Positions 1 to 40,002 of a DNA stretch of 40,002 nucleotides are shown piece by piece (position 1 is the first letter of the stretch; every line of letters begins with the position of its first letter). The notes below the pieces were generated by a model that worked only from the letters and a program-made list of their open reading frames with translations, was not told the origin of the DNA and did not search any database. The translations under genes and the position numbers were made by a program. This DNA is from Omnitrophica bacterium GWA2_41_15 (GTDB lineage: Bacteria > Omnitrophota > Gorgyraeia > Gygaellales > Profunditerraquicolaceae): NCBI GenBank assembly GCA_919901915.1, contig CAKKQB010000021.1, positions 15,323 through 55,324 on the forward strand, in the 5' to 3' direction.

Positions 1-126
1 AAGGCGAATCAAGGCCGTGGAAGAAAACTGAAAGCGGATCATCAAGGCCATGGAAGAAAACCGAAGGCGAATCAAGGCCGTGGAAGAAAACTGAAAGCGG
101 ATCATCAAGGCCATGGAAAAAAAATC
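1..126. repeat. Tandem 63-bp repeat, two copies
   Basis: Bases 1-63 and 64-126 are almost identical, differing only near the end of the second copy. Each copy contains a 30-bp and a 33-bp half sharing the core AAGGCC(A/G)TGGAAGAAAA. All periods are multiples of three, as expected for a repeat that expanded within a coding frame. Confidence 0.9.
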
Positions 127-131
127 GATAA
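3..131 (+). CDS. C-terminal tail of an unidentified upstream protein (partial)
   Basis: The first bases form two copies of a 63-bp unit, and each unit is itself two related 30/33-bp halves. The frame ending in TAA at 129-131 encodes four 10-11 residue repeats with core SRPWKK separated by TEGE or TESGS, a basic and probably disordered tail like those of some RNA-binding proteins. A second frame (starting at base 1) is also open, with K/R/G/H-rich repeats, but it stops only at 199-201 inside the stem-loop at 141-198, so the earlier stop looks more natural. The body of the gene lies outside the window and I cannot name it. Confidence 0.4.
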   Translation, partial: GESRPWKKTESGSSRPWKKTEGESRPWKKTESGSSRPWKKNR

Positions 132-140
132 AGAAAATCC

Positions 141-198
141 GGGGACGTTTCTGGGTTTTCGGTTCTTCTTAAGTTGGCAAAAACCCAGAAGCGTCCCC
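141..198. terminator. Large stem-loop between the upstream gene and hflX
   Basis: The arms at 141-159 (GGGGACGTTTCTGGGTTTT) and 180-198 are complementary apart from one mismatch and enclose a loop of about 20 nt. There is no clean T-run after the right arm, so it may be a dispersed palindromic repeat rather than a dedicated intrinsic terminator. It sits after the repeat-rich tail and before hflX, where it could act on mRNA ends. Confidence 0.55.
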
Positions 199-232
199 TA
201 GTTTTCAAAATAGGGATTACGACATAGTCTGA

Positions 233-1510
233 ATGGAAAAAGCATTGCTAGTTACTATAAAATTAAGATCAGAGAAGGATAATTGGCGTATTGATGATGC
301 TGTTACGGAGTTAGAGGAATTAGCTAACGCGTGCGGGGTTGAAATTGCGGATAATATTATCTGTAATTGTGAAAAACCTACCGCTAATCTTTTTATCGGT
401 AAAGGAAAAGCTGAGGAATTGACTTTGATATCTCAAGAGAAAAACGTAGATGTTTTAATCTTTTCCCATGATTTATCGGGAACGCAACAGCGCAACCTCG
501 AAGAGATAGTCGGCAAAAAGACTGTTGATCGCACGCAATTAATTCTGGATATTTTTGCCCGGCGCGCCAAGACCCCAACAGGTAGAATGCAGGTTGAACT
601 TGCGCAGTTACAATATCTTTTACCTAGGCTTACAGGGAAGGGTATAATACTTTCTCGTTTAGGCGGCGGGATTGGGACGCGGGGACCGGGAGAGAAAAAG
701 TTGGAGATGGATAGAAGGCGATTAAGAGGCAAGATTGATAATCTAAAGGAAGATTTAAGGGGTGTCGCGTTACATCGGTTGACGATGAAAAAGAAAAGAA
801 AAGAGCACGAGTTACCTACTATAGCGTTGGTAGGCTATACCAATGCCGGCAAATCAACTCTGATAAACGCCCTTACTCAGACAAATCAAATTGTCTCTGA
901 TGGGTTATTCACTACCCTCGACCCTTTATCAAAGATTTTGAAATTACCAAACGGTGAGAATATTGTTATTTCTGATACGGTTGGCTTCTTGCGTAATCTT
1001 GGGCATCACTTGATTGAGGCTTTTAACGCTACATTAGAAGAGGCAATAGGGGCGGATCTTTTGATTCATGTTTTAGACGTAAGTTCGGCCTTGGCAAAGG
1101 AGCATAGTGAGGTTGTTCTTTCAGTTTTAAAACAGTTAGGGATAGAACAAAAGCCCACTATTACAGTGCTAAATAAGATTGATGCCCTGACAGATGAATT
1201 CTGGTTGAGCGATTTAGGGGAAAACTTTCCTCATTCGATTCATATTTCAGCAAAATTAGAAAAGAATTTGGATAGTTTATTAAAAGCAATTCAGGAAATT
1301 TTTGAGCCAAAGATGGTTGACGCGCAAATCGCTATCGCGCATTCACGGATGTATCTGGTAGATTTGTTCTACCGTGAAGGTAAGGTAAGAGAGATCAAGT
1401 ATTTACAAAAAGAAATAAGAATCCACGCGAATCTGCCCAAAGCCCTTTATCATAAACTCTTGCAAAATAAAGAGATAATCCCAATTGATAATAGCCAATT
1501 GATTAGCTAA
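233..1510 (+). CDS. hflX: GTPase HflX
   Basis: Ribosome-associated GTPase of the HflX family, 425 residues. In other bacteria it binds the 50S subunit and splits or rescues stalled ribosomes. The N-terminal HflX domain (about 1-190) ends in the family's glycine-rich stretch GGGIGTRGPGE. The G domain follows with G1 GYTNAGKST at about 201-209, G3 DTVG at 248-251 and G4 NKID at 314-317, then a short C-terminal domain. Length is normal. The start at 233 has no clear Shine-Dalgarno sequence, but the family N-terminus begins just after it. The gene appears to be its own unit: a stem-loop lies before it and a strong promoter for grpE lies after it. Confidence 0.95.
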   Translation: MEKALLVTIKLRSEKDNWRIDDAVTELEELANACGVEIADNIICNCEKPTANLFIGKGKAEELTLISQEKNVDVLIFSHDLSGTQQRNLEEIVGKKTVDRTQLILDIFARRAKTPTGRMQVELAQLQYLLPRLTGKGIILSRLGGGIGTRGPGEKKLEMDRRRLRGKIDNLKEDLRGVALHRLTMKKKRKEHELPTIALVGYTNAGKSTLINALTQTNQIVSDGLFTTLDPLSKILKLPNGENIVISDTVGFLRNLGHHLIEAFNATLEEAIGADLLIHVLDVSSALAKEHSEVVLSVLKQLGIEQKPTITVLNKIDALTDEFWLSDLGENFPHSIHISAKLEKNLDSLLKAIQEIFEPKMVDAQIAIAHSRMYLVDLFYREGKVREIKYLQKEIRIHANLPKALYHKLLQNKEIIPIDNSQLIS

Positions 1511-1551
1511 TTGACACCAGAATCGACATCAGACAAAACGATACCAGACTA

Positions 1552-1579
1552 TTGACAAAAAAGCAATTTATGCTAAAAT
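1552..1579 (+). promoter_or_regulatory. Sigma-70 promoter for grpE-dnaK-dnaJ
   Basis: TTGACA at 1552-1557, a 16-bp spacer and TAAAAT at 1574-1579, preceded by the extended -10 TGC. The predicted transcript start is near 1586, giving a leader of about 40 nt before grpE. Confidence 0.7.
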
Positions 1580-1588
1580 TATAAGACT

Positions 1589-1606
1589 TTACCCTAAATA
1601 GGGTAA
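1589..1606. promoter_or_regulatory. Inverted repeat immediately downstream of the grpE promoter, candidate operator
   Basis: TTACCCT-AAAT-AGGGTAA, two perfect 7-bp arms around 4 bp, begins about 3 nt after the predicted transcript start. It is not CIRCE (TTAGCACTC-N9-GAGTGCTAA), and no hrcA precedes grpE here. The position suits a repressor site or a small 5' hairpin in the mRNA. Confidence 0.5.
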
Positions 1607-1624
1607 TTATTTCTATATTATATA

Positions 1625-2203
1625 ATGAAAAGCCAAACTCAAAAACAGGATGAAGAGATTCCTACGCCTCAAGCGGAAGAGCAGCTTGTTACTCTAAAAG
1701 AGTCAGAGTATTTAAAATTAAAAGAGGAAACTGACAGGGCAAAAGAGTATTGGGATAAAACACTGCGTTTACAGGCGGATTTTGAAAATACGCGTAAGCG
1801 GTTAGAAAAAGAGAAGCAGGATTTTGTAAAATTTGCCAATGAAGGAATTATTTTAGAATTATTAAGCGTTTTAGACGATTTGGAGCGTACTATTGATTTA
1901 GCGCTGCCGCAGCAGGAGGGTTTATCCGCGTTCTCGAAAGGCGTAGAGATGATTTTGGCGCATCTTTATGAGATGCTCAAAGAATATGGAGTAAAGCCCA
2001 TTGAGGCGCAAGGAAAGATATTTGACCCGTATTGTCATGAAGCATTGATGCAGGTGGAAAACAAAGACCTGCCGGAACATACGATTGTAGAGGAACTGCA
2101 AAAAGGTTATCTTTTAAATGAGAGGGTAATTAGGACAGCGAAAGTTAAGGTTTCCAAGAGAACAGAGAACAGGGAACAGAGAACAGAAGATGGAGGAGTT
2201 TAA
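1625..2203 (+). CDS. grpE: Nucleotide exchange factor GrpE
   Basis: Co-chaperone that releases ADP from DnaK, 192 residues. An acidic N-terminal region is followed by a long coiled coil (about residues 25-95, with the LRLQADFENTRKRLEKE stretch) and the C-terminal beta domain containing DPYCHEALMQVE and the closing segment ending VKVSK, where family members normally stop. Here the frame runs on for about 14 residues ([15 protein letters not shown]) encoded by a heptanucleotide repeat. The end overlaps the next ORF by 14 bp. It is the first gene of the heat-shock cluster behind a strong promoter. Confidence 0.95.
   Translation: MKSQTQKQDEEIPTPQAEEQLVTLKESEYLKLKEETDRAKEYWDKTLRLQADFENTRKRLEKEKQDFVKFANEGIILELLSVLDDLERTIDLALPQQEGLSAFSKGVEMILAHLYEMLKEYGVKPIEAQGKIFDPYCHEALMQVENKDLPEHTIVEELQKGYLLNERVIRTAKVKVSKRTENREQRTEDGGV
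2155..2190 (+). repeat. Heptanucleotide repeat (GAGAACA-type) at the 3' end of grpE
   Basis: About four tandem 7-bp units GAGAACA/GGGAACA occupy the last codons of grpE. Their complement, CTCTGTA/TTCTCTG units, reappears at 2564-2605 on the other side of the four-helix gene, so the two tracts could pair. Confidence 0.8.
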
Positions 2204-2552
2204 ATTTGATTTTGAAAAATTAAAGGTATATCAGAAATCTTTGGAGCTTATAGATAAGATATTTTTGATAGTAAAAGCTTTACCTGGAGAATACGAATAT
2301 TCTTTAGGGGGAAATCTAATAAGGGCGGCTTTATCTATAGCGAATAATTTAGCCGAAGGCAATGGTAAAAAATCAAAGAAAGAGAAAAATAGATATTTTG
2401 GTATTTCTTTAGATTCAGCCAGAGAATGTGTTTCTGTGTTTAACGTATTAAAACGTCAAGAATTGATTAAGGAAGATGAATATAATAAGGTTCGCTTAGA
2501 GACAAAAGAGATTACAAGTATGATTTGGGGATTAATTAATTCTCAGAGTTAA
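2190..2552 (+). CDS. Four-helix bundle protein (23S rRNA-intervening-sequence type)
   Basis: A 120-residue protein of the S23/four-helix-bundle family. The recognisable features are the N-terminal [15 protein letters not shown], the central [18 protein letters not shown] and the K/E-rich third helix followed by [14 protein letters not shown]. Related proteins are encoded in intervening sequences of 23S rRNA genes, but most occur as stand-alone genes of unknown function in candidate phyla. Here the gene lies between grpE and dnaK, which normally adjoin. It overlaps grpE by 14 bp and is bracketed by complementary heptamer tracts (2155-2190 and 2564-2605), consistent with insertion as a cassette. 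No good ribosome-binding site is visible, so translation may be coupled to grpE. Confidence 0.85.
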
Positions 2553-2563
2553 TCTTTTCTCTT

Positions 2564-2628
2564 TTCTCTGTACTTTGTACTCTGTACTCTGTACTCTGTA
2601 CTCTCCGAGCGACTGAAAGGAGCGAGGT
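2564..2628 (+). repeat. Heptamer tract ending in the dnaK ribosome-binding site
   Basis: About five CTCTGTA-type 7-bp units are followed by CCGAGCGA and then GGAGCGAGG, which supplies the Shine-Dalgarno sequence for dnaK at 2630. The same CCGAGCGA...GCGAGG ending is found before dnaJ, the FmdB gene and the ABC ATPase gene. Confidence 0.8.
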
Positions 2629-2629
2629 A

Positions 2630-4507
2630 ATGGCAAAAGTAATCGGTATTGACTTGGGAACATCTAATTCAGCAGCGGCAGTTATGGAGGCCGGACGGCC
2701 GGTAATTCTTCCTTCAGCGGAAGGCGCGGGTGTGGCTTCCGGAAAGGCGTTTCCTTCTTACGTTGCTTTTACAAAAGACGGTCAGCGTTTAGTAGGCGAG
2801 CCGGCGCGCAGGCAGGCAACTATAAACGCGGAAGGAACAATCCAGGCTGCCAAACGCAAGATGGGAACAGATTACGCGTTTAAGGTTTTCGGAAAAGAAT
2901 ATACACCTCAGCAGATTTCCGCTTTTATTTTACAGAAGATAAAGCAGGATGCTGAAAATTATCTGGGAGACAAGGTAGAAGAAGTAGTAATTACCTGTCC
3001 TGCTTATTTTGATGATAACCAAAGAACCGCGACTAAAGACGCGGGTGAAATAGCCGGGTTGAAAGTTTTAAGAATAATTAACGAACCTACGGCTGCTTGT
3101 CTTGCTTATGGCTTAGAAAAAGCGCAAAAAGAGCAGAAGATTATGGTTTTTGATTTAGGCGGCGGAACATTAGACGTAACTGTTATGGAGATGGCTCAAG
3201 GCGTATTTCATGTGCAATCAACATCCGGTGACACGCAATTAGGCGGAACAGATATGGACAAGATTCTTCTTGAATATATTGCCGGCCAGTTTAAGCGCGA
3301 GACAGGCATAGATTTATTAAATGATAAAATGGCTGTACAACGTTTGCGTGAAGCTGCTGAAAAGGCCAAGGTTGAGCTCTCTTCCACGGTTTCTACCGAC
3401 ATAAACCTTCCTTTTATTACAGCTGATTCAACCGGGCCAAAGCATCTTACTATGACAATAACTCGGGCCAAGCTTGAAGATTTGGTGGCTCCTATAATTA
3501 ATAAATGCCGTCACCCTATGGAGCAGGCGCTTGGCGACGCGAAGTTGTCATCCGGCGATATTGACCGCATTATTATGGTTGGCGGGCCAACTCGGATGCC
3601 TATTGTGCAGAAATTTGTAGAGGATTATGTTGGCAAAAAGATTGAGCGCGGGGTTGACCCTATGGAATGTGTGGCTATGGGAGCGGCAATTCAGGCGGCG
3701 ATTATCAAAGGCGATGTAAAAGATGTTTTATTGCTTGATGTAACGCCGCTTTCATTGGGTATTGAAACATTGGGTGGAGTGAATACAAAATTAATTGAAA
3801 GAAATGCCTCTATCCCTACTCAAAAGAGCCAGATTTTCTCTACTGCCGCGGATAGTCAGACCGCGGTAACTATCCGTGTATTACAAGGTGAGCGTCCGTT
3901 AGCGGATGACAATGTGGAGTTGGGTAGGTTTGATCTTGTAGGTATTCCTGCCGCGCAGCGCGGCATACCACAGATTGAAGTAAAGTTTGATATTGACCGC
4001 GATGGTATTGTACATGTCTCGGCCAAAGATTTAGGGACCGGCAAAGAGCAGTCTATCCGTATTACCGCGCCGAAGAAACTTTCCAAGGAAGAAATTGATA
4101 AAATGGTCAAAGACGCGGAGAAGTTTGCTGCTGAAGATACCAAGAAAAAAGAAGAGATAGAGGTTATCAATCAGGCGGATACCTTGATTTACGCGACTGA
4201 AAAATCGTTGAAGGAATTTGGCGATAAAGTAAGTCAGGAGGAACGCGCTGATATAGAAGCCCGGCTCAATGATTTAAAGGCGGCAATAAAGGATAAAAAT
4301 ATTGATAGAATTAAAAAGGGCGTAGAGGATTTAACTAAGGCTTCGCATAAATTAGCCGAAGAGATTTATAAGCAATCGGCGGCTAAACAAAAAGAGAAAC
4401 CAGAAACCGGTAACCAGAAACCAGAAGAGGAGCAAAAAGAAAAGAAAAAAGAAGAAGATGTTATTGACGCGGAATTTCATGATGAGAATAAAACTGATAA
4501 AAAATAA
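2630..4507 (+). CDS. dnaK: Molecular chaperone DnaK (Hsp70)
   Basis: ATP-driven chaperone, 625 residues. The nucleotide-binding domain starts with [10 protein letters not shown] and carries the phosphate motif [12 protein letters not shown] and the adenosine motif [10 protein letters not shown]. The linker [19 protein letters not shown] leads into the substrate-binding domain. The lid ends in a charged tail closing with [13 protein letters not shown], similar to the usual EEVxDAEF terminus. Near the tail, 4395-4427 is a run of 7-bp AGAAACC-type units, read as [10 protein letters not shown]. The gene lies between GrpE and DnaJ, its functional partners. Confidence 0.97.
4395..4427 (+). repeat. 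Heptanucleotide repeat inside the dnaK C-terminal tail
   Basis: AGAAACC, AGAAACC, GGTAACC, AGAAACC and a partial AGAAG follow one another with a 7-bp period. They encode part of the disordered tail between the lid and the terminal DAEF motif. Confidence 0.75.
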
Positions 4508-4520
4508 CTATAAACCAGAA

Positions 4521-4625
4521 CATTCCATAGGGAATGGAGAATAGAGAACAGAGAACAGAGAAAACAAAAAAGAATTTTCTGTGCTCGGTTCTCTGTAATC
4601 TGTTTTCTCCCGAGCGAAGCGAGGG
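4521..4625. repeat. Heptamer hairpin before dnaJ
   Basis: The left arm carries GAGAACA units (about 4543-4562) and the right arm carries TTCTCTG/TAATCTG units (about 4588-4608), followed by CCGAGCGAAGCGAGGG, which provides the dnaJ Shine-Dalgarno sequence. A small hairpin, CATTCC-ATA-GGGAATG, precedes the left arm. Confidence 0.75.
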
Positions 4626-4628
4626 TTA

Positions 4629-5789
4629 ATGTCTACCAAACGCGATTATTACGAAGTTTTAGGCGCGAAGAAGAGCGCGACGCTGGATGAAATAAAAAAG
4701 GCTTACCGCGAGATGGCTCTGCGGTATCATCCTGACCGCGTGCCTCATGAACAAAAAAAAGAAGCGGAGGAGAAATTTAAAGAAATCTCCGAGGCGTATG
4801 CGGTTTTATCCGATTCTCAGAAACGTAGCCTTTACGACCAACATGGTCATTCCGGCATAGATCAAAAATACGCTTATGAAGATATTTTTAAGGGAGCGGA
4901 TTTCGGCAGTATATTTGAGGGTATGTCGGATTTTGGTTTTGGCGGAGGCGTTTTTAACGAAATATTTAGTGATTTGGGTTTTAATTTTTTTAGCGGCCAG
5001 CAAACAGGCGGCAGCGCGGGAGGGCAGCGCAGGGGGAGGGATTTACAAATATCTATAGATATAAGTTTGGAAGAGGCAGCTAGCGGAGTTGAAAAAACAA
5101 TAACCGTTCCGCGTTATGAAACTTGTTTAACTTGTTCCGGCAGCGGCGCGAAACCGGGCACTAAAAAAATTACTTGCCCTCAATGTAAGGGGTCTGGCCG
5201 CACAGTGGTTTCTAGCGGTTTTTTTCAGTTGGCGCAAACCTGTTCGCGATGCGCGGGAGTTGGGAAAATGATACAGGCGCCTTGCCCTGATTGCCACGCG
5301 GAAGGAAGAACTAAGGTTGTCCATAAAATTTCAGTAAAGATACCTGCTGGCGTAGATACGGGTTCAAACTTAAGGGTTAGAGGAGAAGGCGAGGCAGGTA
5401 CTCTGTCGAAGGGCGATTTATACGTGGGAATTGAAGTTCGGCCGCATTCAGTCTTTCAAAGGCACGATAATGATTTATTAATTGAGATAAATATAAGTTT
5501 AAGTAAGGCGATTTTGGGCGCGGAAATAGAAGTTCCTACTTTAGATGGTCACGTAGAAATGAAAGTTCCTGCTGGTACGCAAAGTGGAAGAATTTTTCGG
5601 CTCAAGGAAAAAGGTATTCTAGATTTGCGCGGGCATGGGATAGGAGACGAGATGGTTAAGGTTAATGTTGAGATACCTACCCGTTTAACTGTCCAACAGC
5701 GTGATCTGATTGAAGAATTTGCCCGGCTTTCAGGAGAAAATATTAATAAGGAAAGTTTTTCGGATAAGATTAAGAAGGCGTTTAAATAA
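4629..5789 (+). CDS. dnaJ: Chaperone protein DnaJ
   Basis: Hsp40 co-chaperone that stimulates DnaK ATPase, 386 residues. The J domain has the essential HPD at residues 34-36. A Gly/Phe-rich linker follows (about 75-130). The zinc domain has four CxxCxGxG-like motifs ([24 protein letters not shown] and the degenerate CPDCHAEG), and the C-terminal substrate-binding domains contain RVRGEGEAG and the late RLKEKG. Length and order match type I DnaJ. The start is set by GCGAGG 5 nt upstream, supplied by the end of the repeat hairpin. Confidence 0.97.
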
Positions 5790-5893
5790 AAATAGAGAAC
5801 AGAGTATAAAGAGAGTACAGAGAACAGAGAACAGAGAAAAACTTTTTTGTAATCTGTACTCTGGTTTCTGTTCTCTTCCGAGCGAAGCGAGGA
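5790..5893. repeat. Heptamer hairpin before the FmdB-type gene
   Basis: GAGAACA/GAGTACA units (about 5793-5840) face CTGTACT/CTGGTTT/CTGTTCT units (about 5855-5877). The element ends in CCGAGCGAAGCGAGG directly before the start at 5897, so its 3' edge is the ribosome-binding site. Confidence 0.75.
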
Positions 5894-5896
5894 ACC

Positions 5897-6148
5897 ATGC
5901 CTACATACGAATACGAATGCAGTCACTGCGGACATACTTATGAGCTATCTCAGAAGATAACCGATAAACATATAGAGAATTGCCCCAAATGTAATAAAAA
6001 AATAAGACGTTTAATCGGAAGCGGCGCCGGGATAATCTTTAAGGGGACAGGTTTTTATGCCACTGATTATAGGAAAAAACCAAATCCAGGGAGTGAGAAA
6101 TCCTGTTCTGCTACTTGTCCTAAAATTAAGGAATGTCAAAAAAAATGA
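5897..6148 (+). CDS. FmdB-family zinc ribbon protein
   Basis: Small zinc-ribbon protein of 83 residues. The N-terminus MPTYEYECSHCGH is diagnostic, with a CxxC pair at about C9/C12 and a second at CPKC (about residues 34-37). RRLIGSGAGIIFKGTGFYATDY follows in the family pattern. The C-terminus has further cysteines (SCSATC). FmdB proteins are often named regulatory, but their role is not established. The gene overlaps the next ORF by 4 bp (ATGA) if that ORF starts at 6145, which suggests translational coupling. Confidence 0.9.
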   Translation: MPTYEYECSHCGHTYELSQKITDKHIENCPKCNKKIRRLIGSGAGIIFKGTGFYATDYRKKPNPGSEKSCSATCPKIKECQKK

Positions 6149-7422
6149 ATAAAATAGAGCCGCTTAAAGGCGTTTTTTATAATCAGGATAAAATTCACGA
6201 TCTTTCTAAGGTTGTTTGCCCGCCTTATGATGTAATTTCTTCCGATGCTCAAGAGCATTACCGCAATATTCATCCCAATAATTTAATCCATATCCTTCTT
6301 GGAAAAGACTCTTCAGGGGAAAATAAATATCAATCCGCGGCCAGGTATTTTAAAGAGTGGCTAAGGGACGGCATACTTGTCCAAGATAAAGAGAGCGCGA
6401 TATATTTTTATAGCCAGCAGTATAATTTGAAGGGAGAAAAACGCACGCGTTTAGGATTTATTTCGCTTTTACGTTTGGGTGATGAGGGGAGAGCGGTATT
6501 TAGTCATGAGCATACGCGGCTTGCCCCGAAAGAGGATAGGTTAAAACTTTTAAAAGAAGTAAAGGCGAATTTAAGTCCGATATTTGTCGTGTTCGCGGAT
6601 AAAAAACGTATTATCGCGCGCACCTTTCAAAAGCATATTCAAGATAAAGAGCCGATTATTAATATTACGGATGAAGAAAAGATTACGCATAAGCTATGGA
6701 AAGTAGATTCATCTGATATTATAACTAGCATACAGGACGCTGTTTCAAAAGAAGATATTCTTATCGCTGACGGCCACCATCGTTACGAGGTTGCTTGTAA
6801 TTATAGGCAGGAATTGATAGAGAAATTTGGCCGGATAGGCCCGGAAGAAAGCCCTAATTTTATACTTTCTTATTTTACTAATACGGATTCAAGAGGATTA
6901 ACAATTTTAGGCGTGCATCGTTTGCTTAAATTGGATCCGGATTTTGATTTTAATGCTTTTAAACTTAGCCTTAAAAATTATTTTGACGTGGAAGAAGTTA
7001 AAAATAAACAAACCTTTTTCCTTTTAATGGAAAAAGGAGGCCGCAATGAGCATCTATTGGGAATGTATAAGGATAAAAAGTATTACCTCTTACGTTTGAA
7101 GAGTATCAAGATTTTAGCCCAAATGATCAGCGCTAAATCCGCGGAGTTTAGGTCATTGGACGCGTCTATTTTGAACGCGATTATCCTAAAAGAACTCTTA
7201 GACCTGGATTTAGAAAATGATAAAAGGCTTTCTTTTAGCCAGAACGCGCAGGATTTTATAGATTGCGTTGATAAAGATCCTTCATATCTTGGTTTTTTTC
7301 TTAATCCTGTGAAAATTCAACAGGTGGTTTCTATTGCTTTAAACGGTGAAAGAATGCCGTCTAAATCAACGTATTTTTATCCTAAGGTGTTGTCGGGGCT
7401 GGTGATTAATAAATTTGAATAA
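6145..7422 (+). CDS. DUF1015 family protein
   Basis: Cytoplasmic protein of 425 residues matching DUF1015, recognised by KGVFYN at the start, VCPPYDVIS, HPNNLIHI and the strongly conserved LIADGHHRYEVA. The biochemical role is not established, although in some bacteria members neighbour serine or sugar metabolism genes. An ATG at 6133 is also in frame, but the AAGGA there touches the start codon with no spacing. The ATG at 6145 forms the common 4-bp ATGA overlap with fmdB and was chosen. Confidence 0.88.
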   Translation: MNKIEPLKGVFYNQDKIHDLSKVVCPPYDVISSDAQEHYRNIHPNNLIHILLGKDSSGENKYQSAARYFKEWLRDGILVQDKESAIYFYSQQYNLKGEKRTRLGFISLLRLGDEGRAVFSHEHTRLAPKEDRLKLLKEVKANLSPIFVVFADKKRIIARTFQKHIQDKEPIINITDEEKITHKLWKVDSSDIITSIQDAVSKEDILIADGHHRYEVACNYRQELIEKFGRIGPEESPNFILSYFTNTDSRGLTILGVHRLLKLDPDFDFNAFKLSLKNYFDVEEVKNKQTFFLLMEKGGRNEHLLGMYKDKKYYLLRLKSIKILAQMISAKSAEFRSLDASILNAIILKELLDLDLENDKRLSFSQNAQDFIDCVDKDPSYLGFFLNPVKIQQVVSIALNGERMPSKSTYFYPKVLSGLVINKFE

Positions 7423-7590
7423 AATTAGTGATTAGCGACTAGCTTATATTAGCGCGTATTATAAAGTTAAATCTTGTCATTTCGAGGAGCAAAGCGACGA
7501 GAAATCTTTACTCCCAAGATTTCTCCCTTCGGTCGAAATGACAGTCTGGGAGTAGTATTAACCACTAATTACTAATCAAAGCGAGGAAAA
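7423..7590. repeat. Composite intergenic repeat before accD
   Basis: The outer tracts have a 7-bp period (TTAGTGA/TTAGCGA near 7427-7441, and TAATTAC/TAATC near 7565-7577). Inside them is a palindromic element at 7476-7542 beginning GTCATTTCGAGGAGC and ending GGTCGAAATGAC, with inner arms GAGAAATCTT/AAGATTTCTC. An element of the same kind lies at 11134-11201. AGCGAGG at the right edge serves accD. Confidence 0.7.
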
Positions 7591-8430
7591 ATGGCGCTAT
7601 TCGGTAAACCAAAATATACGATTGTCAAGATAAAGAAGAAAGAGATTCCTGACGGACTTTGGACTAAGTGCGGGGAGTGCTCTGAAACATTGTATAATAA
7701 AACATTAGAAGAGAATCTTAAGGTTTGCCCAAAATGCAATTATCATTTTGTTTTAGGCGCGAAAGAAAGAATAAACTTTCTTGTAGATAAGGGTACCTTT
7801 CAGGAATACGATGAAGATATGCGCTCTGCCGACCCTTTAAATTTTAAAGGGCCTAAGACTTATAAAGAAAAATTGGCAGCTGACCAAAGTCTAACCGGGC
7901 TTTCTGACGCGGTTATATCCGGAGAGGCTGCCTTGAATAATAAAAAAATAATTATCGCGGTTACAGATTCCCGTTTTATTATGGGGTCAATGGGTTCGGT
8001 AGTTGGTGAAAGGATAACGCGCGCTATAGAGACGGCAACAAATAATAAGCTTCCTATGCTTATTATTTCTGGCTCTGGAGGTGGCGCTAGGATGTATGAG
8101 GGTATGTTTAGCCTGATGCAGATGTCTAAAACCTGCGCCGCGCTTGCTTATCATCATAAAGCAAAGCTTCCTTACATTTCAATCTTAACTAATCCTACTA
8201 TGGCCGGAATTATGGCATCTTTTGCCGGAGTAGGAGACGTGATTATCGCTGAGCCAAAGGCATTAATTGGTTTTACCGGGCCGCGAGTCATAGAACAGAC
8301 TATTAGGCAGAAATTACCTCCCGGATTTCAGCGTTCGGAGTTTCTTTTGGATCATGGTTTAATAGATATGATTGTGCAGCGTAAAGATTTAAAAGCAACA
8401 TTAAGTCAATTACTTGACTATTTAGATTAG
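7591..8430 (+). CDS. accD: Acetyl-CoA carboxylase carboxyltransferase subunit beta
   Basis: Beta half of the carboxyltransferase that moves CO2 from biotin to acetyl-CoA in fatty-acid synthesis. 279 residues, normal for AccD. The zinc ribbon uses C27, C30, C46 and C49. The crotonase-like core carries ITDSR-type VTDSRFIMGSMGSVVGE, the acyl-CoA oxyanion segment SGSGGGARMYEG, and GFTGPRVIEQTI near the end. The start follows GCGAGG with good spacing. accA is not nearby, so the two carboxyltransferase genes appear to be unlinked. Confidence 0.96.
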   Translation: MALFGKPKYTIVKIKKKEIPDGLWTKCGECSETLYNKTLEENLKVCPKCNYHFVLGAKERINFLVDKGTFQEYDEDMRSADPLNFKGPKTYKEKLAADQSLTGLSDAVISGEAALNNKKIIIAVTDSRFIMGSMGSVVGERITRAIETATNNKLPMLIISGSGGGARMYEGMFSLMQMSKTCAALAYHHKAKLPYISILTNPTMAGIMASFAGVGDVIIAEPKALIGFTGPRVIEQTIRQKLPPGFQRSEFLLDHGLIDMIVQRKDLKATLSQLLDYLD

Positions 8431-8444
8431 TATATGTATAATAA

Positions 8445-8560
8445 AAAAATAGAGAATAGGGTACAGAGAACAGAGCGCAGAGCACAGAAGAATCTTTTTT
8501 TTGTTTTCTCTGTACTCTGTACTCTGTTCTCTGTACTCTCCGAGCGACGAAAGGAGCGAG
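8445..8560. repeat. Long heptamer hairpin before the ABC ATPase gene
   Basis: The left arm is GGTACAGAGAACAGAG with further 7-bp units to about 8489. The right arm (about 8504-8540) is CTCTGTA/CTCTGTT units. The arms can pair over roughly 30 bp with mostly G-T differences. The right end is CCGAGCGACGAAAGGAGCGAGG-like and gives the Shine-Dalgarno sequence for the gene at 8564. An ATG within the right arm (8501) is in frame but lies in repeat DNA. Confidence 0.8.
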
Positions 8561-8563
8561 GTA

Positions 8564-9667
8564 ATGGCCCAGGTTAGCTTAAGAAATGTTACTAAATTTT
8601 TTCCCGGTAATGTCAAGGTAGTTGATAATATCAGCTTGGGAATTGAAAATAAGGAATTTATGATTTTGGTTGGGCCTTCCGGGTGCGGTAAGTCTACTAC
8701 TTTGAGGATGATAGCAGGGCTTGAAGAAATAACAACCGGCCAGGTATATATCTCGGATAAATTAGTTAATGATGTGCCTGCCAAGGATAGAGATATTGCT
8801 ATGGTTTTCCAAAATTACGCCCTTTATCCGCATATGACTGTATTTGAAAACATGTCTTTTGGTTTGACATTAAGGCATATCCCTAAAAAAGAGATTCTAC
8901 AAAGAGTAACTGAAGCCGCGGATATATTAGGAATTAAACGGCTGCTTAATCGTAAGCCGCGGGAACTTTCTGGCGGAGAAAGGCAGCGCGTAGCAGTGGG
9001 AAGGGCTATTGTCCGGAAACCGCTTGTTTTCTTATTTGATGAGCCTTTGAGCAATCTGGACGCGAAGATGAGAGTTCAGATGCGCACGGAGATACACAAG
9101 CTTCATATAAAACTTCAAACCACAATAATTTATGTTACACACGATCAGGTTGAGGCTATGACTATGGGTGATAGAATCGCTGTCATGAAAGATGGTGTTT
9201 TGCAGCAGGTAGATAATCCGATAACTATTTATGATAACCCTAAAAATAAATTTGTTGCCGGTTTTATTGGTTCACCGCCGATGAATTTTATGAATGGAAG
9301 AATCATTAAGAAAGACTCAAAATTATATTTTGATGAAGGCGTTATTCTGGTAAAATTAGTTGAAGATATGCATAAAAAAATGTTGTCTTGCGAAGGAAAA
9401 GAGGTAATTTTAGGAATTCGTTCAGAAGATATTTACGATAAGCTTTTTGTTTCCGAGGCGCCTCCTGAAAACATTGTCAGAGTAAACTGCGAAGTATCAG
9501 AACCCATGGGGTCTGAAGTATATCTTTATTTGAATACAGGAAAGCACACCTTTATTGCCCGGGTAGGAGCGCATAATAAGCCAAAAATTAATCAAGATAT
9601 GGATGTTGTCTTTGATATGAGTAAAGTGCATTTTTTTAATAAAAATACCGAAGAGACTATCGTTTAA
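8564..9667 (+). CDS. ABC transporter ATP-binding protein, MalK/UgpC type
   Basis: Cytoplasmic ATPase subunit of a carbohydrate-uptake (CUT1-type) importer, 367 residues. Walker A GPSGCGKST lies at about 37-45. The Q-loop is MVFQNYALYPHMTV, the signature is LSGGE (usual form LSGGQ), Walker B is FLFDEPLSNLDA and the switch is VTHD. A C-terminal TOBE/OB regulatory domain (about 235-367) contains GFIGSPPMNFMNG. No permease or binding-protein gene is beside it, so it is probably an orphan ATPase that energises several sugar importers, as MsmK does. The start at 8564 was chosen because GGAGCGAGG lies just upstream and the longer frame is repeat sequence. Confidence 0.9.
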   Translation: MAQVSLRNVTKFFPGNVKVVDNISLGIENKEFMILVGPSGCGKSTTLRMIAGLEEITTGQVYISDKLVNDVPAKDRDIAMVFQNYALYPHMTVFENMSFGLTLRHIPKKEILQRVTEAADILGIKRLLNRKPRELSGGERQRVAVGRAIVRKPLVFLFDEPLSNLDAKMRVQMRTEIHKLHIKLQTTIIYVTHDQVEAMTMGDRIAVMKDGVLQQVDNPITIYDNPKNKFVAGFIGSPPMNFMNGRIIKKDSKLYFDEGVILVKLVEDMHKKMLSCEGKEVILGIRSEDIYDKLFVSEAPPENIVRVNCEVSEPMGSEVYLYLNTGKHTFIARVGAHNKPKINQDMDVVFDMSKVHFFNKNTEETIV

Positions 9668-9675
9668 ATAAAATT

Positions 9676-9762
9676 CGTAATTAAAAATGAAAAATGAAAA
9701 ATGAAAAATTATACGTAACTTCAACAGTGCTCTCCCCAATTTTTCATTTTTAATTTCTGTTG
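9676..9762. repeat. AT-rich heptamer hairpin (AAAAATG units)
   Basis: Tandem AAAAATG/AAAAATT 7-bp units at about 9684-9710 face the complementary AATTTTTCATTTTTAATT at about 9738-9755. This has the same architecture as the other heptamer hairpins but a different unit, and lies between the ABC ATPase and a GGDEF gene. Confidence 0.75.
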
Positions 9763-9764
9763 TT

Positions 9765-11054
9765 ATGTTACCTGTCGCCGCTTCAAAACCAATTCCGCGT
9801 GTTATTTTATTTCTGTTCTCGCTTATTATAATACCAATATTAATAGCATTTAATTTCAGCCGTCATCCTTTAGGATTGCTGTTTATTTTTTATCTAGCTA
9901 ACGCCGTTACCTTATTTTTTCTGCTTAATCAGAACTCTAAGGCCAGATATCAGATTGAATCTGAAATACAGGATACCCAGGAGAAGCTAAATATTATCCA
10001 GGCGGATATTTTAAAGGAGCAAAAATCCAATTCCGCGTTATTAGTCAAAAGAGTTCGTTATGACAGTTTAAAAAATATTATTGAACAAATAAATCAGAAT
10101 CTTGATTTAGAATACATTTCAAACAGTATTGTCTCGGTTACCTTTTCCTTGATCTCAGAGGCTAAGGGCGCTTGTTTTCTGTATCTTATTGATAAGCAAA
10201 CCCATAAATTGAGCCTCTTTAAAACAAAAAAAGAACGGGAGAGTCTAATAATAAAAGCAAAGGAAGGGGATATGTTTGATACTTGGATGTTGAGGCACGT
10301 AACCCCTCTCTTGATTGAGGATGTCGGAAGTGATTTTCGTTTTGATTCGGAAAAATTAAAGGTTCAAGACGCGCGGCCAATTTCATCTTTAATCAGCGCG
10401 CCTTTTATAAATGAAAATAATTTTGTAGGGATATTAAGATTAGACAACCCTAATAAGGATTTTTATACGCAGGATGACTTAAGATTTTTAGTTTCAGTCT
10501 GCGATTTGGGGGCTGTGGCGTTAGAAAGCAGTCAGCTTTTTCTTAAGACGCAGGAGCTGTCTATACGCGACAGTTTGACTCTGGCTTATACTAAAAGGTA
10601 TCTAATGGATCGTTTAGCCCAGGAGTGTGAAAGGTCCGCTTGCGTTGCGAATGCGGCCTTTTCTTTATTGATGCTGGATATTGATTTTTTTAAGAATTAT
10701 AACGATAAATTCGGGCATAGCGCGGGCGACATTGTTTTAAAAAAAATAACTAAAAATATAATTGTTTTTTTGAATGACTTAGATCGTGTGGTATGCCGTT
10801 TCGGCGGAGAGGAATTTTGCGTGATCCTTGAAAATACAGATAAGAAGAAGGCAGTTGAAATTGCCACGCAACTTTGCGGAATGATAGAAAAAGATAAAGT
10901 AGTTTTACGAAGGGTTGAAGTAGCCATTACTGTGTCAATTGGCGTAGCAGCCTTTCCTGATGATGATACAAAGGCTGATGGGTTAATTTATAAAGCTGAT
11001 AAAGCAATGTATGAGGCAAAGCGAAAAGGAAGAAATCAGGTATGTTCCATATAA
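9765..11054 (+). CDS. Membrane GAF-GGDEF protein, putative diguanylate cyclase
   Basis: 429 residues. Two hydrophobic segments near the N-terminus (about 13-30 and 36-54) anchor it. A coiled coil follows (about 58-95), then a GAF-like sensor domain (about 105-265, ending DDLRFLVSVCDLGAVALESS) and a GGDEF domain. The active-site motif is GGEEF at 347-351, so it should be able to make c-di-GMP from GTP. The RxxD inhibitory site expected nine residues before GGEEF is not present. A second GGDEF gene follows within 200 bp, and two c-di-GMP riboswitches lie in this window. Confidence 0.88.
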   Translation: MLPVAASKPIPRVILFLFSLIIIPILIAFNFSRHPLGLLFIFYLANAVTLFFLLNQNSKARYQIESEIQDTQEKLNIIQADILKEQKSNSALLVKRVRYDSLKNIIEQINQNLDLEYISNSIVSVTFSLISEAKGACFLYLIDKQTHKLSLFKTKKERESLIIKAKEGDMFDTWMLRHVTPLLIEDVGSDFRFDSEKLKVQDARPISSLISAPFINENNFVGILRLDNPNKDFYTQDDLRFLVSVCDLGAVALESSQLFLKTQELSIRDSLTLAYTKRYLMDRLAQECERSACVANAAFSLLMLDIDFFKNYNDKFGHSAGDIVLKKITKNIIVFLNDLDRVVCRFGGEEFCVILENTDKKKAVEIATQLCGMIEKDKVVLRRVEVAITVSIGVAAFPDDDTKADGLIYKADKAMYEAKRKGRNQVCSI

Positions 11055-11133
11055 CGCTTGATTCCCTGGTTTGTTATGCCCGTGTAAACGGGCATCCATG
11101 CAGTTTCAATGACAATGGTTAACACCATATACT

Positions 11134-11201
11134 GTCATTTCGACCGAAGGGAGAAATCCTGACGATAAAGATTTCTCGTCGTTTTACTCGCCCGCAATGA
11201 C
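11134..11201. repeat. GTCATTTCGACCGAAGG-type palindromic intergenic repeat
   Basis: Begins GTCATTTCGACCGAAGG, contains GAGAAATC facing GATTTCTCGTCG, and ends GCAATGAC. It is the same family as 7476-7542. A short perfect hairpin, TGCCCGTGTAAACGGGCA, lies just before it at about 11077-11094. Confidence 0.7.
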
Positions 11202-11236
11202 AAGGACTAGTTTCACTCCTTGAAAGGATCTCTCAA

Positions 11237-12223
11237 ATGATCATATTTATACTAATCTTACTAAGCGTTTTTATATATATTTCATTAAAAAGAATTCTTT
11301 CGTATGCTTTGATGGCGGAAAGCAAAAACTTAGAATCTTTGAAAAATAAATATGAAAAATTGATGCTCGAAGAAAAAGAACTCCAAACCAATAATTTTGC
11401 TTTAGAAAAATCTGTTAAGGAGACAGTAGCCCTTTATGATATAACCAAGGATATTTGTAAGACCCTTGATGAAAATGAGTTGTTCAATATTTTTAAGGAG
11501 CATGCGGCTAAATATATTGGAAATAAAGATTGTCAGTTTATTAAGCCTGACGCGGATTTAGCGCAGTTTAGAAGTTATTCAATTTTCCCTTTAACAGTTC
11601 AGAATGATATTTTAGGTTATTTGATTGCCAGAGATGTTGAAGAAAAAGACAAAGAAAAGTTTTATATTTTAGGCCAGCAGTATACCTTGGGGCTTAAGAG
11701 GGCGCTTTTATATCAGAAAGTGCAAGAACTTGCTATTATTGATAATCTTACCCAAGCTTTTACCCGCAGGCATTTTATGAATAGGTTTAATGAAGAACTT
11801 AAGCGTTCAAAAAAGTTTAATCTTAGCTTAGCATTTCTTATGATCGATATCGATCGTTTTAAGGAATGTAATGATCAGTATGGGCATTTGGTTGGAGATG
11901 CTATCTTAAGGGAGGTCAGCAGAATCATTAAAGATAGTATCAGGCAGATAGATTTTATGGGCCGTTACGGCGGTGAAGAGCTTTCTATTGTTTTGGCGGA
12001 GACAAATAAGGATCAGGCGCGTTTTGCCGCGGAGCGTATCCGGCAGGCCATAGAAGCAAAACATATTAGCGCTTATGACGAGGATTTAAGAGCCACAGTA
12101 AGTATAGGTATATCGGTATGTTCTGCTAATGTTTTTGAACCGCAAAAAATCATCGATAAGGCAGACAAGGCATTGTATCTTGCCAAGCAGCAAGGCAGAA
12201 ACAGAGTCTGCGTTCAAGATTAG
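11237..12223 (+). CDS. Membrane-anchored GGDEF protein, putative diguanylate cyclase
   Basis: 328 residues. One N-terminal transmembrane helix (about 1-20) leads into a coiled coil (about 28-65), a small GAF-like region (about 70-155) and a GGDEF domain. The signature is GGEEL at 245-249, with Leu where Phe is canonical. An RxxD I-site (RQID, about 236-239) precedes it, so product inhibition by c-di-GMP is plausible, unlike in its neighbour. Activity is likely but the Leu leaves some doubt. The gap from the previous gene holds palindromic repeats. Confidence 0.86.
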   Translation: MIIFILILLSVFIYISLKRILSYALMAESKNLESLKNKYEKLMLEEKELQTNNFALEKSVKETVALYDITKDICKTLDENELFNIFKEHAAKYIGNKDCQFIKPDADLAQFRSYSIFPLTVQNDILGYLIARDVEEKDKEKFYILGQQYTLGLKRALLYQKVQELAIIDNLTQAFTRRHFMNRFNEELKRSKKFNLSLAFLMIDIDRFKECNDQYGHLVGDAILREVSRIIKDSIRQIDFMGRYGGEELSIVLAETNKDQARFAAERIRQAIEAKHISAYDEDLRATVSIGISVCSANVFEPQKIIDKADKALYLAKQQGRNRVCVQD

Positions 12224-12237
12224 CTGTTGCCCCATAT

Positions 12238-12434
12238 GGGCGGTTCACGAACCGCCCCTACAAATATTATTTATACGAATAACCCCGTGATGGTTTATGT
12301 TTCGTCGTAGGGGCGGTTCACGAACCGCCCAGACAACAGAATTTTATGTCTTGATAAATTCAGATTTTTAAGATAGAATATTATTTTAATGTCTCGTTTA
12401 ACCTTTATATAGGCGGTTCGCGAATCGCCCCTAC
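12238..12434. repeat. Three copies of a GTAGGGGC palindromic repeat
   Basis: Copies at 12238-12261, 12307-12330 and 12411-12434 share the outer (G)GGGCGGTT / AACCGCCC(CTAC) palindrome with cores CACG or CGCG. The third copy ends 2 bp before the kinase start codon. Relatives occur at 24846-24922, 27199-27394, 31987-32012 and 38284-38307. Confidence 0.85.
12351..12379 (+). promoter_or_regulatory. Probable promoter for the ROK kinase gene
   Basis: TTGATA at 12351-12356, a 17-bp spacer and TAGAAT at 12374-12379. The leader would be about 50 nt and would include the third palindromic repeat. Confidence 0.5.
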
Positions 12435-12436
12435 GA

Positions 12437-13363
12437 ATGACAAGAAAATTCCTTATAGGCATAGATTTAGGCGGGACAAATTTAAAAATCGCGCTTCTTG
12501 ATTTAAATTATAGGATTATTTCCAAGTTTTTTTTAAGCACTAAAACATTTAAGAAGAAAGAGCTTTTAATAAAGGCAATTGAATTTTGCGTAAACAGAAT
12601 TATTAATGATAATAAATTAAAAAAAGGATCTATCTTGGGAGTTGGCCTTGGGGTGCCGGGGCCAACAGATGCTAAAAAAGGAATTGTGCATTTTTTTCCA
12701 AATATTCCCGGTTGGAAAGAGGTGGGCCTAAAGCGTATTTTAGAAAGAGAGGTCTGTTTGCCTGTTTTTTTGGATAATGATGCGAAGGTGATGGCTCTGG
12801 CGGAGCATAAAATAGGTAGCGCGAAGGGATACGAAAACGCTTTATGCCTGACATTAGGAACGGGGGTAGGGGGGGGGATTATTATTGGGGGCAAGCTTTA
12901 TCGCGGCGTTTCTAATGCCGCGGGAGAATTTGGCCATATGCCCATTAATGAGAAAGGTCCGAGTTGTCCTTGCGGCGGGATTGCTTGTCTTGAGTCTTAC
13001 GTTGGCAATAAGAAGATTCTTTTTGAGGCGAAACAAAAGTTTTCGCGGGAGATAAGTTTAGAGCAATTAAGCGAGCTCGCGAAAAAACAAGATAAACGCG
13101 CTTTAGATATATGGAATAAAGTAGGGGAGCGATTAGGAATTGCTTTGGCTGGGATGGTAAATGTCCTTAATTTAGATGCTATTATTATTGGCGGAGGTGT
13201 TTCTGACGCGGGGGAAGCCTTGTTTGAGAAGATTAGAAAAACTATTTTTAAGCGCGCGATGAGTGTGCAGGCTAAAGATGTAAAGGTTTTAAAAGCAAAA
13301 TTAGGCCCTGACGCCGGGTTAATCGGCGCGGCAATATTAGTAAGAGAAAATGCCAAGGATTAG
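12437..13363 (+). CDS. ROK family glucokinase
   Basis: Sugar kinase of 308 residues that probably phosphorylates glucose with ATP. The phosphate-binding motif GIDLGGTNLK lies at the N-terminus. The catalytic region DNDAKVMALAEH includes the general-base Asp. The ROK zinc motif is GEFGHMPI followed by CPCGGIACLE, with C177, C179 and C184. A second glycine-rich nucleotide motif, IIGGGVSDAG, lies near the C-terminus. No Shine-Dalgarno sequence is visible: the bases before the start belong to the palindromic repeat. It may feed glucose-6-phosphate towards the nucleotide-sugar genes downstream. Confidence 0.9.
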   Translation: MTRKFLIGIDLGGTNLKIALLDLNYRIISKFFLSTKTFKKKELLIKAIEFCVNRIINDNKLKKGSILGVGLGVPGPTDAKKGIVHFFPNIPGWKEVGLKRILEREVCLPVFLDNDAKVMALAEHKIGSAKGYENALCLTLGTGVGGGIIIGGKLYRGVSNAAGEFGHMPINEKGPSCPCGGIACLESYVGNKKILFEAKQKFSREISLEQLSELAKKQDKRALDIWNKVGERLGIALAGMVNVLNLDAIIIGGGVSDAGEALFEKIRKTIFKRAMSVQAKDVKVLKAKLGPDAGLIGAAILVRENAKD

Positions 13364-13411
13364 CGTAGAGCGTATAGCGGATAGCGGATAGGAAACGCTA
13401 TACGCTAAACA
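13364..13411. repeat. Heptamer hairpin (ATAGCGG / CTATACG units) between kinase and lptD
   Basis: Units of 7 bp (ATAGCGT, ATAGCGG, ATAGCGG) face CTATACG/CTAAACA-type units. The same unit family forms the hairpin at 21319-21370 and lies inside the epimerase gene at 18459-18489. Confidence 0.75.
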
Positions 13412-13435
13412 TTGAACGCTGAAGAAATATAATAA

Positions 13436-15607
13436 ATGAAAATTTGCCATCTACAAAAATCATTAATTTTACTGGTTACTGGTTACTGGTTACTGGTTAC
13501 TATAGTATTTGCGTGGGAAGCCAAAGATGGGCCTATGAGTGTCAATGGTGATATAATTGAGTATTCAACTACCGGAAAAGAAATTTCTATTTCCGGAAAT
13601 GTAGAAGTTGAGTATAAAGGCGCCAAACTTACTTGCCAAAAAATAGTAATTGACAGCCAGACCAAAGACGCTGTAGCCGAAGGTAATGCCAGGTTAGATG
13701 ATCAAAAAGGCGTTATTGAAGGAGAAAAAATAGTTTATAATTTTCAAAATAAGACTGGTATCATTTATAATTCGGAATTTAGAGCCAATCCATATTTTGG
13801 GGTAAGCAAGAAAATTGAAAAGGTAAGCGATACAGAGTTTATCAGTCAGCGCGGTTATATTACTACTTGTGATTTTGATGTTCCGCATTGGCGCATAAAA
13901 TCAAGAAAGGTTAATTTCTTTCCACAGGATAAAGTTCAGGCAAAGGATACTACCTTGTACATAGGAAAGATTCCTTTGCTCTACCTGCCCCAATTCAACC
14001 GTGATTTTAGCGATCCCCTGATGCATATTCAGATGACTCCTGGTAAAAGAAAGGATTGGGGGCCGTATCTTTTGACTGCCACCAGGTATAATTTGACTAA
14101 AAATATAAATGGAAGGTTTTATCTTGATTACAGAGAAAAATTAGGGTTAGCCCAAGGATTCGGGACAAATTATACAACAGAAGGATTCGGCAAAGGGGAT
14201 TTAAAGTTTTATTATACTCAGGAAAGGGCAAACGGCCTTTCGGAGGCCAGTCCGGCTGAATTTCAGAGGTATCTGCTCCGGCTGCGGCATAAATGGGATA
14301 TAGACAGAAGAACAAACATGGTAGCGGAATTTTATAAGATAAATGATGAAAAAAGAAAAATCCTGGGCCCGTCAAATGATTTCTTAAAGGATTATTTTTA
14401 TCGTGAATTTGAGAAAGACGCCCAGCCTTTGACATACATTTCAGTTCACCATAATTTTCAATACTCAAGCCTTGATGTGCTTATGCAAGAACGCGTTAAT
14501 CATTGGTATGACCAATTAGACAAAAACCCTGAATTAAAATATAACTTGCCGAATATTCAAATCGCGGGCACTCCTTTTTATTTTGAAAACAACAGCGTCC
14601 TATCGAATTTTAATAAAAAAGCATCAGCCTCCCCAGTTTCTCTCGATGATGAAACCGTGGCGAGATTAGATACCACTAATAAATTTTCTCTGCCTTCAAA
14701 GGTTGCCTTTATTGAGCTTACTCCTTTTGTTGCCAGCCGTCAGACTATTTATGATAAAGGAGCGGATGGCTCTTCGTTTCCCGTGCGGACGATTTTTTAT
14801 ACCGGGACAAGCGCGAGCACGAAGTTTTATCGTGTTTTTGATGCTAAATCGAATTTTTTAAATCTAGATATAAACAGCCTTAGGCATATAATCACCCCTA
14901 CAATTTCTTATTCTTATAACCATGAGCCTACTATTTCAATCAGCCACATAAAGCAAATTGATAGCATAGATTCCATAAGCCGAAATAATTCTCTTTTATT
15001 AGAGTTATCTAATAAGCTGCAAACTAAGCGAAACGATAAAAGCGTGGATTTAGCTGAAATTAAGGCGAGTAGTACTTATATTTTTGATTCTAAAACTGGC
15101 GATAAACGAGGAAGTAATTTTTCGGATATACTTTTTGATGTAAGGCTGATGCCTTACTCCTGGGTTACTTTTGATGCTGACGCTACCCTTAAGCATTCCG
15201 GAGCGCGTTCTGATCCAAACTATGGCCGTCTCTCTAACATAAATTACGATATTAATTTTAATTTTGGTAAAGAACGTTCTTTTAGTCTTGGTCAGCGCTG
15301 CCAGAGGAAAGGAAGCGATGGGGTAGTTTCTGATTTTGAGTGGCGCATAAATCCGAAATGGAAATTTTCAATTTACAACAGATACGAAATTGGGCATGAC
15401 CCAAGTTTAAAAAGCGGCTTAAAAGAACAGGAGTACGGCATCACCAGGGATCTTCATTGCTGGTTTATGGATTTTAAATATAATGTATCCAGTAAGCATG
15501 GCGAAACCGTATGGTTGATTTTTAGGCTTAAAGCTTTCCCGAAAACGGAATTCGGGCTTGATCAAAGTTACCATCAACCCAAACCAGGCTCACAGAGCAC
15601 GGATTAA
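13436..15607 (+). CDS. lptD: LPS-assembly protein LptD / OstA-like outer-membrane protein
   Basis: 723 residues. A signal-peptide-like N-terminus (about 1-27, ending FAWEA) is followed by an OstA/LptA-like beta-jellyroll (about 28-135, with SGNVEVEYKG and AEGNARLDD repeats) and a long C-terminal barrel region. Family-typical segments include WRIKSRKVNFFPQDKVQAKDTTLYIGKIPLLYLPQF and late GARSDPNYGR. It would insert lipopolysaccharide in the outer leaflet, which implies a diderm envelope. The hydrophobic core of the signal peptide is encoded by four tandem 7-bp ACTGGTT units (13471-13500). The last codons run into an ACACGGAT repeat. Confidence 0.85.
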   Translation: MKICHLQKSLILLVTGYWLLVTIVFAWEAKDGPMSVNGDIIEYSTTGKEISISGNVEVEYKGAKLTCQKIVIDSQTKDAVAEGNARLDDQKGVIEGEKIVYNFQNKTGIIYNSEFRANPYFGVSKKIEKVSDTEFISQRGYITTCDFDVPHWRIKSRKVNFFPQDKVQAKDTTLYIGKIPLLYLPQFNRDFSDPLMHIQMTPGKRKDWGPYLLTATRYNLTKNINGRFYLDYREKLGLAQGFGTNYTTEGFGKGDLKFYYTQERANGLSEASPAEFQRYLLRLRHKWDIDRRTNMVAEFYKINDEKRKILGPSNDFLKDYFYREFEKDAQPLTYISVHHNFQYSSLDVLMQERVNHWYDQLDKNPELKYNLPNIQIAGTPFYFENNSVLSNFNKKASASPVSLDDETVARLDTTNKFSLPSKVAFIELTPFVASRQTIYDKGADGSSFPVRTIFYTGTSASTKFYRVFDAKSNFLNLDINSLRHIITPTISYSYNHEPTISISHIKQIDSIDSISRNNSLLLELSNKLQTKRNDKSVDLAEIKASSTYIFDSKTGDKRGSNFSDILFDVRLMPYSWVTFDADATLKHSGARSDPNYGRLSNINYDINFNFGKERSFSLGQRCQRKGSDGVVSDFEWRINPKWKFSIYNRYEIGHDPSLKSGLKEQEYGITRDLHCWFMDFKYNVSSKHGETVWLIFRLKAFPKTEFGLDQSYHQPKPGSQSTD
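13471..13500 (+). repeat. Heptanucleotide repeat (ACTGGTT x4) inside the lptD signal peptide
   Basis: Four consecutive ACTGGTT units encode LLVTGYWLLVT in the hydrophobic core of the signal peptide. Each gain or loss of one unit would shift the frame, whereas three units (21 bp) restore it. Confidence 0.9.
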
Positions 15608-15640
15608 CACGGATATAAAAGACACGGATAGACACGGATA
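15598..15640 (+). repeat. ACACGGAT short repeats between lptD and ugd
   Basis: Four spaced copies of the octamer (A/G)CACGGAT occur in 43 bp, the first overlapping the end of lptD. No function is evident. Confidence 0.6.
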
Positions 15641-15670
15641 TCTGTGAAAATTTGTGTTTATGATAAAAAT

Positions 15671-16963
15671 ATGAATATCTCAATAATTGGTTCGGGCTAT
15701 GTAGGATTAGTTACAGGTTCCTGCCTCGCGGAATTAGGTAACAATGTCCTCTGTGTTGATAAGGATGACAGAAAAATTGAAAAGCTTAAAAAAGCCGAAA
15801 TTCCGATATATGAACCAGGCCTTAAAGAATTAATTGCGCGCAATATTAAGAATAAAAAGCTTTTATTTAGCTCTAGCATTAAAGAAGCGGTTAAAAAATC
15901 TGAAATAATTTTTATAGCCGTAGGCACACCTTCTTTGGAAAATGGAGAGGTCGATCTTACGGACGTGGAAGATGTGGCGCGCAATATTGCTTTAAATATG
16001 ACAGAATACCGCCTGATAGTTGAGAAGTCTACAGTTCCGGTTGAAACAGGGGAATGGGTAAAGCGTACAATTTCAGCCTACATTAAACAGAAAATTAAAT
16101 TTGATGTGGCATCTAACCCTGAATTTTTAAGAGAAGGCCAGGCCATAAATGATTTTATGCATCCGGACAGGATTATTATTGGAGTTGAGTCAAAAAAAGC
16201 CAAAGATATTTTGGCGAATTTATACAAACCTTTGAACGCGGCTATTTTGGTTACTAATATTAAATCCGCGGAATTAATCAAACACGCCTCTAACGCGTTT
16301 TTGGCAACCAAAATTTCCTTTATCAATGCCTTTTCGCAGATATGCGATAAGGTAGGGGCGGATGTTAAGGAAGTAGCTTTTGGCATGGGCTTGGATAAAA
16401 GGATAGGGCATTCTTTCCTTGACGCGGGGGCCGGATATGGCGGTTCCTGTTTCCCAAAAGATTTAGACGCGTTTATTAATATCTCTAAGAAAGTAGGTTA
16501 TGATTTCCGATTGCTTAAGGCGGTAAAAGATATAAATGAAGAGCAGAAGGAGTTTATTCTTAAAAAGATAAGAGATGTTTTATGGATGCTCAAAGATAAA
16601 ACAATAGGGGTGCTGGGGTTAGCTTTTAAACCTGATACTGATGATATGCGCAATGCCCCAGCTGTAAGTATAATAAAATATTTACAGAAAGAAGGCTCAA
16701 GGGTTAGGGTTTACGATCCTCAAGCTATGGAAAAGGCAAAAATTGAATTAATGGACGCGAAATTTTGTGACAGTCCTTATGAAGTATGTAAAGGTTCTGA
16801 TTGCCTTCTGATTATTACAGAATGGAATGAATTTAAAGAATTGGATTTTGTAAAGGTTAAGAAAATGTTAAAAAGGCCGATTATCATTGATGCCAGAAAT
16901 ATGTATGATCCCGGCATTTTGAAAAAGTTGGGTTTTCAGTATATGGGGGTAGGTAGGCTCTAA
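15671..16963 (+). CDS. ugd: UDP-glucose 6-dehydrogenase
   Basis: Oxidises UDP-glucose to UDP-glucuronate with NAD, 430 residues. The N-terminal Rossmann motif is IIGSGYVGLVTG. The central domain carries EKSTVPVETG and SNPEFLREG. The catalytic cysteine is in GGSCFPKD at about C260, and the C-terminal domain has LGLAFKPDTDDMR. A GTG at 15644 is in frame, but the family N-terminus begins at the ATG at 15671. Its product is the substrate of the UDP-glucuronate decarboxylase encoded three genes downstream. Confidence 0.93.
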   Translation: MNISIIGSGYVGLVTGSCLAELGNNVLCVDKDDRKIEKLKKAEIPIYEPGLKELIARNIKNKKLLFSSSIKEAVKKSEIIFIAVGTPSLENGEVDLTDVEDVARNIALNMTEYRLIVEKSTVPVETGEWVKRTISAYIKQKIKFDVASNPEFLREGQAINDFMHPDRIIIGVESKKAKDILANLYKPLNAAILVTNIKSAELIKHASNAFLATKISFINAFSQICDKVGADVKEVAFGMGLDKRIGHSFLDAGAGYGGSCFPKDLDAFINISKKVGYDFRLLKAVKDINEEQKEFILKKIRDVLWMLKDKTIGVLGLAFKPDTDDMRNAPAVSIIKYLQKEGSRVRVYDPQAMEKAKIELMDAKFCDSPYEVCKGSDCLLIITEWNEFKELDFVKVKKMLKRPIIIDARNMYDPGILKKLGFQYMGVGRL

Positions 16964-16968
16964 AACAT

Positions 16969-18300
16969 ATGGATACAAACTTTAATAATTTTTTAAGAAA
17001 GATTAATAATAGGGATTTTAAAATCGCGGTTGTTGGTTTAGGATATGTGGGCCTGCCGCTGGTAATTGAATTCGCGAAAAATGGTATAGGTGTGCAGGGA
17101 ATAGATATAGACATAGACAGGATCGAGCATATAAAAAGAAAAAAGTCTTATATAACTGATATACGGGATAAAGAGTTAAGGCAGGTTTTGGACGCTGGTA
17201 AATTTAGCGCTTCCTGTGATTTTAAGAGAATTAATGAAGTTGATGTTATTTTTATTTGCGTGCCTACGCCGCTAAAAAGAAAATATTTACCAAACATCTC
17301 ATATATTTTGAAGGCGGTAAATTCCATAGTTAAAAATATTAGAAGGCCAAGTTTGATTATTTTAGAAAGCACTACTTATCCAGGGACAACAGAAGAGGTA
17401 ATTTTGCCTATCTTCGAAAAGAATGGCTTAAAACATAACAGGGATTTTTATTTATGTTTTTCTCCTGAGAGAATAGATCCGGGTAACAAGGCGTATCCGG
17501 TAAATAAAATTCCGAAAATAGTTGGAGGGATAAGCCCTGAGGCTACACGCCTTGCCGTTAAAGTTTATAAAATAATAGTTGATAAAGTAGTGCCGGTATC
17601 AACGGCCAGGACAGCCGAGGCAGCGAAATTATTAGAGAATACTTTTCGTTTGATTAATATTGGCCTTATTGATGAGTTGTCTATGATGGCGCATAAGATG
17701 AATATAAATATCTGGGAGGTGATTGATGCCGCTAAGACAAAGCCCTTTGGTTTTATGCCTTTTTATCCTGGACCGGGTGTTGGCGGACATTGTATTCCCA
17801 AAGATCCGCTTTATCTTTATTGGAAAGCAAAGCATCACGGATTTAAACCGCGCTTTATTAAACTTGCTTCAGATATTATAGCTCATATGCCGGAGTATAT
17901 TAGTAAAAGAGTTTTGAATTTATTGAGTCGCAAGTTATCAGAGCCCAAGAGAGGCGGGATGCCGCCGGGGGCGGCGCGTATTTTGGTCAGCGGCGTCACT
18001 TATAAAAAAGACGTGAAAGATTTAAGAAAATCTCCGGCTTTAGATATAATAGAAATTTTGCAAAAAAAGAATGCGGATGTTTCTTATTACGATCCCCTCA
18101 TACCTTATTTAAAAATTAATACCATTAATCTTAAGTCAATAGTATTAACTAAGAAAACGCTTAAAGAATTTGATTGTGTGATAATTGCCACCGATCATTC
18201 GTTAGTAGACTATAACTTTATATTAAAAAATTCCAAGTTTATTTTTGATACGCGTAATGTCTATAAAGGCAAAAAAGATGAAAGGATAGTTTTATTATAG
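16969..18300 (+). CDS. Nucleotide sugar dehydrogenase, UDP-N-acetylglucosamine 6-dehydrogenase (WbpA) type
   Basis: 443 residues and a paralogue of the preceding dehydrogenase from the WecC/WbpA/TviB branch. The Rossmann motif is VVGLGYVGLPLV. The substrate segment is ESTTYPGTTEE, followed by CFSPERIDPGN and the catalytic Cys in GGHCIPKDP (about C275). The late motif is GVTYKKDVKDLRKSP. It probably makes UDP-GlcNAc or GalNAc uronate for a surface polysaccharide. A short Gly/Pro-rich stretch, RGGMPPGAA (bases about 17951-17977), sits just before the C-terminal Rossmann strand and looks like an extra loop. The 5-bp gap to ugd indicates an operon. Confidence 0.88.
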   Translation: MDTNFNNFLRKINNRDFKIAVVGLGYVGLPLVIEFAKNGIGVQGIDIDIDRIEHIKRKKSYITDIRDKELRQVLDAGKFSASCDFKRINEVDVIFICVPTPLKRKYLPNISYILKAVNSIVKNIRRPSLIILESTTYPGTTEEVILPIFEKNGLKHNRDFYLCFSPERIDPGNKAYPVNKIPKIVGGISPEATRLAVKVYKIIVDKVVPVSTARTAEAAKLLENTFRLINIGLIDELSMMAHKMNINIWEVIDAAKTKPFGFMPFYPGPGVGGHCIPKDPLYLYWKAKHHGFKPRFIKLASDIIAHMPEYISKRVLNLLSRKLSEPKRGGMPPGAARILVSGVTYKKDVKDLRKSPALDIIEILQKKNADVSYYDPLIPYLKINTINLKSIVLTKKTLKEFDCVIIATDHSLVDYNFILKNSKFIFDTRNVYKGKKDERIVLL

Positions 18301-18318
18301 TTTTTTGGAGGTTTGAAT

Positions 18319-19296
18319 ATGAGTAGGTTTCTAGTTACTGGCGGAGCGGGGTTCATTGGGTCGCATATTGTAGAGGAGTTGTTAAAAAGAAAACATTTTG
18401 TCAGGGTGTTGGATAACTTTTCAAGCGGTAAGGAAGAAAATCTGTCTTTTGTCAAAAACTATCCGCTATCCGCTATACGCTATACGCTAATAAAAGGCGA
18501 CATAAGAGACAAAGCAACTTGTGATTCCGCCTGTCAGAATATCGATTACGTTTTGCATCAAGCGGCATTAAGAAGCGTGCCCAAATCAATGAAATATCCG
18601 AAAGAATATAATGAGGTAAATATTAACGGCGTTTTAAATATGCTGGAGGCGTCTTTACAGAATAAGGTCAAACGTTTTGTACTCGCGTCTTCAAGTTCCA
18701 TATATGGCGATACCAATATTTTTCCGGAAAAAGAAAGCCACATCCCAAGGCCTATTTCGCCTTATGCTTTGTCGAAATTAGCCGGTGAGTATTATTGTAA
18801 AATTTTCAGTCAAAGTTATGGCTTGTCTACCGTATCACTGCGTTATTTTAATGTTTTTGGGCCGCGTCAATCACTGGATGATGAATACGCGGTTGTTATA
18901 CCTAAGTTCATTAGCTGTATGTTAAAAAATGAGCAGCCGCCTATTTATGGAACCGGCAAGCAATCGCGCGATTTTACTTTTGTTGCCAATGTTGTCAGCG
19001 CGAATATATTAGCCGCGAATAAAAGCGGCCTAAAAGGAGAGGTGTTTAATGTCGCGTCCGGAAAGGATTACACCATTCTTGAATTAGTGGATATCCTGAA
19101 TAAAATATTAAAAAAAAATATTAGCCCCACATTTTTAAATCTCAGGTTAGGAGATGTATTTAAAACCCTGTCCGATTTAACTCAAACCAAGCGAATTTTG
19201 GAATATAAACCCAAAGTAGATTTTATTAGAGGCTTGAAATCAACCGTAGAATACTTTTCATTTGCATCTACAGGTGTGTCCTCTAAACACAAATGA
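18319..19296 (+). CDS. NAD-dependent epimerase/dehydratase (UDP-HexNAc 4-epimerase-like)
   Basis: Extended short-chain dehydrogenase of 325 residues. The NAD motif [10 protein letters not shown] is at the N-terminus, catalytic Tyr149 and Lys153 are in YALSK, and the WbpP/GalE-type NVFGPRQ follows. With a WbpA-type dehydrogenase next to it, a WbpP-like role (UDP-GlcNAc to UDP-GalNAc or its uronate) is likely but not proven. The start is fixed by GGAGG 7 nt upstream of the ATG at 18319. Bases 18459-18489, between [10 protein letters not shown] and GDIRD, are 7-bp TATCCGC/TATACGC units read as YPLSAIRYT, an insertion relative to the usual spacing of the family. Confidence 0.88.
18459..18489 (+). 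repeat. Heptamer repeat inserted in the epimerase reading frame
   Basis: Two TATCCGC and two TATACGC units followed by TAA. It is the same sequence family as the intergenic hairpin right arm at 21350-21370, but here it is translated within the gene. Confidence 0.85.
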
Positions 19297-19318
19297 CCGC
19301 GGGTTTAACGATAGAAAA

Positions 19319-20254
19319 ATGCGTAAAAAAACAGTAGTGATTACAGGCGGGGCGGGTTTTATTGGGTCGCATTTGTGCGATAGATTGTTGTTAGAAGGTT
19401 TTAAGGTTATCTGTTTGGATAATTTTATTACCGGGGCGTTAAGTAATATTAAGCATTTGTTAGGAAATAAAAATTTTAGGTTAATAGAGCGTGATGTTGC
19501 AAAATATATTGATATAAAAGAAAAAGTGGATTTTGTCCTGCATTTTGCCTCTCTTGCTTCGCCGGAGGATTATTTAAAATATCCTATACATACACTTAAG
19601 TCTGGTTCATTGGGCACGCATAACGCGTTGGGTTTAGCAAAGCAAAAAAAGGCGAAATTTATGCTTGCCTCTACGTCTGAAGTTTATGGAGATCCCCTGA
19701 TTCATCCTCAACCAGAAACATATTGGGGTAATGTTAATTCAATCGGGGTGCGCGGATGTTATGATGAATCAAAACGTTTTGCCGAGGCCCTTACCATGGC
19801 ATATTACAGGGTACATAAAATAGATATCAAGATAGCGCGTATTTTTAATACGTATGGCCCGCGTATGAGGGTGCGCGATGGCAGGGTAGTGCCTAATTTT
19901 ATTTATCAGGCTCTGCATGATAAGCCGATGACTATCTACGGAGAGGGAATGCAGACGAGGAGCTTTTGTTATATTGATGATTTAGTAGAGGGTATATTTA
20001 GGCTCATGCATTGCAGGGTAAATGAACCAATAAATTTGGGAAACCCTAATGAGTTTACAATTTTAGAACTATCTAAATTTATTATTGAATTAACCGGCAT
20101 AAAAAGCAGAATAATCTATAAACTCCTGCCAAAAGACGATCCGCGGCAACGCCAGCCCAATATCGCTAAAGCAAAGAGATTGCTTAAATGGGAACCCAAG
20201 GTAGAGCTAGGAGAGGGGCTGTACAAAACTATTGAATGGTTTTTAGGTTTGTAA
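19319..20254 (+). CDS. UDP-glucuronate decarboxylase (UDP-xylose synthase) type
   Basis: 311 residues. The NAD motif is [46 protein letters not shown] and YDESKR (Tyr148/Lys152), [11 protein letters not shown] and [10 protein letters not shown] are highly characteristic of UXS, which converts UDP-glucuronate to UDP-xylose. Its substrate would come from Ugd upstream. The ATG at 19319 matches the family N-terminus; the longer frame from 19262 overlaps the previous gene. The stop codon lies inside a perfect 10-bp stem that probably ends the operon. Confidence 0.92.
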
Positions 20255-20285
20255 CCCTTTGTAAGATAAGGGGTTACAAAAAAAA
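20248..20285 (+). terminator. Stem-loop at the end of the nucleotide-sugar cassette
   Basis: TTTGTAACCC at 20248-20257 pairs perfectly with GGGTTACAAA at 20271-20280 and includes the stop codon of the decarboxylase gene. An A-run follows instead of a T-run, so on the plus strand it may protect mRNA ends more than terminate. Confidence 0.5.
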
Positions 20286-20298
20286 GAAAGCGCTTTCC

Positions 20299-20327
20299 TT
20301 GACAAAGCCCTATTTATATGTTATACT
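20299..20327 (+). promoter_or_regulatory. Near-consensus promoter for the NIF3-like/dnaG/rpoD region
   Basis: TTGACA at 20299-20304, a 17-bp spacer and TATACT at 20322-20327 with the extended -10 TGT. The predicted start near 20334 gives a leader of about 110 nt that contains the hairpin at 20361-20398. Confidence 0.8.
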
Positions 20328-20360
20328 TCTTCTAATAGTTAATAGATTATTGATACTTTT

Positions 20361-20398
20361 GCCACAAGGCTATGGTTCGGCTTCTTATAGCCGAAGCC
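20361..20398. repeat. 38-bp hairpin repeat, leader copy
   Basis: Begins GCCACAAGGC(T)ATGG and ends CGAAGCC. It contains nested inverted segments GGCTAT/ATAGCC and TTCGGCT/AGCCGAA. A second copy with about six transition differences lies inside the anti-sigma-like gene at 28268-28305. Confidence 0.75.
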
Positions 20399-20443
20399 AT
20401 AATCCCATCTTAATCGTAATATAACCCAAACCAAAATATACTT

Positions 20444-21316
20444 ATGAGATTATCCCGTTTTTATGAGCAAGTGATAAAGTTTGGCAAGGACCGCGATCCT
20501 AGAGAAAAAACAAGCATCAGTTTCTATTCGGATACCGCTATTTTATATGGCAATCCAAATATTGAGGTTAAAAAGATTCTCATTGGCATAGATATAGAGG
20601 TGGGAGAACTTTTACTTGCGGACAGAATCCGTAAAGATAAAGGGCTTGACCTTGTTCTTTCGCATCATCCGGAAGGGAAGGCCTATGCCGCGTTATTTGA
20701 AGTAATGCAGCTCCAGGTTGACGTATTAAAAAAAATTGGCATGGATAGAAAAGTCAGCCAGCAGCTTTTAGACGAGAGAAAACGCGAAGTAGAAAGAAAG
20801 TTATTGCCGCAAAATCATACCCGGCCTGTTGATGCCGCGCGATTATTAGATATGCCGTTTATGTGCGTTCACACTCCCGCGGATAATCATGTATATCAAT
20901 TTATGCGGAAATTGCTGGAAAATGAAAAACCAAAAAAGGTGCAGGACATTGTGGACCTTTTAATAACGATACCGGAATATAAAGAGGCTTCTAACTACAA
21001 GGTAGGGCCGCGTGTTATTTCAGGCAACCCTAAAAGGGCGGTAGGTAAAATTTTGGTTGAGATGACAGGAGGGACAGAGGGGTCGCGCGATGTTTTTGAT
21101 AAGCTTTACAAAGCAGGAGTAAGGACTTTAGTTGGTATGCATCTAAGTGAGGAACATCTTAAAAAAGCCCAAGACGCCAATCTCAACGTGGTTATTGCCG
21201 GTCACATTTCTTCTGATAATTTAGGCCTTAACTTGCTTTTGGACAGAATAGAAAAAGAAGAGAAATTGGAAATTTTAAGTTGTTCGGGATTCAGACGGAT
21301 TAGAAGAAACTTTTGA
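20444..21316 (+). CDS. NIF3-like metal-binding protein
   Basis: 290 residues resembling the NIF3 (NGG1-interacting factor 3-like) family. The features are SHHPEG (H74, H75), FMCVHTPADNH in the middle and GHISSDNLGLNLLLD near the C-terminus, all of which carry the likely dimetal ligands. The molecular function of the family is unclear. In many bacteria the gene lies close to rpoD, as it does here, which supports the assignment. It is the first gene after a near-consensus promoter. Confidence 0.72.
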   Translation: MRLSRFYEQVIKFGKDRDPREKTSISFYSDTAILYGNPNIEVKKILIGIDIEVGELLLADRIRKDKGLDLVLSHHPEGKAYAALFEVMQLQVDVLKKIGMDRKVSQQLLDERKREVERKLLPQNHTRPVDAARLLDMPFMCVHTPADNHVYQFMRKLLENEKPKKVQDIVDLLITIPEYKEASNYKVGPRVISGNPKRAVGKILVEMTGGTEGSRDVFDKLYKAGVRTLVGMHLSEEHLKKAQDANLNVVIAGHISSDNLGLNLLLDRIEKEEKLEILSCSGFRRIRRNF

Positions 21317-21318
21317 TA

Positions 21319-21370
21319 TCGTATAGCGTATAGAAAAAAATCTATTATCCGCTATCCGCTATACGCTAAA
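21319..21370. repeat. Heptamer hairpin before dnaG
   Basis: CGTATAG/CGTATAG units face TATCCGC/TATCCGC/TATACGC units with a short AT-rich loop, immediately before the dnaG start. It is the same family as 13364-13411 and the insertion at 18459-18489. Confidence 0.8.
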
Positions 21371-21372
21371 AA

Positions 21373-23187
21373 ATGACAGGACATATACCAGAAAATATTT
21401 TAGAAGATATCTTAAGTCGGGTTAATATTGTTGAGATAATTTCGGAGTATATACCGCTTAAACGCGTGGGCCGGAATTTTAAGGCAAATTGCCCGTTTCA
21501 CCACGAAAAAACACCTTCTTTTGTGGTCTCTTCTGACCGTCAGATTTACCATTGTTTTGGCTGTCAAGAATCAGGAAATGCCTTTAAGTTTTTAATGCGT
21601 TATGAACACATGGAGTTTATTGAGGCGGTAGAGGTTTTGGCAAAAAAATCCGGAGTGGTTTTGCCGAAATCGCAGGAAAAGGATAGCGCTGCCAGTAATT
21701 TAATCACGGGGATTTATGAAATAAATAAATTAGCGGAGTCCTTTTATACGGGGCATTTAAATTCTCCTGCCGGATCAGAGGCAAAAAAATATTTGCTAAA
21801 AAGAGGCTTAACGCCGGAGTCTTTGGAATTATTTAAATTGGGGCATTCAGAAAATAAGTGGGATTCCTTAATAAATTATTTTAGGACAAAAAATATCTCT
21901 CTTGCTATGTTAGAAAAGGCAGGACTGATTGTTCCGAAAGATAACGGCGGTTATTACGATAGATTCCGGAACCGCGTAATTTTTCCTGTCTTTGATATAA
22001 AATCAAGGGTTATTGGTTTTGGCGCGAGGATGCTGCCTGTTTTGAGCGCGGCTGAAGGGGGGGGCAACGCGCTGCCTAAGTATATTAATTCTCCCGAGAC
22101 GCCTGTCTACATTAAAGGCAAAAATCTCTTCGGCCTCAATTTATCCAAAGACAGCATAAGAGAGAAAGATTTTGTAGTTATTGTGGAAGGATACTTAGAT
22201 TTTATTCTCCCTTTTCAGGAGGGATTTAAAAATATAGTCGCTTCTCAAGGGACAGCCCTTACTCTCGAACAGGTAAGGTTAATAAAAAGATACACTCATA
22301 ATGTGGTAATGGTTTATGACGCTGATTCCGCGGGAGAATTAGCTACCTTAAGGAGTTTGGATATCTTTATTGAAGAGGATGTCCATGTCAAGATCGCCTG
22401 CCTTCCGCAGGGTTTTGATCCGGATTTGTATGTGCGCGAGCACGGTATTGATAATTTTAAAAATAGAATAGAGAATGCCCAAAATCTGTTTGATTACAAA
22501 TTGGGAATCCTGAAATCCCGTTATAATTTTAAAGAAATTGAGGGCAAGGCAAAGATTTCATCCGCGATGCTTGAAACCATTAATAAATTTAAAAACGCTA
22601 TCCTTAAGTCAGAATATATCAAGAAACTTGCTCAAGAGCTTGATATAAAGAAAGAGGCATTGTTGGAAGAGTCAGAAAAGGTAAAGGGCGCCTTTAGCAA
22701 GCAGGATGATTCGAAGGAAACGGTTCCTGGAAAAATATTGAGCGCTAATCCCGCGGAAAAATTGTTAATTAAATTAATGTTGGAGGAAACAGGGGTTATC
22801 CACCGCGTAAAAGAACACCTTGAGCCTGTTGATTTTCATGACGAGAAGACGAGCAAGATTGTTTCGGTGATGTTCGATTTAATTCAGCAAGGTAAGAGCG
22901 TTCAGCCGCGTTTTTTAATGAATTATTTTGGGGAGGACGATATTTCGCGCCTTGTCTGCGAGTCTATGTTTTTGCCGGACAATCTTCTTCAACAGCATAA
23001 AGAACAGGTGGTTGATGATTGCATACAACGCCTAAAAACCGAAAAGCTTAAGTTAAAAAAACAGGAACTCCATGAGCAGATAAAGGCCGCGCAGTATTCA
23101 GGTGAAGAAGAAAAGCTCAAGGCCTTAATGGAGGAGTTTCATCTTTTGATTAAGAAAGACGGCCATTCGCGCGTTATAGAAAAATAA
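21373..23187 (+). CDS. dnaG: DNA primase DnaG
   Basis: Synthesises RNA primers at the replication fork, 604 residues. The N-terminal zinc domain uses C40, H43, C61 and C64. The RNA-polymerase core carries the basic FGARM segment. The TOPRIM motifs are VIVEGYLDF and [12 protein letters not shown] DnaB-interacting C-terminal region follows (about 440-604). Between FGARM and LPKYINSPE (about residues 220-233, bases 22031-22072) there is an extra stretch, [13 protein letters not shown], whose DNA resembles a dispersed intergenic repeat. The gene forms an operon with rpoD, 22 bp downstream. Confidence 0.96.
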
Positions 23188-23209
23188 AAACAGGAGAGGA
23201 AAAATTGAG

Positions 23210-24808
23210 ATGAAAAAAAAGAATAAGAATTACATTAGCAAGGACATGGAAAAGATTATTGCCTTAGGCAAGCAAAAAGGTTTTCTTACGTATAGTGAGG
23301 TAAATAACCTGCTTCCTGAAGATTTGCCTTCTTCCGGAGAAATAGACCGTCTTTTTGAATTGCTAGGCAATGAAGATATACAAGTTGTCGTGGAAAAAAA
23401 GGATGAGGAGGAGTCGGAGAAATCCGTTGCGGCTATAAAGGATGAGGCTGCGATTGAGCACTTAAAAGAAGAGGCAAGAGAAGAGGCGAGGGAAGAAGCA
23501 AAAGAAGAGGCAAAAGAAGAGGCAAAAGAAGAAGAGAGGTCTCTGCCCTTAGATGATCCTGTGAAGATGTATCTTAAACAGATGGGTTCTATATCTTTGC
23601 TTTCACGGGAGGATGAAATTGGATTAGCTCGGAGGATAGAAGAGACTGAAGAAAAATTTAAATGCGCGGTCTTGAGTACAATGTTCGGCCGCAACTACGT
23701 TTTATCCGTCGCTAATTCTATTCTGGAAGAAAAGGTAAGTTTGGAGGATGTAACAAAAGGGGATGTTGATGCTAAAAAGAAAAGCGCTTTTGCAAGGATA
23801 AGAAGAATTATCAAACGCTTAAAGCACACTCGCAATAACGCGAATTCTCTTAGCCTTCTGCTACAGTTAAATTTTGTCACTTCCGTAATTGAGGAGTCTG
23901 TGCGTAAGCTCAATAGCTTATTGAAAGAGATAGAGGGCGCGTCTGAGGGAAAAAGAGGAGATAATTCAAAAGAGCGCATGGTATTAAAAGGGCTTGGTGA
24001 GCCGTATAAAAAGATTAAAGAGCAGATGAAGTTGATCAAGTCCACGCATTTAAAATTTAATCGGACCAAAAAGAAACTGACAGAGGCGAATTTGAGGCTT
24101 GTAGTTAGTATCGCCAAAAAATATACAAACAGGGGCCTTTCGTTTTTGGATTTAATTCAGGAAGGAAATATCGGCCTTATGCGCGCTGTGGAAAAATTTG
24201 AATATAAGAGAGGCTATAAATTTTCTACTTACGCGACATGGTGGATAAGGCAGGCGATAACCCGTTCTATCGCTGATCAGGCGCGTACTATCAGGATCCC
24301 TGTTCATATGACCGAAACCATAAACAAGATAGTAAGGTTTTCGCGTGTGTTTGTTCAGGAAAATGGAAGAGAGCCTCTGCCTGAAGAAATAGCTCGAAAG
24401 ATGAAGCTTCCGCAAGGCAAAATCAAGACAATATTAAAGATTGCCCAGGAACCGATATCTTTACAGATGCCCGTAGGTGATGAAGATGATACTAGCTTTG
24501 GAGATTTTATACAGGATAAAAAAGCGGTTTCTCCCGCGAGTGAATCTGTCCGGGGCATGTTAAAGGAGGAGATGGGTCACTCTTTAAGCACGCTTACAGA
24601 AAAAGAAAAAAAGATATTGATTTTGCGTTTTGGAATAAATGACGGTTGCTCACGGACATTGGAGGAGGTAGGCGGTGTTTTTAAGGTAACGCGTGAAAGG
24701 GTACGTCAGATCGAAGCTAAGGCCTTAAAGAAATTAAGGCATCCTACGCGCTCAAGGAAATTACGCGCGTTTCTTGATATAACCCTGACGCATCAAAGAG
24801 AGCGTTAG
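23210..24808 (+). CDS. rpoD: Primary sigma factor RpoD (sigma-70)
   Basis: Housekeeping sigma factor, 532 residues. Region 1.1-like sequence (about 5-60) is followed by an acidic [14 protein letters not shown] tract made of 12-bp DNA repeats (about 23467-23535). Region 1.2 is [22 protein letters not shown]. Region 2 is [17 protein letters not shown] through [13 protein letters not shown]. Region 3 follows, then region 4 with the helix-turn-helix [14 protein letters not shown]. The Shine-Dalgarno sequence CAGGAGAGGA lies just upstream. The dnaG-rpoD pair is the conserved macromolecular-synthesis arrangement. Confidence 0.97.
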
Positions 24809-24845
24809 GTTCAAGGTTGGTTGAGAGATTGTCATGAAATTGATT

Positions 24846-24922
24846 GTAGGGGTCGGGTTACCCGACCCGCAAAGAGATAACAGTTTACACGCGAATGTAG
24901 GGGTCGGATTCATCCGACCCGC
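24846..24922. repeat. Tandem pair of GTAGGGGTCGG palindromic repeats
   Basis: Copies at 24846-24870 (core GTTAC) and 24897-24922 (core ATTCAT) are each followed by the same CAAAGAGATAACAG. The duplicated unit therefore includes flanking sequence, while the palindrome centre differs. Confidence 0.85.
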
Positions 24923-24981
24923 AAAGAGATAACAGACTTGTAGTTTTATAACAGTCTTTACAAGAAAGGAGCAAGGAAGAA

Positions 24982-27084
24982 ATGAATTTCGATCTTTTGA
25001 TTTTAGCGCCAGTCGGTTCAATAACCGCGCTTTTATTTGCCGCGTATTTGGCAGTTTCTATTCTTAAAAAAGACGAAGGCAATGAAAAGATGAAGGAGAT
25101 TGCTTTAGCGGTGAGGATTGGTTCAAAGGCGTATCTAAAAAGGCAATATTTAGGTGTGTCCATATTTTTTGCGGTTGTATTTAGCATCCTTCTATTTTTA
25201 GCATTTAAAAATTATTTGGTTATTTTCGTGCCATTTGCTTTTTTAACCGGCGGTTTGTTTTCAGGGCTATCCGGTTTTATCGGAATGACCATTGCTACAC
25301 AAGCTTCAAACCGTACTACAGCCGCGGCAGCGAAGAGCCTGAATTCCGGCTTGCGGGTTGCTTTTTCAAGCGGCGCGGTTATGGGCCTCGTGGTTGTAGG
25401 TCTAGGGCTCCTTGATTTAAGTATTTGGTATTATTTTCTTAATTGGTATTATTCAACTCATCCTATTTCTATGGGGATGGATAAGATTACCGCGATAACT
25501 TCTACGATGCTTTGTTTTGGTATGGGCGCCAGTTCTCAAGCGCTTTTTGCTCGAGTGGGCGGCGGTATCTTTACCAAAGCCGCGGATGTAGGCGCTGATC
25601 TCGTTGGAAAAGTAGAAGCCGGAATCCCCGAGGATGACCCGCGAAATCCGGCGGTTATCGCTGATAATGTCGGAGATAATGTCGGTGATGTGGCGGGAAT
25701 GGGCGCTGACCTTTATGAATCTTACGTAGGCTCTATTGTGGCTACTTCTGCTTTGGGTGTGGCCGCGGGATTAGGGGTAGCAGGAGTAACCGTGCCAATG
25801 GTTATGGCTGCGGTGGGTGTTATGGCGTCAATTATCGGAACATTCTTTGTCCAAAGTAAAGAGGAGGCAAGCCAGAGCGTATTACTTGCCGCGTTAAGAA
25901 AAGGTGTATTTACTAGTTCAATAATAGTGGCAGTAGCTTCTTATTTTCTGATTAAGTTTACGCTAGGCAGTCAGCATATTGGAGTCTACTGGTCAGTGCT
26001 TGCCGGCTTAGTCGGGGGTATTTTAATCGGTTTGGTTACCGAGTATTATACCTCAAGCGATTTTAAGCCTACACGAACAATTGCTGACGCTTCTTTAACC
26101 GGGCCAGCAACCGTAATCATTAGTGGTATTGCTGTAGGTATGATGTCGACCGCCATACCAGTTATCGTAGTAGGGATTACTATATTATTAAGTTTCTTTT
26201 TGTCGGGTGGAACTTTGGCTAATCCAAATCCCGGGCTTTATGGCGTGGCAATTTCCGCGGTAGGAATGCTTTCTACCTTAGGCATAACCTTAGCTACGGA
26301 TGCTTATGGCCCGGTGGCTGATAATGCCGGAGGAAATGCCCAGATGGCAGGATTAGGGCCTGAAGTGAGAAAACGAACCGATGCTTTGGATTCTTTAGGT
26401 AATACTACCGCGGCTACAGGCAAGGGTTTTGCGATTGGTTCAGCGGCTTTAACCGCTTTGGCATTAATTGCCGCTTATAAAGAACAAATAGCATTATATG
26501 GAAAAGAAATGAATTTAAGCCTGATGAATCCTAATGTTTTGGTGGGATTATTTATTGGCGGAATGCTGCCATTTTTCTTTTGCTCTCTGACTATGGCCGC
26601 GGTGGGCAGGGCCGCGGGGAAAATTGTAGTAGAGGTGCGCAGGCAATTTAAGGAAATAGCCGGGCTTATGGCCGGAACAGCAAAACCTGATTACGCGCAT
26701 TGTGTAAAAATTGCCACAGTTGCCGCGCAAAAAGAAATGATTTTGCCTTCTTTACTTGCTATAATTGCGCCTATAGCAACTGGCCTTTTGATTGGCGTGG
26801 AGGGGCAGGCAGGGCTTTTAACCGGCGCGACTGTAACTGGTTTTGTTTTAGCGGTAATGATGGCGAATTCTGGCGGAGCTTGGGATAATGCCAAAAAATA
26901 CATAGAAGAAGGCCACCATGGCGGAAAAGGTTCTCTCGCGCATAAAGCAGGAGTTGTGGGCGATACCGTGGGGGACCCCTTTAAAGATACATCTGGTCCA
27001 AGTTTAAATATCCTTATTAAACTTATGTCCATGGTTTCAATAGTGTTTGCTTCTTTTGTTATAAAAAATAGTCTCTTTAAATAA
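24982..27084 (+). CDS. hppA: Membrane-bound ion-translocating pyrophosphatase
   Basis: Integral membrane pump of 700 residues with about 16 helices that uses pyrophosphate hydrolysis to export H+ or Na+. The catalytic core includes [22 protein letters not shown] and [18 protein letters not shown] (about 205-240). [12 protein letters not shown] lies in the second half, and a C-terminal [14 protein letters not shown] follows. The segment GNTTAATG (about 473-480) has Ala at the position where K+-independent enzymes carry Lys, which places it in the K+-dependent group. The pumped ion cannot be settled by eye. The start follows AAGGAGCAAGG. Confidence 0.96.
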
Positions 27085-27500
27085 AATTACAAAAAAGTAA
27101 GGGAATGACGTAAGTGTGTTATTACGGACGAACGAGCAATCTCATAAGGATTGCTCGTTCGTCCGTAAAGTACCAAAACACCAAGACGCCCTCTTTTTGG
27201 GCGGTTCACGAACCGCCCCTACCCAAAGAAAACGGCTGTTTTATTTCTAAGAGAAGCGGTAGGCCGAGGCAGAACCCAAATTTTCTGTCATCCCAATATG
27301 ATAATGTCGTATTCTAAAGTAGGGGCGAGCTTGCTCGCCCAAAAACGCTAACAAAATTGCGTTGAGAAAATAGGGCGGGCAAGCCCGCCCCTACGCGGTA
27401 ACCCGTAGCTTTGCTTAGAATTTAATCGTTTCGTGTTTTTATGAGGCAACGATACTCTTTATTTTATGTATTGGTAACAATACGACATTTCTATTTTGGC
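27085..27500. repeat. Repeat-filled intergenic region after hppA
   Basis: This stretch holds no convincing gene. It contains a perfect 20-bp inverted repeat (27122-27141 with 27149-27168, 7-nt loop) starting TTACGGACGAACGAGC. It also contains three palindromes of the GTAGGGGC family: 27199-27222 (core GGTTCACGAACC), 27319-27340 (GAGCTTGCTC) and 27372-27394 (GGGCAAGCCC). The palindrome cores differ while the GTAGGGGC/GCCCCTAC edges are kept. Confidence 0.8.
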
Positions 27501-27549
27501 TTGACAAGAACCCAAATTTTCTTGTAAATTATAGGTTAAATGTTATAAT
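27501..27549 (+). promoter_or_regulatory. Two possible promoters for the sigma-CHAT operon
   Basis: A consensus -35 TTGACA at 27501-27506 has a weak TAAATT at 27525-27530 (18-bp spacer). A perfect extended -10, TGTTATAAT, ends at 27549 with a weak TTGTAA 16 bp upstream. The second would start transcription about 3 nt before the ATG at 27559, giving an almost leaderless mRNA. Confidence 0.5.
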
Positions 27550-27558
27550 AAATTTATT

Positions 27559-28167
27559 ATGGATGATCTGGAATTTGTCGCGAGGTGCATAAGTAAAGAC
27601 AAGCAGGTATGGGACAAATTTTTAAACAGGTATTCCCGGCTTATATATAAGTATATCCATAGCGTTTTAAATACTAAGGGTTATTCTTTTTCCCGCGAGC
27701 ACGCCCACGATATTTTTCAGGAAATCTTTCTTTCCTTAACCAAAGATAATTTTAAAAAATTAGCCAGCTTTAAAGCCAAAAATGGCTCCAGCCTTGCCAG
27801 TTGGCTCAGGCAGGTTACGATTAATTTTACGGTAGATTATTTGCGTAAACTTAAAATTACTACGCTTTCTATAGACGATGAGGCTGGAAATGATTTCGCG
27901 TTATCAAGCGCGCTTATAGATGGCAGTCCCCATATCAGCGAGGTTTTAATTAAGGAGGAGAAAATCGGGCAGTTAGAAGATTGCGTTGAGGGGCTAAGTA
28001 TTGATGATAAATATTTTTTGGAATTGTCGCTTAATCGCGGATTAAAGCCGAATGTGTTAAAGGAGCATTTCAGGGTTTCGCGTTCAGCGATAGATATGCG
28101 TAAGGCTCGGCTCATTGATAAACTGCGGGATTGTTTTAAAACAAAAGGTTTTATGTTAGATTTTTAA
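27559..28167 (+). CDS. ECF-like RNA polymerase sigma factor
   Basis: 202 residues. The sigma region 2-like half (about 20-95) contains WDKFLNRYSRLIYKYI, the DIFQEIFLSL helix and the WLRQVTINFTVDYLRK segment. The region 4-like half (about 135-195) has the helix-turn-helix LKEHFRVSRSAIDMRKARLIDKL. No Shine-Dalgarno sequence precedes the ATG. It is the first gene of a three-gene unit with a zinc-finger protein and a CHAT-TPR protein, so its activity is probably controlled by those partners. Confidence 0.85.
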   Translation: MDDLEFVARCISKDKQVWDKFLNRYSRLIYKYIHSVLNTKGYSFSREHAHDIFQEIFLSLTKDNFKKLASFKAKNGSSLASWLRQVTINFTVDYLRKLKITTLSIDDEAGNDFALSSALIDGSPHISEVLIKEEKIGQLEDCVEGLSIDDKYFLELSLNRGLKPNVLKEHFRVSRSAIDMRKARLIDKLRDCFKTKGFMLDF

Positions 28168-28202
28168 CTTTGATACGTCTATTATAAGTGTAGAGGATAA
28201 AT

Positions 28203-28946
28203 ATGCAAGAAAAAATAGAAAAATTGATTACGATGGTTTATAGAAGATGGAAACGCGGCCAGCCAAAGCCACAAGGCCATGGTTTGGCCTCTTATGGTCA
28301 AAGCCAAAAGCCAGAAATTGGCCATTTGGATGAGGAAACCCTTGTGTGTTTTTTGGAAAATAGGCTCACTGGCCAGGAAAATGAGGAGATAAAAAAACAT
28401 CTCATCGCTTGCGATGATTGTTGTGAGTTAGTCCGGTTTAGTTTAGAGCCTATTCCTGCGGGGTTAGGCCTGCCTCAAGAGTTGCTTGAGCGCGTAAGGG
28501 GATTAAATTTACAAGAAGATAGCGCTCCTGTATTAGAGATATTTTTGAGGCTGGGAGAAAAGGTTCTTGAGATAATAAATACTACTGGTGATGTTCTTTT
28601 GGGCCAAGAGTTGGTGTCGACGCCAATATTGCGCGGCCGTGGGTTTAAAGATTTTAAGGACGAGGTTGTTATCTTGAAGGATTTTAATGATATAAGATTA
28701 GAGGTCAAGATTGAAAACAAGCAAGGCAGGGAATTTAATTTGATTATCAGCGCAAAGTGTAAAAAAACTCAGAAACCTATAAAGGATTTACGGGTTTCCC
28801 TTATTAAAGATGATTTGGAATTAGAATCTTACTTTACGCCCTTTGGTCAAGCGAGTTTTGAGCACGTGTTGTTAGGTAAATATAAGGTTCAGATATCTAC
28901 TATTGAAAGTAAACTTGCTTCTGTGTTATTAGATATAAAGGTTTGA
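28203..28946 (+). CDS. Zinc-finger anti-sigma-like protein
   Basis: 247 residues without a clear membrane helix. A zf-HC2/ZAS-like motif is formed by H41 (IGHLDEETLVCFLEN) and H66-x3-C70-x2-C73 (HLIACDDC), as in anti-sigma factors that bind ECF sigmas. The remainder has LGQEL- and LRVSLI-type segments. It ends in a beta-rich module, ESYFTPFGQASFEHVLLGKYKVQIS, resembling a carboxypeptidase-regulatory/Ig-like fold. Residues about 22-35 (PQGHGLASYGQSQK) are encoded by the second copy of the 38-bp hairpin repeat (28268-28305). It directly follows the sigma gene and ends on the start of the CHAT gene. Confidence 0.72.
   Translation: MQEKIEKLITMVYRRWKRGQPKPQGHGLASYGQSQKPEIGHLDEETLVCFLENRLTGQENEEIKKHLIACDDCCELVRFSLEPIPAGLGLPQELLERVRGLNLQEDSAPVLEIFLRLGEKVLEIINTTGDVLLGQELVSTPILRGRGFKDFKDEVVILKDFNDIRLEVKIENKQGREFNLIISAKCKKTQKPIKDLRVSLIKDDLELESYFTPFGQASFEHVLLGKYKVQISTIESKLASVLLDIKV
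28268..28305 (+). repeat. 38-bp hairpin repeat, translated copy
   Basis: Begins GCCACAAGGC(C)ATGG and ends CAAAGCC. It matches the leader repeat at 20361-20398 with about six differences, all transitions, but here it is in frame inside a coding region. Confidence 0.75.
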
Positions 28947-28951
28947 GAATA

Positions 28952-31171
28952 ATGCAGCAAAATTCGCTGGTTCTAGAAATATTAAAGCAGGATGAAGCGT
29001 TGAAAATGAGTATCTTTGAGCAAAAGGAGCTCGTTTCAACTCTAAGGCATTATAGTCAGCATCCGATTTCACTCGGAGAAATTGACAGGCTCTGCCATGA
29101 GGTAACGTCTGCCTTAAATAAGGCGGACAAAAATGGTATCCTTGATTCAGCAGCAATCAAAAATTTAATGAAAACAGGCCAGCTTCTTTGGGACCATTTA
29201 TTGACAAGACCGGTTAAAGATAGGTTAAAATCAGCGCAAGCTTTGAATTTGATTCTTTTCTTAGATGAGGAATTAATCGGTATTCCATGGGAGCTACTTT
29301 TTGACGCGGACTCATTTTTAAGTCTTAAATTTAATCTGGGCAGATTAGTAAGGACAAAGAAAGAAGCCTCTAGAATTCAGTATCGTTCTTTTTCGGGCAC
29401 TCCCAAGATGCTCATATTGGCAAATCCCACCAATGACTTGAAATCTTCTTATCTTGAAGGCGTTAATATTAAAAACCAGTTTGATCGAAAAAGACCCAGT
29501 ATACATATTGATTTTAAGTCTACCTGCATAGATAAGTTTTATGTGAAGAAGAATTTTAGTGATTATGACATTGTCCATTTTGCCGGTCACTGCGAATTTT
29601 ATCCCGGTGAGGATAAGAAGAACGGCTGGCTTTTAAGTGATGGGGTTTTTAGTGTCCGTGATATCCTTGCTATGGGCTCTACGGTTTCTTTGCCTTCTTT
29701 GGTATTTTCTAACGCGTGCTCGCCTCACGGCGAAGCCGCGGGTCAGCCTGCCGCAAGATCAGGTAATTCAATAGACGCGGATTATCAGGAAAAAAATTAT
29801 ACTTTGGCAGGCGCGTTTTTGTTTTCCGGTGTCAGGCATTATATAGGCACGATACGCAAAGTAGGAGATGAGGCCAGTTTTGGTTTTGCTAAGTATTTTT
29901 ATACTCATTTAATTTCAGGAAAATCCATAGGCGAATCGCTGCGGCTAAGCCGGCTTAGGTTAATTAAGGAATATGGTATTACATCTATTCATTGGGCAAG
30001 CTACCTGCTTTATGGGGATCCGAATTTTGCCTTATTTAAGGCCGTTTCCAAGGCGTCTTTATCTAAGATCAAAGGAGGTTTAACCCACCATAAGAAACGT
30101 TTCGCCTGGATTTCAGCTGTAGTGGTGATGTTGTTTTTATGCGTATTTCTGTATGCGTGGTTACCTACAATAAATCCCAGCACCTATTTTTTATTTTTAA
30201 AGTCCCAAAAGTTTTTTCTGAAAGGCAGAAATCTTGATACGATCTCTTATTGTAACCGGATAATTAAAAATGAGCCATTATTTTTAGCGGCATACCCTTT
30301 GCTGGGGGATACCTTTCAGAGGCTTGGTGACAAAGAAAGTTCGCTAAAGTATTATTTTGATTACGCGCGTTTAAGCGAGAAAAGAAATGATAAAAAGAAT
30401 CTGGTTTGCGCCTACGTTGGAATCGGCTGGATTTATCATTTACAAGCAGAATACGCCAAGGCGTTTGATTTTTATAACAAGGCATTGTCCTTAAGCAGGG
30501 AGAGCAAGAACAAGCTATGCGAGGCTGATGTTTTGAGAAAATTAGCTGTGTGGTATATGGACAAAAATGATAATGATAAGGCGCTTGAATTACTCACCAA
30601 AAGTTCGGAGATAAACCGTGAAAGGCAGAACATTTATAAGCATAAGTATAATTTGGCATGCGATTATTTTAATTTAGGCCTGTTGTTTACTAATAAAGAT
30701 GATTATGTAACCGCGAAGAGTTTTTATGACAAGAGTTTTAATTTGTTTACTAAGCTTAAGCTTAAATATGAGTTAAGTGACTATTATTCTAATATTGGCG
30801 AGATTTATAGTTTTCAAAAGGAATATCAGAAAGCCCTGGATTCTTATATGAAGGGTTTAGATATAGATTTAGCTTGGGGCCATAAGTTAAATATTGCCGC
30901 TGATTTTAATATGATTGGTGAACTATATATGGAGATGAATAACCTGCCTAAGGCGAAAGAGTTTTTCGATCAGGCGATTTCAGTTTTTCAGTCGATAAAC
31001 GCGCGCTTTGAGTTAGCTAACAGTTACTATGATTTAGCCGGTTTATATAAGAAATTAAATCAAAGAAATAAAGTAGTGGAATATTTGCGTTTAGCGCAAG
31101 AAATTTACCGCGAATTAGATTCAAAGCGTTATCAGGAAATAAAAAAGGAATTTTCAGTATTCACGGAATAA
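28952..31171 (+). CDS. CHAT-domain (caspase-like) TPR membrane protein
   Basis: 739 residues from the ATG at 28952; a TTG at 28943 is also possible. An N-terminal helical region leads into a CHAT peptidase-like domain with a His/Cys dyad: H213 in VHFAGHC and C256 in SNACSPHG. The domain closes with GAFLFSGVRHYIGT and SIHWASYLLYGDPNF. One transmembrane helix follows at about 383-405, then at least six tetratricopeptide-like repeats (about 410-735, e.g. AYVGIGWIYHLQAEYAKAFDFYNKAL). The peptidase would face one side and the TPR sensor the other. It overlaps or abuts the anti-sigma-like gene, which suggests that this protein is its substrate. Confidence 0.88.
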   Translation: MQQNSLVLEILKQDEALKMSIFEQKELVSTLRHYSQHPISLGEIDRLCHEVTSALNKADKNGILDSAAIKNLMKTGQLLWDHLLTRPVKDRLKSAQALNLILFLDEELIGIPWELLFDADSFLSLKFNLGRLVRTKKEASRIQYRSFSGTPKMLILANPTNDLKSSYLEGVNIKNQFDRKRPSIHIDFKSTCIDKFYVKKNFSDYDIVHFAGHCEFYPGEDKKNGWLLSDGVFSVRDILAMGSTVSLPSLVFSNACSPHGEAAGQPAARSGNSIDADYQEKNYTLAGAFLFSGVRHYIGTIRKVGDEASFGFAKYFYTHLISGKSIGESLRLSRLRLIKEYGITSIHWASYLLYGDPNFALFKAVSKASLSKIKGGLTHHKKRFAWISAVVVMLFLCVFLYAWLPTINPSTYFLFLKSQKFFLKGRNLDTISYCNRIIKNEPLFLAAYPLLGDTFQRLGDKESSLKYYFDYARLSEKRNDKKNLVCAYVGIGWIYHLQAEYAKAFDFYNKALSLSRESKNKLCEADVLRKLAVWYMDKNDNDKALELLTKSSEINRERQNIYKHKYNLACDYFNLGLLFTNKDDYVTAKSFYDKSFNLFTKLKLKYELSDYYSNIGEIYSFQKEYQKALDSYMKGLDIDLAWGHKLNIAADFNMIGELYMEMNNLPKAKEFFDQAISVFQSINARFELANSYYDLAGLYKKLNQRNKVVEYLRLAQEIYRELDSKRYQEIKKEFSVFTE

Positions 31172-31222
31172 CAACTTTATTTTAACCATTTCTTTATTTC
31201 CCGCCTAATTTCCGTCGGTTGG

Positions 31223-31251
31223 TTGAAAAAAAGCAATAAATATGGTATACT
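31223..31251 (+). promoter_or_regulatory. Promoter of riboswitch cassette 1
   Basis: TTGAAA at 31223-31228, a 17-bp spacer and TATACT at 31246-31251 with the extended -10 TGG. The block ATATGGTATACTTATAAT is shared with the promoter of riboswitch cassette 2. Confidence 0.75.
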
Positions 31252-31301
31252 TATAATGTGGTGTAACACGTTGGTATTTCGTAAAATATAGAAGTTTCAT
31301 C

Positions 31302-31396
31302 AAGGCTGCCGATAAAGGCAAACTAGCAGTAATGCTGGGGCGCAAAGCTTCCGATCCCGATGTTTTGATTGGGATAGCGGGGTTACCAAAGAGCCA
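31302..31396 (+). promoter_or_regulatory. Cyclic di-GMP-I (GEMM) riboswitch 1
   Basis: The aptamer shows GGCAAAC, a hairpin CUAGCA-GUAA-UGCUGG with a GNRA tetraloop, the hallmark GGGCGCAAAGC, a second hairpin around UCCCGAU...AUUGGGA, and AGCGGGGUUACC. GGCU (31304-31307) and AGCC (31392-31395) can close the outer stem. The G of AGGCAAAC that appears to match ligand-reading G20 of the Vibrio Vc2 aptamer is kept, which favours c-di-GMP over cGAMP. An intrinsic terminator follows 20 bp later, so control is probably by transcription attenuation. Confidence 0.9.
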
Positions 31397-31415
31397 ATTC
31401 ACATGAATTATCGCC

Positions 31416-31443
31416 CTGGCAAGAGACTCTTGTCAGTTTTTTT
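31416..31443 (+). terminator. Intrinsic terminator of riboswitch 1
   Basis: CTGGCAAG, loop AGACT, CTTGTCAG (8-bp stem with one G-T pair), followed by seven T. It lies directly downstream of the aptamer and is the probable expression platform. Confidence 0.85.
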
Positions 31444-31486
31444 GCCCTTTTAAGGTTGGCCTTGCAGAGAAGGTGGGAGGGGAAAA

Positions 31487-31600
31487 ATGAAACGAATACA
31501 ACGAAAAGGCCTAAAGAAGATAAAGAAAAATTACAAAAAATATCTAAGTTTTCTTCAAGCAATAAGATTGTATGGCGGAGCATGCCAGCAGTTGTGTTAA
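31487..31600 (+). CDS. Small cationic ORF under riboswitch control (37 residues)
   Basis: The ATG at 31487 is preceded by the strong Shine-Dalgarno GGGAGGGG with 5 nt spacing, the first good start after the riboswitch terminator. The peptide is very basic at the N-terminus (MKRIQRKGLKKIKKNYKK), then has a short hydrophobic part (YLSFLQAIRLYGG) and two cysteines before TAA. I recognise no family. The frame stays open for about 40 further codons after that TAA, so a truncated longer gene is an alternative. Confidence 0.45.
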   Translation: MKRIQRKGLKKIKKNYKKYLSFLQAIRLYGGACQQLC

Positions 31601-32028
31601 TCCGACGAAAGTTATGGTTCATGGGTTAGGGCGTTATTGGATTCCGGTCGCCACCCCGGCAAAACAATAAATTCCTCAATTTTTCTGCAGTTTACTTTCC
31701 CGAGTTTTAAATTCTTAATTTAAAAAAATAAATCTTGAAACATGAAAGAACCAAAGTTTTATTTAGGCGTAAATGCAGGAGTGCATTTAACATGTTGCGT
31801 TACATATGGTTACAGGAATTTAGCCAATATGCCTAAGTTAACATAAGATATATTATACGAAGTTGGGTAATCCGGTTATTTATGTGGAAATCTAAGTGAA
31901 ATTTAATCTGGTTAGTTGTTAATGTTATTATTTTGGGGTGGCGCGGGCTTGCCCGTCTTTATTACTCTACGTCAATTACGTGATTTGTAGGGGCTTGATT
32001 CATCAAGCCCGCCGTAACCGTACCTAAA
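31601..32028. other. Intergenic region between the riboswitch ORF and DUF134
   Basis: AT-rich and without a convincing gene. A 34-codon frame at 31742-31846 has an ATG but no ribosome-binding site. A degenerate palindrome lies at 31935-31957, and a GTAGGGGC-family palindrome lies at 31987-32012 with core TTGATTCATCAA. Confidence 0.6.
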
Positions 32029-32382
32029 TTAACTGATTCTATGCTGGGTTGGATTGCCTGTTTGCGGTTCAAAGGCGTCGCGAGAACTAATAGCGTAATA
32101 TCCGCCTTGAATTTTAATTACAGCGCCGTTTATTAAGCCGTTTGCCAGTGATTTTCTGGCTTTTTTGAGTATTCGGCTAAAGGTTTGCTGGGATATTCTC
32201 ATGGAAATAGCCGCTTCTTTTTGGTTTAATCCGATGTAATCCGCCAGCCGTATAGTTTCATACTCATCTACGGATATTTCAACCTCATTAGGCCTGCCCG
32301 GCTTGCCCCTTGGGCTAAATTGGTTTATTTTGGGATCCTGGCGCACTATTCTGTATTTTTTAGGTCTGCCTCGTGGCTGCAT
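32029..32382 (-). CDS. DUF134 family DNA-binding protein
   Basis: 117 residues. The N-terminus has the basic PRGRPKKYRIV of the family. EISVDEYETIRLADYIGLNQKEAAISMRISQQTFSRILKKARKSLANGLINGAVIKIQGG is a sigma-70-region-4-like helix-turn-helix. DUF134 proteins are predicted regulators, often of redox or metal-related genes. A perfect 22-bp palindrome lies 48 bp upstream (32430-32451), a likely autoregulatory site. It is separated from the EF-like gene by 138 bp, so it is probably a separate transcription unit. Confidence 0.88.
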   Translation of the reverse strand: MQPRGRPKKYRIVRQDPKINQFSPRGKPGRPNEVEISVDEYETIRLADYIGLNQKEAAISMRISQQTFSRILKKARKSLANGLINGAVIKIQGGYYAISSRDAFEPQTGNPTQHRIS

Positions 32383-32429
32383 CGTTAGAATCCCCTTACT
32401 TGAACTTACTTATTTTTAACGTATTATTT

Positions 32430-32451
32430 ATTATGAGTATATACTCATAAT
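32430..32451. promoter_or_regulatory. Perfect 22-bp palindrome upstream of DUF134
   Basis: Half-site ATTATGAGTAT followed by its exact reverse complement, in the intergenic region 48 bp before the DUF134 start codon. The size and symmetry fit an operator for a dimeric regulator. Confidence 0.65.
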
Positions 32452-32462
32452 GGTTAATCAGT

Positions 32463-32500
32463 GTCATTGCGAGGCCTCCGAAGGAGGCCGTGGCAATCTT
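32463..32500. repeat. GTCATTGCGAGG-type palindromic repeat
   Basis: GTCATTGCGAG, then GCCTCC-GAA-GGAGGC, then GTGGCAATCTT. It belongs to a widespread kind of bacterial intergenic repeat and resembles the GTCATTTCG elements at 7476 and 11134. Confidence 0.65.
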
Positions 32501-32520
32501 TTTTATTTGATATGCGGGTT

Positions 32521-32886
32521 TTAAGGGGTAGTTTTAGTTATTATATCAAATTGTCTGACTCTTGAATCCACCAGAAGCCCTATTTCTTGGCCTTTTTTCG
32601 CGGAATTTACAGGCGTATGTTCGATTTGCATAGATGTAACACTTTGGTTGAAATCAGTGGTAGAACCTTTTATTTTAATGGTATCCCCTGTCGTTAAGGG
32701 TGCCTGTAGCTTTACTACCGCCGCCCTTACCTTAGGAAAATAATGTGTAATTGCGCCGATAGTCTTTTCTTTTGGAGATTTCTTTTTTGCTGGCTTTTTT
32801 TTAATTTGATGTTTGCCGGCCGGTTTCTTTTTTACAGTCTCCTTTTTGGTTACTTTTTTCTTAATTTCCTTCTTTTTTAAAGCCAT
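32521..32886 (-). CDS. EF-Tu domain 2-like protein with lysine-rich N-terminal extension
   Basis: 121 residues. The first 40 or so are lysine-rich (KKKEIKKKVTKKETVKKKPAG and more), like a nucleic-acid-binding tail. The rest, IGAITHYFPKVRAAVVKLQAPLTTGDTIKIKG to MQIEHTPVNSAKKGQEIGLLV, is the beta-barrel of translation-factor domain 2, also found at the C-terminus of some U32 peptidases. Stand-alone members are annotated elongation-factor-like, with unknown role. AGGAG precedes the ATG. It is the last gene of the minus-strand operon, 12 bp after its neighbour. Confidence 0.8.
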   Translation of the reverse strand: MALKKKEIKKKVTKKETVKKKPAGKHQIKKKPAKKKSPKEKTIGAITHYFPKVRAAVVKLQAPLTTGDTIKIKGSTTDFNQSVTSMQIEHTPVNSAKKGQEIGLLVDSRVRQFDIITKTTP

Positions 32887-32898
32887 AGTTGTCTCCTG

Positions 32899-33222
32899 TC
32901 ATAAGGTTATACTGTCAGAAATCTTTGAAATTAAAGGGATTCGGCAAAGGCTGCCTTTTAACGCCCCCAGAATTCCCCATAGGCAAGTAAGGACAAAAAT
33001 CCAAAAACCAAGTACTTTTAACCAGGACAGAATCGGGATAATGGAAATAATGAAACCGATGACCTCAAAGACAAAAAGCACAAGGCCTTGTTTCGCGTGA
33101 TGAATGGCAAAATTATTGTCTTTCTTTAAAAGAAGCGTAATTACGCAGAGGAAAGATATATAGGAGATTACCGCGAAGAACCTCCCTTCGCTTATTTCTT
33201 TGTTTTGGTCTTGTTCAGACAT
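32899..33222 (-). CDS. Small membrane protein, Tic20/DUF4870-like
   Basis: 107 residues with about three hydrophobic helices: FFAVISYISFLCVITLLL, GLVLFVFEVIGFIISIIPIL and VLGFWIFVLTCLWGILGAL. The motif FAIHHAKQGLVLFVFEV between helices is characteristic of the DUF4870/Tic20-like family. The function is unknown. It lies 5 bp after the ParA-CBM48 gene and 12 bp before the EF-like gene, so it is co-transcribed. Confidence 0.75.
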   Translation of the reverse strand: MSEQDQNKEISEGRFFAVISYISFLCVITLLLKKDNNFAIHHAKQGLVLFVFEVIGFIISIIPILSWLKVLGFWIFVLTCLWGILGALKGSLCRIPLISKISDSITL

Positions 33223-33227
33223 CGTTA

Positions 33228-34325
33228 TTAGGCAGTAACTTTTATAATAGAATCCATTGAACCGTATGGATTAAGCTTTTTATGGGGGTTGGCCGCGTCT
33301 TCTATCCAGGCGCCGTCCACTACAAAACGATAACGATATGCCCCATTTTTTAAGTCAACATTTTTTTTCCATACCCCATTATCCAGGGACATTTTGCTTT
33401 CATCATCTAATTTCCACGCGTTAAATTCTCCCGCGATATATACCTCTTTTGCCTGTGGCGCGGATATCAAAAATGTGGTTTCTTTTATTTCCGGCCTTTT
33501 TTTCTTTATGATTTTATCTATCTTTTCTTTTGTAATAACGCGGTTTATTAGCGATGTACCTTCTTCCAGCGTAATGATTTCTCTGGCTAAGCTGAAATAA
33601 TCTTTTGCCCCGCGGCAGTATTTATCGTGGTCAAAGATGTGTGTTCCGCAATTTTGAGCTTCTTTTAGTTTTACGTTTACGTGGATAATATTGTTAAACA
33701 TTTTATTCTTATAATCAGATTTCATTCGTTCAAATATCTTAAAAGAGTGTCTAAGCCGTGAATCGAAGTTTGTTACAAGAATGTTCCAGCTGACGTTATG
33801 TCCAAGCCTGTCTTTTATCAGGTTTATTATGTTGATAATCTGCGCGACGCCTTCAAGGGAAAATCTGCTTGGCTCTACTGGTATAATTATTTCGTGGGAC
33901 GCGCGAATAGAGTTTATGGTAAGAATTCCTAAGTTTGGCGGGCAATCGATTAGTATATAATCGTAATCGTTATCAAGGCTGAGAAAATTATTTAATATTT
34001 CCCATAGCCGTGATTCTCTGCCGATTTCTCCCGCTAATTCCTGTTCCAGCGTGCTCAAAACAATGCTTGATGGCGCCATATGAAAATTTTTTCCTACACA
34101 CTGGATAATATCCCGGAGTTTTATTTTTTTGACGGATATTTTAGAAAGGACATCGTAGATATCTGTTTTGGATTTAATATTTAAGCCTAAAGTCGCGTGC
34201 GCTTGGGGATCCAGATCTATCAGCAGGATTTTACGGTTATTTATGGCTAAAGAAGCGGCTAGGTTTATCGCTGTAGTCGTTTTTCCGCACCCACCCTTTT
34301 GATTCGCGATGGAAATTATGCGCAT
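33228..34325 (-). CDS. ParA-family ATPase fused to a CBM48/AMPK-beta-like glycogen-binding domain
   Basis: 365 residues. Residues 1-255 form a ParA/MinD-type ATPase: deviant Walker A KGGCGKTTT (signature K10, catalytic K15), switch LLIDLDPQAHATLG, Walker B YILIDCPPNLG and the EPSRFSLEGV segment. A linker of about 25 residues leads to a C-terminal E-set/CBM48 domain (about 283-365). This includes VYIAGEFNAW (W304) and YRYRFVVDGAWIEDAANPHKKLNP, closely following the AMPK-beta glycogen-binding module. Both sugar-stacking Trp are kept, the Lys equivalent is Arg, and the Asn equivalent appears to be Ser. ParA proteins position plasmids, chromosomes or protein cargo; the domain and the neighbouring GH57 suggest an alpha-glucan as cargo or cue. 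No ParB gene is adjacent. Confidence 0.85.
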   Translation of the reverse strand: MRIISIANQKGGCGKTTTAINLAASLAINNRKILLIDLDPQAHATLGLNIKSKTDIYDVLSKISVKKIKLRDIIQCVGKNFHMAPSSIVLSTLEQELAGEIGRESRLWEILNNFLSLDNDYDYILIDCPPNLGILTINSIRASHEIIIPVEPSRFSLEGVAQIINIINLIKDRLGHNVSWNILVTNFDSRLRHSFKIFERMKSDYKNKMFNNIIHVNVKLKEAQNCGTHIFDHDKYCRGAKDYFSLAREIITLEEGTSLINRVITKEKIDKIIKKKRPEIKETTFLISAPQAKEVYIAGEFNAWKLDDESKMSLDNGVWKKNVDLKNGAYRYRFVVDGAWIEDAANPHKKLNPYGSMDSIIKVTA

Positions 34326-34341
34326 TGTGTTTGCCTCCTTT

Positions 34342-34935
34342 TTATTTTAATAGTTTTACGTTATCTAAATAGACTATACCATGTTGAGCCTTCGCGTTCC
34401 ATTCTTCCACGGTAAAGGTAAGATCTGTAATCCTTGACCAGTCGCTTATATTCTTGAATTCAGAAAGTTTTATTTTGTGATTTTGCCATTTGAGCGCGAT
34501 GTCGTTTATATATATTTCTGATTTTTCCTGGTAGGCATTGGTAAATTCTACCTTAAGATTGATTTTGTCCGGGCAGCTACTAGCTTTCTTTATGGAGAAT
34601 ATCAATTCTTTGTAGGGGTTCAAGTTTAATTTACTTAAGTTTAATGAAAAGACTTCTTTTTTGACAGGATCAAAATTAAAATTAATTTTTGCCGCGTCAG
34701 ACAACAAGACAAGCGCGGTTTGAGAAGCAAATAAATTTTTATGATAAGCGAAATTGGGCCATTTATTTTTGGATGAAACAAATAAAGCGCTAGCCAGGCC
34801 AAATACCAAAAACGCGCTTAAGAGAAAAGGCGGTCTGGAGATTTTTGACTGCGGTTTGCTCCTTTTCTTCTTTTTTGAAGAAGAAGCATCCAAATAGATT
34901 TTAGCCAGGTGTTCGTAAAGTTCTTTCTTGTCCAT
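34342..34935 (-). CDS. Membrane-anchored protein with a C-terminal beta-sandwich (carbohydrate-binding-like)
   Basis: 197 residues. A short cytoplasmic N-terminus with a Lys-rich patch (KKKKRSKPQSK) precedes one transmembrane helix (about 37-55). The extracytoplasmic part ends in VEFTNAYQEKSEIYINDIAL...WSRITDLTFTVEEWNA...GIVYLDNVKLLK, a pattern typical of galactose-binding-like/CBM11-type jellyroll domains. I do not recognise a specific family. It lies 17 bp before the ParA-CBM48 gene and 42 bp after GH57, in the same operon, which supports a sugar-related role. Confidence 0.6.
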   Translation of the reverse strand: MDKKELYEHLAKIYLDASSSKKKKRSKPQSKISRPPFLLSAFLVFGLASALFVSSKNKWPNFAYHKNLFASQTALVLLSDAAKINFNFDPVKKEVFSLNLSKLNLNPYKELIFSIKKASSCPDKINLKVEFTNAYQEKSEIYINDIALKWQNHKIKLSEFKNISDWSRITDLTFTVEEWNAKAQHGIVYLDNVKLLK

Positions 34936-34977
34936 GATGTTTTACTTATAACATAAAGCCCATTGCATGTCAAAGGG

Positions 34978-36531
34978 TTATTCTTTTAAGTAATCAGGTA
35001 TCTCTTTGCCTAAAATTGTATAAAAATTAATAAGGTGCATGCGGAATAGTTTTTCAAAAAAACCATCTACGACGTCTTCCCCTGCCCACCAGAACCAATC
35101 GCTTCCTTCCAAGATTTGCATTTGTTTTAAGGCTTTGCCTGTACCAGCTTCCTTGTTTCCTGATTTTATGGCTTTTTCCATCTCTTCCCTTGCTTCTGCC
35201 AGCCACTCCCATGCCTTGACTTTCTGGGGCGAGCCAATCCATTTGCCGAATTCTGTATATATCCATGAACCCGCGCCAAGGCGTTTAATTTTAGACCGGG
35301 CGGGAAACTTTTTAAGGTATTCAGACACCGTAACAGTTTTGATTACTTTTGATTCAGATAATTTCTGATACAGGAGTTCCAGGAAATCATGGCCGTCGTT
35401 GGGGTAATATTCCCATGCGTTTTCTCCGTCCATGGCTAGGGTAACTAAGGCGTCGCGATTCTTAAATTCATTGTGGATATTTTCCATGTGTTTTATAAGG
35501 TCATTTACCGCACTTTCAGTTTTCCATTTATGGTAAGTAAAACCGATCAAATCTGAAAGATTTCGGTCGCGAAAAACGATATTCAGCTTACCCTCTTCCT
35601 TCTCCACAAAGTGCGGCTGGTATAAAAGGCGGGTATCCCTTTTTTTGCTTTTCAATGATTTAAATAAAATTCCCTCATCCGCGACAATCCAATTTATCCC
35701 CGCACAGATAATGAATGGTAAGATGTGGTCGCTTACCGCTTCTTCAGAAGGCCACATGCCGCAAGGAGCGATCCCGAATCTTTCTTTATAAAAAGAAACC
35801 GCGGAATCTATCTGGGCCTTGGCATCTTCTGGATATGAAAAATTAATTTTAGGCAGGGGTGTTTTGAGGTTTGCCTCTTTCGCGATTCTTGTATTGTAAA
35901 GTAAAGGCAATATAGGATGATAATAGGGGTTTACTGTAACTTCAATTTGGCCTTTTTGTATAAATTTTTTATAAGCCGGGATGATTCTGGTTAAAATTTT
36001 TAATTGTTCATTTAAGGCAGTTTGTTTTTCTTCTTCGCTGAAGAATCTTGCTTTAGCTGTCAGTTTTTTTAACTCGGGGTTGTTTTCTCTGAATTTAGGG
36101 TCAATCCAACTGAGATTAAACAAAACCTGTAAATCTAAAAAATCCTGAACGCTGAACTGGCTTTTTGCCATTTTTTTAAAATATAATTCATAATAGCGTG
36201 GGAAATAGGCGATAACAGTGTCTTTGTTGATGCTAAAGAAATTATTCAGGATAAATGTTTTTTCCTGCGTATTTAATTCGCAGGCTTGTTTGTAGGAGAG
36301 CTCCAGGAATTTATCTTTAATTTGGTGATTGTTATAATCTTCTATCTGCTCAATTAGTGAAGGAACGAGGTTGAAGGTTTGATGTATATCCGGGTATTTT
36401 TCTAAAATCTCTACCATGTCCAGATAATCTTTTGATCCATGCAAGCGCACCCATGGCGCGTCAGTCTCCTGGGTAAGGAGATTCTTGTAATAGGGCTGAT
36501 GCATGTGGAAGATAAAGGCGAGATATAACAT
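34978..36531 (-). CDS. Glycoside hydrolase family 57 (alpha-amylase/glucanotransferase-like)
   Basis: Cytoplasmic enzyme of 517 residues acting on alpha-1,4/1,6-glucans by a retaining mechanism. The start, LAFIFHMHQPYYKN, is GH57 region 1 with the conserved His. GIAPCGMWPSEEAVS is the region carrying the catalytic Glu, and LVTLAMDGENAWEYYPNDGHDFL is the region with the conserved Asp acid/base. INWIVADEGI is also typical. No signal peptide is visible. The exact specificity (amylase, amylopullulanase or branching) cannot be told by eye. It heads the minus-strand operon that includes the glycogen-binding ParA. Confidence 0.92.
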   Translation of the reverse strand: MLYLAFIFHMHQPYYKNLLTQETDAPWVRLHGSKDYLDMVEILEKYPDIHQTFNLVPSLIEQIEDYNNHQIKDKFLELSYKQACELNTQEKTFILNNFFSINKDTVIAYFPRYYELYFKKMAKSQFSVQDFLDLQVLFNLSWIDPKFRENNPELKKLTAKARFFSEEEKQTALNEQLKILTRIIPAYKKFIQKGQIEVTVNPYYHPILPLLYNTRIAKEANLKTPLPKINFSYPEDAKAQIDSAVSFYKERFGIAPCGMWPSEEAVSDHILPFIICAGINWIVADEGILFKSLKSKKRDTRLLYQPHFVEKEEGKLNIVFRDRNLSDLIGFTYHKWKTESAVNDLIKHMENIHNEFKNRDALVTLAMDGENAWEYYPNDGHDFLELLYQKLSESKVIKTVTVSEYLKKFPARSKIKRLGAGSWIYTEFGKWIGSPQKVKAWEWLAEAREEMEKAIKSGNKEAGTGKALKQMQILEGSDWFWWAGEDVVDGFFEKLFRMHLINFYTILGKEIPDYLKE

Positions 36532-36595
36532 ATAATATAAATTCCTAATATAATATCAAATCAGAATGGTTGAGAAAAAAACTGGAAAATTTTAT

Positions 36596-36637
36596 AAAAA
36601 AACCCTCGGAGAATTGCTCCCCCGAGGGTTTTTTGTG
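36596..36637 (-). terminator. Intrinsic terminator after the porin gene
   Basis: AACCCTCGG at 36601-36609 pairs with CCGAGGGTT at 36622-36630, with A-runs on the left and T-runs on the right. It can work in both directions but lies 15 bp beyond the stop of the minus-strand porin gene. Confidence 0.9.
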
Positions 36638-36651
36638 TTTACATAGTTGTC

Positions 36652-37995
36652 TTAGAAAGTAACCTTCATTGAGCCGATGACTTGCATAGCTTTAGCGTCA
36701 TTGTTGCTGTCAAAGGCTTTACCTGGGAAAAACATACTAGTAGCTAATCCAATTTGAACATCTTCAGTGTAATCGTAAAGAGCGCAGATGTCTAACGCGC
36801 TTCCCAGTTCCTTATTACCTGTTAAAGTATAGGTTCCATAGGAAACGCCATCTGAATCGTTGTAGGGCGCGGTTAACGAAGATGCTTTTTTAGCCAGGCG
36901 ATAATAACCATAATCTAGTAATAAGGTTACATCGTTTACTGGTTTCGCGCTTGTTCCTAAATTAATTACCTGCAAGTTGCTAAAAGGAATAATAGCATGG
37001 GTAATACTATTTAGGGATTGATCGAAAAAGACTGGGTTCCAGAGTTGATATCTGCTGTCAGTAGAGACTTTATCACCTGAAAGGTAGGTGCAAGAAAGGC
37101 TTACTTGAGGAGCATATTTTTCGATTTTCTGGATACCTTTGAGATCGTAAGTAAGTATAGGTTGTAATGCCCAAGCCTTATAATCTTTTTGCGTACTGCC
37201 AGTGGTGGTGCGATCCCCGAGTTGAAACGCGCTTTCGATGGATGCTGTAAGATTATCTATAGGCTTGCCAGAGAGTAAGCCGCCTACTACGCAAAGATTA
37301 TCATTTTTATTGGTGGTGGTGGAGGCATTTTTTAGATAAAAAAGATAGCCTTCAGCTTTGGTTTCTTTTGTAATATTGTAGCTAACATTGACCCCATAGA
37401 GATCTTTATCATCGTTTTGAGGAGCTAACACGGTTCCTCTGCGGGTATTTTCTGCGACTTTAGCATAGATAGCATCCACTTCTAAAGGATCATAGTTTAA
37501 GTTTGCGCGGATGGCATCAAAGGCCTTTCTTAAACTCAAATCAGAAGGTGTGCCTGACAAAAATGTGCCGTAGTTTCTGGAATTGCTAATGATTAACCCA
37601 TTACCAAGGTCTATTTCTTGCCGGCCTAAAGTTAAGGTTAAAGGTGAATAAAGGAACTCTTTTAACGTAACATAAGCAAGGTCAATGTCAATAATGTCAA
37701 TAGTTGTGCCGCCTGCCTGGCCCCAGCTTCTTTCGTTAATTAACCTGACTGTGGTTGCTACATTATCAGTAAGGTCAGCATCAACCTTTACGCGGAGTTG
37801 AGATAAAAAGAGATTTTCTTTATCTGCATTTTTGTTTCCTGCCGCGCTATTTCCGCCTAAACTAAAGTTGTCTCTGACTATACCGCCTGCTATTAAATCG
37901 CCCCCTACCTTCATGTTCTGGACCGCTGCGTATGCGCTAAGACCGGTGCCTACTACAAACGCAAACGCTAATAAGAAAATTAATCGTTTATTCAT
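36652..37995 (-). CDS. Alginate-export-like outer-membrane porin
   Basis: 447 residues. A clear signal peptide (MNKRLIFLLAFAFVVGTGLSAYA) is followed by alternating beta-strand sequence throughout and a C-terminal ...GSMKVTF ending in Phe, the usual outer-membrane barrel signature. LRVKVDADLTDNVATTVRLINERSWG, LTLGRQEIDLGNGLIIS and AFDAIRANLNYDPLEVDAIYAKV match the alginate-export domain family. It probably forms a channel for solutes or sugars. A good Shine-Dalgarno sequence (AAGGAGG) precedes the ATG, and it is monocistronic between its own promoter and terminator. Confidence 0.82.
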   Translation of the reverse strand: MNKRLIFLLAFAFVVGTGLSAYAAVQNMKVGGDLIAGGIVRDNFSLGGNSAAGNKNADKENLFLSQLRVKVDADLTDNVATTVRLINERSWGQAGGTTIDIIDIDLAYVTLKEFLYSPLTLTLGRQEIDLGNGLIISNSRNYGTFLSGTPSDLSLRKAFDAIRANLNYDPLEVDAIYAKVAENTRRGTVLAPQNDDKDLYGVNVSYNITKETKAEGYLFYLKNASTTTNKNDNLCVVGGLLSGKPIDNLTASIESAFQLGDRTTTGSTQKDYKAWALQPILTYDLKGIQKIEKYAPQVSLSCTYLSGDKVSTDSRYQLWNPVFFDQSLNSITHAIIPFSNLQVINLGTSAKPVNDVTLLLDYGYYRLAKKASSLTAPYNDSDGVSYGTYTLTGNKELGSALDICALYDYTEDVQIGLATSMFFPGKAFDSNNDAKAMQVIGSMKVTF

Positions 37996-38283
37996 TTTGT
38001 CTATCCTCCTTGTTGTTGGTGTTCAGAATCTGTATGAATTAAAAAAATTTTAACTAGGTTTAAATTCCCCCCCTAGAATAAATACTTTCTATATATATCG
38101 CCGGATTTTTTCTGATTTCAGGCTTTTTTACTTCACCTCCTTTTTTCCTAAAATTAAAATCATATCCCGCAGTATAACGCCATCAATATAACAAATTTAA
38201 CATAAAAATTTTTTTTGTCAAGGAGTTTTTTGAGGAGTGTTTGGAGGGGTGTTTTTGAGGGGTGTCATTCTTCCATTTTTTTT
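37996..38283 (-). promoter_or_regulatory. Long leader and promoter of the porin gene
   Basis: On the minus strand TTGACA (38221-38216), a 16-bp spacer and TAAATT (38199-38194) with extended TGT give a start near 38187 and a leader of about 190 nt. The leader holds a G-run and a CTAG...CTAG small hairpin and ends in AAGGAGG. No known riboswitch was recognised. Confidence 0.5.
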
Positions 38284-38643
38284 GTAGGGGCGGTTCGTGA
38301 ACCGCCCAACTCATTTCGTTCGGTCTCGCTCAGGCAGGCTCGGCGCTTCTTCGGGCAATTCTGACCTCGCCCAGTTAGGCTCGGCACTTCCTCGGGCAAT
38401 TCTGCTCTCGGTCGCCCTCGGTCGGCCTCGGTCGCTTGCCTGCCCAAAAAGAAATAAATGAAACCACGCTTTTGTATTTTTAGAGATTGCTGAAAAAAAA
38501 TCAAAAATAGGCAACAATCTCTGATTATAGCGATTAAATTTAGATTACAGCGATTTATTTCCGTCGGTAAAATCTCTGTAATCTTTTATCTTTCTTAGGG
38601 GAAAATTAAAAATCTAAAAGCGTCCCATGGTTTTACAGAAATA
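38284..38643. repeat. Repeat-rich intergenic region
   Basis: No convincing gene. There is a GTAGGGGC-family palindrome at 38284-38307. A direct repeat follows with core GGCTCGG(C)(G/A)CTTC and shared TCGGGCAATTCTG, at about 38338-38364 and 38370-38403. GACCGAG-type units read on the minus strand lie at about 38402-38436. An AGAGATTG/CAATCTCT hairpin lies at about 38483-38523, and an AGATTACAG/CTGTAATCT pair lies at about 38541-38584. Confidence 0.65.
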
Positions 38644-39021
38644 TTACACGGGAAGATTAATTGTGCCCCCCGTCCTTACTCCCCACCCTTTCCCTTTTCC
38701 CACGTTATACACCGCTGAATTACCTTTATTAAGTTTTGCAACGGTACCAGGAGGAAGTCCATACTTTCTCTCAATTGCTTCCGGCGTATCGCCTTTTCTT
38801 ATTTTTACTTGCCGAGTAGCGGCGCTGGATTTTTCTGACACTATATTTGCGCTAGGTACATTTGCTCCTTGCGCTCCTTGAGTAAGCGCGTTATCTATCT
38901 TCTGTTGTGCAATAATGTCTCCCTGTTGCTTATTGATGTTGTTCAGCGCGGCAACTTGCTTCTCTGAATTTGCTAACTTACTTTCCAAGTCTTGTTGCTT
39001 AATATACTGTTCGCTTAAAAG
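38644..39021 (-). pseudogene. C-terminal coiled-coil/LysM part of an amber-interrupted gene
   Basis: In the same frame as the upstream gene and separated from it only by TAG at 39022-39024. The frame reads LLSEQYIKQQD before a possible TTG start at 38988, then a coiled coil (LESKLANSEKQVAALNNINKQQ), a Ser/Ala linker and a LysM-like module, VKIRKGDTPEAIERKYGLPPGTVAKLN, that would bind peptidoglycan or a related glycan. There is no signal peptide or Shine-Dalgarno sequence of its own, so alone it would not be exported. It looks like the second half of one 336-codon gene. Confidence 0.65.
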
Positions 39022-39654
39022 CTACTGATTACCCTTTATGCCAGTTTTCAAGTCCTTATTTTCAGTCCTAAAATCAAGGGCAGTCTTTGCGAACCTAGAA
39101 GCATCATTATGTGATACGGCAAGATCTTTCTTTAATGCGGCGTTCTTTTTCTTTAATTTTATTTGTCCGCCTTTCATAAAACCTATAGTGCCTCCCACAA
39201 CAGCTCCGGCAGCTATAGCAGCTGTTTTAGTTTTTCTATCTTTTCCCATTGTAGCTAAATAACCTACGGCTGCGCCTCCAATCGTGCCTATTGTTGTAGG
39301 CCTTGTAAGAACGTGGCTGATTCCTTTTGCTGTTGCTCCCAAGCCGCTTCCAAGTCCTCTTACTGTTGTTCCCAAGCCGCTTCTAAGTCCTCTTGCTGTT
39401 GCTCCCACGTTACTTCCAAAATTCCCCCAAAATTTTATTTTATTTACACCCGTTAAACCAAGATCTTTGTTCTTCTGCCCAACATATGCGCCGCGAAGAG
39501 CCGCAGCCCCCAAGCCCCATGCCAAGCCCTGATACAGCTTCCTTTCCCTTGTCCTCTGCTCGTCTGACTTTGCCCAACCCAAGGAAATATTTGCGAACAA
39601 AAAGAGCACAACGGTAATTACTGCTACTACTCTTGTACTAAGTTTATTTTTCAT
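39022..39654 (-). CDS. Exported glycine-zipper protein under c-di-GMP riboswitch control (N-terminal part)
   Basis: 210 residues up to an in-frame TAG. A signal peptide (about 1-29, ending ISLGWA) is followed by Gly-rich, repeated GLGSGLGATAKG/GLRSGLGTTVRG segments (about 80-115). A glycine-zipper-like hydrophobic region comes next (GTIGGAAVGYLA and AAIAAGAVVGGTIGF, about 120-160), then a charged coiled coil (IKLKKKNAALKKDL...FRTENKDLKTG). The coil continues in frame past the stop into 38644-39021. AGGAGG lies upstream of the ATG. The second c-di-GMP riboswitch and its terminator lie upstream. I do not recognise a named family; a cell-surface or envelope role is likely. Confidence 0.75.
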   Translation of the reverse strand: MKNKLSTRVVAVITVVLFLFANISLGWAKSDEQRTRERKLYQGLAWGLGAAALRGAYVGQKNKDLGLTGVNKIKFWGNFGSNVGATARGLRSGLGTTVRGLGSGLGATAKGISHVLTRPTTIGTIGGAAVGYLATMGKDRKTKTAAIAAGAVVGGTIGFMKGGQIKLKKKNAALKKDLAVSHNDASRFAKTALDFRTENKDLKTGIKGNQ

Positions 39655-39789
39655 TTTATTTTCCTCCTTTTCTTATGCAACCTTATCCACTCACGAAATG
39701 TAAATAATTAATTTTACCTTTTTTCTTCCGCGTTACCACCTCCCTTCCCTTTTTTGGTCTTTCAAAACCGAAGTGACGTAAAATAAAAA

Positions 39790-39820
39790 AGCCCTGCAAG
39801 GTAAACTCTTGCAGGGCTGG
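39790..39820 (-). terminator. Intrinsic terminator of riboswitch 2
   Basis: On the minus strand, AGCCCTGCAAGAG-loop-CTTGCAGGGCT is followed by TTTTTT. The stem is 10-11 bp with good GC. It lies between the aptamer and the gene starting at 39654, so it is probably the expression platform. Confidence 0.9.
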
Positions 39821-39835
39821 AAAAATCAATTTCCT

Positions 39836-39918
39836 TTTTGGCAACGCAGCCTTCCGATTTTACAATCGGAACTGTCGCTTTGCGCCCCAGCATTACTGCT
39901 AGTTTGCCTTTATCAATA
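39836..39918 (-). promoter_or_regulatory. Cyclic di-GMP-I (GEMM) riboswitch 2
   Basis: Read on the minus strand, the first 38 nt of the core (GATAAAGGCAAAC through GGGCGCAAAGC, including the GUAA tetraloop hairpin) are identical to riboswitch 1. The second hairpin (UUCCGAU...AUCGGAA) and the 3' part (GGCUGCGUUGCC in place of AGCGGGGUUACC) differ. It controls the exported gene at 39654. Confidence 0.88.
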
Positions 39919-39945
39919 AGTTGTTAAATATTAACTTCTATTATA

Positions 39946-39972
39946 AGTATACCATATTTTTAGGTTTGTCAA
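39946..39972 (-). promoter_or_regulatory. Promoter of riboswitch cassette 2
   Basis: On the minus strand TTGACA (39972-39967) and TATACT (39951-39946) with extended TGG are separated by a short 15-bp spacer. ATATGGTATACTTATAAT is the same as in cassette 1. The remaining upstream bases to the window edge are AGGGTTTTT-type repeats. Confidence 0.65.
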
Positions 39973-40002
39973 GTTACCCTAAAAACCCTCCCTAAAAACC
40001 CT

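Follow-up and report, generated by a model that had tools for sequence, protein, structure and literature searches.

The DNA analysed here, referred to as the window, is a stretch of 40,002 nucleotides from Omnitrophica bacterium GWA2_41_15 (GenBank assembly GCA_919901915.1, contig CAKKQB010000021.1). It carries five closely spaced genes on the minus strand, separated by 42, 16, 5 and 12 bases, and the five-gene operon with a GH57 enzyme and a membrane-anchored beta-sandwich protein that the initial annotation had proposed is thus confirmed as a run of close same-strand genes. Their order is GH57, beta-sandwich protein, ParA-CBM48 fusion, a DUF4870-like protein, and a lysine-rich protein resembling EF-Tu domain 2. 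The first gene (34978..36531, minus strand) encodes an alpha-glucan-type enzyme of 517 amino acids, assigned by Pfam (PF03065, 1.3e-66) and by the GH57 structure 9jlq in the PDB (5.5e-81); an outer-membrane porin of the Alginate_exp type (36652..37995, minus strand; Pfam 6.7e-31) lies 120 bases upstream of it, and a porin is also found upstream in loci L007, L009, L011, L013 and L014. The fourth gene (32899..33222, minus strand) encodes a small membrane protein whose similarity to DUF4870 (E 0.025) is below the Pfam cut-off, and such a gene also adjoins the fusion in L007, L008, L012, L013, L015 and others. The fifth (32521..32886, minus strand; E 0.0019, below the cut-off) is kept downstream in nine loci, the window included; its product, which joins a histone-H1-like lysine-rich tail to an EF-Tu domain-2-like fold, is conserved in the window's class and is possibly a nucleic-acid binder. 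Elsewhere in the window, the plus strand carries in a row, at 27559-31171, an ECF-like sigma factor, a weak match to zf-HC2 anti-sigma proteins and a CHAT-like protease with TPR and a membrane helix, where the sigma, CHAT and TPR assignments were made by eye.

The third gene (33228..34325, minus strand) is a single open reading frame of 365 amino acids in which a complete ParA-type ATPase domain (residues 1-250; 33576..34325) is followed by an AMPK-beta-type CBM48 (residues 281-363; 33237..33485), as had been claimed and as Pfam, structure matches, the family alignment and an AlphaFold2 model now establish. Pfam places AAA_31 at residues 1-177 (3.4e-52) and AMPK1_CBM (PF16561) at residues 291-364 (3.8e-12), the latter with 46.7 bits against a curated cut-off of 26.8 bits, and CBM_48 also matches the C-terminal part (4.9e-6). 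A missing profile match to CBM48 had been named beforehand as refuting the assignment, and the match found is above the cut-off. The ATPase domain was further identified by structure alignment with ParA/Soj (closest solved structure 8ray, 2.3e-46), by Foldseek and by the invariant residues of the family, and the CBM48 by phmmer against the AMPK beta-1 glycogen-binding domain 1z0n, its closest solved structure (1.2e-7), and by residue conservation. The AlphaFold2 model, built from a 39-member alignment, has a pLDDT of 91.6; most of each domain scores above 90, whereas the linker between them (residues 251-280) is weak.

Distribution and conserved residues of the fusion

Scanning GTDB genomes yielded full-length fusions from at least ten phyla, namely Omnitrophota, Eiseniibacteriota, Auribacterota, Rokuibacteriota, Myxococcota, Planctomycetota, Krumholzibacteriota, Gemmatimonadota, Pseudomonadota and Nitrospirota, although match numbers from this peptide-seeded scan are not frequencies. 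By hand tally the fusion is present in about 106 of the 145 sampled Omnitrophota genomes, and its presence in close relatives is borne out by these genomes and by 41 aligned proteins of the same architecture. Chance fusion and assembly artefact are ruled out by the many independent genomes with identical architecture; most of the records are metagenome-assembled genomes, and binning error is unlikely because independent genomes agree on the fusion. Some Omnitrophota matches were limited to residues 1-255 and seemed to be CBM-less, but those that were read have the CBM beyond a longer linker, so that loss of the domain is ruled out for them. The fusion is ancient and, being common to ten phyla or more, has a generality that could not be seen from the window alone. 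Within the open-access literature, we found no published description of a ParA with CBM48 or in connection with glycogen.

The beta subunit of AMPK contacts carbohydrate through W100, K126, W133, L146, T148 and N150, and the residues mutated in AMPK-beta match the glucan contacts that are kept in the fusions (PMC2642990, PMC4032982). The corresponding residues in the window are W304 (codon 33414-33416), R333, W340 (codon 33306-33308), Y354, S356 and D358. Both sugar-stacking tryptophans are thus retained, as was first noted, and each is Trp in 41/41 aligned fusions. The K126 counterpart is Arg or Lys in 40/41, and the N150 counterpart is Asn or Asp in 40/41, with Asn in most relatives and Asp in the window; the L146 position mostly holds Phe, Tyr or Leu, and the T148 position is variable among the 41. 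Within the set W100/K126/W133/L146/N150, three of the five contacts in the window have undergone similar-type substitutions (K to R, L to Y and N to D). At the level of sequence, this conservation is strong evidence for selection on a sugar site.

The ATPase domain has the motifs expected of a ParA, with an NQKGGCGKT Walker A containing the signature lysine, D37xD39PQ and an IDCPP Walker B, and K10, G14, K15, D37, D39, D127 and P130 are invariant in the fusion alignment; the Cys of the P-loop (GGCG) is in part a product of selection, because the scan was seeded with short query peptides including NQKGGCGK. At the position that we take to be that of the second conserved ParA DNA-binding arginine, the window fusion has Lys (NVKL for NVRL). 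R190 occupies the position of one conserved DNA-binding arginine of ParA and is kept in 40/41 fusions, and conserved basic residues are known to serve the non-specific DNA binding of ParA (PMC7229837). The best Foldseek matches of the domain are Soj/ParA proteins (1e-24 to 1e-27), and there is weak similarity to BcsQ models.

In a tree of ParA domains, the 18 Soj-type ParAs of chromosomal origin, among them the one of this genome, group in a single clade with 100/100 support, and all 60 fusions stand opposite to it together with two CBM-less lineages (L034/L035 and L045/L048). The CBM label requires 3 changes on this tree versus 19.7 in shuffles, which fits a single gain followed by two losses, with the deep forks poorly resolved. 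The ParA domains of the fusions belong to a subfamily separate from chromosomal ParA/Soj. This separate clade, together with a second ParA-ParB pair on another contig of the same genome, whose ParB has EKRALGKGLSALIPEKE, rules out a chromosomal ParA with an added domain. In Nitrospirota, the loci L045 and L048 lack the CBM but retain the wider operon, with a MerR-type gene, ParA, a tagged partner and a further ORF; thus, not every lineage needs the CBM.

Partner proteins and link to alpha-glucan metabolism

In most lineages the gene that follows the fusion opens with a conserved tag (consensus RGLxDVSHxFLS), which over 31 loci reads [K/R]-x-[L/I]-x-D-[V/I]-[S/A]-H-x-F-L-S, with F in 30/31. In Eisenbacteria, Rokubacteria and one Myxococcota genome it takes the form LGRGL-x-(D/E)-V-S preceded by basic residues, much like the ordinary ParBs that we compared, which begin with basic residues and LG(R/K)GL. 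The tag resembles the ParA-activating peptide of ParB (LGRGL). Activators of ParA/MinD ATPases are known to be short basic N-terminal peptides joined to interaction domains of many kinds, some of which bind membranes (PMC7993993; see also PMC10241942, PMC12462528). In a six-frame reading of 1.42 Mb, a relaxed form of the motif turned up at 30 places, 22 of which are in the gene beside ParA. When a tag profile was run on 16 genomes, the ParA-adjacent gene ranked first in all 15 that gave a match, and in four genomes outside the profile the best match lay directly downstream of the fusion (6.8e-9 in G099; 0.04-0.07 in G064, G020 and G048). No second tagged protein, which might have been the cargo, appeared at E<0.01 in the 16 whole genomes, so that identification of the cargo by its tag is ruled out there, and the profile had no match in the genome studied here. 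By Pfam, the fusion operon contains no ParB; the initial description of it as lacking ParB is literally true of the operon, but it misses that most phyla have a partner with a ParB-like tag.

The bodies behind the tag are unrelated among lineages, some of them without an assigned domain, and they vary while ParA-CBM stays constant. In several phyla the body is FleN-like with a P-loop that is degenerate in most rows (L017 against FleN 5j1j, 7e-9), and in L027 it is a MerR-type HTH with a coiled coil. Several further genes recur in these neighbourhoods. Behind the tagged partner, many lineages have a third ORF of about 200-265 amino acids (for example L021:9940-10737, L019:10165-10809, L103:2305-2970 and L115:6771-7364); it is without a Pfam match, by eye resembles PD-(D/E)XK proteins, and in deep Omnitrophota often has SFFYKMGxLSEEE at its end. 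A MerR/MlrA-type regulator (RQLSYWRKTGLVVP...) is conserved upstream of ParA in Myxococcota, Pseudomonadota and Nitrospirota (L022, L024, L041, L042, L043, L045, L047, L048, L057). Lineage-specific neighbours include a CorC/HlyC-like pair (L106, L110, L116, L117) and NadD with ApbE-like genes (L107, L113, L115), both recognised by eye, and a DUF212 PAP2-like gene found by Pfam (L033, L037, L050).

In the window's class, the protein conserved beside the fusion is the membrane-anchored one (34342..34935, minus strand). According to AlphaFold2, it consists of a basic N-terminal helix (residues 3-17, KKELYEHLAKIYLDASSSKKKKR), a transmembrane helix (37-57) and a beta-sandwich (74-196) modelled for the most part at a pLDDT above 90. 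The best Foldseek matches are CBM11 (6r31/1v0a, 1e-6) and then other CBM jelly rolls; whole-model TM-scores are modest (0.44-0.51), an effect in part of the disordered and membrane segments that the model contains. A topology with the N-terminus in the cytoplasm and the sandwich in the periplasm is suggested by the many lysines at the N-terminal end. Aligned in the expected register, EHLAxxYLD of the N-terminus falls on DVSHxFLS of the tag in a weak profile match (12 columns, P 0.0046, HHalign probability only 7.6%), and we consider the protein the probable ATPase-activating partner, a counterpart of the tagged proteins, which for the window's own clade further qualifies the idea of an operon lacking ParB.

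The proposed linkage with GH57 is real in 27 of the roughly 106 fusion-bearing Omnitrophota genomes, but it is confined to five related families (f1, f4, f5, f6 and f19). Among 101 neighbour genes of 19 other fusions there was no enrichment of alpha-glucan functions, and an alpha-glucan neighbourhood throughout the family is thereby ruled out. In another Omnitrophota genome (L032), the genes beside the fusion include those for GH77, a GH57/DUF3536 protein and glycogen phosphorylase. The suggested co-occurrence with glycogen genes was counted over whole genomes: by hand tally and in tests that ignore kinship among genomes, glycogen synthase was found in 98 of 106 fusion genomes vs 28 of 39 without the fusion (Fisher p 0.004), and for full-length phosphorylase the counts were 37 of 106 vs 1 of 39 (p 3e-5). 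Among fusion genomes that lack a clear synthase, a match to phosphorylase was seen in five, and one (G119) has neither, so that nearly all fusion-bearing Omnitrophota have one enzyme or the other. Free AMPK1_CBM genes of about 100-140 amino acids directly adjoin glycogen synthase in many deep Omnitrophota. The genome studied here also encodes a free AMPK1_CBM protein of 98 amino acids (L005:1432-1728, contig C63; 1.3e-15), and unlike in deep Omnitrophota its gene adjoins LpxA/LpxI-like genes, as judged by eye.

Possible roles of the fusion and its relation to known systems

The fusion is most likely a ParA-type ATPase with an activating partner, for which alpha-glucan serves as cargo or signal. 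By analogy with known ParA biology, the ATP-bound dimer would bind the nucleoid non-specifically, while its two CBM48 domains, if they act as in AMPK, would bind branched alpha-glucan (glycogen). ParB and PomX trigger hydrolysis by their ATPases, and the same has been proposed for McdB and TlpT; likewise, the basic N-terminal peptide of the partner would dock on the dimer and cause ATP hydrolysis and release. In the window's clade, the activating peptide would sit on the cytoplasmic side of the inner membrane, on a protein with a carbohydrate-binding-module-like outer part, and the GH57 enzyme would probably be co-expressed with the fusion. The outcome would be that glucan granules stay attached to the nucleoid or are distributed over it, and that the partner controls their release. 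That granules are tethered to the nucleoid and freed when the partner acts seems to us only a little short of evenly balanced. The broader proposal is more doubtful and is advanced tentatively: a nucleoid-based ParA system for a storage polysaccharide, which tethers glycogen, spaces it or shares it between daughters in at least ten phyla, and in which the cargo module is built into the ATPase and the activator has been swapped among soluble, DNA-binding and membrane bodies. To our knowledge, the cargo in ParA systems is occupied by the activator and not by ParA, and the location of the putative cargo domain on the ATPase speaks against positioning, as does the dispensability of the CBM in L045 and L048, which retain the tagged partner. 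The absence of alpha-glucan genes beside the fusion outside the five related families, and the Asp at the N150 position of the window, also weigh against it. We thus regard granule positioning as a good hypothesis and not as a result.

The same proteins could instead form a glycogen sensor, in keeping with the other possibility raised by the initial annotation, namely that ATPase cycling depends on glucan. CBM48 would then respond to how much glucan is stored or how branched it is and alter the ATPase cycle, and the partner, be it a pseudo-FleN, a MerR-type protein or a membrane protein, would relay the signal. The AMPK-beta CBM is itself an allosteric glycogen sensor (PMC2642990), and a constant ParA-CBM with a variable partner, a FleN-like pseudo-ATPase (L017) and a MerR-type HTH (L027) among the partner bodies, and MerR genes upstream in several loci would all suit such a role. 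A plain sensor would need neither the hydrolysis residues of ParA nor a DNA-binding arginine, both of which are kept (R190, 40/41), and no regulated target was seen in the loci, for which reasons we consider the sensor rather unlikely. We find it improbable that CBM48 has ceased to bind glucan and now serves protein-protein contacts or dimer docking, with some other cargo such as a membrane complex. The lack of alpha-glucan bias among neighbours outside the window's clade would agree with this, as would the two lineages without a CBM, one of which retains the remaining operon; against it, the sugar contacts, which a scaffold would not require, are among the most conserved residues of the domain (W304 and W340, 41/41).

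A role in envelope polysaccharide has a precedent in BcsQ, a MinD-like protein that works with cellulose synthase. Here, the ATPase would organise a membrane or export machine, of which the periplasmic CBM11-like partner and the porin would be the working parts. The membrane partner and the conserved upstream porin in the window's class point in this direction, as does the weak similarity to BcsQ models; however, the partner is soluble in deep Omnitrophota and in other phyla, where neither porin nor membrane protein is conserved, and the best relatives of the ParA domain are Soj/ParA and not BcsQ, which makes this role very improbable. Bacteria may use the fusion and its partner to monitor their sugar reserves or to place them within the cell. 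ParA/MinD ATPases position chromosomes, plasmids, carboxysomes, chemoreceptors, flagella and the division site, and we found no such system for a storage polysaccharide in the open-access literature. The fusion family offers a testable candidate, with a glucan-binding-type domain and an activating tag in many phyla. It would bear on whether glycogen is shared out by bacteria at division or inherited by chance only, and on how ParA systems gain cargoes, here with one short peptide moved among partners.

Among known systems, the fusion shares with ParABS (Soj/Spo0J) the sequence and fold of ParA and, in several lineages, an LGRGL-like N-terminus of the partner, but it has no ParB CTPase, carries CBM48 on ParA and belongs to a clade apart from chromosomal ParAs. 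The combination, present in most lineages, of a ParA-like ATPase with a non-homologous, N-terminally tagged partner is also that of McdAB, PpfA-TlpT and PomXYZ (PMC7993993, PMC10241942); unlike in these, the cargo-type module is on the ATPase and not on the partner, the putative cargo is a polysaccharide, and no carboxysome or chemotaxis genes were seen near the fusion. The C-terminal sequence and contact set correspond to those of the AMPK beta-subunit (PF16561, CBM48), although the domain is here attached to a ParA ATPase and not part of a kinase complex. The partner body in several phyla is like the MinD-like ATPases FlhG/FleN, from which it differs by a mostly degenerate P-loop, by the ParB-like tag and by its place beside ParA-CBM instead of flagellar genes.
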